NCBI GenBank assembly: GCA_018970445.1
Contig: JAGWWF010000023.1
Span: 1-60,790, forward strand
Origin: Alphaproteobacteria bacterium
GTDB lineage: Bacteria > Pseudomonadota > Alphaproteobacteria > Sphingomonadales > Sphingomonadaceae
Length of the DNA stretch: 60,790 nt
Reading direction: 5' to 3'
Part shown: positions 1-60,790 of the stretch, piece by piece
How positions within the stretch are numbered: the stretch's first letter is position 1
Layout of the letters: each line of letters opens with the position of its first letter
Notes under the pieces: model-generated
What the model was told of the DNA's origin: nothing
Seen by the model: only the letters and a program-made list of their open reading frames with translations
Database searches by the model: none
Position numbers and translations under genes: made by a program

Positions 1-8
1 TGCCACTT

Positions 9-44
9 CCCCACCCCCGACCCCTCCCCTGAAGGGGAGGGGAG
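9..44 (-). repeat. C/G-rich hairpin plus G-run repeat downstream of ilvN
   Basis: Read on the minus strand, which is the sense strand of ilvN, this is a C-rich arm, a TTCA loop, a complementary G-rich arm and two more G-runs. The G-runs are 4, 4, 5 and 4 long, separated by A, TC and T. Apart from the loop it is identical to the copy after dnaK at 47159-47194, and it lies directly downstream of a gene in the same orientation. It could act as a 3' end or stabiliser hairpin, a REP-like repeat or a quadruplex. The function is inferred. Confidence 0.7.
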
Positions 45-50
45 TTGACT

Positions 51-560
51 TCAAACCGCCTCCGCGCCGCGCGCGATGGCCACAACCCCGGTGCGGGCAA
101 CCTCCACCAGGCCGACCTCCCGCATCAGGGCGATGAACTGGTTCACCTTGTCGGTGGAGCCGGACACTTCGAACACGAAGCTGGCGGTGCTGGTATCGAC
201 CGGCCGGGCGCGGAAGATATCGGCCAGGCGCAGCGCCTCCACCCGCTTGTCGCCCACGCCGGCCACCTTCACCAGCGCCATCTCGCGTTCCACATGCGGG
301 CCCCAATCGGTGAGATCGACCACCTTGTGCACCGGCACGAGCCGATCCAGCTGCGCCATGATCTGATCGATCACCGGCGGCGGGCCGTTGGTGACCAGCG
401 TGATGCGGCTGACCTCGTGATTGTCGGACACGTCGGCCACCGTGAGACTTTCGATATTGTAGCCGCGCGCCGAGAACAGGCCGACGATGCGGGCGAGCAC
501 GCCGGCCTCGTTGTCGACCAGGATCGACAGCGTGTGCCGTTCGGAGGGGAGATGTTTCAT
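51..560 (-). CDS. ilvN: Acetolactate synthase small (regulatory) subunit
   Basis: This is the regulatory subunit of acetohydroxyacid synthase, which feeds valine, leucine and isoleucine synthesis. The 169 residues match the usual length. An ACT domain occupies about residues 8-85, with the segment HTLSILVDNEAGVLARIVGL and then GYNIESLTV, and the C-terminal domain follows. The ATG overlaps the stop of the upstream AT-rich gene in an ATGA junction, so translation is probably coupled. The catalytic subunit ilvB lies one gene further upstream. The identification is firm. What is unusual is the foreign-looking gene separating the two subunits. Confidence 0.96.
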   Translation of the reverse strand: MKHLPSERHTLSILVDNEAGVLARIVGLFSARGYNIESLTVADVSDNHEVSRITLVTNGPPPVIDQIMAQLDRLVPVHKVVDLTDWGPHVEREMALVKVAGVGDKRVEALRLADIFRARPVDTSTASFVFEVSGSTDKVNQFIALMREVGLVEVARTGVVAIARGAEAV

Positions 561-1051
561 GATAGGTACTTCTTAGCATCCGAGTGTCTTTTGCTCACAC
601 CAATCGCTTGCCTAACAGCATCAACGAAAGTTGTTCTGAGATTTGCGTATTTTACGCTCCCGCCTGCTTGTAAATCCGCGCTTTTGAGAGCCGCCTGATC
701 AGCAACAACTTGCTCAATCATCTGTTGAACAATCCTCGGCGCCTCCGCTTTCGGATTGGGAAAAATGAAAGCTGACTGATCGTATAGGCAAATAAGTTCA
801 TTACCAATAGAAGTTGCTCGATCTGAACGCGATTGCCGATCTAACTGTAAGTTGTAGAGTTCAACCACTCCAGGTAAGACCTTAAGAACTTCAGCGCCCC
901 AACGTGCAACATCGCTCGCGTAAGCAACGCCGTGCTGACGATCGGCATTCTTGGCGCTCTTGCCTGCATTCCAAGCTGAAATGGCCGCCGCAAAAGCGGC
1001 CACAATAGCTGAGATTGCGGGCGCAAACTTAAGAGGCTCCTCCAAGATCAC
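557..1051 (-). CDS. AT-rich hypothetical membrane-anchored protein between ilvB and ilvN
   Basis: I do not recognise this 164-residue protein with certainty. A hydrophobic helix near residues 10-27 (FAPAISAIVAAFAAAISAW) suggests an N-terminal membrane anchor, followed by a mostly helical soluble part. The segment YDQSAFIFPN is loosely reminiscent of small anchored proteins of unknown function that carry an FFPN motif, but this is from memory. The gene is plainly richer in A+T than its neighbours and uses codons they avoid (TTA, AAA, ATA). It starts at GTG inside the ilvB stop (GTGA) and ends at the ilvN start (ATGA), so it sits without gaps in the ilvBN operon. It is probably acquired. Confidence 0.8.
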   Translation of the reverse strand: MILEEPLKFAPAISAIVAAFAAAISAWNAGKSAKNADRQHGVAYASDVARWGAEVLKVLPGVVELYNLQLDRQSRSDRATSIGNELICLYDQSAFIFPNPKAEAPRIVQQMIEQVVADQAALKSADLQAGGSVKYANLRTTFVDAVRQAIGVSKRHSDAKKYLS

Positions 1052-2796
1052 ACCAGCGCCTTCGCATCATCATCCGCCGGGCCGACTTCGTCCGCCGCGC
1101 TCAGGATCATGTCGGTGTGCGCCGCGCCGGATGGGATCATCGGGAAGCAGTTGGCCAGCTTGGCCACGCGGCAATCCACCACCACCGGGCCGGGGTGATC
1201 CAGCATGGCCTGGATGCCGGCATCCAGATCGTCCGGCCCTTCGATGGTGATGCCCTTCCAGCCATAGGCTTCGGCGAGTTTCACGAAATCCGGCAGCGAA
1301 TCGGAATAGCTCTCGCTGTAGCGGCTGCCGTGGTTCAGTTCCTGCCACTGGCGCACCATGCCCATATATTCATTGTTGATGATGAAGATCTTCACCGGCA
1401 GCCGATATTGGGTGGCCGTGCCCAGTTCCTGGATGTTCATCTGGATGCTGGCTTCGCCGGCGATATCGATCACCAGCGCGCCCGGAAACGCCAGTTGCGC
1501 GCCGATGGCGGCCGGCAGGCCATAGCCCATGGTGCCCAGCCCGCCGCTGGTCAGCCACTTGTTGGGTTCGTGGAAGCCGAAATGCTGCGCCGCCCACATC
1601 TGGTGCTGGCCCACCTCGGTGGAGATGATCGGCTTCTTCGTGCGTGTCATCTCATAGAGGCGCTGGATCGCCTTTTGCGGCAGCAGCGAATCGCCCTTCT
1701 GTTCGAAACCGAAGCTGTTGCGCGCGCGCCAGCCCTTGATCTGCTCCCACCAGGCCGTCTGGTCAGCCGCGCGGTGCCCGCGGGCGCGCCACAGCTTCAG
1801 CATGTCTTCCAGCACGCTGCCGACATCGCCCTGGATGGCCAGATCCACCCGCACCGTCTTGTTGAAGCTGGAGCGATCGATATCGACATGGATCTTCTTC
1901 GAATGCGGCGAGAACGCATCCAGCCGGCCGGTGACGCGATCATCGAAGCGCGCGCCCAGGCAGACCATCAGATCACAGCGGTTCATCGCCATGTTGGCTT
2001 CGTAACTGCCGTGCATGCCCAGCATGCCCAGAAACTGCGGATGATCATCGGGCACGCTGCCCAGGCCCATCAGCGTGGACGTGACCGGCGCGCCACAGGC
2101 CTTGGCCAGTTCGCGCAGCAGCTGGCTCGCCACCGGGCCGCTGTTGATGATGCCGCCGCCGGTATACAGGATCGGGCGTTCGGCCGCGGCCAGCATGTCC
2201 ACCGCCGCTTCGATGGCGGCCAGATCACCCTTCACCTGCGGCTTGTACGTCTTGTGGGTGATGGCGCCGGGCTTGGTGTAGCGTGCCTTCATGATCTGCA
2301 CATCCTTGGGGATGTCGATCACCACCGGGCCGGGGCGGCCGGAACGGGCGATGTAGAAGGCCTCGTGCAGCACCGGGCCGAGCCTTGCCGTCTCCTTCAC
2401 CAGGTAATTATGCTTGGAACAATGGCGGGTGATGCCCACCGTGTCGCATTCCTGGAAGGCATCGGTGCCGATCAGATGCGTGGGCACCTGGCCGGTGATC
2501 ACCACCAGCGGCACCGAATCCATCAGCGCATCGGTGATGCCCGTCACCGCATTGGTGGCGCCGGGGCCGGAGGTGACGAGCACCACACCCACCTTGCCGC
2601 TGGCCCGGGCATAGCCTTCGGCGGCGTGGACAGCCGCCTGTTCGTGGCGCACCAGGATGTGGCGGATGCGGTTCTGCTGGAACAGCGCGTCATAGATCGG
2701 CAGCACCGCGCCGCCCGGATAGCCGAAGATCACTTCGACACCCAGATCGATCAATGCCTGCACCGTGATGTCGGCGCCGGTGATCTCCGTGCCCAT
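1048..2796 (-). CDS. ilvB: Acetolactate synthase large (catalytic) subunit
   Basis: This thiamine-diphosphate enzyme condenses pyruvate with pyruvate or 2-oxobutyrate in branched-chain amino-acid synthesis. At 582 residues it has normal length. The N-terminal pyrimidine-binding domain includes VIFGYPGGAVLPIYDAL and the conserved Glu in RHEQAAVHAAEGYARA. A central domain follows, then a C-terminal TPP domain ending in NNEYMGMVRQWQE. I chose the ATG that begins MGTEITGAD. It has GGAACAAGG upstream and fits the promoter at 2844-2872. The usual Asp of the Mg/TPP motif (G-D-G/A) is read here as Glu (IAGEASIQMN). Confidence 0.96.
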   Translation of the reverse strand: MGTEITGADITVQALIDLGVEVIFGYPGGAVLPIYDALFQQNRIRHILVRHEQAAVHAAEGYARASGKVGVVLVTSGPGATNAVTGITDALMDSVPLVVITGQVPTHLIGTDAFQECDTVGITRHCSKHNYLVKETARLGPVLHEAFYIARSGRPGPVVIDIPKDVQIMKARYTKPGAITHKTYKPQVKGDLAAIEAAVDMLAAAERPILYTGGGIINSGPVASQLLRELAKACGAPVTSTLMGLGSVPDDHPQFLGMLGMHGSYEANMAMNRCDLMVCLGARFDDRVTGRLDAFSPHSKKIHVDIDRSSFNKTVRVDLAIQGDVGSVLEDMLKLWRARGHRAADQTAWWEQIKGWRARNSFGFEQKGDSLLPQKAIQRLYEMTRTKKPIISTEVGQHQMWAAQHFGFHEPNKWLTSGGLGTMGYGLPAAIGAQLAFPGALVIDIAGEASIQMNIQELGTATQYRLPVKIFIINNEYMGMVRQWQELNHGSRYSESYSDSLPDFVKLAEAYGWKGITIEGPDDLDAGIQAMLDHPGPVVVDCRVAKLANCFPMIPSGAAHTDMILSAADEVGPADDDAKALV

Positions 2797-2843
2797 GGCC
2801 TTGTTCCACAGCAAATCGCGCCGCCGGAATTGGCGGTCGGCTG

Positions 2844-2872
2844 CTGTTACGGGATGGAAATTTGCCGGTCAA
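2844..2872 (-). promoter_or_regulatory. Probable sigma-70 promoter of ilvB
   Basis: On the minus strand TTGACC and TAACAG are separated by exactly 17 nt. The start of transcription would fall near 2837, leaving a leader of about 40 nt before the ilvB ATG. That leader is too short for a classic leader-peptide attenuator. Confidence 0.6.
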
Positions 2873-2907
2873 CCCCCAACGGCGCAATTTTCATGCGCAA
2901 AGATGGT

Positions 2908-3174
2908 TCAGGAAACAACTTCCTGCAAGCCGTTGCGGCGGCCAAAGGCCAGCGCCAGGGCCAGCACGCCAACGGCCACCGCCACCAGCGGGGCGGGCAT
3001 TTCCGGCTCGGCCGGGGCGTTCGCCTTGGGCAGGGCGGCGGGATCGCAGCCACCAACGCTGTCGAAACAGGCGCTGGGCTGCTGGGCCGGGCTGTTTATC
3101 ATCACGGTCGCCGCCGCCGGAGCCACCGCCGTGGCCCCGATCAACATCAGCAAGGCAAATTTTGTCGTGCGCAT
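2908..3174 (-). CDS. Small exported protein with PEP-CTERM-like tail
   Basis: This 88-residue protein has a signal peptide (MRTTKFALLMLIGATAVAPAAA) and a short linker with two Cys residues. It ends with a Pro/Glu patch (AEPEMPAP), a hydrophobic helix (LVAVAVGVLALALAFG) and Arg-Arg. That order resembles the PEP-CTERM exosortase sorting signal, although the VPEP box is degenerate. I chose the internal ATG because AGGGGGAC precedes it and the signal peptide starts there. It lies next to a clear PEP-CTERM protein on the same strand. The function is unknown. Confidence 0.6.
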   Translation of the reverse strand: MRTTKFALLMLIGATAVAPAAATVMINSPAQQPSACFDSVGGCDPAALPKANAPAEPEMPAPLVAVAVGVLALALAFGRRNGLQEVVS

Positions 3175-3405
3175 GAGTCCCCCTGAATGCTGCACTGCAT
3201 CATAGCGGCCCTTGATGACAGGCATGTGAACCCGGCGCGGGTGTCACAGCCTTGTTTCAAGGGCTTGCCCTGTGGATGTCCGGGCCCCACCCCGCTCCAC
3301 AAATTGCAAAGCAACATGTCAGTGCTCGCGCATGTACGCAGGTGCGTCAATACGCGATGCAGCGCATAGGGCGGGCCGGTGGCGGATTCCGGCGAAGCGA
3401 GCGAT

Positions 3406-4893
3406 TCAGGCGGTGAGCAGCAGGCGGCGGCGACGCAGGCTGGCGCCGACCAGGCCGAATCCGGCGATCAGCAGCATCCAGCTGGCCGGTTCGGGCACGA
3501 TCACGCCGCTGCCCTGATAGGTGCCCAGGTGCACTTCATCCTGCATGGTGTAGTTGTTGGCCACCACGCTGCCTTCCATCAGCTTGGCCTGCACATTGGC
3601 CAGCGGGGCCAGCAGCGAGCCGTGGAACATGCGATCGATGGTGATGCTGGTGGCATCGACGAAGTTCCAGATCACCTGCTGGTTGTGGGCGCGGGCGTTG
3701 TTGATGAAGTTTGTAGTGATGGTGAGACTGGTGTTGCCGATGTTGCGCACATTGATCACCACCGGCAGCGTGGTGTTGGGGAAATTATAGCTGAATTCCT
3801 GCTTGTTGAAGAAGCTGGGGCCGTTGATTTCGAATAGCGCGAAGCCGGCGCCATTGTTGACCGCGTTGAAGAACGCCGTCTGGTTCTGGCCGGTGACGCT
3901 GATGCTGCTGGGGTTGCTGGCGATCGTCAGGCTGGCCAGCGTGTTGGACAGGGCCCGCACATTGGCCGACAGGATCGCCGCTTCGCTGGTGATCGCCGGG
4001 GCCGCCGGGGCACCCGGCACGATCGGCGCCGGCACGACATTGTTGAAGCTGTAAAGGCTGTTGAAGCTGCCGCCGTTGGCATTGCCGCTGATGCTGCCGC
4101 CGGCATAGACGAAGACGCCGCTGCTGCCATTGAAATTGCTGATGCTGCCGCCGGCCTTGATCGTGCTGTTGCCGCCGGCATTGCCCTGGCCGATGTTGCC
4201 GGCGACCGAGACCGACTGGTTGTTGCTGCCCGAAAGCTGCCCAAGATTGCCGCCGATGGTGGCATTGCCGCCACTGCCAAAGCCCAGATTGCCGACATTG
4301 CCGCGCACCGAAACGCTGGTGTTCTGGCCGCCGTTGATGTTGCCATTCACGCTGCCGCCGACGCGCAGCGTGACATTGTCCGACAGGTTGACGCCATTTT
4401 GCAGCGATCCGGTCACGTTCAGCGTGGTGCCGGCACCGACATTCAGATTGTTGGTGACATCGCCGCCGATGCGGGCGGTGCCGCCGGTGCTGTTGAAATT
4501 GATGCCCGGCACATTGCCCTGGATGGCCACGCCATAGACATTCTGGCCACCGAAATCGCCCACACGGGGGCCGCCGGCACCATTGGCACCGTTGTTGATG
4601 TTGAGATTTTGCGCGACATTGCCGCCCACCGACAGCGTGGCACGGGCCGAGGCGGTGAAGCGCTGGCCGTTGGCGCTGCTGCCGATGCCGATCTGGGAGG
4701 AACTGCCCGACACGTTGCGGCCGACGAATGCCTTGCCCTCCACCTCGCCGCCCTGGATGGTGAGATCGTTGAGAACGATCAGATTGAGTTCACGCATGGC
4801 CTGCAGGCCGGCCAGTGCCTGATTGACCGCCGCCGCCGGCGTGGCCAGCAGCGTGGTGGAGATGAGCAACCCGATGGACAGATGACGATGCAT
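3406..4893 (-). CDS. PEP-CTERM choice-of-anchor A family protein
   Basis: This is an exported surface protein of 495 residues. It has a signal peptide (MHRHLSIGLLISTTLLATPAAA), then a choice-of-anchor A type domain (LNLIVLNDLTIQGGEVEGKAFVGRNV), and a long Gly/Asn/Ser-rich region in which 'GGN(V/L/I)' strands recur at regular spacing like a beta solenoid. It ends in a classic PEP-CTERM signal (VPEPASWMLLIAGFGLVGAS, then RRRR). Exosortases remove such tails and deliver the protein to the envelope, and no exosortase gene is in this window. The start is the ATG with AAAGGG 9 nt upstream. The role is probably in matrix or surface structure, which is inferred. Confidence 0.88.
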   Translation of the reverse strand: MHRHLSIGLLISTTLLATPAAAVNQALAGLQAMRELNLIVLNDLTIQGGEVEGKAFVGRNVSGSSSQIGIGSSANGQRFTASARATLSVGGNVAQNLNINNGANGAGGPRVGDFGGQNVYGVAIQGNVPGINFNSTGGTARIGGDVTNNLNVGAGTTLNVTGSLQNGVNLSDNVTLRVGGSVNGNINGGQNTSVSVRGNVGNLGFGSGGNATIGGNLGQLSGSNNQSVSVAGNIGQGNAGGNSTIKAGGSISNFNGSSGVFVYAGGSISGNANGGSFNSLYSFNNVVPAPIVPGAPAAPAITSEAAILSANVRALSNTLASLTIASNPSSISVTGQNQTAFFNAVNNGAGFALFEINGPSFFNKQEFSYNFPNTTLPVVINVRNIGNTSLTITTNFINNARAHNQQVIWNFVDATSITIDRMFHGSLLAPLANVQAKLMEGSVVANNYTMQDEVHLGTYQGSGVIVPEPASWMLLIAGFGLVGASLRRRRLLLTA

Positions 4894-5022
4894 GGCCAGA
4901 CCCTTTGTGCCGGCCCCTCTGCCAGCCTCCATGTTCCGCCTGCTAGCCGGGCAGGCAGATGAATTAAAGACTAATTTAACATTAATTCATGGCGCTTGCA
5001 AATCTTTGCATTCGGGCCGTCG

Positions 5023-5910
5023 TCAGGCCAGATCCGGCCGCACCCAACCGGCAAGCTGGTTGCGCGCCCAGGTCTGTTGCCGCTTCTGATAGTGGCGTGT
5101 GGCGGCCAGCGCCGCCGCCATGGCCGCCGCCAGATCGCATCGCCCGGCCAGGTGGGCGGCCAGTTGCGGCACCGCCAGCGCCTTCATCACCGGCGCATCC
5201 GCCGGCAGCCGGCGCGCCAGCAGCGCCGCCACTTCGGCCAGCGCGCCCTGCGCCAGCATCGCCTCCAGCCGGGCTGCGGCGCGGGCATTCAGCTCGGCGC
5301 GCGGCCGATCGGCCACCAGCCCCTGCACCGCCGCTTCGCCCAGGCCGCCCGCGCGCTGCTGCTGCCAATCGGCCAAGGTGCGGCCGGTCGAACGCACCAC
5401 CTCCAGCGCGCGCAGCGTGCGCTGGCGATCGGCCGGCATCAGGCGGGCGGCGGCGGCGGGGTCTTCGCGTTCCAGCGCGGCGCGGGCCGCGGCTGTATCC
5501 AGTGTGCGCACACTGGCTCGCACCGCTTCGTCGATGGCCGGCACCGGGGCCAGGCCGTGGATCAGCGCGGCCAGATACAGGCCGGTGCCGCCCACGATGA
5601 TCGGGTGGCGGCCGGCGGCGCGCACCGTTGCAATCGCGTCGCTGGCCATCGCCGCCCAGCGCGCTGCGCTGCACACATCATCACCGGCCAGCACGCCATA
5701 AAGATGGTGCGGCACGGCGGCCAGATCATCCGGGCCGGGCCGGGCGGTGACGATGGCCAGATCGGCATACAGCTGGCTGGCATCGGCATTGATGATGCTG
5801 CCACCCACCCGGCGCGCCAGGGCGATCGCCAATGCAGACTTGCCGCCGGCCGTTGGCCCTGTCAGGACGGTGATCCGCCGGGGATCAAGGACAATGTCGG
5901 ACGCGCTCAT
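5023..5910 (-). CDS. miaA: tRNA dimethylallyltransferase
   Basis: MiaA transfers the dimethylallyl group to N6 of A37 in tRNAs that read UNN codons. The 295 residues fit the family. The P-loop GPTAGGKS is at residues 18-25, NADASQLYADL is the substrate loop, VGGTGLYL follows, and the C-terminal part contains TRHYQKRQQTW. The ATG at 5910 lies inside serB on the other strand, so the two genes overlap at their 5' ends by 17 bp. No in-frame ATG remains between it and the P-loop, so the overlap looks real. trmO, which modifies the same tRNA position, is two genes away. Confidence 0.95.
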   Translation of the reverse strand: MSASDIVLDPRRITVLTGPTAGGKSALAIALARRVGGSIINADASQLYADLAIVTARPGPDDLAAVPHHLYGVLAGDDVCSAARWAAMASDAIATVRAAGRHPIIVGGTGLYLAALIHGLAPVPAIDEAVRASVRTLDTAAARAALEREDPAAAARLMPADRQRTLRALEVVRSTGRTLADWQQQRAGGLGEAAVQGLVADRPRAELNARAAARLEAMLAQGALAEVAALLARRLPADAPVMKALAVPQLAAHLAGRCDLAAAMAAALAATRHYQKRQQTWARNQLAGWVRPDLA

Positions 5911-6784
5911 CATCACTCTGGTTGCCGAAGGCGCCTTGTCGCCCGGCGACGTGTCGGCGGCAAGCGATGTCGTGCGCGGGATCGGGGCGCAGGTGCTGGC
6001 GCAAAGCTGGCTGGAAGCCGGCGACGCGTTCGATATACTCGCTCGTGGCGATGGCCCCGCGGTGCGTGCCGCGCTGGAAGAGGCGCTGCCGGCGGTGGAC
6101 GTGGTGGTGCAATCGGGCAGCAGCCCCCGCCGCAAACGCCTGATCGTGGCCGACATGGATTCCACCATGATCGCCTGCGAATGCATCGACGAACTGGCCG
6201 ATTATGCCGGCGTGAAGGCGCAGGTGGCGGCCGTGACCGAGGCGGCGATGCGGGGCGAGCTGGACTTTGCCGGCGCGCTGAAGGCCCGGGTGGCGCTGCT
6301 CAAGGGGCTGCCGGTGGCCACGCTGGCCGAATGCCTGCGCGACCGGGTGCGGCTGAACCCCGGCGCGCGGCCGTTGGTGCAGACGATGGCGGCCCACGGC
6401 GCGCGCTCGCTGCTGGTTTCGGGCGGCTTCATGGATTTTGCCGTGCCGGTCGCCCGCCAGATCGGCTTTGCCCGCGCCATCGCCAACCGGCTGGATCGCG
6501 ATGGCGGTCATCTGGCCGGCACCGTGGCCGATCCGATCGTGGATGCCGCCGCCAAGCAGGCCCTGCTGGCCGCCGATGGCACGCCCCTGAACGCGGTGCT
6601 GGCCGTGGGCGATGGCGCCAACGACATTCCGATGATCACGGCGGCCAGTGCCGGTGGCGGCCTGGGCATCGCCTATCACGCCAAGCCGAAAACCGCCCTG
6701 GCGGCACAGGCGCATGTGCGCCACGGCGACCTGACCGTGCTGCTGCGCGCGCAGGGCTATGTGCGCAGCGACTGGCAGCCATGA
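5894..6784 (+). CDS. serB: Phosphoserine phosphatase
   Basis: SerB catalyses the last step of serine synthesis, O-phosphoserine to serine. It has 296 residues: a divergent ACT-like N-terminal region (1-80) and then the HAD domain. Catalytic motif I is DMDST at residues 87-91, motif II is in LLVSGGFMDF, and motif III is VGDGANDIPM. I chose the ATG giving MSDALIITLVAEG because the N-terminal domain begins there. The gene is divergent from miaA and overlaps it by 17 bp, so its promoter must lie inside miaA coding sequence. Confidence 0.95.
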   Translation: MSDALIITLVAEGALSPGDVSAASDVVRGIGAQVLAQSWLEAGDAFDILARGDGPAVRAALEEALPAVDVVVQSGSSPRRKRLIVADMDSTMIACECIDELADYAGVKAQVAAVTEAAMRGELDFAGALKARVALLKGLPVATLAECLRDRVRLNPGARPLVQTMAAHGARSLLVSGGFMDFAVPVARQIGFARAIANRLDRDGGHLAGTVADPIVDAAAKQALLAADGTPLNAVLAVGDGANDIPMITAASAGGGLGIAYHAKPKTALAAQAHVRHGDLTVLLRAQGYVRSDWQP

Positions 6785-6844
6785 CCGCCAGCCCCTTGGC
6801 GGCCGCCGCGTGCGCGCTACACTTGGGCAACCAGGGAGCGCGCC

Positions 6845-7309
6845 ATGACCCGTTTCACCCTCGCAGCCATTGGCCATGTCGATGGCGGACGCACCGCGGC
6901 CATCGATGATGACTGGGGCGCCAGCCGCGCCACCATCCGGCTTGATCCGGGCCGGTTCGACGCCGAGGCGCTGCTTGGCCTGGACGGCTTCAGCCATGCC
7001 GAGGTGATCTTCCTGTTCGACCGGGTGGGCGAGGACGAGATCACCACCGGCGCCCGCCATCCGCGCGGCAACACGGACTGGCCGCGCGTGGGGATATTTG
7101 CCCAGCGTGGGCGCAACCGGCCCAACCGGCTGGGGGTGAGCATCTGCCGGATCATCGGCGTGGACGGGCTGGCGCTGGCGGTGGAGGGGCTGGATGCCAT
7201 CGACGGCACGCCGGTGCTGGACATCAAGCCGGTGATGGCCGGCTTCCTGCCGCGCGGGCCCATGCACGAACCCGATTGGGCTCGCGCCATCATGGCCGAT
7301 TACTGGTGA
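6845..7309 (+). CDS. trmO: tRNA (N6-threonylcarbamoyladenosine37-N6)-methyltransferase TrmO family
   Basis: This is a 154-residue TsaA/TrmO (UPF0066) protein. Members use S-adenosylmethionine to methylate t6A37 of certain tRNAs. The family signature is present as RGRNRPNRLGVSICRI, with an N-terminal beta-barrel segment (GFSHAEVIFLFDR) and the late motif GTPVLDIKP. AGGGAGCGCGCC precedes the ATG. It follows serB by 60 bp on the same strand and may be cotranscribed. It is shorter than E. coli TrmO, which has an extra C-terminal domain. The family is certain, and the exact substrate is inferred. Confidence 0.88.
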   Translation: MTRFTLAAIGHVDGGRTAAIDDDWGASRATIRLDPGRFDAEALLGLDGFSHAEVIFLFDRVGEDEITTGARHPRGNTDWPRVGIFAQRGRNRPNRLGVSICRIIGVDGLALAVEGLDAIDGTPVLDIKPVMAGFLPRGPMHEPDWARAIMADYW

Positions 7310-7717
7310 TCAGGCCGGGAACAGCCTGGCCGTCAGCCAGGTGCCCGCCGCCGCCGTGCTGCCGGTGAGCACGGTGCCCCAGATCAGATCGAGCACCGTC
7401 ACCTTCAGGCTCCACACCTTGAGCGTGGCATAGTTGGTGAAATCATAGGTGGCATAGCACAGGAAGCCCAGGATGGCGCCCTGCAGCGCCGCGCGGGCCA
7501 CGCCTTCGTTCAGGCCCGGCCACACCGCGAAATAGACGATGCCGCCGATATATATGGCATAGAAGATCATCGCCGGGGCCAGGCGAAAGCCGTTTTCCAT
7601 CATCACCGGGCCGATTTCCGGCTTGTACAGGCGCGGCGCCATGTTGATCAGCCACACCGCATCGACGGCGGCAAAGGCAACCAGGGTCAGGCCATAGGCA
7701 GCAAGCATCTTGATCAT
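7310..7717 (-). CDS. DUF2177 family membrane protein
   Basis: This is a small integral membrane protein of 135 residues with about four helices. It matches DUF2177 as I know it: the N-terminal AAYGLTLVAFAAVDAVWL, the central GIVYFAV and the conserved CYATYDFTNYATLKVWSL. The biochemical function is not known. The gene converges with trmO, and the two stop codons are adjacent. An ATG 12 bp upstream (7729) is an alternative start, and neither has a clear ribosome-binding site. Confidence 0.85.
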   Translation of the reverse strand: MIKMLAAYGLTLVAFAAVDAVWLINMAPRLYKPEIGPVMMENGFRLAPAMIFYAIYIGGIVYFAVWPGLNEGVARAALQGAILGFLCYATYDFTNYATLKVWSLKVTVLDLIWGTVLTGSTAAAGTWLTARLFPA

Positions 7718-7835
7718 GGCGGCATCCATAGCGACGCCGGCAGCATTTGACAGGGGGCCTTTCCATCCGCGATGCTGTGTCGCGTAAGGATCAGGGCAGC
7801 CGGGCAGGCGCTGTCGAACGCTGTGGGGAACGGGC

Positions 7836-8453
7836 ATGACGGCATTGCGCAAGAGCTGGCTTTCGGCACTGCTGGAATGGCTGCTGGTGCAGTTCTTTCG
7901 TGCGCAGGGCTGGAAGGCCGTGGCCGAACGGCCGATCCCGGCCAAGGCGGTGATCATCGCCGCGCCGCACACGTCGAACTGGGATTTCGTCTATTATATC
8001 GGCCTCACCCGCGAGCTGGGCATCGAAACCAGCTTCATGGCCAAACGCCAGCTGTTCCGCTGGCCGCTGGGCAATTTCATGCGCCAGATGGGCGGCGTGG
8101 AGGTGAACCGCGAGGCCGGCGGCAATTATGTTCAGGCGATGATCGACGAATTCAACCGGCGCGACCAGTTCCTGCTGACGATTGCACCCGAAGGCACGCG
8201 CAAGGCGGTGGGCCAGTGGAAGACCGGTTTCTACCACATCGCGCTGGGGGCCAAGGTGCCGCTGATCATCGGCATGATGGATTATGCCAGGAAAACCGGC
8301 GGCCTGGGGGTGGCATTCATGCCCACCGGCGATTATGCCGCCGACATGGCGCGGGTGGAGGAATTCTATCGCAGCTGCACGCCGCGCCACCCGGAACATG
8401 CGATGAAATCCATCGTTGCCGCCAGCGTGCAAAGCTTCAACAAGGCCGCCTGA
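7836..8453 (+). CDS. PlsC-like 1-acyl-glycerol-3-phosphate acyltransferase family protein
   Basis: This is a 205-residue membrane-associated acyltransferase. The catalytic HX4D motif is HTSNWD at residues 45-50, and the glycerophosphate-binding block is PEGTR at 118-122. A hydrophobic stretch near residues 11-22 probably anchors it. It is shorter than housekeeping PlsC and belongs to the group often found as a second copy, so the acceptor could be a lysophospholipid or another lipid. It is followed after 11 bp by a DUF1295 membrane protein on the same strand, which is likely cotranscribed. Confidence 0.85.
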   Translation: MTALRKSWLSALLEWLLVQFFRAQGWKAVAERPIPAKAVIIAAPHTSNWDFVYYIGLTRELGIETSFMAKRQLFRWPLGNFMRQMGGVEVNREAGGNYVQAMIDEFNRRDQFLLTIAPEGTRKAVGQWKTGFYHIALGAKVPLIIGMMDYARKTGGLGVAFMPTGDYAADMARVEEFYRSCTPRHPEHAMKSIVAASVQSFNKAA

Positions 8454-8464
8454 AGACCCGCCCC

Positions 8465-9271
8465 ATGCTGATCGATCTTGCCATCACCCTTGCCGCTGTC
8501 GTTGCGCTGATGGGCGCCTGCTGGTGGGCCAGCCTGTCCATCCGCGATGTGTCGTTCATCGATGCCATCTGGGCCTATGGCATGGTGTTTGCCGTCGGGA
8601 TTGCCGCGCTGTTGAACGGCGGGCCGGCCGGGCCGGCGGGCTGGGCGCTGATCGCGCTGGTGGCGCTGTGGGGGCTGCGGCTGGGCACGCACCTGATTAC
8701 CCGCTGGCGCCGGCTGGGCCGCGATCCGCGCTATGAAAAGATCCTGGGCCACGTGATGAAGGGCTCTGGGCAAAAACAGGGCATGAGCTTTGCCAGGGCC
8801 GCTTGGGTGAGGGCCTTTGGCATGCAGGGGCCGCTGCTGTGGGGCGTGTGTCTGCCGGCGCAGGCCGGGGTGCTGGCCGATACCGGCGCGCCACTGCCGT
8901 GGTGGGGGCTGGCCGGGGCGGCGGTGGCGCTGGTGGGCATCGCCTTTGAAACCATCGGGGACGCGCAATTGGAGCGTTTCCGCGCCGATCCGGCCAACAA
9001 GGGCCGGGTGATGGACACCGGGCTTTGGCGCTACACCCGCCACCCCAATTATTTCGGCGATTTCACCGCCTGGTGGGGCATTTTTGCGGTTGGCATCGCC
9101 GCCGGCGCGCCGTGGTGGACGGTGATCGGCCCGCTGTTCCTGTCCTTCACCCTCACCCGCTGGTCGGGCGCACCGATGCTGGAACACAGCCTGAAGAAGC
9201 ACCGCCCCGGTTACGACGACTATATCCGCCGCACCTCCGGCTTTTTCCCGCTGCCGCCCAGGAAGGGCTGA
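8465..9271 (+). CDS. DUF1295 / steroid 5-alpha-reductase-like membrane protein
   Basis: This 268-residue polytopic protein has about six membrane helices. The C-terminal block GLWRYTRHPNYFGDFTAWWG is the family hallmark, shared with isoprenylcysteine methyltransferases and sterol reductases, and a later EHSLKKHRPGYDDYIRRTSGF is also typical. The substrate is unknown. I chose the ATG that begins MLIDLAITL, 11 bp after the acyltransferase, because upstream codons in this frame overlap that gene. It is the last gene of a two-gene lipid-related unit. Confidence 0.88.
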   Translation: MLIDLAITLAAVVALMGACWWASLSIRDVSFIDAIWAYGMVFAVGIAALLNGGPAGPAGWALIALVALWGLRLGTHLITRWRRLGRDPRYEKILGHVMKGSGQKQGMSFARAAWVRAFGMQGPLLWGVCLPAQAGVLADTGAPLPWWGLAGAAVALVGIAFETIGDAQLERFRADPANKGRVMDTGLWRYTRHPNYFGDFTAWWGIFAVGIAAGAPWWTVIGPLFLSFTLTRWSGAPMLEHSLKKHRPGYDDYIRRTSGFFPLPPRKG

Positions 9272-9272
9272 A

Positions 9273-9479
9273 TCAGCCCGCCCGCGCGCGTTCGAACAGC
9301 CAGACACGGATGGCGCTCGACAGGTTGGTGGTGCGTGCCTCGTCGATTTCCGCCACCAGGGCGGCCAGCGATTTGCCGTCGCTGGCCGCTGCTTCGTTCA
9401 GCGCCTGCCAGAAGACGGGTTCCAGGGTCAGGCTGGTCGAATGGCCCTGGATGGTGAGGCTGTATTTCTTGGGGCTCAT
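9273..9479 (-). CDS. Ribbon-helix-helix domain protein
   Basis: This 68-residue protein matches the RHH_4-type fold. A beta strand near residues 5-20 (KYSLTIQGHSTSLTLEP) is followed by two helices (FWQALNEAAASDGKSLAALV, then SSAIRVWLFERA). Members are common in alphaproteobacteria. DNA binding is presumed from the fold only, and no toxin partner is adjacent. The stop codon abuts the end of the convergent DUF1295 gene, and a strong hairpin lies 19 bp upstream of the ATG. Confidence 0.82.
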   Translation of the reverse strand: MSPKKYSLTIQGHSTSLTLEPVFWQALNEAAASDGKSLAALVAEIDEARTTNLSSAIRVWLFERARAG

Positions 9480-9497
9480 GTCAACTCAAGGCACTGC

Positions 9498-9518
9498 GCC
9501 ATGGGCAAAGCCCATGGC
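9498..9518 (-). other. Perfect 9-bp hairpin upstream of the RHH gene
   Basis: GCCATGGGC and GCCCATGGC pair perfectly around a 3-nt loop. There is no T-run. The hairpin lies between the stop of the acetoacetyl-CoA reductase and the RHH start, so it could mark an mRNA 3' end or a processing site. Confidence 0.5.
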
Positions 9519-9615
9519 CGACGTCGAAGCGGTTCGGCTGGCAGGTGCGCCAGCCGCCGGCCCGGCCGGGCTTGCGCCTGTCGGCGCGCGGCACGCGCGC
9601 GCGCGGCGCGGCGCC

Positions 9616-10338
9616 TCAATACATATGCTGCCCGCCATTCACCGACAGGGTGGAACCGGTGATGAAGCCGGCATCCTCGCTGGTGAGGAAGGCGACGGTG
9701 CGGGCGATTTCGCTGGCTTGGCCCAGCCGGCCGATCGGGATTTTCGCCACGATCTTGGCCAGCACATCGGCCGGCACGGCGGCGACCATGTCGGTATCGA
9801 TATAGCCCGGCGCGATCGCATTGGCGGTGATGCCGAAGCGGGCACCTTCCTGGGCCAGCGCCTTGGTGAAGCCGTGGATGCCGGATTTGGCGGCGGCATA
9901 ATTGACCTGGCCATATTGGCCGGCCTGGCCGTTGATGCTGCCGATCTGCACATAACGGCCCCAGCCGCGTTCCTTCATGCCGGCGAATGTTGCCTTGGCC
10001 ATGTTGAAACAGCCGCCCAGGTTGACGCGGATCACCTCGTCCCACGCCTCCCAGCTCATCTTCATCAGCGTGCCGTCGCGGGTGATGCCGGCGTTGTTGA
10101 CCACGATGTCGATGGGGCCAAGCTCGGCCGCGACCTGGGCGCAGCCATCCAGGCAGGCCTGATGATCGGCGACATTCCACTTGTAGCTCTTGATGCCGGT
10201 GGCCGCGGTGAAGGTGCGCGCCTTGTCGTCGCTGCCGCCATAATTGGCCGCCACCGTCACGCCTGCATCACGCAGCGCGCAGCTGATCGCTTCGCCGATG
10301 CCGCGTGTGCCGCCCGTCACCACTGCCACTCGTGCCAT
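9616..10338 (-). CDS. phbB: Acetoacetyl-CoA reductase (short-chain dehydrogenase)
   Basis: This enzyme reduces acetoacetyl-CoA to (R)-3-hydroxybutyryl-CoA with NADPH, the second step of polyhydroxybutyrate synthesis. At 240 residues it has the usual length. The Rossmann motif TGGTRGIG is at residues 8-15, NNAG at 81-84, and the catalytic Ser134, Tyr147 and Lys151 lie in GSINGQAGQYGQVNYAAAKS. GIKSYKWNVADH and the C-terminal FITGSTLSVNGGQHMY are characteristic of PhbB rather than FabG. No phaA or phaC is nearby, so the pathway role rests on homology. Confidence 0.9.
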   Translation of the reverse strand: MARVAVVTGGTRGIGEAISCALRDAGVTVAANYGGSDDKARTFTAATGIKSYKWNVADHQACLDGCAQVAAELGPIDIVVNNAGITRDGTLMKMSWEAWDEVIRVNLGGCFNMAKATFAGMKERGWGRYVQIGSINGQAGQYGQVNYAAAKSGIHGFTKALAQEGARFGITANAIAPGYIDTDMVAAVPADVLAKIVAKIPIGRLGQASEIARTVAFLTSEDAGFITGSTLSVNGGQHMY

Positions 10339-10442
10339 GCATCACCCAATGTGCCCAGCCGGGGTTGATCCCCCGTGCCAAGCTGTCACTTTGGGCCGGA
10401 CGCCGTGGCTTTTCAATGGGCCGAAAGGCGGAAAAAGCGCGG

Positions 10443-11468
10443 TCAGGCCCAGCCGGCCAGTTCGCGGCGCACGAGTGTCTCCAGCATGGCCATGCCAGTG
10501 TCGCTGGCGTTCAGGCAGGGGATATAGGCAAAATGCGTGCCGCCGGCCTCCAGAAATTCGTCGCGGCCTTCCATGGCCACCTCTTCCAGCGTTTCCAGGC
10601 AATCGGCGGCAAAGCCGGGGCAGACGACGGCGATCTTCTCCACGCCCTGTTTCGGCAGGGCCAGCAGCGTGTCGTCGGTATAGGGTTTCAGCCATTCGGC
10701 GCGGCCAAAGCGCGACTGGAAGGTTACCTGCACGGCCACGCCCAGTTCGGCCTGCAACAGCCGGCCGGTCTTCAGGCACTGGCAATGATAGGGATCGCCG
10801 GCTTCCAGCGTGGAGCGCGGCATGCCGTGGAAGCTGGTGACGATCAGATCGGGCACGAAATCCAGCCCGGCCAGGCCATTGCGGATCGATTGCGCCAGCG
10901 CGGCGATATGATCGGGATTGTCGTAATAGGGGGCCAGCGTGCGCAGCGCCGGCTGCCAGCGCATGCGCATCAGCACCCGTGCCGCCTCGTCCACCACGGT
11001 GGCATTGGTGGCGGCGGAATATTGCGGATACATGGGTGCCAGCAGGATACGGTCGCAGCCGGCCTTCATCAGCGCGCCCAGCCGTTCGCCGATCGATCTT
11101 GTGCCATAGCGCATCGCCCAATCCACCAGCACGCCATCGCCCAGCCGCTGTTGCAGCGCCTCTGCCTGGCGGCGGGTGTAGACGGTGATGGGCGAACCAT
11201 CGGGCAGCCACACCTTGGCATAATTGGCCGCCGTGGTGCGCGGCCGCACGTTGAGGATGAGCAGGTTGAGGATCGGCCGCCAGATCAGCTGCGGGATTTC
11301 AATCACGCGCGGATCGGACAGGAATTCGCGCAGGAAGCGCCGCACGCTGGGCACATCGGGCGCATCGGGCGACCCCAGATTGACCAGCAGCACGCCGACG
11401 CGCCCCGATTTCACCGGCACGTGATCGGCCGGCAGCGCCTGCGGCGGCAAGACAAGCGGGGCGATCAT
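10443..11468 (-). CDS. hemH: Ferrochelatase
   Basis: HemH inserts Fe2+ into protoporphyrin IX to make protoheme. It has 341 residues. The N-terminal block is VGVLLVNLGSPDAP, and the active-site His is in VTSFHGMPRST. The family Glu region follows near the C-terminus (FLEAGGTHFAYIPCLNAS). Its ATG overlaps the stop of the upstream molybdopterin oxidoreductase (ATGA), so it is probably the last gene of a peroxiredoxin-oxidoreductase-hemH transcript. Confidence 0.95.
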   Translation of the reverse strand: MIAPLVLPPQALPADHVPVKSGRVGVLLVNLGSPDAPDVPSVRRFLREFLSDPRVIEIPQLIWRPILNLLILNVRPRTTAANYAKVWLPDGSPITVYTRRQAEALQQRLGDGVLVDWAMRYGTRSIGERLGALMKAGCDRILLAPMYPQYSAATNATVVDEAARVLMRMRWQPALRTLAPYYDNPDHIAALAQSIRNGLAGLDFVPDLIVTSFHGMPRSTLEAGDPYHCQCLKTGRLLQAELGVAVQVTFQSRFGRAEWLKPYTDDTLLALPKQGVEKIAVVCPGFAADCLETLEEVAMEGRDEFLEAGGTHFAYIPCLNASDTGMAMLETLVRRELAGWA

Positions 11469-13729
11469 GCCGGCAGCAGCGGCAACGAGGGCCAGCGCCG
11501 GCCGGTGGCCGCGGCCAGCGCATTGGCCACCGCCGGCGCGATCGGCGGCGTGCCGGGTTCGCCAATCCCGCCGGGATCAGCATCGGATGCGATGATGCGC
11601 ACGTCTATTTCGGGACAATCGGCCATGGTGATCAGTGGATAGGCGTGGAAATTGTCTTGCTCCACCTGCCCTTGCGCAAAACTGATGCGGCCGAACAGCG
11701 CGGCCGACAGGCCAAAGACGATGCCGCCTTCGATTTGCGCCGTCACCGTATCGGGATTGATCACCCGGCCGCAGTCCGCCGCCGCCCACACGCGCGTCAC
11801 GCGCGGCGTGCCCTGCGCCGGCACCTCGACCTCGGCAATCTGCGCCACGATGCTGCCGAAACTTTCCACCAGTGCAACGCCGCGCGCCACCACGGGCTGG
11901 CCGGGCTGGCCGTCATCGCGGCCCAGCGGCCCGCCCATTTCCAGCACGGTGCGCAGCACGGCGGCATGGCGCGGCCGTTCGTTCAGCATGGCCAGCCGAA
12001 ACGCGCCCGGATCCTGCTTTGCCGCCAGCGCCAGCTCATCCACGAAGGATTCGACGATGAACCCGGTGAAGCTGTGGCCAACGCTGCGCCAGAAGCCCAG
12101 CGGCGCGGTGCAATCGGCCAGCACATGGCTGATGCGCTGGGCAGGGATGACATAGGGCAGGTCCACCGCGCCTTCGATCGCGCCGGCGCCGGCGGCCGGC
12201 CGCCCCATCAGGCTGCCGATGTTGCGGCCGGCAAAGGCCGCGCCCACATCGGGCACGGCAATGGCGCAGTGCCAGGCGGTGATGCCGTTCGGCCCGGCCT
12301 TGCCGTGCAGGCGGGCGGCCGCGGCCGGGCGCAGCATGTCGTGGCCGAAATCCTCCTCCCGGCTCCAGATCAGCTGCACCGGGCGGCCGGCGGCGCGGGC
12401 GATGATGGCGGCCTGGGCGCAGGCATCGCCTTCCACCTTGCGGCCAAAGCCGCCGCCGATCAGCGTGGGGTGCACCACCACGCCATCGCCATCGATGTCC
12501 AGCGCGCGGGCGACGGCGCGCGCGGCCAGGCTGGCGCTTTGCGTCGGCGCCCAGAGTTCGGCCCCTTCATCGGTCACGCGCGCAGTGGCGGTCATCGGTT
12601 CCAGGCAGGCATGGGCCAGGAACGGCAGCGTGTAATCGGCCGTCACCACGCCCGGCCCGGCCAGCGCGGCGGCGATATCGCCGGCCTCGTGCACCGTCTC
12701 GCCAATCGGTTCGGCCGGGCCGGGGGCGCGGCCATCCACCAGCAATCCGCCCTTCACCGCTGCTTCCAGCCAAGGGCCGGGGGCATTGTCCACCCGTGTC
12801 CAGCGCGGCTTGGCGGCGGCAAGCAGGCGGGCGGCGGCCCACCAGCTGTCACCCACGCAGGCAATGAAATCGGGGCCTTCGACAAGGCTGAACCCCGGCG
12901 GCGGCGGCGGGAAATCGCAATCATCCAGCCGCGCTCCGGCCGGGGCCTGGCGGATGGCGGCAAAGCCCAGGCCGGGCAGCCGCACATCGCTGCCAAAACG
13001 CGCCGATCCATCCACCTTGCCCGGCACGTCCAGCCGCAGCAGCGGCTGGCCCACCAGCCGGCGGGTTGTGCGCAGCGGCGGATCATCGGGCAGGGCGGCT
13101 GGATCGACATCGCCCACCACGGCATGGAACGGCAGGCGATTGGCCTTGTAGGTGACAAAGCCGCCGGCGGTATCGCATTCGCGCCAATCCACATTCCAGC
13201 GCCGGGCGGCGGCCTGCACCAGCAGGATGCGCGCGGCGGCCGCGGCGCTGCGCAGCGGCATTTCCCAGGCGCGCACGCTGTTGGACCCGCCGGTGATCTG
13301 GAATTCGAACAGCCGGGCCAGCTGGCGGCCCGCCCCCTGCACCAGGCTGCGCAGCGGTTCGCCCAGCCCGGCCGCAGCGCCAGCCGCCAGCCCGGGGTTG
13401 GCATAATCCGGCCCCAGCGGTGCCGGCTCCACGCCCACGGCGCGCCAATCCGCCCCCAGTTCATCGGCCACGATCTGCGCCAGCGCCGACCAGATGCCCT
13501 GGCCCATTTCGGCCTGGGCCACCGCCACCACCACCCGGCCATCGGCACCGATCTTCACATAGGCGTTGATCAGCGTTTCACCCGGTGCCGCCGTCCAGTT
13601 GAACGCGCGCGCACGCGGCCACACCCCCCAGCCGATGGCCAGGCCGGCCCCGGCAACGGCCGCGACCAGCAGGCGACGCCGGGTCAGGCCGGCACGCGGC
13701 CGGCCGGCCGGGCGGGGGGCTTCGGGCAT
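11465..13729 (-). CDS. Molybdopterin-binding oxidoreductase large subunit, isoquinoline 1-oxidoreductase beta type
   Basis: This 754-residue protein belongs to the xanthine dehydrogenase/aldehyde oxidase molybdenum hydroxylases and resembles IorB. A twin-Arg-like leader (TRRRLLVAAVAGAGLAIG, residues 16-33) suggests Tat export or membrane anchoring. Cofactor-binding motifs include AEMGQGIWSALAQIVADELG, IGGGFGRKVEGDA and the C-terminal GGIGEPGTPPIAPA with the catalytic Glu. The gene looks complete. The small [2Fe-2S] partner that such subunits normally need is not adjacent. The substrate is unknown. It overlaps hemH by 4 bp and follows the peroxiredoxin by 17 bp. Confidence 0.88.
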   Translation of the reverse strand: MPEAPRPAGRPRAGLTRRRLLVAAVAGAGLAIGWGVWPRARAFNWTAAPGETLINAYVKIGADGRVVVAVAQAEMGQGIWSALAQIVADELGADWRAVGVEPAPLGPDYANPGLAAGAAAGLGEPLRSLVQGAGRQLARLFEFQITGGSNSVRAWEMPLRSAAAAARILLVQAAARRWNVDWRECDTAGGFVTYKANRLPFHAVVGDVDPAALPDDPPLRTTRRLVGQPLLRLDVPGKVDGSARFGSDVRLPGLGFAAIRQAPAGARLDDCDFPPPPPGFSLVEGPDFIACVGDSWWAAARLLAAAKPRWTRVDNAPGPWLEAAVKGGLLVDGRAPGPAEPIGETVHEAGDIAAALAGPGVVTADYTLPFLAHACLEPMTATARVTDEGAELWAPTQSASLAARAVARALDIDGDGVVVHPTLIGGGFGRKVEGDACAQAAIIARAAGRPVQLIWSREEDFGHDMLRPAAAARLHGKAGPNGITAWHCAIAVPDVGAAFAGRNIGSLMGRPAAGAGAIEGAVDLPYVIPAQRISHVLADCTAPLGFWRSVGHSFTGFIVESFVDELALAAKQDPGAFRLAMLNERPRHAAVLRTVLEMGGPLGRDDGQPGQPVVARGVALVESFGSIVAQIAEVEVPAQGTPRVTRVWAAADCGRVINPDTVTAQIEGGIVFGLSAALFGRISFAQGQVEQDNFHAYPLITMADCPEIDVRIIASDADPGGIGEPGTPPIAPAVANALAAATGRRWPSLPLLPA

Positions 13730-13746
13730 GGCGGGGGGCGCTGGCG

Positions 13747-14232
13747 TCAGGCGAGCTGGGCCAGCAGATGTTCGGCCGACGACACGCCAAAGGCGCCCGG
13801 CGGCTCGATGTTCAGTTCGGCGACCACGCCATCCCTGACGATCATCGAAAAGCGCTGGCCGCGCAGGCCCATGCCGAAACTGCTGCCATCGAAGGTCAGG
13901 CCCAGCGCCCTGGAAAAATCGCCATTGCCATCGGCGATCATCGTCACCTTGCCATCAACGCCGGCCGATTTGCCCCACGCTGCCATCACGAAGGCATCGT
14001 TGACCGAAACGCAGACGATCTCGTCCACGCCCCTGGCCGCCATCGCCTCGGCATTGTCGACATAGCCGGGCAGGTGCCGGGCCGAACAGGTGGGGGTGAA
14101 GGCACCGGGCACCGAAAACAGCGCCACGGTGCGGCCGCCGAACAGATCGGCCGTGGCCAGCGGGGCCGGGCCATCGGCCGTGGCCTTGATCAGGGTCATG
14201 GCCGGAATCGTGTCGCCAACATTGATGCTCAT
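13747..14232 (-). CDS. Peroxiredoxin, Prx5 type
   Basis: This is a thiol peroxidase that reduces peroxides with thiols such as glutathione or glutaredoxin. Its 161 residues are normal for the Prx5 subfamily. The peroxidatic Cys49 lies in VPGAFTPTCS, a second Cys is at 74 (EIVCVSVND), and GLRGQRFSMIVRDGVV is the conserved arginine region. It is the first gene of a minus-strand run with the molybdopterin oxidoreductase and hemH, and it is divergent from algH across about 75 bp. Confidence 0.93.
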   Translation of the reverse strand: MSINVGDTIPAMTLIKATADGPAPLATADLFGGRTVALFSVPGAFTPTCSARHLPGYVDNAEAMAARGVDEIVCVSVNDAFVMAAWGKSAGVDGKVTMIADGNGDFSRALGLTFDGSSFGMGLRGQRFSMIVRDGVVAELNIEPPGAFGVSSAEHLLAQLA

Positions 14233-14306
14233 GAGGGGGCTCTCCTGCCTGTGCGGGTTGCGGTTTCTCCCTAGCCTTGGCCTTGGCGCGCGTCCAGCGT
14301 GGCCCT

Positions 14307-14879
14307 ATGCTCGATCGCGTGGAATCACCGCCCTTCCTGTCCGGCCAGTTGCTGCTGTCGATGCCCGGCATCGGGGATGACCGGTTTGAACGCAGCGTGA
14401 TCGCCATTTGCCTGCATGATGATGACGGCGCGCTTGGGCTGGTGATCAACAAGCCGCTGCCCGATCTCACCCTGCATGGGCTGATGGCGCAACTGGACAT
14501 CGCGCCGGGGGTGGCGCCCGATGTGCCGGTGCTGGCCGGCGGGCCGATGGCGCCGGGGCATGGTGTCGTGCTGCACAGCGCCGATTATGCCGCCGGCAAC
14601 ACCATTCAGGTCGGGACCGCCTGGGCCTTCACCTCCACCCTGGACGTGCTGCACGCCATCGCGCGCGGCGACGGGCCCCGGCACTGGCACATGCTGCTGG
14701 GCCATGCCGGCTGGGGCGCCGGGCAGCTGGATGGCGAAATGCGCCAGCACGGCTGGCATCTGGCGCAGGGCGATGCCCGAATCGTCTGGCAGGTGCCCGC
14801 CGAACAGCGCTGGCAACGCGCCTTCGCCCTGACCGGCATCGACGTCACCCAGCTGGCCGCAACGCCGGGCCGCGCCTGA
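14307..14879 (+). CDS. algH: YqgE/AlgH family protein
   Basis: This 190-residue member of the YqgE/AlgH family carries the hallmark FLSGQLLLSMPGIGDDRFERS at the start, then GALGLVINKPL, VLAGGPM and LLGHAGWGAGQLDGEM. The family is widespread and structurally known, but its biochemical role is unsettled; it was linked to alginate regulation in Pseudomonas. I chose the ATG starting MLDRVESPPF because the fold begins there. It is convergent with the acyl-CoA dehydrogenase, 10 bp away. Confidence 0.92.
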   Translation: MLDRVESPPFLSGQLLLSMPGIGDDRFERSVIAICLHDDDGALGLVINKPLPDLTLHGLMAQLDIAPGVAPDVPVLAGGPMAPGHGVVLHSADYAAGNTIQVGTAWAFTSTLDVLHAIARGDGPRHWHMLLGHAGWGAGQLDGEMRQHGWHLAQGDARIVWQVPAEQRWQRAFALTGIDVTQLAATPGRA

Positions 14880-14889
14880 GGCGCGCTGC

Positions 14890-16032
14890 TCAGATCGTGC
14901 GCGCCACCACCAGCTTCATGATCTCGCTGGTCCCGCCATAGATGCGCTGCACGCGCGCGTCGCGCCACAGGCGGGCGATGGGATATTCGTTCATGTAACC
15001 GGCGCCGCCGTGCAGTTGCAGCGCTTCGTCGCACACGCGGCCCTGCAATTCGGTGTGCCACAGCTTGGCCGCGCTGGCTTCGGCGGCGGTCAGCGTGCCT
15101 TCGACCAGTTTCTGCAGACCCCAATCGATATGGGCCCAGCCCACCTGCAATTCGGTCTTCAGCCCGGCCAGCACGAACTGCGTGTTCTGGAAATCCCACA
15201 CCGTCTTGCCGAAGGCCTTGCGATCCTTCACGAACTTCACTGCTTCATCAAAGGCGCGCTGGGCCCCGGCCTGGGCGGAAATGGCGATCGAAAGCCGCTC
15301 CTGCGGCAACTGGCTCATCAGATAGATGAAGCCCTTGTTCTCCTCGCCCAGGCAGTTGGTCATCGGCACGCGGACATCGTTGAAGAAGAGTTCCGACGTG
15401 TCGGCGCTGTTCTGGCCGATCTTGTCGAGGTTGCGGCCGCGGCTGAAGCCCTCGCGGTCGGCCTCCACCAGGATGAGCGACGTGCCCTTGGCGCCGGCAT
15501 CGGGATCGGTCTTGGCCACCACGATGATCAGATCGGCGTTCTGGCCGTTGGTGATATAGGTCTTGGAGCCATTGATGACATAATGATTGCCATCCTTGCG
15601 GGCGGTGGTGCGCACGCCCTGCAGATCGCTGCCGGCCCCCGGTTCGGTCATGGCGATGGCGGTGATGATCTCGCCGGAAATCATCCGGGGCAGATATTTC
15701 GCCTTCTGCTCCGCCGAACCATAGGCCACCAGATAATCGGCGATGATGTCGGATTGCAGGGTGATGCCGGCCGAAGACCCGGCATAGCTCAATTCCTCGT
15801 CAACGATGGCGTTGTAACGGAAATCCAGGCCCAGGCCGCCATATTCCTCCGGCACGGTGGGGCACAGCAGCCCGGCCTCGCCGCAGGCGCGCCAGAACTT
15901 GCGGTCGACAATGCCCTCTTCCTCATAACGGTCGAGGTTGGGGATCAGTTCCTTGTCGAACAGCTTGCGCACCGTGTCGCGGAAGGCGACTTCATCCGGG
16001 CCATAGACGCGGCGATCGGCGGTTTCGAGCAT
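14890..16032 (-). CDS. Acyl-CoA dehydrogenase
   Basis: This is an FAD enzyme that makes the 2,3-double bond of acyl-CoA in beta-oxidation or a related catabolic route. The 380 residues contain the two family signatures AIAMTEPGAGSDLQGVRT and LQLHGGAGYMNEYPIARLWR. The catalytic Glu is in IYGGTSEIMK near the C-terminus. The chain-length preference cannot be told from sequence here; the layout is like long-chain or generic bacterial FadE-type short proteins. It stands alone on the minus strand, divergent from an exported protein. Confidence 0.92.
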   Translation of the reverse strand: MLETADRRVYGPDEVAFRDTVRKLFDKELIPNLDRYEEEGIVDRKFWRACGEAGLLCPTVPEEYGGLGLDFRYNAIVDEELSYAGSSAGITLQSDIIADYLVAYGSAEQKAKYLPRMISGEIITAIAMTEPGAGSDLQGVRTTARKDGNHYVINGSKTYITNGQNADLIIVVAKTDPDAGAKGTSLILVEADREGFSRGRNLDKIGQNSADTSELFFNDVRVPMTNCLGEENKGFIYLMSQLPQERLSIAISAQAGAQRAFDEAVKFVKDRKAFGKTVWDFQNTQFVLAGLKTELQVGWAHIDWGLQKLVEGTLTAAEASAAKLWHTELQGRVCDEALQLHGGAGYMNEYPIARLWRDARVQRIYGGTSEIMKLVVARTI

Positions 16033-16141
16033 GGCGGGTCCCTTTTTCGTGCAGGCCGGTTTGTCACTGCGTTATGTGGCGTGTGTGGCCGCCTCGTCAC
16101 CTGTCTTGCAAGAGAGGGCGGCGCGGTGCCACAGTGTGGGC

Positions 16142-16810
16142 ATGACCAGCCCCCTGCTTGCCCTGTTCCTTGCCGCCGCGGCGCCCACCGCGCCGCCACC
16201 GGCCGTGCCGGCCACCGCGCCGCCGCCGGCGGTGGAGCGCATCAGCATCGGCGGCACCGCTATCGCGGTGCCGGTGCCCGCCGGCTATTGCCCGCCGCAG
16301 GGCAATGAGGTGGCGGTGATCGCCATGGTCAACGCCGCCGACACCACCAACGACACGCCGCTGGCGCTGGTGTCGTGCCGGCCGGGCGTGGGCGCGCTGG
16401 ATGATTATTATCTGTTCAAGACCACCAAGGCGACCGTGGCGCTGGAACTGTCGCGCCCGGTGCTGCTGGCCGGATTGGGGCCGGCGTTCAAGACGCTGGA
16501 TACCAAGGCGCTGATGGACAAGGCGAAATCCGCGCTGAAAGACGGGTTTGGCGACTCGATCAGCGTGAGCGACGGCACCATCTCCCCGGCCGGCCAGGAT
16601 GATGTGTGCGGATACATGGCCGGCATATTGGGCGTGGAGGCCAATGGCCAGAAGGGCCGCATTGCCATCGCCCTGTGCGTCACCACCATCAAGCGCAAGC
16701 TGGTGACGATCAACCATTATGAACCGGCTTCGGCCAAACGCAGCCAGGCGCAGATGCTGGCCGATGTGCGCAGCTTTGCCGACAGGATGATTGCCGCCAA
16801 TGAAAAATGA
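16142..16810 (+). CDS. Hypothetical exported protein
   Basis: I do not recognise a family. The 222 residues begin with a hydrophobic signal-like segment (SPLLALFLAAAAPTA) and then a Pro/Ala-rich linker. The folded part has three Cys residues (YCPPQG, VSCRPG, DVCGYM) and repeated beta-strand-like stretches, consistent with a periplasmic domain. It overlaps the following dipeptidase gene by 11 bp, so the two are probably cotranslated and may act in the same compartment. Confidence 0.7.
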   Translation: MTSPLLALFLAAAAPTAPPPAVPATAPPPAVERISIGGTAIAVPVPAGYCPPQGNEVAVIAMVNAADTTNDTPLALVSCRPGVGALDDYYLFKTTKATVALELSRPVLLAGLGPAFKTLDTKALMDKAKSALKDGFGDSISVSDGTISPAGQDDVCGYMAGILGVEANGQKGRIAIALCVTTIKRKLVTINHYEPASAKRSQAQMLADVRSFADRMIAANEK

Positions 16811-18041
16811 ACTGATCGCGCTGGGCCTGGCCCTGCTGGCCGCCACGCCCGCCGCCGCGCTGGATGATCCTTGGGCGAAGCGGGCCGAGGCGGTGCTGAA
16901 GCGCCAGCCGATCATCGATGGCCACAATGACTGGCCGGGCGCGCTGCGCGGCAGTTTTGGCGAAGCCTGGTGGCAACAGGATCTGAAGGCCGATTCGCGC
17001 GGCTTCAAGCGGCCGTTGATGACCGACATTCCCCGCCTGCATCAGGGCCGGGTGGGCGGCCAGTTCTGGAGTGTCTATGTCTCGGCCAATGTCACCGGGC
17101 CGGCGGCGGTGAAGGCGACACTGGAACAGATCGACATCGTGCGCGGGTTCGTGGCGAAATATCCCGGCGATTTCGAACTGGCCGGCACGGCGGCCGACAT
17201 CCGCCGCATCCAGAAGACCGGCAAGGTCGCCAGCCTGATGGGGGTGGAAGGCGGCAGCCAGATCGACAATTCGCTGCCCGTGCTGCGCATGTATCACGCG
17301 CTGGGCGTGCGTTACATGACGCTGACCCACGCCAGGCACAATGACTGGGCCGACAGCGCCAACGAATCGCCCCGCCCCACGCCGCTCACCGATTATGGCA
17401 AGGCCGTGGTGAAGGAGATGAACCGCATCGGCATGCTGGTCGATCTGTCCCACGTGTCACCTGCAACCATGAAGGCGGTGCTCGGCGTGACGAAGGCACC
17501 GGTGATCTATTCCCACAGCTCGGCGCGCGGCATTGCCGATCATGTGCGCAACGTGCCCGATGATGTGCTGCCGCTGGTGCGGGCCAATGGCGGCGTGGTG
17601 ATGGCCACCTGGGTGCCCGGTTTCATCAACAGCGCGCGCCAGGCCTGGGAAGCGGCGCGCGCCGGGGAGCGGCAGCGGCTGCTGGCCTTGTATCTGGCCG
17701 ATCTGCCGCGCCAGGGTGTCGCCATGGCGGCGTGGGATGCGAAGAACCCGCGCCCGCCGGTGGGCATCAGCGATGTGGCCGATCACGTCATGCATCTGGT
17801 GAAGCTGGCCGGGGTCGATCATGTCGGCATCGGCGGCGATCTGGATGGCATCGAATCCACCCCCACCGGGCTGGAAGGGGTGGAAACCTATCCCGCGCTG
17901 ATCGCCGAACTGCTGCGCCGCGGCCTGAGCGAGGCGGATTGCGAAAAGATCGCCGGCGGCAATCTGCTGCGCGTGATGGCCGCGGCCGAAACCGTGGCGG
18001 CCGGCATGGCGGGTGAAACCCCGCCGGATGTGAAGCCCTAG
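16800..18041 (+). CDS. Dipeptidase, peptidase family M19
   Basis: This is a zinc membrane-dipeptidase-like enzyme of 413 residues with a signal peptide (MKNELIALGLALLAATPAAA). Metal ligands appear in order: HxD in IIDGHNDWPG, Glu in MGVEGGSQ, His in VDLSHVSP and YSHSSARG, and the late GIGGDLDGI. M19 enzymes cut dipeptides, often in the periplasm. The ATG lies within the end of the upstream exported-protein gene. The TAG stop is the first three bases of the palindromic element at 18041, so the C-terminus may have been set by that element. Confidence 0.92.
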   Translation: MKNELIALGLALLAATPAAALDDPWAKRAEAVLKRQPIIDGHNDWPGALRGSFGEAWWQQDLKADSRGFKRPLMTDIPRLHQGRVGGQFWSVYVSANVTGPAAVKATLEQIDIVRGFVAKYPGDFELAGTAADIRRIQKTGKVASLMGVEGGSQIDNSLPVLRMYHALGVRYMTLTHARHNDWADSANESPRPTPLTDYGKAVVKEMNRIGMLVDLSHVSPATMKAVLGVTKAPVIYSHSSARGIADHVRNVPDDVLPLVRANGGVVMATWVPGFINSARQAWEAARAGERQRLLALYLADLPRQGVAMAAWDAKNPRPPVGISDVADHVMHLVKLAGVDHVGIGGDLDGIESTPTGLEGVETYPALIAELLRRGLSEADCEKIAGGNLLRVMAAAETVAAGMAGETPPDVKP

Positions 18042-18230
18042 AGCGGTTTTCGTCCAATCTGGATCGCCGGCACGGAGCCGATTTTGGTTCGGTGCAAGGA
18101 GCAAGGAGAGCGCGATGCAGCGCATCGCAACCGACGAGGCGACGCTGCACCGAATCAAAATCGGCCCGCCCCGCAAGGGGTCGCCCGACAGGGCGATGAC
18201 GGTGGTTCAGATTGGACGGAAACCGCGCTA
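18039..18230. repeat. Nested palindromic repeat element between M19 gene and gntK
   Basis: Three nested inverted repeats fill the whole gap. The outer arms (AGCGGTTTTCGTCCAATCTG, and its near-complement at 18208-18229) match at 17 of the first 18 bases. The middle arms at 18077-18096 and 18146-18165 are 20 nt with one mismatch. The apical arms GCGATGC/GCATCGC are at 18112-18128. The terminal TAG and CTA serve as stop codons of the genes on either side. There is no coding gene inside. It looks like a MITE- or REP-type element, and transcripts would fold into one long hairpin. Confidence 0.75.
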
Positions 18231-18719
18231 AAGCGCGGCCTGCACGGCCGCCACTTGGGCGGCGGTGGGCCATTCGCCGGCCACCACGATGGCGGCTTCA
18301 TCCGGCGTGGGTGGTTCCAGGATGGCGAACTGGCTTATGGTGAGCGCCGCCGGCCAGAAATGATCCGGCCGCGCCGCCGCCCGCGCGGTGGCCAGTGCGG
18401 GCGTGATGGCGATCAGCACATAACGCACGCCGGCGTGCGCCGCATACAGCCGATCGCGATAGGCGCGTTTCAGCGCCGAGGCGCTGATCACCCCGCCGCC
18501 ATCGCCCCAGGCGGCCAGCTGCGCCGCGCAGGCATCCAGCCAGGGCGCGCGATCATCATCGCCGAGCGGCTGGCCGGCGGCCATGCGGGCCTTGTTGGCC
18601 GGCGGGTGCAGATCATCGCCATCGCGGAACGGCAGTGTCAGCGCATCGGCAACCGCAGCGGCCAGCGTGGTCTTGCCGCAACCGGCGACGCCGCCGATGA
18701 CCAGAAGGGGCCTGTGCAT
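18228..18719 (-). CDS. gntK: Gluconokinase
   Basis: This enzyme phosphorylates gluconate to 6-phosphogluconate, feeding the Entner-Doudoroff or pentose-phosphate routes. The 163 residues fit the GntK family. The P-loop GVAGCGKT is at residues 10-17, then FRDGDDLHPPANKARMAAG and PLGDDDRAPWLDA, followed by SASALKRAYRDRL. I chose the ATG at 18719 because the fold starts there. Its TAG stop lies in the right arm of the palindromic element. The gene pgl for the neighbouring metabolite is about 30 kb away. Confidence 0.92.
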   Translation of the reverse strand: MHRPLLVIGGVAGCGKTTLAAAVADALTLPFRDGDDLHPPANKARMAAGQPLGDDDRAPWLDACAAQLAAWGDGGGVISASALKRAYRDRLYAAHAGVRYVLIAITPALATARAAARPDHFWPAALTISQFAILEPPTPDEAAIVVAGEWPTAAQVAAVQAAL

Positions 18720-18748
18720 GGGCCCCTTGTTCCACAGCGGCGAATCGC

Positions 18749-18777
18749 TTGCAATCGCCCCTGCCTTGCCGCATAGG
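18749..18777 (+). promoter_or_regulatory. Probable promoter of rpsF-rpsR-rplI
   Basis: TTGCAA and CATAGG are separated by 17 nt, about 100 bp before rpsF. The region overlaps the gntK start on the other strand, so both genes share this short segment. Confidence 0.45.
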
Positions 18778-18877
18778 CCGCAACTTCCTGCGCCGGGCCT
18801 GCCCGGCGTGGGGAATGACGCCAGCCGGAGGGGCGTGGGCATGGGGCCCCCGCCAACGATCGGCACAGGAGAGTGAT

Positions 18878-19312
18878 ATGCCGTTTTACGAGCATGTCTT
18901 CCTCGCGCGGCAAGACCTGACAGCCGCTCAGGTCGAAACGCTGACGGAAGGCTTCACCAGGATTCTTGCCGATGGCAAGGGCCGGGTGGCAAGCAGCGAA
19001 TATTGGGGCCTGCGCACGCTGGCCTATCGCATCGCCAAGAATCGCAAGGCCCATTATGTGCTGCTGAACATCGACGCCCCGGCCGCTGCCGTGGCCGAGC
19101 TGGAGCGCCAGGTTGGCCTGAACGAAGACATCATCCGCTTCATGACCATCCGGGTCGATGAACTGGCCACCGATGGTTCGGCCATGACCCGCCGCGGTGA
19201 TCGCGCCGAACGGGGCGATCGTGACGGCGGCCGCGATGGTGGCCGCGATGGCGCCGGTGGCCGCGAAGGCCGCGCCGAACGCCCGCGCCGCGAACCGCGC
19301 GCAGCCGCTTAA
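18878..19312 (+). CDS. rpsF: 30S ribosomal protein S6
   Basis: S6 binds the central domain of 16S rRNA together with S18. The core of about 95 residues is typical (MPFYEHVFLARQDLTAAQVE, then YWGLRTLAYRIAKNRKAHYV). It is followed by a long Arg/Gly/Asp-rich tail with repeats such as GDRDGGRDGGRDG, giving 144 residues in total. Such tails are known in alphaproteobacterial S6 and are probably disordered. AGGAGAG precedes the ATG. It is the first gene of the S6-S18-L9 operon. Confidence 0.97.
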   Translation: MPFYEHVFLARQDLTAAQVETLTEGFTRILADGKGRVASSEYWGLRTLAYRIAKNRKAHYVLLNIDAPAAAVAELERQVGLNEDIIRFMTIRVDELATDGSAMTRRGDRAERGDRDGGRDGGRDGAGGREGRAERPRREPRAAA

Positions 19313-19324
19313 GGGGAGGCCAAG

Positions 19325-19549
19325 ATGGGACGTCCGTTTTTCCGCCGCCGCAAGTCGTGCCCGTTTTCGGGCCCGAACGCGCCCGCCATCGATTATAAGG
19401 ATGTGCGCCTGCTGCAGGGTTTTGTCTCCGAACGGGGCAAGATCGTGCCGGCCCGCATCACCGCCGTTTCGGCCAAGAAGCAGCGCGAGCTGGCCAAAGC
19501 CATCAAGCGCGCCCGTCACCTGGGCCTGCTGCCCTATCTGGTGAAGTAA
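19325..19549 (+). CDS. rpsR: 30S ribosomal protein S18
   Basis: This is the S18 partner of S6 on the 30S platform. The 74 residues carry the expected [12 protein letters not shown] start, [12 protein letters not shown], and [27 protein letters not shown] lies just before the ATG. Only 12 bp separate it from rpsF and from rplI, so the three are one operon. Confidence 0.97.
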
Positions 19550-19561
19550 GGAGCGGCCGCC

Positions 19562-20140
19562 ATGCAAGTGATCCTGCTCGAACGCGTTGAAAAGCTTGGC
19601 CATATTGGCGATATCGTCAATGTGAAGCCGGGTTTTGCCCGCAACTTCCTGCTGCCGCGCGGCAAGGCCCTGCGCGCCACCGAAGCGAACAAGGCCCGGT
19701 TTGAATCCGATCGCGCCCGCATCGAGGCCGACAACGCCAAGCGTCGCGACATCGCCCGCGCCGAAGCGCGCGAGATCGAAGGCGCCAGCGTGGTGATGAT
19801 CCGCGCCGCGTCGGGCACCGGCCAGCTTTATGGTTCGGTCGCTGCCCGCGATCTGGCCGAAGCGCTCACCGCCGGTGGCCACAAGGCCCACAAGAACCAG
19901 ATCGTGCTGGACAAGCCGATCAAGACCCTGGGCGTGCACGACGTGAAGGTCGCGCTGCACCCGGAAGTCGTGGTGCTGGTCAAGGTCAACATCGCCCGTT
20001 CGGCCGAAGAGGCCGAGCTGCAGGCCAAGGGCGTGGACATCACCGCCACCGCCGAGCGTGAGGAATCGGGCTTCACCGAGGCCTTTGATCCGAACGCCGA
20101 ACCCGGCACCCTGCCCATCGAGGACGCCGCCGAAGGCTGA
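19562..20140 (+). CDS. rplI: 50S ribosomal protein L9
   Basis: L9 binds 23S rRNA domain V and helps keep the reading frame. The N-terminal signature [20 protein letters not shown] and the loop [14 protein letters not shown] are present, then a long connecting helix and the C-terminal domain. At 192 residues it is longer than the E. coli protein because of an acidic C-terminal extension, as seen in other alphaproteobacteria. It is the last gene of the operon, and an intrinsic terminator follows 25 bp later. Confidence 0.97.
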
Positions 20141-20164
20141 TCCGGGGCGGCATGCCTGAAAAAC

Positions 20165-20200
20165 GGGGTCGCCGGCAGCCGCTGGCGGCCCCTTTTTCTT
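20165..20200 (+). terminator. Intrinsic terminator after rplI
   Basis: GGGGTCGCC and GGCGGCCCC form a nine-pair stem with one G-T wobble and a 10-nt loop, followed directly by TTTTTCTT. Confidence 0.85.
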
Positions 20201-20234
20201 GCCCGGCGGTGCGCCCGCGCCTATGAGCGCGGCC

Positions 20235-20510
20235 ATGACCGACACGCAAGACACCCCGGAAACCGCCATCCCGCCCAGCGACACGCCGCCCGATCGCCTG
20301 TCGGTCAATCCGCGCAGCGAATTTCATGATTGGGAACTGCTGCGCCGCGGCGTTGGCATCCGCTTCAACGGCGCCGAACGGACGAACGTGGAGGAATATT
20401 GCATTTCCGAAGGCTGGATCCGCGTGGCCGCCGGCAAGAGCCTGGATCGCAAGGGCAATCCGCTGACGATCAAGCTCAGCGGCAGCGTCGAGGCCTGGTA
20501 CAAGAGTTGA
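20235..20510 (+). CDS. DUF3297 family protein
   Basis: This is a 91-residue protein of the DUF3297 family. The conserved core reads PPDRLSVNPRSEFHD, then LRRGVGIRFNGAERTNVEEY, and WIRVAAGKSLDRKGNPLTIK. The function is unknown; the small basic fold is well conserved in proteobacteria. An ATG 12 bp upstream (20223) is an alternative start. It follows the ribosomal terminator and is probably transcribed separately. Confidence 0.85.
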   Translation: MTDTQDTPETAIPPSDTPPDRLSVNPRSEFHDWELLRRGVGIRFNGAERTNVEEYCISEGWIRVAAGKSLDRKGNPLTIKLSGSVEAWYKS

Positions 20511-20520
20511 TCGCCCACCC

Positions 20521-20549
20521 TTGAAATCGCGCCGGCCCGGCACAAGATT
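20521..20549 (+). promoter_or_regulatory. Candidate promoter of the exported protein gene
   Basis: TTGAAA and AAGATT are 17 nt apart, about 55 bp before the ATG at 20604. Just downstream lies the short dyad ATTAC-N6-GTAAT, which could be a regulator site. This is prediction only. Confidence 0.4.
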
Positions 20550-20603
20550 ACGTATCTGTAATGTTGTGCGGAGGTGGGGGCACCCGCGTGCGATGGAGCG
20601 ATC

Positions 20604-21362
20604 ATGGTGGGTGCCCTTTGTGCGGGCCGGCGCGGGCTGGCCCTTTTTCTGTGTCTGCTGGCCGTGCTGTGCGCTCCGGCCGCGGCGCAGCAGACGATCA
20701 TCAACGTGCCGTCGATCGAGCAGACGAAGCATGGCAAATTCTTCTTCCTGCACGAAAGCCAGCTGCGCGACTGGGATGGCAATCGTTATTGGCAGACGAC
20801 CAATTTCTTCACCTATGGCGTCACCGACCGGTTCGAACTGGCGCTCACCACCTATAATCTGGGCACGCCGGCAAAGCCCAACCAGGCGGTGGCGCCGGGC
20901 TGGAAGACGGCGCAGCCGGTGCTGGCCAAAAGCCTGCCGAAGTGGGAACTGAAACTGGGCGCCGGCCAGATGCTGCCGTTCAACCTGCGCGATGGCCGGG
21001 TGGGCCTGTGGAGCTATGGCCAGGCCAGCGCCCGGCTGCCGGGGCTGGGCACGCGGCTGATGGGCGGCATCAGCCATGGCCCGGCCAATCTGTTCGGCCG
21101 CAACACCACCCATGCCATCGCCAGCATCGAACAGCCGCTCACCGGGCTGGGCCGGGCGGTGGGCGGGCCGGTGGGCGCAGTGCTGGCCGATACCGCGCTG
21201 GTGGCCGAATGGTTTTCCGGCACCCACGAATTCGGCGATTTCGTTCCCGGCGTGAACTGGCACAACAAGGCCGGCTGGGTGGTCATCCTGGGATACAAGT
21301 TCAGCAACAAGCCCGGCCGCCGCGACGATGGCATGATCATCGAGATCGGCAAGACATTCTGA
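20604..21362 (+). CDS. Hypothetical outer-membrane or periplasmic protein
   Basis: This 252-residue protein has a signal peptide (LALFLCLLAVLCAPAAAQ). The mature part has alternating hydrophobic and polar strands rich in aromatic residues (YWQTTNFFTYGVTDRFELAL, later WVVILGYKFSNK) and ends in a C-terminal Phe (IEIGKTF). This pattern fits a small outer-membrane beta-barrel. I do not recognise the exact family. I chose the internal ATG starting MVGALCAG, ahead of the signal peptide. It is followed closely by rarA on the same strand. Confidence 0.75.
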   Translation: MVGALCAGRRGLALFLCLLAVLCAPAAAQQTIINVPSIEQTKHGKFFFLHESQLRDWDGNRYWQTTNFFTYGVTDRFELALTTYNLGTPAKPNQAVAPGWKTAQPVLAKSLPKWELKLGAGQMLPFNLRDGRVGLWSYGQASARLPGLGTRLMGGISHGPANLFGRNTTHAIASIEQPLTGLGRAVGGPVGAVLADTALVAEWFSGTHEFGDFVPGVNWHNKAGWVVILGYKFSNKPGRRDDGMIIEIGKTF

Positions 21363-21402
21363 AGGGCTTGCATGGCGCGGCGGCTTGCGGCTTGGATGGG
21401 GC

Positions 21403-22698
21403 ATGGCCGATCTGTTTGCCAGCGCCGATCCTGCCGCCGCCGTGCCGCTGGCCGAACGGCTGCGGCCGCGCGCCCTTGCCGATGTGGTGGGCCAGAGCGC
21501 GCTGACCGGGCCTGAAGGCAGCATCACCCGCATGGTGGCGGCCGGCAGCCTTTCCAGCCTGATCCTGTGGGGGCCGCCGGGCACCGGCAAGACCACGATT
21601 GCCCGCCTGCTTGCCGATGCGGTGGGCCTGCGATTCGTGGGCATTTCGGCGGTGTTTGCCGGCGTCGCCGATCTCAAGGCGCTGTTTGCCCAGGCCCGCG
21701 CCGCCGGCCAGCCGACCTTGTTGTTCGTCGATGAAATCCACCGCTTCAATCGCGCGCAGCAGGATGGCTTTCTGGGGCCGATGGAGGATGGCACCATCAC
21801 CCTGGTGGGGGCCACCACCGAAAACCCCAGCTTTGCATTGAACGCCGCCATTTTGTCGCGCGCGCGGGTGCTGATCGTGCGCCGGCTGGACGAAGCCGCG
21901 CTGGCCGAACTGCTGGCGCGGGCCGAGGCGCTGGCCGGCCATGCCCTGCCGATCACCGCTGCCGCCCGCGCCGCGCTGATCGCCGGGGCCGATGGCGATG
22001 GCCGCTTCCTTTTGGGCCAGGCCGAAAGCCTGCTGGCGCTGGGCGATGCGGCGGTGATGGACGAAGCCGCGCTGGCCGCCTTCCTGCACCGCCGCATGGC
22101 GGTGTACGACAAATCGGGCGATGGCCATTATGGCCTGATTTCGGCCCTGCACAAAAGCCTGCGCGGCTCCGATCCCGATGCCGCGCTCTATTGGCTGGCG
22201 CGCATGCTGGTGGCCGGGGAAGAGCCGCTGTATCTGCTGCGCCGGCTGGTGCGCTTTGCCAGCGAGGATATCGGCCTGGCCGACAGCAACGCCCTGCGCG
22301 TCTGCCTGGATGCGCGGGATGCGTTCGAATTTCTGGGCAGCCCCGAAGGCGAGCTGGCCATTGTCCACGCCTGCCTCTATCTGGCCACCGCGCCCAAATC
22401 CAACGCGGCCTATGTGGCGGAAAAGGCCGCGAAAAAACTGGCGTCCACCACCGGCTCGCTCAGCCCGCCGCCGCAAATCCTCAACGCGCCGACGCGGCTG
22501 ATGAAGGAGATGGGCCATGGCCAGGGCTATGCCTATGATCATGATGCGCCCGATGGGTTTTCCGGGCAGAATTACTGGCCTGATGGCATGACGGCGGCGA
22601 CGCTCTACACCCCCAGCCCGCGCGGGTTTGAAGCGCGGATTGCCGAACGGCTGGCGCAATGGGCGCAGCGACGCGCGGCAAGGCGGGGTGATGCATGA
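21403..22698 (+). CDS. rarA: Replication-associated recombination protein A (AAA ATPase)
   Basis: RarA/MgsA is a clamp-loader-like AAA+ ATPase that acts at stalled replication forks. The 431 residues have the P-loop GPPGTGKT at 57-64, Walker B with LLFVDEIHRFNRAQQD, and sensor 1 in LVGATTENPSF, followed by the tetramerisation domain (HYGLISALHKSLRGSDPDAALYW region). The ATG overlaps no gene. Its stop overlaps the start of the mmcQ-like gene in an ATGA junction. Confidence 0.95.
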   Translation: MADLFASADPAAAVPLAERLRPRALADVVGQSALTGPEGSITRMVAAGSLSSLILWGPPGTGKTTIARLLADAVGLRFVGISAVFAGVADLKALFAQARAAGQPTLLFVDEIHRFNRAQQDGFLGPMEDGTITLVGATTENPSFALNAAILSRARVLIVRRLDEAALAELLARAEALAGHALPITAAARAALIAGADGDGRFLLGQAESLLALGDAAVMDEAALAAFLHRRMAVYDKSGDGHYGLISALHKSLRGSDPDAALYWLARMLVAGEEPLYLLRRLVRFASEDIGLADSNALRVCLDARDAFEFLGSPEGELAIVHACLYLATAPKSNAAYVAEKAAKKLASTTGSLSPPPQILNAPTRLMKEMGHGQGYAYDHDAPDGFSGQNYWPDGMTAATLYTPSPRGFEARIAERLAQWAQRRAARRGDA

Positions 22699-23027
22699 CT
22701 TGGGATGACGTTGTGCAAATGGCGCTGGCGTTGCCGGGCGCAGTGCGCGGCACCAGCTATGGCCGCGATGCCGTGCTGGTGCGCGGCAAGATGTTCGTGG
22801 TGATCGGCAAGGAGCCCGATCATGTCGTGCTGCGCGCCGGGCTGGATGCGGTGGAGATGCTGATCGCCACCGATCCGGCCTGTTTCCATCAGACCCCGCA
22901 TTATGTTGGCTGGCCCGCCGTGCTGGCCCGGCTGGACGCCGCCGATCCCGATCGCATCGCCCTGCTGCTGGAACAGGCCTGGGCCGGCCACGCCAGCGCC
23001 GCCCAGCGCAAGGCGCGGGGGGTGTGA
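22695..23027 (+). CDS. MmcQ/YjbR family protein
   Basis: This is a 110-residue single-domain protein of the MmcQ/YjbR family. It starts TWDDVVQMALALPGAVRGTSYG and has the basic segment VRGKMFVVIGK. The fold resembles a DNA-binding double-wing domain, but the function is not established. It is translationally coupled to rarA by a 4-bp overlap, which hints at a shared role in DNA metabolism without proving it. Confidence 0.85.
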   Translation: MTWDDVVQMALALPGAVRGTSYGRDAVLVRGKMFVVIGKEPDHVVLRAGLDAVEMLIATDPACFHQTPHYVGWPAVLARLDAADPDRIALLLEQAWAGHASAAQRKARGV

Positions 23028-23110
23028 TGGCACGGCGCTGTTCCATCCGTCTTTCGTTCTGAGTGCCGCCGGCATTTGGGCATTGGAAACCAGATGCTGT
23101 TCAAAAATCA

Positions 23111-23214
23111 CGTCATGCTGAACTTGTTTCAGCATCCATGGGAACCAGTTCCTGCAACGACTCCCCCATGCAGCATCGGCATGACATGGATGCTGAAACA
23201 AGTTCAGCATGACG
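23111..23214. repeat. 30-bp perfect inverted repeat
   Basis: Two perfect 30-bp arms (23111-23140 and 23185-23214) flank a 44-nt spacer. Each arm holds its own small dyad (ATGCTGAA ... TTCAGCAT). I recall this arm sequence as a widespread intergenic repeat in sphingomonads, which a search would confirm. It sits between the mmcQ-like gene and the next gene, just upstream of the latter's start, with no coding content of its own. Confidence 0.8.
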
Positions 23215-23237
23215 ACTGGGGTGGGGGGTTGATTGCA

Positions 23238-24077
23238 TTGGCGACCAACGACAGCTCGGCCAGACGCTTCACCCGCTTTGTCGGCATCGACTGGTCGGGC
23301 GCCAGGGGCGTGCGCCACCCATCGGTGCAGGTGGCCATGTGCTCGGCGGGCGATGCGCCGCCGCAACTGGTGCTGCCGCCGGCCGGCGTGTGGTCACGCG
23401 CGGGCGTGCTGGATTGGCTGGGCGGCCTGTCGGGCGATGTGCTGGTGGGCATGGATGCCGGCTTCGGCTTTGCCGCCGTGCCGCCCTTCACTCAGCCGGC
23501 GCGCACCCTGTGGGCCGAAGTGGCGGCGGTGTGCGCGGCCGAACCCGATCTGGGCGGGCAGGCGTTCATCGCGCATCGCCGCGAGGCCTTCTGGCTGGGC
23601 GCGGCCGATGGCCCGCGCAGCGCGCGCGCCCATCTGCGGATCACGGAACAGGTGTACAAGGCCAGCGGCCTGGGCGTGCCGACATCCAATTTCGTGCTGC
23701 TGGGGGCCGCGCAGGTGGGCAAGGCCACGCTGTCGGCGATGCGGCTGCTGCACCATCTGGGCTGGCCGGTGTGGCCGTTCGATCCGCTGCCGGCGCGCGG
23801 GCCGCTGATCCTGGAAATCTATGCCCAGGCCTTTGCCCGGCTGGGCGGCTTTCGCGGCAAGCTGCGCGATGCGGCCAGCCTGAACGCCGCACTCGTCCGC
23901 CACGGCAGCCGCCCGCTGCCGCCGGCGTTTCCGGGCGAATTTCCCGATCATGTTGGCGATGCCATCGTCACGGCCGCCGGCCTGCGCGCCATTGCCCACC
24001 AGCCGCGCTGGTGGCAACCGGCCGCGCTCACCCCGGCGGTTGCCATCGGCGAAGGCTGGACCTTCGGGGTGGTCTGA
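23238..24077 (+). CDS. DUF429-like predicted nuclease-fold protein
   Basis: This 279-residue protein begins RFTRFVGIDWSGARG after a short leader and has a second acidic block GDVLVGMDAGFGF, then SRPLPPAFPGEFPDHVGDAI. This layout resembles DUF429, an RNase H-like fold of unknown role. No ATG fits. I propose the TTG at 23238, 10 nt after a G-rich GGGGTGGGGGG, with TTG 23229 as the alternative. The inverted repeat ends only 23 bp upstream, so the leader of this gene includes repeat sequence. Confidence 0.65.
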   Translation: MATNDSSARRFTRFVGIDWSGARGVRHPSVQVAMCSAGDAPPQLVLPPAGVWSRAGVLDWLGGLSGDVLVGMDAGFGFAAVPPFTQPARTLWAEVAAVCAAEPDLGGQAFIAHRREAFWLGAADGPRSARAHLRITEQVYKASGLGVPTSNFVLLGAAQVGKATLSAMRLLHHLGWPVWPFDPLPARGPLILEIYAQAFARLGGFRGKLRDAASLNAALVRHGSRPLPPAFPGEFPDHVGDAIVTAAGLRAIAHQPRWWQPAALTPAVAIGEGWTFGVV

Positions 24078-24082
24078 CCCGC

Positions 24083-24568
24083 TCAGTGCGGGGTGGCCAG
24101 CGCCCGTTCCTGCCGCAGCAGCCACACCGGCCGCGCCGCATCGGCGGCCTTCATGTAGACATGGGGGAAGCGCGCCAGCACGGCCTGCGCCACGCCGGGA
24201 TCGAACGGCGTCGCCGGCAGCACCGCATCGAAGCCGGCGCGCACCAGAAACGCCAGCTGATCGACAGTCAGCACGCCCACAGCCCGGATTTCATGGGCAA
24301 AGCCGGCCTCGCGCAGGATGCGGGCGGCGGAAAAGCCCCGGCCTTCGCGGAACTTTGGAAATGCGATGTCGATGCGGCGCAGCGCCCCCAGATGCGGGAT
24401 CAGCAACCGGGCATCATCGCCGGGCGCCAGAAGCACCGCCGTGCCGCCGGCCGGATAATCGGCCAATGGCACGGCTGGCGCGGTGTGTTCGGGATCGCGG
24501 CGCAGGCGGAAGAGATGGCCCGGCTCCGGCCCCTCCCTGGACGCGAGGGGCGCAAGATTGTCAGCCAT
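24083..24568 (-). CDS. DUF934 family protein of sulfite reduction operon
   Basis: This 161-residue DUF934 protein typically follows cysI in alphaproteobacteria. Conserved stretches are HLGALRRIDIAFPKFREGRG, FSAARILREAG and GVLTVDQLAFLVRAGFDA. The role is unproven; by context it assists sulfite reduction or siroheme use. It overlaps the end of cysI by 8 bp and is the last gene of the operon. cysH, often next in related genomes, is not present here. The gene converges with the DUF429-like gene. Confidence 0.88.
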   Translation of the reverse strand: MADNLAPLASREGPEPGHLFRLRRDPEHTAPAVPLADYPAGGTAVLLAPGDDARLLIPHLGALRRIDIAFPKFREGRGFSAARILREAGFAHEIRAVGVLTVDQLAFLVRAGFDAVLPATPFDPGVAQAVLARFPHVYMKAADAARPVWLLRQERALATPH

Positions 24569-26192
24569 AGACGGCCTCCTTGAACGGTTCGGCGCCAACC
24601 CGGCGATATGTGTCGAGGAAGCGCTCGTCCGGCCCGGCGCGCAGCGTCATGTAACGGCCGATCACCTTGTCCACCGCCGCCACGATGCCATCCTCGTCAA
24701 AGCCGGGGCCAAGGATCCTGGCCAGGCTGGCATCCTCTGCCCCCGATCCGCCCAGCAGCAGCTGGTAATTTTCCTCGCCCTTGCGGTCCACGCCCAGGAT
24801 GCCGACGTGGCCGGCGTGATGGTGGCCGCAGCCGTTGATGCAGCCGGAAATCTTGATCTTCAGCTCGCCCAGATCAGCCTCCTGGCGGGCCAGGCGCACC
24901 GCCAGTTTCTGGGCGATCGGGATGGAACGGGCATTGGCCAGGGTGCAATAATCCAGGCCGGGGCAGGAAATGATGTCCGACGCGCGATCCAGGTTGGCCG
25001 TCGCCAGCCCGGCGGCGTGCAGGGCCTGCCAGATGGTGAACAGCGCATCGCGGCGCACATGCGGCAGCACCAGATTTTGCGCATGGGTCACGCGGATCTC
25101 GTCGCCGGCGTGGGCCTGGGCCAGATCGGCGATCAGATCCATCTGATCGGCGCTGGCATCGCCGGGGATTTCGCCCGGCGCCTTCAGGCTGATGGTGACG
25201 ATGGCATGGCCCGGCACCTTGTGCGGATGCGTGTTCACCGCCACCCAGTTGGCAAATTCCGGGTTGGACAGATCAATGTCCACCGGCGCATCGGCGGCCA
25301 GCACCGGCGGGGCGAAATGCGCCGCGATGCGTGCCAGTTCGGATGGCGGCGGATCAAGGCCCAGCGGTTTCAGCTGCGCCCATTCCGCCTCCACCTGGGC
25401 GGCGAATTCGGCCGGCCCCAGATCGTTGACCAGGATCTTGATGCGCGCCTTGTAGATGTTGTCGCGCCGGCCATGGCGGTTGTACACACGCAATATGGCT
25501 TCCATGTAGCCGAGATAATCCGCCACCGGCAGAAATTCCCGGATCACGTGCGCCAGCATCGGGGTGCGGCCCATGCCGCCGCCCACCAGCACCTTCAGGC
25601 CGATCTCACCACCGGGACCGTGCACCAGCTGCAGGCCGATATCGTGCAGCTGGATGGCAGCGCGATCGGTGGCGCTGCCGGTCACCGCGATCTTGAACTT
25701 GCGGGGCAGGAAGGAAAATTCCGGATGCAGGGTGGACCATTGCCGCAGCAGCTCGGCATAGGGGCGGGGATCGGCGATCTCGTCGGCGGCAGCGGCGGCA
25801 AACTGGTCGGAACTGATGTTGCGGATGCAGTTGCCGCTGGTCTGGAAGGCGTGCATTTCCACGCTGGCCAGATCGGCCAGCAGATCGGGCGTCTCTTCCA
25901 GCTTGATCCAGTTGTACTGGATGTTCTGGCGCGTGGTGAAATGGCCATAGCCGCGATCATAACGGCGGGCGATGTGGGCCAGCATGCGCAGCTGGCGCGA
26001 ATCCAGCGTGCCATAGGGGATGGCCACGCGCAGCATATAGGCGTGGAGTTGCAGATACAGGCCGTTCATCAGCCGCAGCGGCTTGAACGCCTCCTCGCTG
26101 ATCTCGTTGTTCAGCCGGCGTGCCACCTGGTCGCGGAATTCGGCAACCCGGGCATCGACAATGGCCTGATCATATTCGTCATAACGGTACAT
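24561..26192 (-). CDS. cysI: Nitrite/sulfite reductase hemoprotein (sulfite reductase beta type)
   Basis: This is a siroheme-[4Fe-4S] enzyme reducing sulfite to sulfide in assimilation. At 543 residues it has two homologous halves. Siroheme and cluster ligands appear in SCPGLDYCTLANARSIP and KISGCINGCGHHHAGHVGI, and NIQYNWIK and TSGNCIRNIS are conserved in the N-terminal half. No flavoprotein partner gene (cysJ) lies in the window, so electrons may come from ferredoxin. Its ATG overlaps the DUF2849 stop by one base. Confidence 0.93.
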   Translation of the reverse strand: MYRYDEYDQAIVDARVAEFRDQVARRLNNEISEEAFKPLRLMNGLYLQLHAYMLRVAIPYGTLDSRQLRMLAHIARRYDRGYGHFTTRQNIQYNWIKLEETPDLLADLASVEMHAFQTSGNCIRNISSDQFAAAAADEIADPRPYAELLRQWSTLHPEFSFLPRKFKIAVTGSATDRAAIQLHDIGLQLVHGPGGEIGLKVLVGGGMGRTPMLAHVIREFLPVADYLGYMEAILRVYNRHGRRDNIYKARIKILVNDLGPAEFAAQVEAEWAQLKPLGLDPPPSELARIAAHFAPPVLAADAPVDIDLSNPEFANWVAVNTHPHKVPGHAIVTISLKAPGEIPGDASADQMDLIADLAQAHAGDEIRVTHAQNLVLPHVRRDALFTIWQALHAAGLATANLDRASDIISCPGLDYCTLANARSIPIAQKLAVRLARQEADLGELKIKISGCINGCGHHHAGHVGILGVDRKGEENYQLLLGGSGAEDASLARILGPGFDEDGIVAAVDKVIGRYMTLRAGPDERFLDTYRRVGAEPFKEAVYG

Positions 26193-26479
26193 CAGATGGC
26201 ATCCACCGGCAGGGAGGGCAGGGCGAAATCGGGCCGCACGCTGGGGCCCACGGCGCGCACCCGTTCGCGGGTGGTGCGCGGCCGCCAGCCGCCGGGGGCC
26301 GGATCGACATCGATCAGCGCCAGATCGTTGATGCGTTCCTGGGGCGAAAACTGCGCGATCAGCGCTTCGCCGCCGTCATCCACCGCCACCGCATCGTTCA
26401 GGTGCAGCGACCAGCCGTCGCCGGTCCACCAGATCACATCGCCGGTTTCAAGCCGGTTGCCGGTCAACAGGCGGGGCAT
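26192..26479 (-). CDS. DUF2849 family protein
   Basis: This 95-residue DUF2849 protein is typically encoded between the SUMT gene and cysI. It starts PRLLTGNRLETGDVIWWTGDGWS and has a small beta-rich domain, then a Pro/Arg-rich tail. The function is unknown. It overlaps the 3' end of cobA by 16 bp and the start of cysI by one base, so translation of all three is likely coupled. Confidence 0.88.
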   Translation of the reverse strand: MPRLLTGNRLETGDVIWWTGDGWSLHLNDAVAVDDGGEALIAQFSPQERINDLALIDVDPAPGGWRPRTTRERVRAVGPSVRPDFALPSLPVDAI

Positions 26480-27243
26480 GGCACATCCTTTTCAAGCGGC
26501 CGGGCGGCACGCAGCCCCGGCAGGCGGGCAACATCGCCCACGATGATGAGGGCGGGGGAAGCGACGGCCGCGCGCGCCACCAGCCCGGCCAGATCGGCCA
26601 GCAGGCTGGTGAGCAGCCGCTGATCGGCATGGGTGGCGCGTTCCACCACGGCCACCGGCGTATCGGGGGCCAGGCCATCGGCCATCAGCTTTTCGGCAAT
26701 CGGTCCGGCCCCGGCCAGCCCCATGAAGATCACCAGCGTGCGGCCCTTGCCGGCCAGCCCGGCCCAATCCTGCTGGGCCAGGCCCCGGCATTCGCCGGCC
26801 ACGAAGCTGACCATCGAGGCATGATCGCGGTGGGTGAGCGGCATCAGCGTGGCCGCCGCCGCGCCGTTGGCGGCCGAAATGCCGGGAATCACCTGCACGG
26901 GCACGCCGGCCGCCACACAGGCATCAACCTCTTCGCCGCCGCGGCCAAAGATGAACGGATCACCGCCCTTCAGCCGCACCACCGTGTGGCCGGCGCGGGC
27001 TTCGGCCACCAGCAGGTCGCCGATCTGATCCTGGGGCAGCGTGTGGCGGGCACGGCGCTTGGCCACGCTGATGCGGCGGGCCCGGGCCGGGATCAGCGCC
27101 AGCACGTCGGGGCCCACCAGCCCGTCGCTCACCACCACATCGGCGGCGGCCAGCGCCCGCACGGCGCGCAGCGTCAGCAGATCGGCGGCGCCGGGGCCGG
27201 CGCCCACCAATATCACCTGCGACGATCCGGGTTGAAAATCCAT
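26464..27243 (-). CDS. cobA: Uroporphyrinogen-III C-methyltransferase
   Basis: SUMT methylates uroporphyrinogen III twice to give precorrin-2 for siroheme, here serving the adjacent sulfite reductase. The 259 residues include the start signature VILVGAGPGAADLLTLRAVR, the SAM-site VRLKGGDPFIFGRGGEEV and PLTHRDHASMVSFVAGE. The dehydrogenase/chelatase half found in E. coli CysG is absent. I chose the ATG at 27243. The ribosome-binding site is buried in a perfect 10-bp stem ending at that ATG. Confidence 0.93.
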   Translation of the reverse strand: MDFQPGSSQVILVGAGPGAADLLTLRAVRALAAADVVVSDGLVGPDVLALIPARARRISVAKRRARHTLPQDQIGDLLVAEARAGHTVVRLKGGDPFIFGRGGEEVDACVAAGVPVQVIPGISAANGAAAATLMPLTHRDHASMVSFVAGECRGLAQQDWAGLAGKGRTLVIFMGLAGAGPIAEKLMADGLAPDTPVAVVERATHADQRLLTSLLADLAGLVARAAVASPALIIVGDVARLPGLRAARPLEKDVPCPAC

Positions 27244-27280
27244 GCTCCCCCCATGCGCCAGGCGGCGTCGTGGGGGGAGC
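27244..27280 (-). promoter_or_regulatory. Stem sequestering the cobA ribosome-binding site
   Basis: On the minus strand GCTCCCCCCA pairs perfectly with TGGGGGGAGC over a 17-nt loop. The 3' arm is the only Shine-Dalgarno-like sequence and touches the cobA ATG. A stem in this position would block initiation until opened. Confidence 0.6.
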
Positions 27281-27292
27281 AAGGCTTTCTTG

Positions 27293-27310
27293 GGCCAGGC
27301 CTAGCTGGCC
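27293..27310 (-). terminator. Hairpin after rne
   Basis: GGCCAG and CTGGCC pair around a 6-nt loop 8 bp past the rne stop. There is no T-run, so termination is uncertain, and it may protect the 3' end. Confidence 0.4.
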
Positions 27311-27317
27311 TATGGCC

Positions 27318-29816
27318 TCAATTGGCGCCGAAGGTGCGCTGCCACCAGCCCGTGCGCGGCGGCGCGGCCGGTTCGGCGGGTTCGGTGGCGGCGACCGGCT
27401 CCGGTTCGGTGGCGGCCACGGGCTCCGGGGCAGCCACGGCGGCCGGTTCGGCGTCGGCCTTCTTCTTGCGGCTGCGCCTGGGCTTTTCGGCCACCGGCTC
27501 CGGCGCGGCCACCGGCTCCGGCTCGGCCACCGGCTCCGGCGCGGCGATTGCCGGGGGTTCAGCCGGGGCATCGGCTGCGGCCGGCTTGCGGCGGCTGCGC
27601 CGGGGCTTGGGCGGATCGGCCACCGGGGCCGGTTCGTCTGTCACCACGGCCGGGATTTCGGCCACGGCGTCGACGGTTTCGGCCACGCCTTCGGCCGGTT
27701 CCGCCACGGGTTCGGCCTTGCGGCGGCGGCTGCGCTTCGGCTTGGCGGCGGGGGCATCGTCCACTGCGTCCGGAGCCGATTCGGGCGCCGTGTCGCTGGC
27801 GTCGCCCGCCGTCTCGGCACCGCGCTCGCTGCCACCGCGGCGGCCGCGGCGGCCGCGCCGCCGGCGCTTGCGCTTGCCGTTCCCACCCTCGCCCTCGTCG
27901 CTTTCGCCGGCGTCGTCACCGGCATCGGCATCGGTCGGCGCGGTTTCACCCGTGTCGTCGGCTGCGTCTTCGGCGGCGTTGTCGCTGCCCTGATCGTCGC
28001 CCTCCTCGCGGCGGCCGCGGCCACGGCGGCGGCGGCGGCCGCGGCCACGGCGGTCATCCCGGCTGCCATCGCCGCGCTCCGCGCCATCCTCGCGCTCGTC
28101 GCCATCCTCGCCATCCGGATCAATGGCTTCCGGGTCCTCGTCGGTCACCTTCACCACGGCGGGCAGCGGTGTCATTTCCACCCGCTTGGTTGGCGGCGGG
28201 CCGCCGGCATCGATGTGGAAATTCGGGCCGATCAGCGAATCATCCGGGCGGGTGACGATCGACACGCCATAAAGTTCTTCCAGTTCAGCCAGTTCGATGC
28301 GCTTGCGGTTGAGCAGATAAACCGCCACTTCCTCGCCGGCGCGCAGGCTCAGCTCGCTGTGGCGGCCGCGCAGCGCCTCGGCTTCCAGCGCGCGCAAGGC
28401 GGCCAGCGCCGCCGATGCCACCGAACGCACCATGCCGGTGCCTTCGCACATCGGGCAGACGTGGGTGGAGGCTTCCAGGATGCCTGTGCGCAGCCGCTGC
28501 CGGCTCATCTCCATCAGGCCAAAGCTGGAAATGCGGCCGATCTGCACGCGGGCGCGGTCGTTCTTCAGCGCCTCCTTCATCGCCTTTTCCACCTTGCGGG
28601 TGTTGGCGCTGTTCTCCATGTCGATGAAGTCGATCACCACCAGCCCGGCCATGTCGCGCAGGCGCAGCTGGCGGGCAATCTCGTCGGCGGCCTCCAGATT
28701 GGTCTTGGTGGCGGTTTCCTCGATGCCATATTCGCGGGTCGACCGGCCGGAGTTGATGTCGATCGACACCAGCGCCTCGGTCGGGTTGATCACCAGATAA
28801 CCGCCGGATTTCAGTTGCACCACCGGCTGGTACATGCCCTCCAGCTGGCCTTCGACGCCAAAGCGCTGGAACAGGGGCACCGTGCCTTCATATTCCACCA
28901 CCTTGGGCGCATGGGTGGGCATCAGCAGCGACATGAAGCGGTGCGCCGCATCGAAACCGGCGCGGCCTTCCACCAGCACCTGTTCGATGTCCCGGCCGTA
29001 AATGTCGCGGATGGCCCGCTTGATCAGGTTCGAATCCTCGTGGATCAGCGCCGGAGCCAGGGCGGCCAGCGTCTTTTCGCGGATCTCGTCCCACAGCCGG
29101 GTGAGATAATCGAAATCGCGGCGGATGTCGGCGGCGCTGCGCTTCAGGCCGGCGGTGCGCACGATGGCACCCATGCCATTTGGCAGGTGCAGATCGGCCA
29201 TGATCTGCTTCAGCCGCTTGCGATCGGCCGGGTTGGAAATCTTGCGGGAAATGCCGCCGCCGTGCGCGGTGTTGGGCATCAGCACGCAATAGCGGCCGGC
29301 CAACGACAGATAGGTGGTCAGCGCCGCGCCCTTCGATCCGCGCTCTTCCTTCACCACCTGGATCAGCATCACCTGGCGGCGACGGATGACCTCCTGGATC
29401 TTGTAGCGGCGGCGCAAGGCCATGCGCTTGCGGCGCAGCGCTTCGGAGGGCTCGTCATGGTGGCCGCCGGCTTCCTGCACATCGTCGCCATCATCATGAT
29501 CATCATCATGGCCATGGTCTTCGGCGGCCAGTTCGGCCTCTTCGCGCAGCAGGGCGTCGCGGTCTTCCTTGGGGATCTGGTAATAATCCGGGTGGATTTC
29601 GCTGAACGCCAGGAAACCGTGGCGGTTGCCGCCATATTCGACAAACGCCGCCTGCAACGACGGTTCAACCCGCGTCACCTTGGCCAGATAGATGTTGCCC
29701 TTGAGCTGACGCTTGTCGGCCGATTCGAAATCAAATTCCTCGATGCGTTGGCCATTCACCACGGCCACCCGTGTTTCTTCCGGGTGGCGGGCGTCGATCA
29801 GCATACGGTGTGACAT
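27318..29816 (-). CDS. rne: Ribonuclease E/G family endonuclease
   Basis: This is the main mRNA-decay and rRNA/tRNA-processing endonuclease, 832 residues. The S1 domain (about residues 35-130) carries an acidic, His-rich insertion (AEDHGHDDDHDDGDD). The catalytic Asp residues lie in VSIDINSGRSTREYG and VVIDFIDM, and the zinc-link is CPMCEGTG. The long C-terminal half is disordered and charged, with Pro/Glu/Ala and Arg-rich blocks. It ends in a short GWWQRTFG motif and is the likely scaffold for partner proteins. The start is the ATG giving MSHRMLIDA, with GGAAAGGCTC-like sequence poorly spaced elsewhere. The structured leader upstream suggests autoregulation. Confidence 0.95.
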   Translation of the reverse strand: MSHRMLIDARHPEETRVAVVNGQRIEEFDFESADKRQLKGNIYLAKVTRVEPSLQAAFVEYGGNRHGFLAFSEIHPDYYQIPKEDRDALLREEAELAAEDHGHDDDHDDGDDVQEAGGHHDEPSEALRRKRMALRRRYKIQEVIRRRQVMLIQVVKEERGSKGAALTTYLSLAGRYCVLMPNTAHGGGISRKISNPADRKRLKQIMADLHLPNGMGAIVRTAGLKRSAADIRRDFDYLTRLWDEIREKTLAALAPALIHEDSNLIKRAIRDIYGRDIEQVLVEGRAGFDAAHRFMSLLMPTHAPKVVEYEGTVPLFQRFGVEGQLEGMYQPVVQLKSGGYLVINPTEALVSIDINSGRSTREYGIEETATKTNLEAADEIARQLRLRDMAGLVVIDFIDMENSANTRKVEKAMKEALKNDRARVQIGRISSFGLMEMSRQRLRTGILEASTHVCPMCEGTGMVRSVASAALAALRALEAEALRGRHSELSLRAGEEVAVYLLNRKRIELAELEELYGVSIVTRPDDSLIGPNFHIDAGGPPPTKRVEMTPLPAVVKVTDEDPEAIDPDGEDGDEREDGAERGDGSRDDRRGRGRRRRRGRGRREEGDDQGSDNAAEDAADDTGETAPTDADAGDDAGESDEGEGGNGKRKRRRRGRRGRRGGSERGAETAGDASDTAPESAPDAVDDAPAAKPKRSRRRKAEPVAEPAEGVAETVDAVAEIPAVVTDEPAPVADPPKPRRSRRKPAAADAPAEPPAIAAPEPVAEPEPVAAPEPVAEKPRRSRKKKADAEPAAVAAPEPVAATEPEPVAATEPAEPAAPPRTGWWQRTFGAN

Positions 29817-29878
29817 GGAAAGGCTCCGTGGCGCGCGGCCGGCGGCTCGGTTGAGCACGGGCCGGGCGGCGCAATGAC

Positions 29879-29901
29879 AAAAGGCCGGCGTGGCGCCGGC
29901 C
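29879..29901 (-). terminator. Intrinsic-terminator-like hairpin in the rne leader
   Basis: On the minus strand GGCCGGCG-CCA-CGCCGGCC is followed at once by TTTTG, 67 nt before the rne ATG. It is oriented to stop transcription before rne and may be an attenuator. Confidence 0.6.
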
Positions 29902-30030
29902 GGAGGGGTGTGAAACGAAATTCGCCGGGGCGGCGGCAGCAGCAATCGCGCTGGCCGGACGCCGCATCGCGTGCGTCCCTTCGGCCAGTGCATGTTTGCT
30001 GTTCATCCGCGTCCCATCAGTCTTGTCGTT

Positions 30031-30049
30031 GGCCGGCGGCACGCCGGCC
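30031..30049 (-). other. Second hairpin in rne leader with identical arms
   Basis: GGCCGGCG-TGC-CGCCGGCC on the minus strand has exactly the same arms as the terminator-like hairpin downstream but no T-run. Arms of the two could pair with each other. Confidence 0.55.
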
Positions 30050-30261
30050 CTTGTTGCCGGCCTGTGATCTTCCGCCAAACACCGGCCTGCCCGCCGTCTG
30101 AACGGCCAATGGGCGGCGGCAGCGCGGAAAAACGCCGACAATGGCAGCAGTTTTCACTGCTGTTGTCTTCCTGCTAGCAGGCACTTGGCGGAGCGGCAAG
30201 GGTGCGGCATTGACGCATTGTCGTAATATTGCATCCAGATTCTCGTGAAGGACGCCGGTTG

Positions 30262-32475
30262 ATGAAACGCATCTTGTTGTCGGGGCTTGCCCTCATCGCC
30301 CTGGTTCCGGCCGGCCAGGCGCTGGCCGAACCGCTCAGCCTGGAACGGGTGTTTGCCTCGCCGGCGCTCACCGGCCCGCGCCCGCGCGTGCTGAAGCTTT
30401 CGCCCGATGGCCGGCTGGCCACCCTGCTGAAAAGCCGTGCCAGCGATCGCGACCGCTTCGATCTGTGGGCGGTGGACACCATCACCGGGCAAAGCCGCAT
30501 GCTGGTCGATTCGGAAAAGCTCGCCAGCGCCGGCCCCCTGTCGGAAGCCGAGCGCATGAACCGCGAGCGCCAGCGCATCGCCGATGTGAAGGGCATCACC
30601 GCCTATGGCTGGGCCCCCGATGGCCAGCGCCTGCTGGTGCCGGTGGATGGCGATCTGTGGGTGGCCGGCGTGGATGGCCAGGTGCAGCGGCTGACCCAGA
30701 CGCCCGAAACCGAAACCGATGCCCGCCTGTCGCCAAGGGGCCAATATGCCAGCTTCGTGCGCGATGGCCGGCTGTTCGTGGCCAGCCTGGCCGGCGGCGC
30801 GGCGCGCGAAATCGCCGGCGAGGCCACCCCCAGGGTGGCCTGGGGTGTCGCCGAATTCATCGCGCAGGAGGAACTGGCGCGCTTTGACGGCCACTGGTGG
30901 TCCCCCGATGATGGCCGCATCGCGGTGGCGCGGGTGGACGAGACGCCGGTGAAGCAGGTGACGCGGGCCGCCATCGGCGCCGATGGCACAAGGCTGTTCA
31001 CCCAGGCCTATCCGGCCGCCGGCACCGCCAATGCGCTGGTCACGCTGTGGCTGATGAACCCGGATGGATCGGGGCGCACCGCGATCGATCTGGGCAATCC
31101 GGCCGATCATTATATCGCCCGCGTCGCCTGGGCGCCCGATGCCCGGACGCTCTATGTCCAGCGGCTGGCCCGCGACCAGACGCGGCTGGACATCATGGCC
31201 GTCGATCCGGCCACCGGCGCGGCGCGCGTGCTGCACAGCGAAACCGCGAAGACCTGGATCAACCTGCACAACAGCTTCGAAGCGTTGAAGGATGGCAGCA
31301 TCCTGTGGGCCAGCGAAGCCGATGGCCATCGCCACCTCTATCGGCTGGCGGCCGGTTCCGATGGCCGTGCCGGCGCGGTGCAGCTCACCCGCGGGCGCTG
31401 GGCGGTGGATGAACTGGTGGGCGTGAACGAGAAGGACGGTCGCCTGTGGTTCACCGGCTTTGCCGATTCCACCCTGGAAAAACATGTCTATGCCCTTGAT
31501 TTCCGCAAGGCAAAGGCCACCCCGCAGCGGCTGACCGCGCCCGGCGGCTGGCACGAGGCGGTGATGGACAAGGCCGGCCGCCGCCTGATCATCACCAGCA
31601 CCACCCCCAGCCAGCCGGCGCAGCTGTGGCTGGCCGATGGCCAGGGCAAGCGGCTGACCTGGATCGAGGAAAACCGGCTGGATGCCGGCCATCCCTATGC
31701 CCCCTATCTGGCCAATCATGTCGTGCCCGAATTTGGCACGCTCACCGCCGCCGATGGCCAGACGATGGACTGGCGGCTGCTGAGGCCCAAGGGCCCCGGC
31801 CCGTTCCCGGTGCTGGTGCAGGTGTATGGCGGGCCGCACGCCCACAATGTCCACAAACGCTTTCCGGCGGTGATCGAACAATTTCTGGTGCAGCAGGGCT
31901 GGGCGGTGTTCCAGCTGGACAATCGCGGCAGCAATGATCGCGGCAAGGCGTTTGAAGACCCGATCCACCGGGCGATGGGCGGCGTGGAAGTGGCCGATCA
32001 GTTGCAGGCACTGGCCTGGATCAAGAGCCAACCCTGGGCCAGGGCCGACAAGATCGCCGTCAACGGCTGGTCATACGGTGGCTACATGGTGCTGAAACTG
32101 CTGGAGGCCGCCCCCGGCCAGTTTGCCGCCGGCATCGCCGGTGCGCCCGTCACCCGCTGGGAATTGTATGACACCGCCTATACCGAGCGTTATCTGGGCA
32201 ATCCCAGCGTTGATGCCGGGCCTTACCAGCGCTCTGGCGCGCTGGGCGATGCGGCCAGGATCAAGGATCCGCTGCTGCTGATCCACGGCATGGCCGATGA
32301 CAATGTGGTGTTCGAAAATTCGCTGGCCATGATGACGGCGCTGCAACGGGCGAAGGCGAAATTTGACCTGATGGTCTATCCCGGCGCCACCCACGCCACC
32401 CCGGGGCTGGAGGTGCACACGTGGATCACGCGGTTGCAGTTCCTGGGGCGCACGGTGGCGCCAACGGGGTTTTGA
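30262..32475 (+). CDS. S9 family peptidase (dipeptidyl peptidase IV-like)
   Basis: This is an exported prolyl-dipeptidyl peptidase-type serine protease of 737 residues. A signal peptide (MKRILLSGLALIALVPAGQA) is followed by a beta-propeller and a C-terminal alpha/beta-hydrolase domain. The catalytic Ser is in NGWSYGGYM, the Asp in GMADDNVVF and the His in YPGATHATPG. The propeller Glu pair region reads AWGVAEFIAQEELAR. It likely trims N-terminal dipeptides in the periplasm. It stands alone; the modular repeat element begins 12 bp after its stop. Confidence 0.93.
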   Translation: MKRILLSGLALIALVPAGQALAEPLSLERVFASPALTGPRPRVLKLSPDGRLATLLKSRASDRDRFDLWAVDTITGQSRMLVDSEKLASAGPLSEAERMNRERQRIADVKGITAYGWAPDGQRLLVPVDGDLWVAGVDGQVQRLTQTPETETDARLSPRGQYASFVRDGRLFVASLAGGAAREIAGEATPRVAWGVAEFIAQEELARFDGHWWSPDDGRIAVARVDETPVKQVTRAAIGADGTRLFTQAYPAAGTANALVTLWLMNPDGSGRTAIDLGNPADHYIARVAWAPDARTLYVQRLARDQTRLDIMAVDPATGAARVLHSETAKTWINLHNSFEALKDGSILWASEADGHRHLYRLAAGSDGRAGAVQLTRGRWAVDELVGVNEKDGRLWFTGFADSTLEKHVYALDFRKAKATPQRLTAPGGWHEAVMDKAGRRLIITSTTPSQPAQLWLADGQGKRLTWIEENRLDAGHPYAPYLANHVVPEFGTLTAADGQTMDWRLLRPKGPGPFPVLVQVYGGPHAHNVHKRFPAVIEQFLVQQGWAVFQLDNRGSNDRGKAFEDPIHRAMGGVEVADQLQALAWIKSQPWARADKIAVNGWSYGGYMVLKLLEAAPGQFAAGIAGAPVTRWELYDTAYTERYLGNPSVDAGPYQRSGALGDAARIKDPLLLIHGMADDNVVFENSLAMMTALQRAKAKFDLMVYPGATHATPGLEVHTWITRLQFLGRTVAPTGF

Positions 32476-32487
32476 GGGGGGCCGGAC

Positions 32488-32732
32488 GATCCTCTCCCTC
32501 TGGAGAAGGTGCCTGCAGGGCGGAGGGGGCCCGCGAAGCCAAAGCCAGGCCCCGGCTGGCGCGGCCGGCGGCAAGTCCGCCGAGTCCGCTTGGGGGTTAT
32601 AAAGGGAAGAAGCAAGAAAGTGCGCGGCGGAGCCGCGCCGTCGGACGACTCACGAAAAAGGCGACCTGCAAGGTCGCCTTTTTTGGTCGCCGGCCGGAAT
32701 TCGCCGAGTCTCAAAATAGCTACGCTATTTTG
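32488..32732. repeat. Modular intergenic element, copy 1
   Basis: The modules run in this order: a cloverleaf-like C/G-rich block (32488-32535); a GCCGGCGGCAAGTCCGC block with the first GAGTC (32582); a 7-bp hairpin GCGCGGC/GCCGCGC (32622-32638); GACTC (32647); a 13-bp A/T-flanked terminator stem (32655-32683); GAGTC (32706); and a 9-bp hairpin CAAAATAGC/GCTATTTTG (32712-32732). Copy 2 at 55670 has the same order and spacing. The element fills the gap between convergent S9 peptidase and rpoZ genes and abuts the rpoZ stop. Confidence 0.85.
32655..32684. terminator. Bidirectional terminator inside element copy 1
   Basis: A 13-bp perfect stem with an A-run on the left and a T-run on the right around a GCA loop can end transcription from both the S9 peptidase gene and rpoZ. 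Confidence 0.85.
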
Positions 32733-32739
32733 TGCCGGC

Positions 32740-33081
32740 TCATTCGTAATCCCCACCCATGTTCTGGTTGCGCGGCGGCTGTGCCGCCGTGATCCGCAGC
32801 GCCTCGGCCGAGGCGGACAGCGAACCGATGATATCGGGCGTGTCGTCATCTTCGGCCTGCACCTTCTGCATGCCGACCACCAGCGATTCCGTCAGGTCCG
32901 CGGGGCGGATCGTCTGTTCGGCGATCTCGCGCAGGGCCACCACCGGGTTCTTGTCCCGGTCGCGCTCGATCGTCAGTTCCGAACCCGACGAGATGTTGCG
33001 GGCGCGATGCGCGGCCAGCAGCACCAGGTCAAAGCGGTTGGGCACCTTGTCGACGCAATCTTCAACAGTCACGCGTGCCAT
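32740..33081 (-). CDS. rpoZ: RNA polymerase omega subunit
   Basis: Omega helps assemble RNA polymerase and is linked to ppGpp response. The 113 residues begin [20 protein letters not shown], then [11 protein letters not shown] and [11 protein letters not shown], which are the family signatures, with a C-terminal acidic and Gln/Asn tail. The ATG at 33081 is fixed by that start. The rsh gene for ppGpp lies 1 kb away, on the opposite strand, an arrangement frequent in proteobacteria where the two are neighbours. Confidence 0.95.
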
Positions 33082-33140
33082 GAAGCGGCTCCGGATAATC
33101 GATTGTGGAAATGCCGCTCCCTGACGATTCGGGTGGGCAA

Positions 33141-33206
33141 AGTCAAGGACAATGCCCCTTTGCCCCTGGCTTGGCGCTTGACTCCGCCCGGCGCCGCCCC
33201 TAACGC
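33141..33206. promoter_or_regulatory. Divergent rpoZ/rpsD promoter region
   Basis: For rpsD, TTGACT (33178-33183) and TAACGC (33201-33206) are 17 nt apart on the plus strand. For rpoZ, a CTTGACT box on the minus strand (33141-33147) is visible, but its -10 is weak. The two boxes are about 30 bp apart and point outwards. Confidence 0.5.
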
Positions 33207-33316
33207 ACCCGCTTCGCATCTGGCCCCGCATCCCGGTGAAGCGGTGGCCCACGCACGCAGCAGGTGTGCGCGGCGAGACCGGGACCAACGTTGAAGCAGA
33301 CAGCCAAGGATGACAT

Positions 33317-33928
33317 ATGTCGAAGCGTTCGAACGCCAAGTACAAGCTTGACCGCCGCATGGGCGAGAATATCTGGGGCCGCCCCAAGAGCCCGGTGAAC
33401 AAGCGCGAATATGGCCCCGGCCAGCACGGCCAGCGCCGCAAGGGCAAGATCAGCGATTTCGGCATCCAGCTGCGCGCCAAGCAGAAGCTGAAGGGCTATT
33501 ATGGCGATGTCACCGAAAAGCAGTTCCGCAAGGTCTATGCCGAAGCGGTGCGCATGAAGGGTGACACCTCGCAGAACCTGATCGGCCTGCTGGAACAGCG
33601 GCTCGACATGGTGATCTATCGTGCCAAGTGGGCACCGACCGTGTTCGCCGCCCGCCAGATCGTCAACCACGGCCATATCTGGGTGAACGGCGTGCGCTGC
33701 AACATCGGTTCGGCGCGCGTGTCGCCCGGCGATGTCGTCGAACTGGGCCCCAGGGCGCGCGAAATGGCGCTGGTGCTGGAAGCGCAGAGCCTGTCGGAAC
33801 GCGATGTGCCTGAATATGTCGCCATCGACGGCCACAAGGCCACCTATGTCCGCATCCCCACGCTGGACGAAGTGCCCTATCCGGTGAAGATGGAACCGAA
33901 CCTGGTCGTCGAATTCTATTCGCGCTGA
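33317..33928 (+). CDS. rpsD: 30S ribosomal protein S4
   Basis: S4 is a primary 16S rRNA binding protein that nucleates 30S assembly. The 203 residues match the family, including [57 protein letters not shown] and the S4 RNA-binding segment [21 protein letters not shown] strong intrinsic terminator follows 26 bp after the stop, so it is probably a single-gene transcript. Confidence 0.97.
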
Positions 33929-33954
33929 TCGTTCGGCCACGGCCAACAGGAAGA

Positions 33955-33982
33955 GGGCGGCCCTTTGGGACCGCCCTTTTTC
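33955..33982 (+). terminator. Intrinsic terminator after rpsD
   Basis: GGGCGG plus CCC pairs with GGG and CCGCCC around a TTT loop with one bulged A, then TTTTT. Confidence 0.85.
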
Positions 33983-34048
33983 GTTTGGCGAGTCCATGAC
34001 CAGCTTCGCCCTTGCGCGCGTTGGCAATCCCCCCCAAGATGATCGGAT

Positions 34049-36151
34049 ATGCTGCGCCAGTATGAATTGGTCGAGCGGGTCAAGGCCTATGCCCCGGATG
34101 CGGATGAGGATCTGCTCAACCGCGCCTATGTGTTTTCGGTCAAGGCGCATGGCAGCCAGCTGCGCGCCAGCGGTGATCCCTATTTCAGCCACCCGATCGA
34201 GGTGGCCGGCATCCTGACCGACCTGCAACTGGACGACAAGACCATCGCCACCGCCATCCTGCACGACACCATCGAGGACACGGTGGCCACTCAGGACCAG
34301 ATCGAACGGCTGTTCGGCGCCGATGTTGGCCGGCTGGTCGATGGCGTCACCAAATTGTCCAGGATCGAAACCCAGACCGAAAGCCAGCGCCAGGCCGAAA
34401 ATCTGCGCAAGTTCCTGCTCGCCATGTCGAACGACATCCGCGTGCTGTTGGTGAAACTGGCCGATCGGCTGCACAACATGCGCACCCTCCACCATATCGG
34501 CAAGGAGGAGAAGCGTCGCCGCATCGCGCGCGAGACCATGGACATCTATGCCCCGCTCGCTGAACGCATCGGCATGTATGGCTTCATGGAGGAGATGCAG
34601 GAGCTGGCCTTCAGGCATCTGGAGCCCGACGCCAGCGACATGATCGCCCAGCGCATGGCGCGGCTGCGCGACACCACCGGCGCCAATGTCCACCGCATCA
34701 CCGGCGCGCTGGAATCGCTGCTGCGCGCCAAGGGGCTGGAAGCCAGCGTCACCGGCCGCGAAAAGCGGCCCTATTCGATCTGGCGCAAGATGCAGGCCCG
34801 CCAGATGAGTTTCGAACAATTGTCCGACGTGATGGCGTTTCGCGTCACCGTGGCCGATGTGGGCGAATGTTATCGCGCGCTGGGCATCGTGCATGGCCGC
34901 TGGCCCACCGTGCCGGGCCGGTTCAAGGATTTCATTTCCACGCCCAAGCCCAATGGCTATCGATCCTTGCACACATCGGTGCTGCTGGGCGGTGAACAGG
35001 CCCGCATCGAGGTGCAGATCCGCACGCGCCTGATGCACGAGGAGGCCGAATATGGCCTGGCCGCCCACTGGGCCTACAAGCAGGGGGCCGATGGCGCACC
35101 GGCGCGCGAAGCCTATCCGTGGATCGAGGATCTGCTGGACGTGCTGCAGGATGCCGCCAGCCCGGAAGAGCTGCTGGAAAATGCCCGGCTGGCCATGTTC
35201 CAGGATCAGGTGTTCGTCTTCACCCCCAAGGGCGAGCTGTACCAGTTGCCGCGCGATGCCACGCCGGTGGATTTCGCCTATGCCGTGCACAGCGATCTGG
35301 GCGACATCTGTGTGGGGGCCAAGGTCAACGGTCGGGTGGTGCCGCTGCGCACCCGGCTGGTGAATGGCGATCAGGTCGAGATCTTGAAGGGCAAGGTGAA
35401 GGCCCCCGATCCGGCCTGGGAGGCCTTTGTCGCCAGTGCCAAGGCCCGCGCCGCCATCCGCCGCCATGTTCGCCACAAGCGGCGGGAGGAGTTGCAGGCC
35501 ATGGGCAGCAAGCTGCTGGATGCATTGGCCGCCCGGTTGCGCGTGGTGCTGGACGATGAGATCATGGGCCCGGCGCTGGGCCGGCTGAAGCTGCATGATC
35601 GCGCCACGCTGGAACTGGCGATGGCGGAAAATCGCCTGTCGGATGATCAGGTTGCCGAAGCGCTGGTGCCCGGTGCAACCGCCCGGCGGCCGCGATCGGC
35701 CAGGGCCAAGGCGGCCGCGGCCATCTCCATCGAAGGGCTCACCCCCGGTGTGGGCTTTCTGCTGTGCGATCATTGCCGGCCGGTGCCGGGGGATCGCATC
35801 ATCGGCGTGCGCGCGCCCGAAGGGCCGATTTCGGTGCACATCATGGACTGTGATGATCTGGCCGATGAAAGCGGCGAATGGCTGGATGTGAAATGGGGGG
35901 CCGAAACCGCGGGCGCCGCCGCCCGCATATCGGTGGTGGTGCACAACCAGCCCGGCGCGCTGGCCAGCCTGGCCGCCAGCATCGCTGCCCACAATGCCAA
36001 TATCGTTGGCCTGGCGCTGAAACACCGCGACCGCGAGTTCCACACCGATATCGTGGATATCGAAGTGGAAAGCGTTGCCCATCTGGCCACCATCCTGTCG
36101 GCCTTGCGCCAGGTGAAGTCGGTGGTGTCGGCCGAGCGCGTCCGTTTGTAG
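34049..36151 (+). CDS. rsh: Bifunctional (p)ppGpp synthetase/hydrolase
   Basis: This is the single long RSH protein typical of alphaproteobacteria, 700 residues. The hydrolase domain has intact HD residues (72-73 in ATAILHDTIEDT). The synthetase domain follows (about 235-360, with TGREKRPYSIWRKM and FKDFISTPKPNGYRSLHTSV). Then come a TGS domain (about 390-450, VFVFTPKGELYQLPRDATPV) and a C-terminal ACT domain (about 625-700). An intact HD pair argues for both making and degrading ppGpp. It is followed by pyrE after 54 bp. Confidence 0.95.
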   Translation: MLRQYELVERVKAYAPDADEDLLNRAYVFSVKAHGSQLRASGDPYFSHPIEVAGILTDLQLDDKTIATAILHDTIEDTVATQDQIERLFGADVGRLVDGVTKLSRIETQTESQRQAENLRKFLLAMSNDIRVLLVKLADRLHNMRTLHHIGKEEKRRRIARETMDIYAPLAERIGMYGFMEEMQELAFRHLEPDASDMIAQRMARLRDTTGANVHRITGALESLLRAKGLEASVTGREKRPYSIWRKMQARQMSFEQLSDVMAFRVTVADVGECYRALGIVHGRWPTVPGRFKDFISTPKPNGYRSLHTSVLLGGEQARIEVQIRTRLMHEEAEYGLAAHWAYKQGADGAPAREAYPWIEDLLDVLQDAASPEELLENARLAMFQDQVFVFTPKGELYQLPRDATPVDFAYAVHSDLGDICVGAKVNGRVVPLRTRLVNGDQVEILKGKVKAPDPAWEAFVASAKARAAIRRHVRHKRREELQAMGSKLLDALAARLRVVLDDEIMGPALGRLKLHDRATLELAMAENRLSDDQVAEALVPGATARRPRSARAKAAAAISIEGLTPGVGFLLCDHCRPVPGDRIIGVRAPEGPISVHIMDCDDLADESGEWLDVKWGAETAGAAARISVVVHNQPGALASLAASIAAHNANIVGLALKHRDREFHTDIVDIEVESVAHLATILSALRQVKSVVSAERVRL

Positions 36152-36205
36152 CCTTGCCGCCGCCCGTCCGGCCTGCCAAGGCGGCGGCGATTGGAGAGTG
36201 AAGCG

Positions 36206-36787
36206 ATGACCGACGATGAGGTGCTGGCCGAATTCCGCGCGGCCGAGGCGCTGCTGGAAGGCCATTTCATCCTGTCGTCCGGCCTGCGCTCCCCGCGCTA
36301 TCTGCAATGCGCGCGCGTGCTGATGAACCCAGATCGGGCAGAGCGGCTGGCAGTGGCGCTGGCGGCCAAGATTCCGGCGGATGTGAAGGCACGGATCAGC
36401 GCCGTCATTGCGCCGGCCATGGGCGGGCTGATCTGCGGCCATGAACTGGCGCGCGCGCTGGGGGTGGATTCGATGTTCGTCGAACGGCCCACCGGCACGT
36501 TCGAACTGCGCCGCGGCTTTCGCCTGGCGCCCGGCCAACAGGTGCTGCTGATGGAAGATGTCGTCACCACCGGGCTCTCGTCGCGCGAAGCCATCGCCGC
36601 GATTGCGGCGGCCGGCGGCCGCGTCATCCACGCGGCATCGCTGGTGGATCGTTCCAATGGCACGGCCGATCTGGGCGTGCCGTTCACGCCGCTGATCAGG
36701 CTGGATGTGCCCAGTTACCAACCCGATGCGCTGCCGCCCGAACTGGCGGCGATTCCGGCGATCAAGCCCGGCAGCCGGGCGGCGTGA
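36206..36787 (+). CDS. pyrE: Orotate phosphoribosyltransferase
   Basis: PyrE converts orotate and PRPP to orotidine 5'-phosphate in pyrimidine synthesis. The 193 residues carry the PRPP loop [13 protein letters not shown] (113-125), [14 protein letters not shown] near the N-terminus and [26 protein letters not shown] lies 8 nt before the ATG. Its stop overlaps the GTG start of the serine-hydrolase gene (GTGA), the first of a chain of coupled genes. Confidence 0.95.
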
Positions 36788-37821
36788 TCCCACTCATCGC
36801 TCTCATCGCCGCCGTCACGCCGCCCGGCGCGCCGGGGCGGGTTGCCACCATCGCCGACGGCCAGGGCTTTGCCGGCATGATTCTGCTGTCTGAAGACGGC
36901 AAGGTCACGCTGGAACAGGGCTTTGGCCTGAAAAACCCCAGGGCGCAGCGCCGGGCACGCGAAAAATCGGATTTCCTGGCCAGCGATCACTGGCGCTGGT
37001 CGTCGGTCACCAAACAGGTCGTCGCCACCCTGGCGATGCAGGATGTCGCCGCCGGCCGGCTGGCGCTGGATGCGCCGATCACCCGTTATCTGCCCGGCTT
37101 CCGCGGCCCCACCGGCAATCGCATCACCGTCGCCATGCTGCTTGGCCACGAATCCGGCCTGCCCAACAGCAATGCGGGCGACAGCGCCGCCTTCCGCCCC
37201 GGCTATCGCGGCAACCTTGATGCCCTCACCGGCCTGTGCGCCGGCCCGGTGCGCGATCAACCGGGCGCGAGCTTCTACTATGACAATTGCGATTACATCG
37301 TCGCCGGCCGGCTGCTGGAGGCGGTGAACCGCCAGCCGCTGGCGTCCCTGCTTGCCACCCGCATCACCCGGCCGCTGGGCATGGCCAGCGTCACCTGGGC
37401 CGGGCCGCATGTGGCTGGCGCCGGCGAAGCGCCGGTCAATCTCGCCGCCTATGGCGCTGCCGCCGCGATCACCGGCACCATCCGCGATCTGTGGCGCTTC
37501 GATCAGGCGCTGATCGACGGCAAGCTGCTGCCCAAGGCGCAACGCGACCTGATGTGGGATGGCAAGCCGGCCAAGGGCTTTGCCGCGCTCGGCCAATGGG
37601 CCTTCCGCGTCACTCTGCGCGGCTGCAAGGCCGATCAACTGCTGATCGAACGGCGCGGCAACGTTGGAAACGTGCAGGTGCGCAACTATATCCTGCCCGA
37701 ACGCAACATCGTGCTGATTGCCATGACCAACCGTGACACCATCGATTTCGGCGAACTGTGGCAGGGTGCCGGCCTTGGCTATGAACTTCTGTCCGCCGCT
37801 GCCTGCAAGGTGGATGCCTGA
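36784..37821 (+). CDS. Beta-lactamase-fold serine hydrolase
   Basis: This 345-residue protein has an N-terminal hydrophobic leader and a class C beta-lactamase/esterase fold. The nucleophile motif SxxK is SVTK at 74-77, the YxN motif is YDN in [10 protein letters not shown], and [10 protein letters not shown] is the family's 'H-T-SGLP' block. It is probably exported and could act on peptidoglycan or esters; a resistance role is not indicated. It starts at GTG within the pyrE stop and ends in a TGATG junction with pdxJ, so it is translationally coupled to essential genes. Confidence 0.88.
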
Positions 37822-38573
37822 TGACCGCTGCACCCTTGCGCCCCGCCCATCTGCGCCTGGGCGTCAACATCGATCATGTCGCCACCATCCGCAACGCGCG
37901 CGGCGGGCTGCATCCCTGCCCGTTGCGCGCGGCCGAACTGGCGGCGGCGGCCGGGGCCGATGGCATCACCATCCACCTGCGCGAGGATCGCCGCCACATC
38001 ACCGATGCTGATCTGGATCGGCTGGCCGGGGCGGTGGCGCTGCCGATCAATCTGGAAATGGCCGCCACCGATGAAATGCTGGCCATCGCCCTGCGCCACC
38101 GCCCGCACGCTGCCTGCATCGTGCCGGAACGCCGCGCCGAACGCACCACCGAAGGCGGGCTGGATGCCGCCGGCTTGCTGGGCAGCCTGCAACCCATGGT
38201 GGCGCGGCTGCGCGATGCCGGCATCCGCGTGTCTCTGTTCATTGCGCCGGATGAACGCCAGCTCGACGCCGCGGCCCGGCTGGGCGTGCCGGTGGTGGAA
38301 CTGCACACCGGCCCCTATGCCCATGCGATCACGCCGGATGCGATTGCCGCCGAACGGGCCCGGCTGGCCCACGCCGCGCAGGCCGGCGCGGCGCTGGGCC
38401 TGGAACTGCACGCCGGCCATGGCCTCACCTATGACAATGTCGGCCCGGTGGCCGCCCTGCCGCAGCTGGCCGAACTGAACATCGGCCATTTCCTGGTGGG
38501 GGAGGCGGTGTTCGTTGGCCTGGATGCCGCCATCCGCCAGATGCGCGCCCTGATGGATGCGGCGCGGGCATGA
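37821..38573 (+). CDS. pdxJ: Pyridoxine 5'-phosphate synthase
   Basis: PdxJ closes the pyridoxine ring from 3-amino-2-oxopropyl phosphate and deoxyxylulose phosphate. At 250 residues it has normal size. Signatures are [52 protein letters not shown] and [15 protein letters not shown]. It overlaps the upstream hydrolase by one base and acpS by four (ATGA). pdxJ-acpS-lepB is a common order in alphaproteobacteria. Confidence 0.96.
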
Positions 38574-38992
38574 ACATTCCCGCCGGCCTTGGCGTGATCG
38601 GCCTGGGATCCGATCTGTGCAACATCGATCGCATCGCCGGCAGCATTGCGCGCTTTGGCGATCGTTTCGTCAACCGCATCTTCACCGACGTGGAACAGGC
38701 CAAGGCCAACCGCCGCCAGCTCACCCGCGCCGCCACCTATGCCAAGCGCTTTGCCGCCAAGGAGGCCTGCGCCAAGGCGCTGGGCACCGGCTTTCGCCAT
38801 GGCGTGTTCTGGCGCGACATGGGCGTGGTCAACCTGCCCAGCGGCCAGCCCACGCTGGCGCTCACCGGCGGGGCAGCGGCAAGGCTGGCGCAAATCACGC
38901 CGCCGGGGCATAAGGCGACCATCCATCTGACGATGACCGACGACCACCCCTGGGCGCAGGCCATCGTGCTGATCACTGCGAGTATCGAATGA
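38570..38992 (+). CDS. acpS: Holo-[acyl-carrier-protein] synthase
   Basis: AcpS moves 4'-phosphopantetheine from CoA to acyl carrier protein. The 140 residues contain [12 protein letters not shown] with the metal-binding Asp15, and [17 protein letters not shown] with the second acidic ligand. It is coupled by ATGA overlaps to pdxJ upstream and lepB downstream. Confidence 0.95.
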
Positions 38993-39807
38993 CCGACGCT
39001 GTTGCCCCCAAGGCCAAGAAGAAGATCAACTGGGCCGAGGAGGCCTGGCAGCTGTTCCTGCTGGCGCTGGCCGTGCTGGCGGTGCACACGGCGCTGGCCA
39101 AGCCCTTCTATATCCCGTCGGGATCGATGCTGCCCGGCCTGCTGGTGGGCGATCGGCTGATCGTGTCGAAATTCCCCTATGGCTATTCCTATCTGTCGCC
39201 ATCGTTCAACGTGCTGCCCGAACTGCCCGGCCGGCTGTTCGGCAGCCTGCCCGAACGCGGCGATATCGTGGTGGTGAAATCGCCCATCGCCAAGGATGAC
39301 TGGATCAAGCGAGTGATCGGCCTGCCCGGCGACACGGTGCAGATGAAGGATGGCCAGTTGTGGCTGAACGGTGCGCCGGTGCCCAAGCTGAAGGTGGCCG
39401 ATACGGTGATGGCGGTGACGCCGAACAGCGATTGCGCCACCATGATCGACGCGCAGTACCGGGTGATCACCCCCGATGGCGCCGCCGAATGCCACCTGCC
39501 CACCTATCGCGAAACCCTGCCGGGTGGGCGGTCCTATCTGGTCAATGATCTGGCCAACACCCCGCAGGACAACACCGAAGCGGTGATCGTGCCCGAAGGC
39601 CATGTGTTCCTGATGGGCGACAATCGCGACAACAGCGAAGACAGCCGCTTTGCCCCGGAATTTGGCGGGCTGGGCCTGTTGCCGGTGGAAAATATCGTCG
39701 GCCGCGCCGAATTCACCACCTTCAGCCTGGATGGCAGCACCAGTTTCAACCCGGTCACCTGGGTGACGGCGCTGCGCAATCGCTGGTTCATCTCGCTGCG
39801 CGGCTGA
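38989..39807 (+). CDS. lepB: Signal peptidase I
   Basis: This inner-membrane protease removes signal peptides from exported proteins. The 272 residues have one N-terminal membrane helix (about 20-38), the nucleophile Ser46 in IPSGSMLPG and the general-base Lys107 in [12 protein letters not shown]. The C-terminal box is [15 protein letters not shown]. It is the last gene of the coupled run from pyrE and converges with an FKBP gene across a short hairpin. Confidence 0.96.
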
Positions 39808-39824
39808 TTGGCTGCGCGGGCGGC

Positions 39825-39844
39825 GCCGGCCTTATTCGGCCGGC
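39825..39844. terminator. Hairpin between convergent lepB and FKBP genes
   Basis: GCCGGCC and GGCCGGC pair around TTATTC. The hairpin overlaps the FKBP stop codon. It lacks a T-run, so it may act weakly in both directions. Confidence 0.45.
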
Positions 39845-40350
39845 TTCACCGCCAGCAGTTCGATGTCGAATTCCAGCACCGCGCCGGGCGGGATCACGCC
39901 GCCGGCACCCTGCGCGCCATAGGCCAGTTCCGGCGGCACGACGAAATGATATTTGGCGCCCACCGGCATCAGCTGCACGCCTTCGGTCCAGCCCGGAATC
40001 ACCTGATCCAGCGGGAATGCCGCCGGCTGGCCGCGGCTGTAGCTGGAATCGAACACGGTGCCGTTGATCAGCTTGCCTTCATAATGCACCAGCACCGTGT
40101 CCTTCGCGGCCGGGCGCGGGCCCTTGCCATCGCGAATCACCTGATATTGCAGGCCCGATCCGGTGGTGATCACGCCGGCCTTGGCCTTGTTGGCCTTCAG
40201 GAAGGCCATATCGTCCTGTCGCACCGCCGCGACCTGGCCCTGGGTGCCGGTATAGACCAGCACACCCACCACGCCGATCACGATGCCAGCTGCCGCCAGC
40301 CACTTGCCGATGCCTACGCCGCCCGCCTTGCCTGCCGCCTGACCTGACAT
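39832..40350 (-). CDS. FKBP-type peptidyl-prolyl isomerase, membrane-anchored
   Basis: This 172-residue protein has an N-terminal membrane helix (about 14-33, GKWLAAAGIVIGVVGVLVY) and one C-terminal FKBP domain. The domain motifs are DTVLVHYEGKLINGTVFDSS, FPLDQVIPGWTEGVQLMPVG and PPELAYGAQGAGGVIPPGAV. It probably helps fold periplasmic proteins at the inner membrane. The ATG giving MSGQAAGK sits 57 nt downstream of a good promoter pair. It is separated from rpsU by a strong hairpin region. Confidence 0.92.
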   Translation of the reverse strand: MSGQAAGKAGGVGIGKWLAAAGIVIGVVGVLVYTGTQGQVAAVRQDDMAFLKANKAKAGVITTGSGLQYQVIRDGKGPRPAAKDTVLVHYEGKLINGTVFDSSYSRGQPAAFPLDQVIPGWTEGVQLMPVGAKYHFVVPPELAYGAQGAGGVIPPGAVLEFDIELLAVKPAE

Positions 40351-40405
40351 TGAACAATTCCATTCCCTGTTGGCCGCTGGCCGGCCGGATGATCGATGCG
40401 GCGCA

Positions 40406-40447
40406 AACATGGCGAGAGCCGGGCAGAGGGTCAACCCCGCCCGGCTC
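40406..40447 (-). promoter_or_regulatory. FKBP promoter embedded in a hairpin after rpsU
   Basis: On the minus strand TTGACC (40434-40429) and CATGTT (40411-40406) are 17 nt apart. The -35 box is the loop of a 9-bp stem, GAGCCGGGC/GCCCGGCTC (40416-40447), that may also end the rpsU mRNA. Confidence 0.5.
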
Positions 40448-40477
40448 CCGGCCTTGCATTGCTGTGCATTCAACGGC

Positions 40478-40684
40478 TTATTTGATGCCGTCGCGCTCCA
40501 TGCGCTTCTTTTCCATCTTGCGGGCGCGGCGAACGGCGGCGGCCTTTTCACGGGCGCGCTTTTCGCTGGGCTTTTCATAATGGCGACGCAGCTTCATCTC
40601 GCGATAGACGCCTTCGCGCTGCAGCTTCTTCTTGAGGGCGCGCAGGGCCTGATCAACATTATTGTCGCGAACCACGATTTGCAT
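40478..40684 (-). CDS. rpsU: 30S ribosomal protein S21
   Basis: S21 sits near the anti-Shine-Dalgarno end of 16S rRNA. The 68 residues start [20 protein letters not shown] and have the basic RREGV-like segment followed by [20 protein letters not shown]. The size and start are typical of alphaproteobacteria. Confidence 0.96.
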
Positions 40685-40786
40685 GAGCTGCCGTCACTCC
40701 GATCCGAAAGGGGGCGAACGGCCCCGATATTGTGTTTGCGTGCAAGAAACCATGTCCACCGAGTCGCCCCGGTGAAAGAGGGCTGG

Positions 40787-40815
40787 CACGTAGCAGAAGC
40801 CCCGGCGCCAAACAA
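40787..40815 (-). promoter_or_regulatory. Candidate rpsU promoter
   Basis: TTGTTT and TACGTG are 17 nt apart on the minus strand, about 100 bp before rpsU. Confidence 0.4.
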
Positions 40816-40889
40816 CCCTTTACCCGCCCGCGCGCGCCGCGACGCAAAAGCCGCTACAAGGCGCGGGCACAACAGGCTATGGCAGCGGC

Positions 40890-41528
40890 ATGGCCGAAGA
40901 TCTTCCGCTTGCCCAACTTGCCCTGCGTCTGGTCGCCGCGATGCTGCCGCATGTGCCATTCGATGGCTGGTCGGCGGCCGCGCTGGCGGCAGCGGCCCGC
41001 GACACCGGCACCGATGAAGATATCGCCGCGCTGGCCGTGCCCGATGCCGCCGCGATGCTGTCCCTGTGGGTGGCCAATGCCGATGCCGCCATGGCCGATG
41101 CGATGGCGGCAACCCACAACATGAAGGTGCGTGACCGCATCCGCACCGCGCTGATCACCCGGCTGGAACAGGGCGACCGCGAGGTGACGCGCCGGGCGCT
41201 CAGCCTGCTGGCCCAGCCGCAGCATGCCGCGCTGTCGGCCCGGCTGCTGTGGCAGGCTGCCGATGCGATGTGGCGTGCTGCCGGCGATACCGCCACCGAT
41301 TATAATCATTACACCAAGCGGGCAATCCTTTCGGCGATCTATTCGGCGACACTGCTGCACTGGACCCAGGATGACAGCGCGGATTTCGCTGCCACGCGGG
41401 CCTTCATCGATCGCCGCATCGATGGCGTGATGCGCTTTGAAAAGGCCAAGGCGCGCGTGACCGGCCTGGCGGCCAAGCTGCCCAACCCGGCCCGCATCCT
41501 GGGCCGGCTGCGCTATCCGGCGGTGTGA
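40890..41528 (+). CDS. COQ9 family protein
   Basis: This 212-residue protein matches the COQ9 family, which binds lipid and supports ubiquinone hydroxylation in mitochondria and alphaproteobacteria. Recognisable parts are ALRLVAAMLPHVPFDGWSA at the start and DYNHYTKRAILSAIYSATLL-type helix in the middle (residues about 133-152), then TRAFIDRRIDGVMRFEKAKA at the end. It stands alone, and its position before feoAB has no evident meaning. Confidence 0.9.
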   Translation: MAEDLPLAQLALRLVAAMLPHVPFDGWSAAALAAAARDTGTDEDIAALAVPDAAAMLSLWVANADAAMADAMAATHNMKVRDRIRTALITRLEQGDREVTRRALSLLAQPQHAALSARLLWQAADAMWRAAGDTATDYNHYTKRAILSAIYSATLLHWTQDDSADFAATRAFIDRRIDGVMRFEKAKARVTGLAAKLPNPARILGRLRYPAV

Positions 41529-41537
41529 CCGGATTAA

Positions 41538-41576
41538 CGGTGGCGCGCCACCGGCAATCTTGATAACGGTTCGCAA
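41538..41576 (+). promoter_or_regulatory. Palindrome and candidate Fur box upstream of feoA
   Basis: CGGTGGCGCGCCACCG (41538-41553) is a perfect palindrome after the COQ9 stop. It is followed by TTGATAACGGTTCGCAA (41560-41576), a partial dyad resembling 7-1-7 Fur sites (TGATAA ... CA). The site is 24 bp before the feoA start, where iron-dependent repression would be expected. Confidence 0.5.
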
Positions 41577-41600
41577 CTTTAGCCCCTGCGGACCCTCATC

Positions 41601-41855
41601 GTGCCCCCATCGCCCGCTTCCCGCTGCATCACTGCCCTTGCCGTTGGCGAGGTGGCCCTGATCGCGGCCATCGATCGGGCCGGCCTGGCGCCTGATACCG
41701 CCCAGCGCCTGTGCGAACTGGGCTTTGATGAAGGGGTGGATGTGGAAATCCTGCACCGTGCGCCCTTTGGCGGTGATCCCATCGCCGTGCGGGTGGGCAA
41801 CATGGTCGTGGCGCTGCGCTGCGACATGGCCGCCCTGATCGAGGTGGCGGCATGA
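41601..41855 (+). CDS. feoA: Ferrous iron transport protein A
   Basis: FeoA is a small SH3-like cytosolic partner of FeoB. The 84 residues show the family order ALAVGEVALI, AQRLCELGFDEGVDVEIL, RAPFGGDPIAVRVGNMVVALR. The start is GTG. Its stop overlaps the feoB start in an ATGA junction, so the two are coupled. Confidence 0.93.
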   Translation: MPPSPASRCITALAVGEVALIAAIDRAGLAPDTAQRLCELGFDEGVDVEILHRAPFGGDPIAVRVGNMVVALRCDMAALIEVAA

Positions 41856-43720
41856 ACGCGCCGGCACCCAATCTGGCGCGCAGCCCGGTGGTGGCGCTGG
41901 TGGGCAACCCCAATGCCGGCAAGACCAGCCTGTTCAACGCGCTGACCGGCAGCCGGCAGAAGGTGGGCAATTATCCCGGCGTCACCGTGGAGCGCAAGGC
42001 CGGCCGGCTGGCGCTGCCCGATGGCCGGCTGTGCGATCTGATTGATCTGCCCGGCACCTACAGCCTCAACCCGCGTTCGCCAGACGAGGCCGTGAGCCGC
42101 GATGCCATCTTCGGCCGCATCGCCGGCGAACGGCCGCTGGATGCCATCGTGGCGGTGATCGATGCCACCAACTTGCGCAACCATCTGCGCTTCGTGCTGG
42201 AACTCAAGCCGCTGGGGCTGCCGCTGGTGGTGGCGCTGAACATGGTTGATCTGGCCGCCCGCGATGGCATCCGCATCGATGCCGCCCGGCTGTCCGCCCT
42301 CATCGGCCTGCCGGTGGTGGAAACCGTGGCGGTGAGGAAGCGCGGGCTGGACGCGCTGGGCGGCGCGCTGGCCGCCGGCATCGGCGATGCGCCGCCGCCG
42401 CTGCCGGTGGCGGCCACCGGCGATGTGAAGGCGCTGCAGAAACAGGCCCGCCAGATCAGCGCGGCGGTGGAAACCAGCACCGGGGCCGCCCGGCGCTGGT
42501 CGCAGCGGATCGACCGGGTGGCGCTGCACCCGGTGGCGGGGCCGCTGTTGCTGGCGGCCATCCTGTTCTTCATGTTCCAGGCGGTGTTCAGCTGGGCGGA
42601 AGCGCCGATGGGCTGGATCGAGGCCGGCATCGCCGCCGTGCAGGCCAGGCTGGCGCTGGCGCTGCCGGCCGGTGTGCTGCTGTCGCTGCTCAATGATGGC
42701 GTGCTGGCCGGGGTGGGGGCGGTGGTGGTGTTCCTGCCGCAGATCCTGATCCTGTTCGCCTTCATCATCGCGCTGGAACAATCGGGTTACATGACGCGCG
42801 CCGCCTTCCTGATGGATCGGCTGATGGCGCGGGTGGGCCTGAACGGCCGCGCCTTCATCCCGCTGCTGTCCAGCTTTGCCTGCGCAATTCCCGGCATCAT
42901 GGCGACGCGCACCATCGATTCGCCGCGCGACCGGCTCACCACCATCCTGATCGCCCCGCTGATGACCTGTTCGGCGCGACTGCCTGTGTATGCCGTGGTG
43001 ATCGGCGCCTTCATCCCGGCCCGCGCTGTCGGCCCGTTCGGCCTGCAGGGGCTGGTGCTGTTCGTGCTCTATCTGGCGGGAATCCTGGGCGCGCTGGTGG
43101 CGGCCTTTGCCCTGCGCCGCACCGTCACCCGTGGCTCTGCGCCGCCGTTCCTGATGGAGATGCCCAAATATCAATGGCCGGCGCCGCGCGATCTGGCGCT
43201 GGGCCTCTATGGCCGCGCCACCGCCTTCCTGGCGCGGGCCGGCACGATCATCCTGGCCTCCACCATCGTGCTGTGGGGCCTGGCCAGCTGGCCGCAACCG
43301 CCGGCCGATGGCGAGCGGCCACCGATCGAATACAGCCTGGCCGGCAAGATCGGCGCAGGCCTGGAACCCATTTTCGCGCCCATCGGCTTCAACAAGGAAA
43401 TCGCCATCGCGCTGGTGCCGGGCATGGCGGCGCGCGAGGTGGCGGTATCGGCGCTGGGCACGGTCTACGCCCTGAACGGGGTGGACGAGGATCATGCCGA
43501 TGGCCTGATCGCCCAGCTGCGCGCCGCCTGGCCGCTGCCCACGGCGCTGGCCTTTCTGGCCTGGTTCGTGTTTGCGCCGCAGTGCATATCAACGCTGGCC
43601 ATCACCCGGCGCGAAACCGCCAGCTGGCGCTGGCCGATCTTCATGTTCACCTACCTCTTTGCCGCCGCCTATGTCGCGGCCGGCGTCACCCATCGGCTGG
43701 CGCTGGCGGCCGGGCTTTGA
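41852..43720 (+). CDS. feoB: Ferrous iron transport protein B
   Basis: FeoB is the GTP-dependent inner-membrane Fe2+ permease. The 622 residues have an N-terminal G domain: GNPNAGKTS at 18-26, DLPGTYSLNP as the G3 region and NMVD as G4. A helical spacer and a polytopic membrane part with two gate motifs follow. It is shorter than E. coli FeoB, as in many alphaproteobacteria. The 3' end overlaps the end of the convergent permease gene by 35 bp. No feoC is seen. Confidence 0.95.
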   Translation: MNAPAPNLARSPVVALVGNPNAGKTSLFNALTGSRQKVGNYPGVTVERKAGRLALPDGRLCDLIDLPGTYSLNPRSPDEAVSRDAIFGRIAGERPLDAIVAVIDATNLRNHLRFVLELKPLGLPLVVALNMVDLAARDGIRIDAARLSALIGLPVVETVAVRKRGLDALGGALAAGIGDAPPPLPVAATGDVKALQKQARQISAAVETSTGAARRWSQRIDRVALHPVAGPLLLAAILFFMFQAVFSWAEAPMGWIEAGIAAVQARLALALPAGVLLSLLNDGVLAGVGAVVVFLPQILILFAFIIALEQSGYMTRAAFLMDRLMARVGLNGRAFIPLLSSFACAIPGIMATRTIDSPRDRLTTILIAPLMTCSARLPVYAVVIGAFIPARAVGPFGLQGLVLFVLYLAGILGALVAAFALRRTVTRGSAPPFLMEMPKYQWPAPRDLALGLYGRATAFLARAGTIILASTIVLWGLASWPQPPADGERPPIEYSLAGKIGAGLEPIFAPIGFNKEIAIALVPGMAAREVAVSALGTVYALNGVDEDHADGLIAQLRAAWPLPTALAFLAWFVFAPQCISTLAITRRETASWRWPIFMFTYLFAAAYVAAGVTHRLALAAGL

Positions 43721-45023
43721 GCGCCAGGCGGACGATCAGGCCAAAGGCCAGCACGCCAAAGCTGATGCCAGCGCCGCGCCAGCCGACATAGGCCAGGCTG
43801 GATTGCAGCACGAACAGGCAGCCGCCGCTGAACGCCAGCGGCACCAGCGGATAGAGCGGCACCCGGAACGGCCGCTCCACCTGCGGCAGCCGGCGGCGCA
43901 GGATGATCAGCGCTGGCCCGGTGAGCGACAGGAACAGCCAGAACACCGGTGACAGGAAATCGACCATCTGGGCAAAACCGGTGGACACCGATCCCCAGGC
44001 AATCAGCAGCAGCGAAAGCGCGCACTGCACCCAGATCGCCCCGCGCGGCACCCCGGCGGCGGCATCCCACACCGCCAGCCGGCCCAGCGCCGGTTCCTCG
44101 CTGGCCACGGCATAGAGGGTGCGCCCGCCCACGATCACCAGCGCGTTGACGATGGCCAGCGCCGCCAGGCCGACAAACACCACCATCAGCGCCTGCCCGG
44201 CCGGGCCGAAGGCGCGCGCCATCAGCTGGGCTGCTGGCGCCGCGCTGGCCGCCAGCCCATCCCCGCCCAGCCCGGCAAGATAGGCCCAGTTGGCCAGCAG
44301 ATAGAGCGCCGTCACCAGCCCCATGCCGCCCACCAGCGCCAGGGTCATGTCGCGCGGGCGGCGCACTTCGGCCGACAGGGTGGCGGCATCGTTGAAGCCG
44401 CCAAAGGCCAGCATGACGAACACCATCGCCTGGCCAAAGGCGGCCGCCGCAAAGGGCTGCGGCTGCGCTGTGGCGGCCACCACCGGCGTGTTGCTGGCGA
44501 TCAGGCTGGCCGCCGCCGCCCCCAGCGCCAGCAGCGCCACCACATCGCCGGCCACCAGCACCAGCTGTCCGCCGGTCGATCGTTTCACCCCGGCCAGATT
44601 GAGGGCCGTCAGCGCCACCACCGCCAGCGCCGCCACCCCGCCGCGGGCCTGGGGCGACAGCGGCACCAGTTCGGCCACATAATCGGCCGCAACAAAGGCC
44701 AGCATGGCCGCCGACGCCGAAAAGATCACCGCAAAGCGCGACCAGGCAAACAGGAAGCCCACCAGCGGGCCATAGGCCAGTTGCAGAAAGCGATAATCGC
44801 CGCCGGGGTGCGGGAAGGCACTGGCCAGTTCGGCATAGACCAGCGCGCCGGCCAGCGCGAACAGCCCGCCCAGCCCCCAGGCCAGCAGCACCAGCGCATC
44901 ATTGTGCAGGATCGCCGCCACCAGGCTGGCCGAACGGAAGATGCCCGCCCCCACCACCATGCCCACCACCACCGAGGCGGCGGCAAGGGGGCCAAGGATG
45001 CGGCGCGGGCTGGCATTGTTCAT
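43686..45023 (-). CDS. APC superfamily amino-acid permease
   Basis: This is a 445-residue transporter with about 12 membrane helices. The first helix has [19 protein letters not shown], the substrate-binding unwound-helix motif of the APC fold, and [20 protein letters not shown] is the conserved cytoplasmic loop. The substrate is not evident. Its end overlaps feoB by 35 bp in opposite orientation, and its start is divergent from dnaK. Confidence 0.9.
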
Positions 45024-45101
45024 GCCGGCCACGGTGGCGGAGCGCCGGCATCCCGGCAAGGGGCGGATTGCCCCGGCGTTGCCCTGTTCGCCGGCCGCGC
45101 C

Positions 45102-45129
45102 CTTGCAGCCGGGGATTCGCTTCCTATAT
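45102..45129 (+). promoter_or_regulatory. RpoH-type heat-shock promoter of dnaKJ
   Basis: CTTGCA (45102-45107) and CTATAT (45124-45129) are 16 nt apart, close to the alphaproteobacterial sigma-32 pattern CTTG ... CTATNT. The leader of about 117 nt includes a 7-bp hairpin, CGGCCGG/CCGGCCG (45148-45165). Confidence 0.65.
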
Positions 45130-45252
45130 CGCCCGTGCAACTTCAAGCGGCCGGGGCACCGGCCGTTGTCACAACCCGGATCGGCCCGTGCCGCGCTGCC
45201 TGTCGAGGGGCGTCAGGGCCGGATCCACACAGGCAAGGGAAAAGAGACGGCC

Positions 45253-47151
45253 ATGGCAAAGGTTATCGGGATCGATCTGGGCACCACCAACAGCTGCGTT
45301 GCCGTGATGGAAGGCAGTGCACCGCGCGTGATCGAAAATGCCGAAGGCGCCCGCACCACCCCCAGCCAGGTGGCCTTCACCAAGGATGGCGAGCGCCTGG
45401 TGGGCCAGCCGGCCAAGCGCCAGGCCGTCACCAACCCGGCCAACACCGTGCTTGCCGTCAAGCGCCTGATCGGCCGCCGCTTTGATGATCCGCTCACCAC
45501 CAAGGATGCCGGCCTGGTGCCCTACAGCATCGCGCGCGGCCCTAATGGCGATGCCTGGGTGAACGCCGGCGGCACCGATTACAGCCCGTCGCAGATTTCC
45601 GCCTTCATCCTGCAGAAGATGAAGGAAACCGCCGAAGCCTATCTGGGCGAGACCGTCACCCAGGCGGTGATCACCGTGCCGGCCTATTTCAACGATGCCC
45701 AGCGCCAGGCCACCAAGGATGCCGGCAAGATCGCCGGCCTGGAAGTGCTGCGCATCATCAACGAGCCGACGGCGGCCGCGCTGGCCTATGGCCTCGACAA
45801 GAAGAATGATGCCAAGACCGTGGCCGTCTATGACCTTGGCGGCGGCACCTTCGACATTTCCATCCTGGAACTGGGCGACGGCGTGTTCGAGGTGAAGTCG
45901 ACCAGCGGCGACACCTTCCTGGGCGGCGAGGATTTCGATGCCAAGCTGGTGGAATTCCTGTCGGCCGATTTCAAGCGCGCCGAGGGCATTGATCTGACCA
46001 AGGACAAGCTGGCCCTTCAGCGCCTGAAGGAAGCCGCCGAGAAGGCCAAGATCGAGCTGTCGTCCTCGGCCGCGACCGAGGTGAACCTGCCGTTCATCAC
46101 GGCCGACGCCACCGGCCCCAAGCATCTGGTGAAAAACATCACCCGCGCCGATCTGGAAAAGCTGGTGCTCGATCTGATCGAACGCACCCGCCAGCCCTGC
46201 CTGGATGCGCTGCGCGAAGCCGGCGTGAAGCCGGGCGATCTTGACGAGGTGATCCTGGTCGGCGGGATGACCCGCATGCCGCGCGTGCGGGCCTTCGTGA
46301 AGGACCTGTTCGGCAAGGAACCGAACACCAGCGTGAACCCGGATGAAGTGGTGGCCATGGGCGCCGCCATCCAGGCCGGCGTGCTGCAGGGCGACGTGAA
46401 GGATGTGCTGCTGCTGGATGTCACCCCGCTGTCGCTGGGCATCGAGACGCTGGGCGGCGTGTTCACCCGCATGATCGATCGCAACACCACCATCCCCACC
46501 AAGAAGAGCCAGGTGTTCTCCACCGCCGATGACAACCAGTCGGCCGTGACCATCCGGGTGTTCCAGGGTGAGCGCGAGATGGCGGCCGACAACAAGATCC
46601 TGGGCCAGTTCGATCTGGTCGGCATTCCGCCCGCCCCGCGCGGCGTGCCGCAGGTGGAAGTGACCTTCGACATCGATGCCAACGGCCTGGTTTCGGTGAA
46701 CGCCAAGGACAAGGGCACCGGCAAGGAACAGCAGATCCGCATCCAGCCGTCGGGCGGCCTGTCCAAGGACGACATCGAAAAGATGGTGAAGGACGCCGAA
46801 GCCTTTGCCGAGGAAGACAAGAAGCGCCGCGCCGCCGCCGAAGCCCGCAACCAGGCCGATGGTCTGGTGCATTCCACCGAGCGCCAGCTGGCCGAACATG
46901 GCGACAAGGTGACGCCGGAGGTGAAGGCCAGCATCGAGACCGCCATCGCCGATGTGAAGGCGGTGCTGGGTTCGGGTGATGCCGATGCCATTGGCGCCAG
47001 GGTGCAGGCGCTGGGCCAGGTGGCGATGAAGCTGGGCGAGGCGATCTATCAGGCCGAACAGGCCAGTGCCGACGCCGGCGCGGCCGACACCCCCAGGAGC
47101 GATGACGTGGTGGACGCCGAGTTCACCGACGTGGACGACAGCAAGAAGTAA
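45253..47151 (+). CDS. dnaK: Chaperone DnaK (Hsp70)
   Basis: This is an ATP-dependent chaperone of 632 residues. The N-terminal ATPase domain starts [18 protein letters not shown], with [17 protein letters not shown] and [11 protein letters not shown] as phosphate-binding segments. The substrate-binding domain includes [14 protein letters not shown], and the tail is acidic. AAGGGAAAAGAG precedes the ATG. The heat-shock promoter lies about 150 bp upstream. dnaJ follows after 101 bp that hold the hairpin/G-run repeat. Confidence 0.98.
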
Positions 47152-47158
47152 GGCGAAC

Positions 47159-47194
47159 CTCCCCTCCCCGGCCGGGGAGGGGTCGGGGGTGGGG
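47159..47194 (+). repeat. C/G-rich hairpin plus G-run repeat between dnaK and dnaJ
   Basis: The C-rich arm, GGCC loop and complementary G-rich arm are followed by further G-runs (4, 4, 5 and 4 G with A, TC and T between). Only the 4-nt loop differs from the copy after ilvN (9-44). Here it begins 8 bp after the dnaK stop and could limit dnaJ expression or stabilise dnaK mRNA. Confidence 0.75.
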
Positions 47195-47252
47195 CCGTGG
47201 CGCTGTGCATGTGCAGCCCCGGCCCTTCCGCCAAGCGGCAGGGGAACGCCTG

Positions 47253-48389
47253 ATGGCCACCGAAATCGATTATTATCAACTGCTCGAGGTGGAACGCGGC
47301 GCCGATGAGGCGGCGTTGAAATCCGCCTATCGCCGGCTGGCGATGAAATGGCACCCGGACAAGAACCCCGGTGACGCTGCCGCCGAACAGAAATTCAAGG
47401 CGATCAGCGAAGCCTATGACGTGCTGAAGGACCCGCAGAAGCGCGCCGCCTATGATCGGTTCGGCCATGCCGCCTTCCAGCAGGGTGGTGGTGGCGGCGG
47501 CCAGGATTTCGGCGGCTTTGCCGACATTTTCGAAAGCGTGTTCGGCGAATTCATGGGTGGCGGCGGCCGTGGCCAGCGCCGCGGCGGCCCGGCGCGCGGG
47601 TCCGATCTGCGCTATGATCTGGAAATGACGCTGGACGAGGCGTTCAGCGGCCGCCAGGCCAATCTGGCCATCGATGTCGCGGCGGCCTGCGACCCGTGCG
47701 GCGGCAGCGGCGCCAAGCCCGGCACGACGGCACGCGGCTGCACCACCTGCAACGGCAGCGGCCGGGTGGCGATGCGCCAGGGCCTGTTCATGGTGGAACG
47801 CACCTGCCCGGCCTGCCATGGCCAGGGCCAGATCATTGCCGATCCCTGCACCAGCTGCGGCGGGGCCGGCCGGGTGGAAAAGCGCAAGGAACTGAACGTC
47901 AACATCCCCCGGGGCGTGGACGATGGCACCCGCATCCGCGTGGCCGGCGAAGGCGAAGCCGGCAGCCGCGGCGGCCCGGCCGGCGATCTCTACATCTTCA
48001 TCCACCTGAAATCCCATCCCGTGTTCAAGCGCGACGGCACCACGCTCTATGCCATTGCACCGCTGTCGATCACGCTGGCGACGCTGGGCGGCGAGATTGA
48101 TGTGCCCAGCCTGGACGGACAGAAGACCGTCATCAAGATCCCGGCCGGCACCCAGACCGCCAAGCAGTTCCGGGTGCGCGGCAAGGGCATGCCGTCGTTG
48201 AATGGCGGCGGCTCCGGCGATCTGGTGATCCAGGTGGAGGTGGAAACCCCGGTCAAACTCACCGCCCGCCAGCGCGAGCTGCTGGAAGAATTCCGCGCCA
48301 TCGAAGTGAGCGAAGGCGGTCGCAACACGCCGAAAAGCCAGGGGTTCTTTGACCGGATCAAGGATGCCTGGAACGAGCTGACCGAATAG
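47253..48389 (+). CDS. dnaJ: Co-chaperone DnaJ (Hsp40)
   Basis: DnaJ stimulates DnaK ATPase and delivers substrates. The 378 residues have a J domain (1-70, HPD in [11 protein letters not shown]), a Gly/Phe region, and four zinc-finger repeats ([32 protein letters not shown]), then the C-terminal beta domains. All expected Cys residues are present. It belongs to the dnaK heat-shock transcript, with the repeat hairpin between them. Confidence 0.97.
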
Positions 48390-48422
48390 GGCTGGCGGGC
48401 CCCGGCCGGCCTCCGCTAAGCC

Positions 48423-49202
48423 ATGGTGATGCATCGCCTGACCAACCGCCGTTACCTGGTGACCGGGGCTGCCCGTGGCCTGGGCCTGGCCATCGCGCAG
48501 CGGCTGGTGGCCGAAGGCGCGCGCGTGATGCTGGCCGATGTGCTGCCCGACGGGGCCGAGCGCGCCGCCGAACTGGGCGCGGCTGCCGCCTTCGTGGCGT
48601 GCGATGTCTCGTGCCGCGATCAGATCGATGCGGCCATTGCCGCCACCGTTGCCCGCTGGGGCGGCCTGGATGGGCTGGTGAACAATGCCGGCATTGCGCC
48701 GCGCGGCGACATCCTCAGCGAGACGCCGGAACAATTTGACCGGGTGATCGCCACCAATCTCACCGCCGCCTTTCATGCCACCCAGCTGGCGGTGCCGCAT
48801 CTGATCGCGGCCGGCGGCGGCGTGATCCTCAACATGTCCAGCGTCAATGCCCTGCTCACCATCCCGGCGCTGCTGGCCTATAATGTCGCCAAGGGCGGGC
48901 TGAACCAGCTGACCCGCAACACCGCCGTGGCACTGGCGCCGCACAATATCCGGGTGGTGGGCATCGGGCCGGGCACCATCCTGACCGAACTGGCCCGGAA
49001 TGCCGTGATGGCCGACGACGCGGCGCGGCTGCAGATATTGTCGCGCACGCCCATGGGCCGGGCCGGCGAACCGGCGGAAATCGCCGCCATCGCCGCCTTT
49101 CTGTTGAGCGACGACGCCAGTTACATTACCGGCGAGACACTTTATGCGGATGGGGGCCGGCTTGGCCTCAACTATACCGTGCCGGTTGGAGATGATGCGT
49201 GA
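48423..49202 (+). CDS. Short-chain dehydrogenase/reductase
   Basis: This is an NAD(P)-dependent oxidoreductase of 259 residues. The cofactor motif is VTGAARGLG near residues 13-21, with NNAG in DGLVNNAGIAP. The catalytic Ser is in NMSSVNA, and Tyr and Lys are in YNVAKGG. In some bacteria such an SDR next to 6-phosphogluconolactonase acts on sugars (glucose dehydrogenase-like). That reading is inference from the coupling to pgl through a GTGA overlap. An ATG six bases downstream is also possible. Confidence 0.88.
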   Translation: MVMHRLTNRRYLVTGAARGLGLAIAQRLVAEGARVMLADVLPDGAERAAELGAAAAFVACDVSCRDQIDAAIAATVARWGGLDGLVNNAGIAPRGDILSETPEQFDRVIATNLTAAFHATQLAVPHLIAAGGGVILNMSSVNALLTIPALLAYNVAKGGLNQLTRNTAVALAPHNIRVVGIGPGTILTELARNAVMADDAARLQILSRTPMGRAGEPAEIAAIAAFLLSDDASYITGETLYADGGRLGLNYTVPVGDDA

Positions 49203-49900
49203 TCGATGCCGAGTGGTGGGACTATGACGACGCCGACGAAATGGCCGAGGCGGTGGCGGGCGACATCGCCTATATCATCGGCCAGGCGCTGGAAGCCCGC
49301 GGCCGCGCGCTGGTCGCCTTCCCGGGCGGCTCCACCCCGCTGCCGGCGCTGAAGCTGCTGGCCGGCATGAAGATCGAATGGGCGGATGTGACGATCCTGC
49401 CCACCGATGACCGGCTGGTGCCGGTGACCGATCCCCTGTCCAACGCCGGCATGCTGGCGCGGCTGTTCCTGCCGAAAAAGGCCCGCGTGCTGCCGTTGAC
49501 GGCGGGCGAGAGCGATCATGTCGCCGCCGGCCGCGCCGCCGATGAGCGCATCGCCGATCTGGACTGGCCGCTGGATGTGGCCTGGCTGGGGGTGGGCGAG
49601 GATGGCCACACCGCCTCCATCTTTCCCGGCCCGGATTTCGAAGCCGCCATCGCCGGCCCCAGGGCGCGCCGGGCGCTGGGTGTCCGCCCCGATCCGCTGC
49701 CGGCAAACGCCCCGGTGCCGCGCGTCACGCTCACCGCGCCCACGCTGGTTTCGGCCCGCACCGTCACCCTGGTCCTGCAAGGCAAGGCCAAGCGCACGCT
49801 GGTCGAAAAGGCGCTGAAGCAGGGATCATCGAGCACGCTGCCCATCGGCCGCCTGCTGGCCGAGCTGGAAATGGACATCGACATCCACTGGTGCCCGTGA
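49199..49900 (+). CDS. pgl: 6-phosphogluconolactonase
   Basis: Pgl hydrolyses 6-phosphogluconolactone in the pentose-phosphate and Entner-Doudoroff routes. The 233 residues match DevB-type enzymes: ALVAFPGGSTPLPALKLLAG, VTILPTDDRLVPVTDPLSN, and WLGVGEDGHTASIFPG. It starts at GTG overlapping the SDR stop, so the two are cotranslated. gntK, acting on the next metabolite, is elsewhere in the window. Confidence 0.93.
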   Translation: MIDAEWWDYDDADEMAEAVAGDIAYIIGQALEARGRALVAFPGGSTPLPALKLLAGMKIEWADVTILPTDDRLVPVTDPLSNAGMLARLFLPKKARVLPLTAGESDHVAAGRAADERIADLDWPLDVAWLGVGEDGHTASIFPGPDFEAAIAGPRARRALGVRPDPLPANAPVPRVTLTAPTLVSARTVTLVLQGKAKRTLVEKALKQGSSSTLPIGRLLAELEMDIDIHWCP

Positions 49901-49909
49901 CGCCGGAAC

Positions 49910-49933
49910 ATCCTGCCCCGCAAGGGGTGGGAT
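49910..49933. terminator. Hairpin between convergent pgl and pbpC
   Basis: ATCCTGCCCC and GGGGTGGGAT form ten pairs, including two wobbles, around a GCAA tetraloop. There is no T-run. It is suited to end both converging transcripts. Confidence 0.5.
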
Positions 49934-49940
49934 CTGGGGC

Positions 49941-52037
49941 TCACCGCACCGTGATGCGCACCCGGTCAAAGATGGTGCGGCCATCGCCCAGCGCAATCTC
50001 GTGCCGGCCGGGCACCGGCGCCCAGCGGGCCGGGCGGCCGGGCAGGCGGCGGCCGTCCACGCTGATGAACAGGCCGGGGCGCTGGCCCGTGCTGCGGATC
50101 ACCAGCAATTGCCGGCCGGCGGGAATGTCGGGATCGAGCGCCAGAATGGTGCCGTCACTGGGCGCGGTCAGCCGCACCGCTTCCTCGTCCGGCGCGGCCA
50201 GCGCGAACAGCGGCTGCCAGGTGCCGGGCAGGAACAGCTCCTGCCGGGGCGGTTCCACCGCCGGCCGGAAGCGGACGGGGCGGCGCTCCACGCTGGCGGG
50301 CAGGGCGAAATCCGGTGGCGGATCGGCGTGCAGCGCCTGCATGATCGCCGCCCAGGCCGGGGCCGCGCCGCTGGTGCCCGAAACGCCGATCATGGCATCG
50401 CCCTCGAAATTGCCCACCCACACTGCCACCGTGAAGCGGCGGGAAAAGCCCACCGCCCAATTGTCGCGCATCGCCTTGGAGGTGCCGGTCTTCACCGCTG
50501 CCGCAAAGGGCAGCGACAGGCCCGATGCCTCGCCGAAGCTGGCCGCGCGGGCGGCAGGGTCGGCCAGCAGCGCGGTGACGATGGCCGCCGCACCCGCATC
50601 GACGATCGGGCCGGTGGCCGGGCGCGCATCGGGATCGAGGGTGAGCGGCCCGCCGCGCCCGCCCAGTGCCAGGCTGCGATAGGCGGCGGCCTGTTCCAGC
50701 AGGGTCACCTCCGCCGATCCCAGCGCCAGCGCATAGCCGTAAAAGTCGCCCGGCCGGTTGATGCCGCGATAGCCCAGATCGAACAGCCGCTGGCGAAACG
50801 CCTCCAGCCCGGTGAGCAGCAGGGTGCGCACTGCCGGCACATTCAGGCTGTTGCCCAGCGCGCTGCGCACCGACACCGGCCCGCGAAAGCGGCGATCATA
50901 ATTCTGCGGAATATACAGCCCGGTGGCGGTTTCCAGATCGACCGGCGCATCATCGAGCAGGGAGGCGGCGGTGAGCAGCCGGCGTTCGATGGCCAGCGCA
51001 AAAAGATGCGGTTTCAGTGTCGAGCCCGCCTGCCGTGGTGCGGCAACGCCATCCACCTGCGCGGCGCGGCTGGCGCTGCCGGCCGCCCCCACCCAGGCGA
51101 GGATGCGGCCCGTGTCATTGTCCACCACCAGCGCCGCGCCATCGCGGACATTGCGGCCGGCCAACGCCGCCAGCTGCCGATCCAGCGCGGCCTGCACCTG
51201 TGCCTGCACATCGGCATCAAGGCTGGTGGCCACGCGCCCGCGCACGCCCGGCCGCAGCAGCCGGGCGGCCAGATGCGGGGCCAGATCGCCGCCCGACGCG
51301 GCCTGGCGCGGGCCCAGCAGGCGGGCAGCGGCCAGTGCGATGGCCGGGCAATCCAGATCGGGCGCGGCGCGGCAGGCGCGGGCCAGCACGGCGGCGGCCG
51401 GGGCCGATGGGCGACGCGCCAGCGCCACCAGCACGGCGTTTTCAGCCGGCCCCAGCGCTGCCGCCGGGCGGCCGGCCATGCGGGTGGCGGCGGCCCCGAT
51501 GCCCACGACATCACCGCGCAACGGCAACAGATTGAGCCAGGCCTCCAGTATCTGCCGCTTGCTCCAGCGCGCTTCGATGGCGCGGGCGGCGCGGGCCTGG
51601 CGCAGCTTGGCCCGCCAGCCGCGCCCGCCGGCCCGGCCCAGCGCGGGATCGAGCAGCGCCGCCAGCTGCATGGTGATGGTCGAGGCCCCGCGCGCCCCTG
51701 CGCCGCGCAGCCGGCCCAGTGCCGCGCCGCCCACGCTGCGCCAGTCAATGCCGTGATGCTGCCAGAAGCGCCGATCTTCCGCGGCCACCAGCCGGCGCAC
51801 CAGATCGGGGCTGATCGCCGCCAGCGGCAGCCAGTCGCCGCGATCGGCCGCGGCATCGGTGCGCCGCCGCGCCAGTTCCCGCCCGCGCGCATCGACCAGC
51901 ACCGCGATGCTGCCCGGTTGGCCGGCGATGGCGCGCAAATCCGGCACCGGTGCCGGCTGGGTGCGCCAGATCAGCAGCGCCAGCAGGGCCAGCAGCAGCA
52001 GCGGCAGGGCGCGCGCCCGCTTCAGTGCCGCCGGCAT
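49941..52037 (-). CDS. pbpC: Penicillin-binding protein 1C
   Basis: This is a bifunctional peptidoglycan synthase of 698 residues. A membrane anchor (about 10-23) is followed by a GT51 glycosyltransferase domain (AAEDRRFWQHHGIDWR and GASTITMQLA), then a transpeptidase domain with SxxK in GSTLKPHLF, SxN in SALGNSLNVPA and KTGTS. A C-terminal PBP1C-specific domain closes it. I chose the ATG just before the anchor; an in-frame upstream extension is unlikely. No alpha-2-macroglobulin gene, the usual PBP1C neighbour, is present. Confidence 0.94.
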   Translation of the reverse strand: MPAALKRARALPLLLLALLALLIWRTQPAPVPDLRAIAGQPGSIAVLVDARGRELARRRTDAAADRGDWLPLAAISPDLVRRLVAAEDRRFWQHHGIDWRSVGGAALGRLRGAGARGASTITMQLAALLDPALGRAGGRGWRAKLRQARAARAIEARWSKRQILEAWLNLLPLRGDVVGIGAAATRMAGRPAAALGPAENAVLVALARRPSAPAAAVLARACRAAPDLDCPAIALAAARLLGPRQAASGGDLAPHLAARLLRPGVRGRVATSLDADVQAQVQAALDRQLAALAGRNVRDGAALVVDNDTGRILAWVGAAGSASRAAQVDGVAAPRQAGSTLKPHLFALAIERRLLTAASLLDDAPVDLETATGLYIPQNYDRRFRGPVSVRSALGNSLNVPAVRTLLLTGLEAFRQRLFDLGYRGINRPGDFYGYALALGSAEVTLLEQAAAYRSLALGGRGGPLTLDPDARPATGPIVDAGAAAIVTALLADPAARAASFGEASGLSLPFAAAVKTGTSKAMRDNWAVGFSRRFTVAVWVGNFEGDAMIGVSGTSGAAPAWAAIMQALHADPPPDFALPASVERRPVRFRPAVEPPRQELFLPGTWQPLFALAAPDEEAVRLTAPSDGTILALDPDIPAGRQLLVIRSTGQRPGLFISVDGRRLPGRPARWAPVPGRHEIALGDGRTIFDRVRITVR

Positions 52038-52125
52038 GGCGGATGCTGATGCCGGAGGGCAGGGGACAAAGCGACCGGCATTGGCGTCATGGGAAACATG
52101 CGGGGCATCCGGCGACGGGTTCGAA

Positions 52126-52986
52126 TCAGCCGGCGTCTCGGCCCGGCAAGCCTTTGCGGCCCAGCCAGTCCAGCATCGCCGCATTCACCGGCCCCGGTGC
52201 TTCCTGCTGCACCCAGTGCGAGACGTTCGGGAAGCGCACCAGGGTGAAATCCCGCACATGGCGGCCATAGCCCTCGGTCAGTTTCACATCCAGCGCCGTG
52301 TCCTCCTCCCCCCACAGCATCAGCGTGGGCACGGTGATCTGCGGGGCCACTTCGTTCAGCACCCCCAGATTGGCGCGGTAATAATTGATCATGGCGGTCA
52401 GCGCGCCGGGGATCAGGGCGTTCTGGCGGTAATGCTCCAGCACGTCGGGCGGGAAGGCGCTCTTGTCCACCGCCATGTTGAGGAAGGCGTTGGCGATGCC
52501 TTGTGCCCGGCGCTGGCGGAGCAGGAATTCCGGCAGGCCGGGGATCTGGAAGAAGGCGACATACCAGCTTTTCAGCCTTTGCGGCCAATAATGGCTGATC
52601 AGATCGCGAAACACCGTCGGGTGCGGCACGTTCATGATGATCAGGCCATCCAAGGGCACGGCACGGCGCATCGCCACCACCCAGGCGATCACCGCGCCCC
52701 AATCATGCGCCACCAGCAGCCGGCGGCGCGCCCCAAGCGCGTCAAACATCCCCACCACATCATCGACGAGATGATCGATATGGTAAGCCGCCTTGCCCAC
52801 CGGCCGGCTCGATCCGCCATAACCGCGCAGATCAGGCGCCACCACCCGCCAGCCGGCATCGGCCAGCACCGGCAACTGGTGGCGCCACGAAAAGCGCGAT
52901 TCTGGAAAGCCGTGCAGGCACAGCGCCACGTCGTCGCCTGCGCCCGCCACATCGCAGGCGAATTCCAGCCCGTTGGCCTGCAACAT
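52126..52986 (-). CDS. Alpha/beta hydrolase, epoxide-hydrolase-like
   Basis: This is a 286-residue alpha/beta-hydrolase. The oxyanion motif is LCLHGFPESRFSWR, the nucleophile Asp is in VAHDWGAVIAW (HDWG box), and the His is in PNVSHWVQQEAPGPV. The Asp nucleophile fits epoxide hydrolases or haloalkane dehalogenases. It shares a TGATG junction with the SMP-30 gene upstream, suggesting a two-step catabolic pair with an unknown substrate. Confidence 0.9.
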   Translation of the reverse strand: MLQANGLEFACDVAGAGDDVALCLHGFPESRFSWRHQLPVLADAGWRVVAPDLRGYGGSSRPVGKAAYHIDHLVDDVVGMFDALGARRRLLVAHDWGAVIAWVVAMRRAVPLDGLIIMNVPHPTVFRDLISHYWPQRLKSWYVAFFQIPGLPEFLLRQRRAQGIANAFLNMAVDKSAFPPDVLEHYRQNALIPGALTAMINYYRANLGVLNEVAPQITVPTLMLWGEEDTALDVKLTEGYGRHVRDFTLVRFPNVSHWVQQEAPGPVNAAMLDWLGRKGLPGRDAG

Positions 52987-53918
52987 CACGCGTTGAAGTG
53001 CAATTTGAGGCCCGGGCTGGGCCAGCGGCACTTGGCCAGCTTGCCGGTGGTGGACAGGCAGACCCAGGCATCCATCATGTCATCGCCGCCAAAGCAGATG
53101 TTGGTGGTGAGCAGATCGGGGAAAGGCAGATGCGCCTGCGCGCCGGTCGCCGGATCGATGCGGGTGATGCCGGCGCTTTCGATCAGTGTCGCCTGCGCGA
53201 TGGTGCCATCGGCTTCGATGGCCAGCGAATCGAGGTAGGTCTTGTTCGCCCAGGTGGTGACAAAGCGCCCCGGCACCGCCGGCAGCGGTTCGGGGGCCAG
53301 CACGCCGGGCGCAACAATGTCGAACGCCAGCACCACGCGGCGGCTGGTGGAAGCGGCATAGACCGTCTTGCCATCCGGGCTGAGGCCCACACCGTTCAGA
53401 TCAGGGCCGTGGATCAGCCGGGTGATGCTGGACCCGTCGGGCAGGGCATAGAACAGCCCGCCGGCATCGGTGTGGTGATCGAAATGCTTGCCCAGATCGG
53501 TGAAATAGAAACCGCCATGGGCATCGAACACGATGTCGTTGGGGCCCGACAATCTGTGCCCGTCGCAGCTGTCATACAGGCGGGTCACGTCGCCGGTGGC
53601 AATGTCGATCCGTTCGATGCGGCCAGTGGTATAATCCGACGCGGCATTGCCGGGCAGCAGCATGCCATCCTGCTCATACCAGTCAAACCCGCCATTGTTG
53701 CACACATAGAGCGCGCCATCCGGCCCCACCGCCATGCCGTTTGGCCCGCCACCGGGGGTCGCTACTGTTTCGGTGCGGCCATCGGGGTGCACGCGGGTGA
53801 TGCGGCCATGGCGGATTTCCACCACCAGCACGCTGCCATCGGCCATTGCCACCGGCCCTTCGGGAAAGCCCAGCCCTTCGGCCAGAATCGCGTGCGGGTA
53901 AAATCCGGTCATGTTCAT
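52986..53918 (-). CDS. SMP-30/gluconolactonase family protein
   Basis: This is a 310-residue six-bladed beta-propeller lactonase. Metal-site and family blocks include LGFPEGPVAMADGSVLVVEI (Glu ligand), GGPNGMAVGPDGALYVCNN (Asn ligand), GPNDIVFDAHGGFYFTD and DLNGVGLSPDGKTVY (Asp region). It probably opens a lactone. It is coupled to the downstream alpha/beta hydrolase and divergent from the HerA-type gene. An alternative ATG lies 6 bp inside. Confidence 0.9.
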   Translation of the reverse strand: MNMTGFYPHAILAEGLGFPEGPVAMADGSVLVVEIRHGRITRVHPDGRTETVATPGGGPNGMAVGPDGALYVCNNGGFDWYEQDGMLLPGNAASDYTTGRIERIDIATGDVTRLYDSCDGHRLSGPNDIVFDAHGGFYFTDLGKHFDHHTDAGGLFYALPDGSSITRLIHGPDLNGVGLSPDGKTVYAASTSRRVVLAFDIVAPGVLAPEPLPAVPGRFVTTWANKTYLDSLAIEADGTIAQATLIESAGITRIDPATGAQAHLPFPDLLTTNICFGGDDMMDAWVCLSTTGKLAKCRWPSPGLKLHFNA

Positions 53919-54035
53919 CCTCCCCAGTGCACCGCCAGTCTGGCGAGGCTGTGGCGCGGCCGCAATCGGCGCATATTGGGAGGGGGAGGGAATTTGTTAA
54001 CCCGCCCGTGCCAAGGCAGAGCCGGGAGGCACAGG

Positions 54036-55628
54036 ATGCAGGCAGACAGGATCATCGGCCAGGTTGTCGCCGTCAGCGCCGGGCAGATGCAGCTGGCCAT
54101 CGACACGCAGGCCGCTGGCCGCCTGCGCAGCGATGCCGATGCGGTGCTGGCCTCCACCGGGATGCTGGGCAGCCTGATCAAGGTGGAAAGCCAGGGCCTC
54201 TATGTGATCGGCACGCTGCGCACCATCGAGTCGCAGGCCGGCGGCAGCATCGGCATGGTCGATCTGGTCGGCGAAGCCGATATTGCCAACGATGGCCGCA
54301 TTGGCGGTTTCCGCCGCGGGGTGGGCACCTATCCGCGCGCCGGCGATCCCGCCCTGCCGATGGACAGTGTGGAAACCGCACGCGTGTTTTCCGGCGATAG
54401 CCGCCCGCACATCCAGGTGGGCATTGTCTATCCCACCGGCCAGGTGCGCGCCGCCGTCTATTACGATCTGTTCCTTGCCAAGAATTTTGCCATCGTCGGT
54501 TCCACCGGCACCGGCAAATCCACCGCCACCGCGCTGATCCTGCACCGCATCATCGAACAGGCGCCCGAAGGCCATGTCGTGATGATCGATCCGCACGGCG
54601 AATATGCCCGCGCCTTTGCCGATACGGGCATGGTTTACAATGTTGACAATCTGGAACTGCCCTACTGGCTGCTCAACTTCGAGGAACATTGCGAGGTGCT
54701 GCTCACCAGCGAGGGGGCGGCCTATGAAACCGATCGCGACATCCTCTCGCGCTGTCTGCAGGTGGCGCGCTCCAAATCCATCCACGCCAGCCCCGGCCTC
54801 ACCATCACCACCGATACGCCCATCCCCTATCTGCTGGCCGTGCTGATGGACACGCTGAACAGCGAGATGGGCAAGATTTCCGAAGGCCAGAATGCCACCA
54901 ACTATCTGCGCATCAAGGGCAAGCTGGAACAGATCATGCGCGATCCGCGCACCCAGTTCATGTTCGATCGCCGCCATTCCTCCGACAACATGGCCGATTT
55001 CATCGGCCGCATCCTGCGCCTGCCCGCCGATGGCAAGCCGATTTCGGTGATCGATCTGTCGGGTGTGCCCACCAGCGTGGTCAATGCCGTTGTCTCGGTG
55101 CTCAGCCGCATCGTGTTCGATTTTGCCGTCTGGTCGCGCAACGAAACCCGCCGGCCGGTGGTGCTGGTTTGCGAGGAAGCCCATCGTTACATCCCGTCGC
55201 GCACCATTTCCAAGCAGAGCCCGGTGCGCGACGTGCTGGAACGCATCGCCAAGGAAGGCCGCAAATATGGCGTGTCACTGGGCCTGGTCACCCAGCGCCC
55301 GTCCGATCTGGCCGAAGGCGCGCTGTCGCAATGCGGCACCATCGTGTCCTTGCGGCTCAACAACGAACGCGATCAGGCCTTTGTGCGCAACGCCCTGCCC
55401 GAAGGCGGCCGCAGCCTGATCGAAGCCATCCCGGCCCTGCGCAACCGCGAATGCATCATTTCGGGCGAAGGCGTTGCCGCCCCGATCCGCGTGCGGCTGG
55501 ATGAACTGGAAGCCCACAAGCGCCCGGCCAGCGACGATCCGCTGTTCAGCCAGCTGTGGGTGAAGACCGGCGATGATGCCGAGATGTTGAAACGGGTGAT
55601 CGCGCGCTGGCGGATGAATTCGCGCTGA
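54036..55628 (+). CDS. HerA-type DNA translocase ATPase
   Basis: This 530-residue FtsK/HerA-superfamily ATPase (DUF87) has an N-terminal HAS-barrel (about 1-100), the P-loop GSTGTGKS at 155-162, the Walker B-like VVLVCEEAHRY, and LVTQRPSDL, then an arginine-finger region. HerA pairs with NurA nuclease in archaea and with effector nucleases in bacterial defence. Here no nuclease or effector gene is adjacent. It stands alone, divergent from SMP-30, and may be a housekeeping DNA-repair protein. AGGCACAGG precedes the ATG. Confidence 0.88.
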   Translation: MQADRIIGQVVAVSAGQMQLAIDTQAAGRLRSDADAVLASTGMLGSLIKVESQGLYVIGTLRTIESQAGGSIGMVDLVGEADIANDGRIGGFRRGVGTYPRAGDPALPMDSVETARVFSGDSRPHIQVGIVYPTGQVRAAVYYDLFLAKNFAIVGSTGTGKSTATALILHRIIEQAPEGHVVMIDPHGEYARAFADTGMVYNVDNLELPYWLLNFEEHCEVLLTSEGAAYETDRDILSRCLQVARSKSIHASPGLTITTDTPIPYLLAVLMDTLNSEMGKISEGQNATNYLRIKGKLEQIMRDPRTQFMFDRRHSSDNMADFIGRILRLPADGKPISVIDLSGVPTSVVNAVVSVLSRIVFDFAVWSRNETRRPVVLVCEEAHRYIPSRTISKQSPVRDVLERIAKEGRKYGVSLGLVTQRPSDLAEGALSQCGTIVSLRLNNERDQAFVRNALPEGGRSLIEAIPALRNRECIISGEGVAAPIRVRLDELEAHKRPASDDPLFSQLWVKTGDDAEMLKRVIARWRMNSR

Positions 55629-55669
55629 GGGAGCGGTGGCGCGCCAAGCGCGACGGATGGGCGTCTCAA

Positions 55670-55910
55670 GATCCTCCCCCTCTGGGGGAGGTGCCCGCAG
55701 GGCGGAGGTGGCGGCCGGGCCCTTGCTCTGGCCCCGGCGACCGCAGCCGGCGGCAAAGCCGCGCGAGTCTGCTGACGGTGCAAAGGCAAAGGAAAAGGAA
55801 GCGCGTGGCAAAGCCACGCCGTCAGACGAGTCAAAAAGGGCGGCCTGAGGGCCGCCCTTTTCGCTCGCTGGCCGGGCTTGCGCGAGTCGGCGAATAGCTC
55901 CGCTATTCGC
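55670..55910. repeat. Modular intergenic element, copy 2
   Basis: It has the same module order as copy 1 at 32488: the C/G cloverleaf block (55670-55716), GCCGGCGGCAAAGCCGC with GAGTC (55765), the hairpin GCGTGGC/GCCACGC (55803-55819), GAGTC (55828), a 12-bp terminator stem (55834-55861), GAGTC (55884) and the hairpin GCGAATAGC/GCTATTCGC (55890-55910). Hairpin sequences differ from copy 1 but still pair. It lies between the convergent HerA and aceA genes and abuts the aceA stop. Confidence 0.85.
55833..55862. terminator. Bidirectional terminator inside element copy 2
   Basis: A 12-bp stem with A-run, GGGCGGCC, TGAG loop, GGCCGCCC and T-run serves both the HerA gene and aceA. Confidence 0.85.
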
Positions 55911-55918
55911 GCGCCGCG

Positions 55919-57511
55919 CTACGCCGCAAACTGGTTCATCGTGTTGTGCACCCCACCAGCCTTCAACGCCGCCTCGCCGGCGAAATATTCCTTGTGATCA
56001 TCGCCAATGTCGGAACCCGACATGTTCTGATGCTTCACGCAGGCAATGCCCTGGCGGATTTCGGCGCGCTGCACATTCTTCACATAACCCAGCATGCCGG
56101 CATCGCCGAAATATTCCTTCGCCAGATTGTCGGTCGACAGGGCGGCCGTGTGATAGGTCGGCAGGGTGATCAGATGGTGGAAGATGCCGGCGCGGGCGGC
56201 GGCATCGCGCTGGAAGGTGCGGATGCGTTCATCGGCTTCGGCGGCCAGTTCGCTGCCGTCATAATCCACGCTCATCAGCCTGGCGCGGTCAAAGGCGCTC
56301 ACGTCGCGGCCGTCCGCGGCCCAGGCATCAAACACCTGCTGGCGGAAATTCAGCGTCCAGTTGAAGCTGGGCGAGTTGTTGTAGACCAGCTTGGCATGCG
56401 GCACCACTTCGCGGATGCGGTCCACCATGCCGGCGATCTGGCCGATGTGGGGCTTTTCCGTCTCGATCCACAGCAGGTCGGCGCCGTTCTGCAAGCTGTT
56501 GATGCAATCCAGCACGCAGCGATCCTCACCGGAACCGGCGCGGAACTGGAACAGGTTCGACGGCAGGCGCTTGGGCCGCAGCAGCTTGCCATTGCGCGAA
56601 ATCACCACATCGCCATTGCCCACCTGCGACACGTCGATCTCGTCGCAATCAAGATAGCTGTTGTACTGGTCGCCAATGTCGCCCGGCGCGCGGCTGTAAG
56701 CGATCTGCTTGGTCAGCCCGGCGCCCAGCGAATCGGTGCGGGCGACGATCACGCCGTCCTCCACGCCCAGTTCCAGGAAGGCGTAGCGGATGGCGCGAAT
56801 CTTGGCCAGGAAGTCCTCGTGCGGCACCGTCACCTTGCCGTCCTGGTGGCCGCACTGCTTTTCGTCGCTCACCTGGTTTTCGATCTGCAGCGCGCAGGCA
56901 CCGGCCTCGATCATCTTCCTGGCCAGCAGATAGGTGGCTTCCGCATTGCCGAAACCGGCATCGATATCGGCGATGATCGGCACCACGTGCGTCTGGAAAT
57001 TGTCGATCTGGTTCTGCACGGCCTGGGCCTTCACATTGTCACCCGCGGCGCGGGCGGCATCCAGATCGCGGAACAGGCCGCCCAGCTCGCGGGCATCGGC
57101 CTGGCGCAGGAAGGTGTACAGCTCTTCGATCAGGGCCGGCACACTGGTCTTCTCGTGCATGGATTGATCGGGCAGCGGGCCGAATTCGCTGCGCAGCGCC
57201 GCGATCATCCAGCCCGACAGATACAGGTAGCGCTTGTCGGTGGTGCCGAAATGCTTCTTGATCGAAATCAGCTTCTGCTGGCCGATGAAGCCGTGCCAGC
57301 AGCCCAGCGACTGGGTGTATCTGGCCGGATCGGCATCATAGGCGGCCATGTCGCGGCGCATGATCGCGGCGGTGTAGCGCGCGATGTCCAGCCCGGTCTT
57401 GAAGCGGTTCTGCAGGCGCATGCGCGCGACGCTTTCCGCGCTGATCGATTCCCAGCCGGGCTTGCCGGTGATGGCGGCCGCAGCGGCGTTGACTTCGGTC
57501 TGATAGGTCAT
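55919..57511 (-). CDS. aceA: Isocitrate lyase
   Basis: This enzyme splits isocitrate to glyoxylate and succinate, the first glyoxylate-shunt step. The 530 residues match the long Pseudomonas-type lyases rather than the shorter E. coli enzyme. The catalytic-loop Cys is in EKQCGHQDGKV, so KQCGH replaces the common KKCGH. VPIIADIDAGFGNAEATYLL and VIVARTDSLGAGL are metal/substrate segments. I chose the ATG giving MTYQTEVN. The upstream region holds repeated TTTGACA boxes, likely operator sites for the divergent regulator. Confidence 0.95.
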   Translation of the reverse strand: MTYQTEVNAAAAAITGKPGWESISAESVARMRLQNRFKTGLDIARYTAAIMRRDMAAYDADPARYTQSLGCWHGFIGQQKLISIKKHFGTTDKRYLYLSGWMIAALRSEFGPLPDQSMHEKTSVPALIEELYTFLRQADARELGGLFRDLDAARAAGDNVKAQAVQNQIDNFQTHVVPIIADIDAGFGNAEATYLLARKMIEAGACALQIENQVSDEKQCGHQDGKVTVPHEDFLAKIRAIRYAFLELGVEDGVIVARTDSLGAGLTKQIAYSRAPGDIGDQYNSYLDCDEIDVSQVGNGDVVISRNGKLLRPKRLPSNLFQFRAGSGEDRCVLDCINSLQNGADLLWIETEKPHIGQIAGMVDRIREVVPHAKLVYNNSPSFNWTLNFRQQVFDAWAADGRDVSAFDRARLMSVDYDGSELAAEADERIRTFQRDAAARAGIFHHLITLPTYHTAALSTDNLAKEYFGDAGMLGYVKNVQRAEIRQGIACVKHQNMSGSDIGDDHKEYFAGEAALKAGGVHNTMNQFAA

Positions 57512-57579
57512 GGCAGACGTCCCTTCGCTTCGGTTCACGGCTGCGGCCGTCTGTTGTTGCGCCGCAGCGTGCAGTAAAT

Positions 57580-57697
57580 CTTGTCAAATCCCTGCGCCTG
57601 GGCTAGGGCCGGGTCAACAGATTCTGTCAAAGAATCGTGTGTAAATGTCTCGTTTTCGTGATTCAGGGCTGTGAAGGTGTAAATATCTTGACAGAAA
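57580..57697. promoter_or_regulatory. Repeated TTGACA-type boxes between aceA and its regulator
   Basis: The minus strand has TTTGACAAGAT (57590-57580) and TTTGACAGAAT (57631-57621), direct repeats starting 41 nt apart. The plus strand has CTTGACAGAAA (57687-57697), so TTCTGTCAA and TTGACAGAA form an exact inverted pair. The right box covers the proposed TTG start of the regulator. They are likely operator sites. Which promoter elements they overlap is not clear. Confidence 0.6.
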
Positions 57698-59112
57698 ACG
57701 CTGCCTTGACCACCGATGCGCTGCCCGACGCCCTGGGCGGCGGGCGCAAGCTGTTCGCCGGTGCGCGCATCCGGCGGCTGCGCACAAGCCGCGGCCTCAC
57801 CCAAACCCGCATGGCCGGCGATCTCGGCGTTTCCATCAGCTATCTCAACCTGATAGAGCGCGATCAGCGGCCATTGTCGGCCAGCTTCCTGCTGAAGCTG
57901 GCCGAACATTATGATCTGGATATCCGCAGCCTGACCGGCGGGGATGACAGCGGCCTGGTCGACGATCTGTCAAAACTCTTCACCGATCCGCGGCTGATCG
58001 GTATCGATGTGCCGAAATCCGAACTGCGCGATCTTGCCGCCCGGTCGCCGGCCATCGCCCATGCCCTGCTGCGACTCGCCGCCGCCACGCCGGCGGTGGC
58101 GCCGGAACCGCCGCCGCCGGGGCCATTGGCGGCGGTGGCGGCCATGCTGGATGGCGCCGGCAATTATTTCCACAGCCTGGACGACGCCTGCGAACGGCTG
58201 GCGGATGAGCTGCGCCTGTCCGGCCCCGATCTCAATGCCGCCGTGGTGGAACGGCTGCGCGCCCGCCACGCCATCACCGTGCGCGCCCTGCCGCTGGAGG
58301 TGCTGCCCGGCCATCTGCGCCGGCTGGATCTGCACGCCCGCCAGCTGCAATTGTCCGAATCGCTGGATGCCTCCAGCCGTGGCTTTGCCGCCGCCGTGCA
58401 ACTGGTGCTGATCGAACTGAAGGCCGAGATTGCCGCCACCATCACTGCCGCCGGCGTCGGCGATCCGCTTGCCAGCCGCGCTGCCACCGTGGCGCTGGGC
58501 AAATATGCCGCCGCTGCCACGCTGATGCCCTATGCCCGCTTCCTCGCCGCCTGCGAGGCGACGGGCTATGATGTCGAACTGTTGCAGGCCCGCTTTGGCC
58601 GCGGGCTGGAACAGGTGGCGCACCGGCTCACCACCTTGCACCGGCCGGGTGCGCGCGGCGTGCCCTTCTTCTTCTGCCGCGTCGATCGTGCCGGCACCAT
58701 CTCCAAACGCTTCGCCCCCGGCCCCTCGCCGCTGCCGCTCAGCGGCGGTTGCGCGCTGTGGCATGTCTATCACGCCTTTGACCGGCCCGGCGAGATCCGC
58801 CGCCAGCTGGTGGAGCTGGAAGACGGCCAGCGCTTCCTCACGCTGGCGCGCACCGTGCGCACCGCCGCCATGCCCTGGGGCAGCGATCGGCCCAGCTTTG
58901 CCATCGGCATCGGCTGCGATATCGCCCACGCCCCCGCCCTGTCGTGGAGCGCCGGCATCGATCTCAATGGCCCCGCCGCCGCCATCGGCCCCGGCTGCCC
59001 CGCCTGCCACCGCGCCACCTGCCGCCAGCGCGGCCTGCCGCCGGCCAATGCCCATCTGGCCTTTGACGAGCGCCAGCGCGGCCTCACCCCGTTCCGTTTC
59101 ACCGATGAATGA
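57688..59112 (+). CDS. RamB/ScfR-like short-chain acyl-CoA-type transcriptional regulator
   Basis: This 474-residue regulator has an N-terminal XRE helix-turn-helix (about 20-75, RIRRLRTSRGLTQTRMAGDL, then GVSISYLNLIERDQRPLS). A central IrrE/M78-like region without an HEXXH motif follows, then a C-terminal DUF2083 domain ending in GPGCPACHRATCRQRGLPP. Relatives control glyoxylate-shunt, acetate or propionate genes in response to acyl-CoA. It stands between aceA and aceB. I prefer the TTG at 57688 (AAGG 10 nt upstream); a GTG at 57637 would add a Cys-rich leader. Confidence 0.88.
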   Translation: MTENAALTTDALPDALGGGRKLFAGARIRRLRTSRGLTQTRMAGDLGVSISYLNLIERDQRPLSASFLLKLAEHYDLDIRSLTGGDDSGLVDDLSKLFTDPRLIGIDVPKSELRDLAARSPAIAHALLRLAAATPAVAPEPPPPGPLAAVAAMLDGAGNYFHSLDDACERLADELRLSGPDLNAAVVERLRARHAITVRALPLEVLPGHLRRLDLHARQLQLSESLDASSRGFAAAVQLVLIELKAEIAATITAAGVGDPLASRAATVALGKYAAAATLMPYARFLAACEATGYDVELLQARFGRGLEQVAHRLTTLHRPGARGVPFFFCRVDRAGTISKRFAPGPSPLPLSGGCALWHVYHAFDRPGEIRRQLVELEDGQRFLTLARTVRTAAMPWGSDRPSFAIGIGCDIAHAPALSWSAGIDLNGPAAAIGPGCPACHRATCRQRGLPPANAHLAFDERQRGLTPFRFTDE

Positions 59113-59124
59113 AAGGTCTCTTGC

Positions 59125-60735
59125 GTGTCCGATTCCCTCACCAGCCACCCCGCCCTTCAAGGCGTCGAGATCAAGGGCGCGATGCAGCCCGGCTACGAGA
59201 CGATCCTGACGCCCGAAGCGCTGGCCTTCGTGGCGCAGCTGCACCGCATGTACAACCCCACCCGGCTGGCCCTGCTGCGCGCCCGCGATCAGCGGCAGGC
59301 GTGGATCAACCAGGAAGGCTTCATCGGCTTCGAGCCGGAATATGCCTCGATCCGCGATGATCGCAGCTGGCAGGTGCGGCCCGCCCCGGCCGATCTGGCC
59401 GATCGCCGGGTGGAAATCACCGGGCCGTGCGACCGCAAGATGGTGATCAATGCGCTGAACAGCGGCGCGCACTGCTTCATGGCCTGCCTCGAAGACGCGT
59501 CGGCCCCCACCTGGGATGTGATGGTGCAGGGCCAGATCAACCTGCGCGATGCGGTCGCCGGCACGATTTCGCTGGAGGACAAGGGCAAGACCTATACGCT
59601 GAACGAGAAGACTGCCGTGCTGATCTGCCGGCCGCGCGGCTGGCATCTGGATGAAGCGCACATGATCGTTGATGGCGAGCGTGTTTCGGGCGCCATCTTC
59701 GATTTCGGCCTCTATTTCTTCCACAATGCCCGCGTGCTGCTGGCCCGGGGCAGCGGCCCCTATTTCTATCTGCCCAAGTTGCAGCACAGCCTGGAAGCGC
59801 GGCTGTGGAACAACATCTTCATCACCGCCCAGTCGATGGCCGGGCTGCCGCTGGGCACCATCCGCGCCACCGTGCTGATCGAAACCCTGCCCGGCGCCTT
59901 CATGGCCGAAGAAATCCTCTATGAACTGCGCGATCACATCACCGCGCTCAACTGCGGCCGCTGGGATTATATCTTCAGCTATATCAAGACCTTCCAGACC
60001 GATGCCACCAAGCTGCTGCCCGACCGGGCGCAGGTGACGATGAAGGTGCCGTTCATGGCCGCCTATGCCGCCCACGTGGTGCGCGTGTGCCACCGCCGCG
60101 GCGCCCATGCCATGGGCGGCATGAGCGCCTTCATCCCGGTGAAGGACGATCAGGCCGCCAACGAAGCCGCCTTCGCCGCCGTGCGCGCCGACAAGGAACG
60201 CGAGGCCAGCCTTGGCCACGACGGCACCTGGGTGGCCCACCCCGGCCTCGTCGGCGTGGCGCGCGAGGTGTTCGACCGGCTGATGCCCACCCCCAACCAG
60301 CTGCACGTCATCCCGCCCGGCGAGGCGACGCTGGCCGATCTCGTCACCCCGCCCGAAGGCACCCGCACGCTGGCCGGGCTGACCAACAACATCAATGTCG
60401 GCATCGGCTATATCGCGGCCTGGCTGCGCGGGCAGGGCGCGGTGCCGCTGCACAATCTGATGGAGGATGCCGCCACCGCCGAAATCAGCCGCACGCAATT
60501 GTGGCAGTGGAAACAGGCCGGCGCCAGGCTGGAAACGGGCGAGGCGGTGGATGCCGCGCTGATCACCCGCGTCACGCAAGAGCAGCTGGACGTCTACAAG
60601 GCCCAGGTGGGGGACAATTTCTTCGCCACCGGCAAATATGCCGAAGCCGCCGACCTGTTCCGCACGCTGGTGCTGGCCGACCGGCTGGAACCCTTCCTGA
60701 CCAACCCCGCCTACGACTTCTACTTCGCGCGTTGA
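59125..60735 (+). CDS. aceB: Malate synthase A type
   Basis: Malate synthase condenses glyoxylate with acetyl-CoA, the second shunt step. The 536 residues match the A isoform. Key segments are the catalytic-base region ICRPRGWHLDEAH, LPKLQHSLEARLWNNIF, GTIRATVLIETLPGAF with the Mg ligand Glu, and LNCGRWDYIFSYIK. GAAAGG precedes the GTG start, 12 bp after the regulator gene, so the regulator and aceB are cotranscribed. aceA is divergent, making a compact shunt locus. A partial copy of the modular repeat follows its stop. Confidence 0.95.
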   Translation: MSDSLTSHPALQGVEIKGAMQPGYETILTPEALAFVAQLHRMYNPTRLALLRARDQRQAWINQEGFIGFEPEYASIRDDRSWQVRPAPADLADRRVEITGPCDRKMVINALNSGAHCFMACLEDASAPTWDVMVQGQINLRDAVAGTISLEDKGKTYTLNEKTAVLICRPRGWHLDEAHMIVDGERVSGAIFDFGLYFFHNARVLLARGSGPYFYLPKLQHSLEARLWNNIFITAQSMAGLPLGTIRATVLIETLPGAFMAEEILYELRDHITALNCGRWDYIFSYIKTFQTDATKLLPDRAQVTMKVPFMAAYAAHVVRVCHRRGAHAMGGMSAFIPVKDDQAANEAAFAAVRADKEREASLGHDGTWVAHPGLVGVAREVFDRLMPTPNQLHVIPPGEATLADLVTPPEGTRTLAGLTNNINVGIGYIAAWLRGQGAVPLHNLMEDAATAEISRTQLWQWKQAGARLETGEAVDAALITRVTQEQLDVYKAQVGDNFFATGKYAEAADLFRTLVLADRLEPFLTNPAYDFYFAR

Positions 60736-60740
60736 TCAAA

Positions 60741-60790
60741 ATCCTCCCCCTCTGGGAGAGGTGCCCGCAGGGCGGAGGGGGCGGGCCAGG
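60741..60790. repeat. Modular intergenic element, copy 3 (first module, cut by window edge)
   Basis: Five bases after the aceB stop begins the same C/G cloverleaf block that opens copies 1 and 2 (ATCCTCCCCCTCTGGGAGAG, then the GCCCGCAGGGC dyad and a G-rich arm). The rest lies beyond the window. Confidence 0.75.

Follow-up and report, generated by a model that had tools for sequence, protein, structure and literature searches.

The question raised by this locus is what kind of multi-hairpin element is repeated between the genes of the contig, and whether its hairpins are kept for their shape. According to the original prediction, made for the window (the whole stretch of DNA analysed here, 60,790 nt), two full copies lie at 32488-32732 and 55670-55910 and a third starts at 60741. 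We found both full copies to be real and their sequences to be as described, the three covarying hairpins included. Each of them is, however, not one element: elements A and B lie side by side (Table 1), and it is B that has several hairpins. The third copy consists of element A only, and the contig stops at 60790, beyond which a B copy is not judgeable.

Table 1. Positions of elements A and B in the window, with the parts of the two B copies and their host genes
Feature	Position	Strand	Description
Element B, copy 2	55740..55919	-	R1 match 55744-55890, R2 match 55880-55920
Host of copy 2, isocitrate lyase family gene	stop codon 55921-55919	-	
Copy 2, SL1	55744..55771		outer CNG/CN'G stem, AGT (within GAGTC) facing C, inner GC stem
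Copy 2, purine-rich tract	55772..55802		pyrimidine-rich in host-gene direction
Copy 2, SL2 (hairpin 2 of the original prediction)	55803..55819		GCGTGGC-AAA-GCCACGC
Copy 2, central compound hairpin	55820..55874		basal CRG/CYG, bulged A, CGAG/CTCG, terminator, T-runs on both strands
Copy 2, SL4, compound (hairpin 4 of the original prediction)	55880..55919		outer GCGCG/CGCGC, AGT facing C
Copy 2, apical stem of SL4			CGAATAGC/GCTATTCG
Element B, copy 1	32558..32739	-	R1 match 32562-32712, R2 match 32702-32741
Host of copy 1, rpoZ (RNA polymerase omega, Rpb6 domain)	stop codon 32742-32740	-	
Copy 1, SL2	32622..32638		GCGCGGC-GGA-GCCGCGC
Copy 1, terminator core	32660..32684		GGCGACC/GGTCGCC and T-run
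Copy 1, SL4	32702..32739		apical stem CAAAATAGC/GCTATTTTG
Element A beside copy 2 (REP-like, separate family)	55671..55712	+	
Element A beside copy 1	32489..32530	+	
Element A alone, behind malate synthase gene	60741..60782	+	contig end 60790

Element A is a REP-like repeat of approximately 42 nt, ATCCTCCCCCTCTGGGGGAGGTGCCCGCAGGGCGGAG, and is present with at most three mismatches at 18 places in the 3.03 Mb genome, several of which form inverted pairs approximately 50-80 nt apart. It lies within 400 nt of a B copy at 3 of the 18 places, one place (60741) being the contig end, and as judged by eye it adjoins 4 of 15 inspected B copies (L019, L024, L026 and L031).

Element B is a multi-hairpin unit of approximately 180 nt (overall range approximately 105-185 nt). 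On the plus strand of the window the order of its parts is SL1, a purine-rich tract, SL2, the central compound hairpin and SL4 at the host stop codon; read in the host direction it is SL4, the bulged central hairpin, SL2, a pyrimidine-rich tract and SL1. SL1 and SL4 have the same 3x1 internal loop, 5'-G-AGT-CNG-3' facing 5'-CN'G-C-C-3', with N and N' covarying, while the central hairpin has CNG/CN'G, a single bulged base and then four pairs, and the CGTC of element B sits inside this paired central stem. In copy 2 the 3' arm of SL1 has one additional base. The folding z-scores of the minus-strand RNA of the two full copies are -4.1 and -4.6, and in 15 copies inspected by eye no covariation was seen for an end-to-end pairing of the whole element. 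SL1 as a free module was considered and rejected, all 15 places with at most one mismatch lying in copies matched by R1, a covariance model built from 12 B copies; one place with two mismatches (C39:27841) and those with three look like chance (control 21). At L031 (G000 C14:15604-15841), L139 and L130 a palindrome of the GGACTTGATCC type interrupts the SL2 side or stands in its place, and seems to be another repeat within element B.

A BLAST search with copy 2, as had been proposed together with the original prediction, gave 14 further B-type matches in the genome (E 1.3e-46 to 3.1e-22), and R1 gave 19 places at E <1e-14 plus a divergent copy at C25, i.e. approximately 20 B copies. Within the genus all 21 genomes have R1 matches at E <=0.01, with 5-34 in each and 466 in total, a number that includes reverse matches of the same palindromes. 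Moreover, a pattern scan of named genomes, for which an exact match to SL2 and CGTC was used and 80 of 109 stretches were taken, identified at least 80 loci, nearly all in Sandarakinorhabdus or in Sphingomonadales MAGs; SL2 conservation in this set is partly a selection effect, since the loci were chosen by an exact SL2 match. The R1 scores at these loci equal those in the same-genus genomes, and the window genome probably belongs to Sandarakinorhabdus, which the NCBI taxonomy places in Sphingosinicellaceae, Sphingomonadales. R1 matched 88 times over the 80 listed loci, which together with the 19 own copies of the window genome gives 107 copies; L224 had no R1 match, and L192 (40.6 bits), which may be chance, was kept among the 107. 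Head-to-head B pairs, with the SL1 or SL2 sides facing, recur in several genomes, some of them behind a tRNA-Val gene (G000 C14:31461-31788; L181, L182, L185 and L208; L117). Inverted B copies approximately 2.1-2.5 kb apart are also present in seven genomes (G000, at C36:40886 and 43350, G001, G002, G009, G010, G011 and G022); they may represent a single conserved locus with an element on either side.

Outside the genus R1 matched in 2 of 117 Sphingomonadales genomes. A further model, R3, covers SL2, GAGTC and the central stem and was built from genus g22, one g10 copy, rplL copies and the two window copies. It gave candidate matches at E <=1e-4 in 59 of 296 Sphingomonadales genomes and 15 of 79 genera, all in family f1, with at most 15 candidates scored per genome; five of the 59 genomes are of the window's genus, and many have one weak match. 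The best model matches gave 42 distinct copies of this shorter relative of B outside the genus, from 25 genomes and with 17 of the copies from one genome; three duplicates and two rows that were weak or antisense had been removed from 47 matches.

Is the shape of B under selection? SL1, the central stem and SL4 were parsed in 73, 99 and 104, respectively, of the 107 copies. AGT is present in 71 of the 73 parsed SL1 and GAGTC in 91 of the 104 parsed SL4; GANTC in the central stem is present in 63 of 99, and variants with GAGCC and CTGTC occur with the stems retained. The last 22 nt of the purine tract average 86% purine (71 parsed copies). In the 88-copy alignment 96.9% of the cells are paired, double changes occur at 30 of 40 pairs versus 12.1 after shuffling, and the covariation score is 0.257 versus 0.085, a value reached by 0 of 500 shuffles; the shuffle tests overstate significance, since the copies are related and the statistics are without phylogenetic correction. 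Structures slid along the alignment score far below the true structure as well (at most 0.065). The outer pair of SL1 is GC in 57, AT in 14 and CG in 2 of the 73 parsed copies, with no exception. For the central R/Y pair we counted A-T 40 and G-C 57 with two exceptions among 99, and for the next variable central pair CG 42, GC 39 and AT 12 with six exceptions among 99.

Covariation in hairpins 2 and 4 had been singled out in the original prediction. For hairpin 2, i.e. SL2, it is seen at one of seven pairs within the genus (TA 43, CG 37) and, across genera, at three of the six pairs modelled, and for hairpin 4, i.e. SL4, in both the outer and the apical stems. Specifically, the outer 5-mers of SL4 are perfect in 70 of 104 copies (shuffled mean 26, maximum 39), with 14 different perfect pairs, and SL4 alone, in 17 copies of one length class, has a score of 0.348 versus 0.128 (0 of 500 shuffles). 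In the other genera (44 distinct rows) double changes occur at 9 of 15 pairs versus 3.5, with a score of 0.250 versus 0.074 that again was reached by 0 of 500 shuffles; the outer stem of SL4 in genus g22 pairs, but is too uniform for covariation (sum 69 versus 68.1 shuffled). Neither of the two outcomes that would have spoken against the prediction, namely that only these copies exist or that hairpins 2 and 4 lack covariation, was found. Covariation in every helix, over 88-107 copies and far above the shuffled and slid controls, supports the prediction that selection acts on a structured shape, be it of RNA or of DNA, and by these comparisons the hairpins are kept as shapes.

Both full copies abut the stop codon of a minus-strand gene, as predicted. 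Of the 107 copies 98 have a minus-strand gene as right neighbour, and for 94 the 3' end of this gene lies 13-56 nt from the end of the core, a gap of about the length of SL4 that is uncertain by a few nt for the 19 own copies. In 49 of 84 copies 4-6 nt separate the outer stem of SL4 from the stop codon or the CCA, and B begins at, or a few bases behind, a stop codon, a tRNA CCA or the 3' end of RNase P RNA. The predicted setting between converging genes fits the two full copies and is not general: using a simple purpose-written ORF caller we found 60 of the 107 copies between convergent genes, 35 with both neighbours on the host strand and 12 other or uncalled. Since the 3' end abutment is tight and the left side loose, B belongs to the right-hand gene. 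That SL1 and SL2 serve the left gene was rejected; SL1 is about equally intact whatever the orientation of that gene (39 of 60 with a convergent left gene, 25 of 35 with one on the host strand).

The hosts of the 107 copies are 82 proteins in 34 clusters and 12 tRNAs (Gly 7, Val 3, Lys 2), and 13 were left unassigned by the script, among them RNase P RNA at L214. Representatives of the host clusters match GroEL, isocitrate lyase, Rho, RpoZ, L31, S4, IlvC, PntB, GlnA, DnaN and TonB receptors; ETF-QO-like is a provisional label. Outside the genus 35 of the 42 copies have a minus-strand gene as right neighbour, and for 31 its 3' end is no more than 70 nt away. GroEL, Rho, S4, a TolR/ExbD-like protein, RpoZ and RNase P RNA are hosts common to Sandarakinorhabdus and other genera, and a topoisomerase C-terminus is a host common to Sandaracinobacter (L206) and genus g22.

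B copies that have the same host but come from different genomes are on average 77.6% identical (99 pairs), those with different hosts in one genome 73.0% (317 pairs) and those that share neither 70.7% (3405 pairs), these being raw means with standard deviations of 6-7 points. At the isocitrate lyase (icl) locus of the 21 genus genomes R1 scores at least 68 bits in 11 and is weak in L141 (39) and L144 (32), with L129, L131 and L140 judged by R1 score; L142, L143 and L145-L147 are without B, and L148 is outside judgement. In G011 and G003 a plain terminator is present at what seems to be the same junction, with no clear target duplication by eye.

The label "terminator" given to one hairpin in the original prediction is right for the two full copies, but does not describe a constant part of the family. 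Runs of at least three T are present on both sides of the central hairpin in 90 of 107 parsed copies, with means of 4.6 and 4.9, and a separate T-run test was failed by 9 of the 107. Termination at the central hairpin is not a constant feature because none of the 42 copies outside the genus has a terminator there; in 7 of the 42 a U-run follows SL2 in the host direction. At rplL of the window genome (L7/L12, between L10 and rpoB) the central hairpin is without T-runs and a separate terminator lies behind it. The rplL set comprises 21 loci, of which five were unparsed by the script and L299 runs off the contig; by eye, eight have a terminator-less element together with a separate terminator and seven a plain terminator only. 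Terminator-bearing R1 matches lie beside rplL in G007 and G027, and rplL is thus not always accompanied by the terminator-less form. At L116, L330 and L141 SL2 looks like a terminator in the host direction (a stem followed by at least four T), e.g. behind rho in L330, and the pyrimidine-rich tract behind SL2 in Sandarakinorhabdus may be a relaxed U-tract; for the purine tract a Rho site is a further conceivable reading. At L267 (1725-1976; G000 C25) the terminator-less element and the separate terminator are followed by an ORF of the YefM/Phd antitoxin family, which is located between rplL and rpoB.

What, then, is element B? Its shape, polarity, hosts and retention at loci are evident from the genomes compared, and from these we infer, with a probability of roughly one half, that B forms a structured module at the 3' end of its host gene, is inherited vertically and most likely serves to finish and protect transcripts. 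The host transcript would end within or just behind the module, and exonucleases would be kept from its 3' end by SL4 at the stop codon. In most Sandarakinorhabdus copies the stop signal would be located in the central hairpin, where it would be usable from both sides; alternatives would be SL2 with a U-run behind it, as in some copies from elsewhere, and a separate terminator that follows the element, as at rplL. The repeated AGT/C internal loop is a probable docking site for a putative factor, and the copies may have spread rarely and been partly homogenised by recombination.

Certain data speak against a 3'-end module. It is dispensable, given the plain terminator alone at two icl loci (G011 and G003) and seven rplL loci, its AGT loop is not absolute, and terminator-bearing matches do occur beside rplL (G007 and G027). 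Moreover, the G.T/A.C asymmetry expected of a one-strand RNA is missing in SL4 and in the central hairpin. Specifically, the apical stems of SL4 (parsed in 95 of the 107 copies, at a threshold biased toward paired stems and with a few parsing errors) have 737 Watson-Crick pairs, 9 G.T, 9 A.C and 16 other; for these 18 mismatches P(<=9 G.U)=0.004 under an assumed expectation of 80% G.U. The corresponding numbers of G.T versus A.C are 11 versus 15 in the central hairpin, omitting two constant T-G columns (143/194 and 164/177, counted from 0), 8 versus 6 in the other genera and 4 versus 0 in 11 tRNAs used as control. SL1 is the only helix that leans (20 versus 5), toward the strand opposite to the host and partly from copies without a real SL1. 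Folding of both strands of the eight rplL copies, a point in favour of the module, gave a lower (better) value in the host direction for six and a higher one for two. Finally, where a copy bears the terminator, SL2 and one arm of the basal stem come after the U-run in the host direction and are nevertheless conserved, which counts against a 3'-end module because efficient termination would exclude them from the RNA. The missing wobble bias and the conserved arms would be compatible with a hairpin formed in DNA, with folding of either strand or with palindrome repair.

A broader proposal, which we make tentatively, is that B represents an unnamed class extending over family f1, the constant part of which would be the bulged hairpins, two of them with an identical AGT/C loop, and not the terminator. 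These would be read by a dedicated putative factor that determines where the transcripts of core genes, tRNAs and RNase P RNA end or what becomes of them.

A less likely reading is that the hairpin is selected as DNA, as single-stranded DNA or a cruciform bound by a protein (a selfish REP/MITE-like element or a chromosome-organising site), gene 3' ends being no more than places where insertion is tolerated. The mostly Watson-Crick pairs without a clear wobble bias, the basal stem and SL2 kept beyond the U-run, the dispersed copies and the head-to-head pairs would suit such a hairpin, as would the finding that the 15 SL1 places all lie in R1 copies, i.e. that the unit spreads whole. Against this, the polarity to the host 3' end is strict and the abutment close, the same hosts recur in other genera, the two element-free icl loci lack a clear target duplication by eye, and a search limited to the Y1 transposase (PF01797) gave no match in the window genome and a match in 1 of 13 genus genomes; the REP reading is weakened.

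We consider it improbable that B copies are no more than bidirectional terminators with palindromes maintained through template-switch repair, so that the covariation would be mutational rather than selected. This reading could account for the T-runs on both sides in most copies and for apical SL4 stems of which 57 are distinct, 32 of these perfect, in the 95 parsed copies, and which differ as a whole between orthologous icl copies. However, the AGT/C loops and the central bulge stay unpaired where palindrome repair would erase them, and the 42 copies from other genera are without a central terminator; repair alone is disfavoured because the conserved bulges remain unpaired.

Least probable, and likewise weakened, is that B is a CIR-type repeat linked to CcrM methylation with GANTC in hairpins as the conserved part for epigenetic control: the frequent AGT of SL1 and GAGTC of SL4 agree with it, as do the intergenic CIR repeats of approximately 110 bp with GANTC at a loop described in PMC2229807, but the central GANTC is missing in 36 of 99 copies, outside the genus GANTC is present in 28 of 42 SL4 (missing in 14) and in 0 of 42 central stems, and the GAGCC and CTGTC forms keep their stems.

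If the shared hosts of a vertically inherited 3'-end module reflect common descent, a bacterial family has kept a multi-hairpin 3'-end cassette on core genes that are unrelated, in several genera, and the terminator moves between the hairpins of the cassette. The role of dispersed palindromes behind genes, and whether hairpins act as RNA or DNA, would thereby become testable, the forms with and without terminator and the element-free loci in sister species being natural experiments.

Comparison with databases gave no Rfam match over element B at the gathering score for the window, 12 loci and the L214 stretch; when copy 2 was scanned permissively, 14 matches came up, none of which reached that score. 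No description of B was found in the literature searched, which included the text of PMC2864571 and covered subscription journals thinly. Among known systems, the pneumococcal SPRITE (rho-independent terminator-like element; PMC3049150, PMC10969869) is by its name a dispersed terminator-like repeat as well, a likeness of name only and in another phylum. The GTAG- and CGTC-tagged REP/BIME, according to PMC3733652 palindromes of 20-40 bp with an unpaired tag, resemble B as dispersed hairpins that lie near the 3' ends of convergent or tandem genes; in contrast, B is a composite unit of approximately 105-185 nt in which CGTC is paired and no stem starts with AT, and thus lacks the size, the unpaired CGTC tag and the AT-starting stem given there for CGTC-REPs. 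The Y1 tyrosine transposase of REPs with a RAYT is absent from the window genome, and in 15 B copies inspected by eye there is no consistent terminal repeat as in MITEs. Intrinsic bidirectional terminators are like the central hairpin of most Sandarakinorhabdus copies, whereas B adds conserved hairpins and bulged stems, and the terminator is missing in the other genera examined and in eight rplL copies. The Caulobacter CcrM-associated intergenic repeats, CIR, were reportedly described by Chen and Shapiro in 2003. As described in PMC2229807 they are the closest to element B, being alphaproteobacterial, intergenic, approximately 110 bp, folded and with GANTC in a hairpin; compared with that description, B differs in having a dispensable GANTC, three to four hairpins, often a terminator, and a tight polarity to the 3' end of its host.
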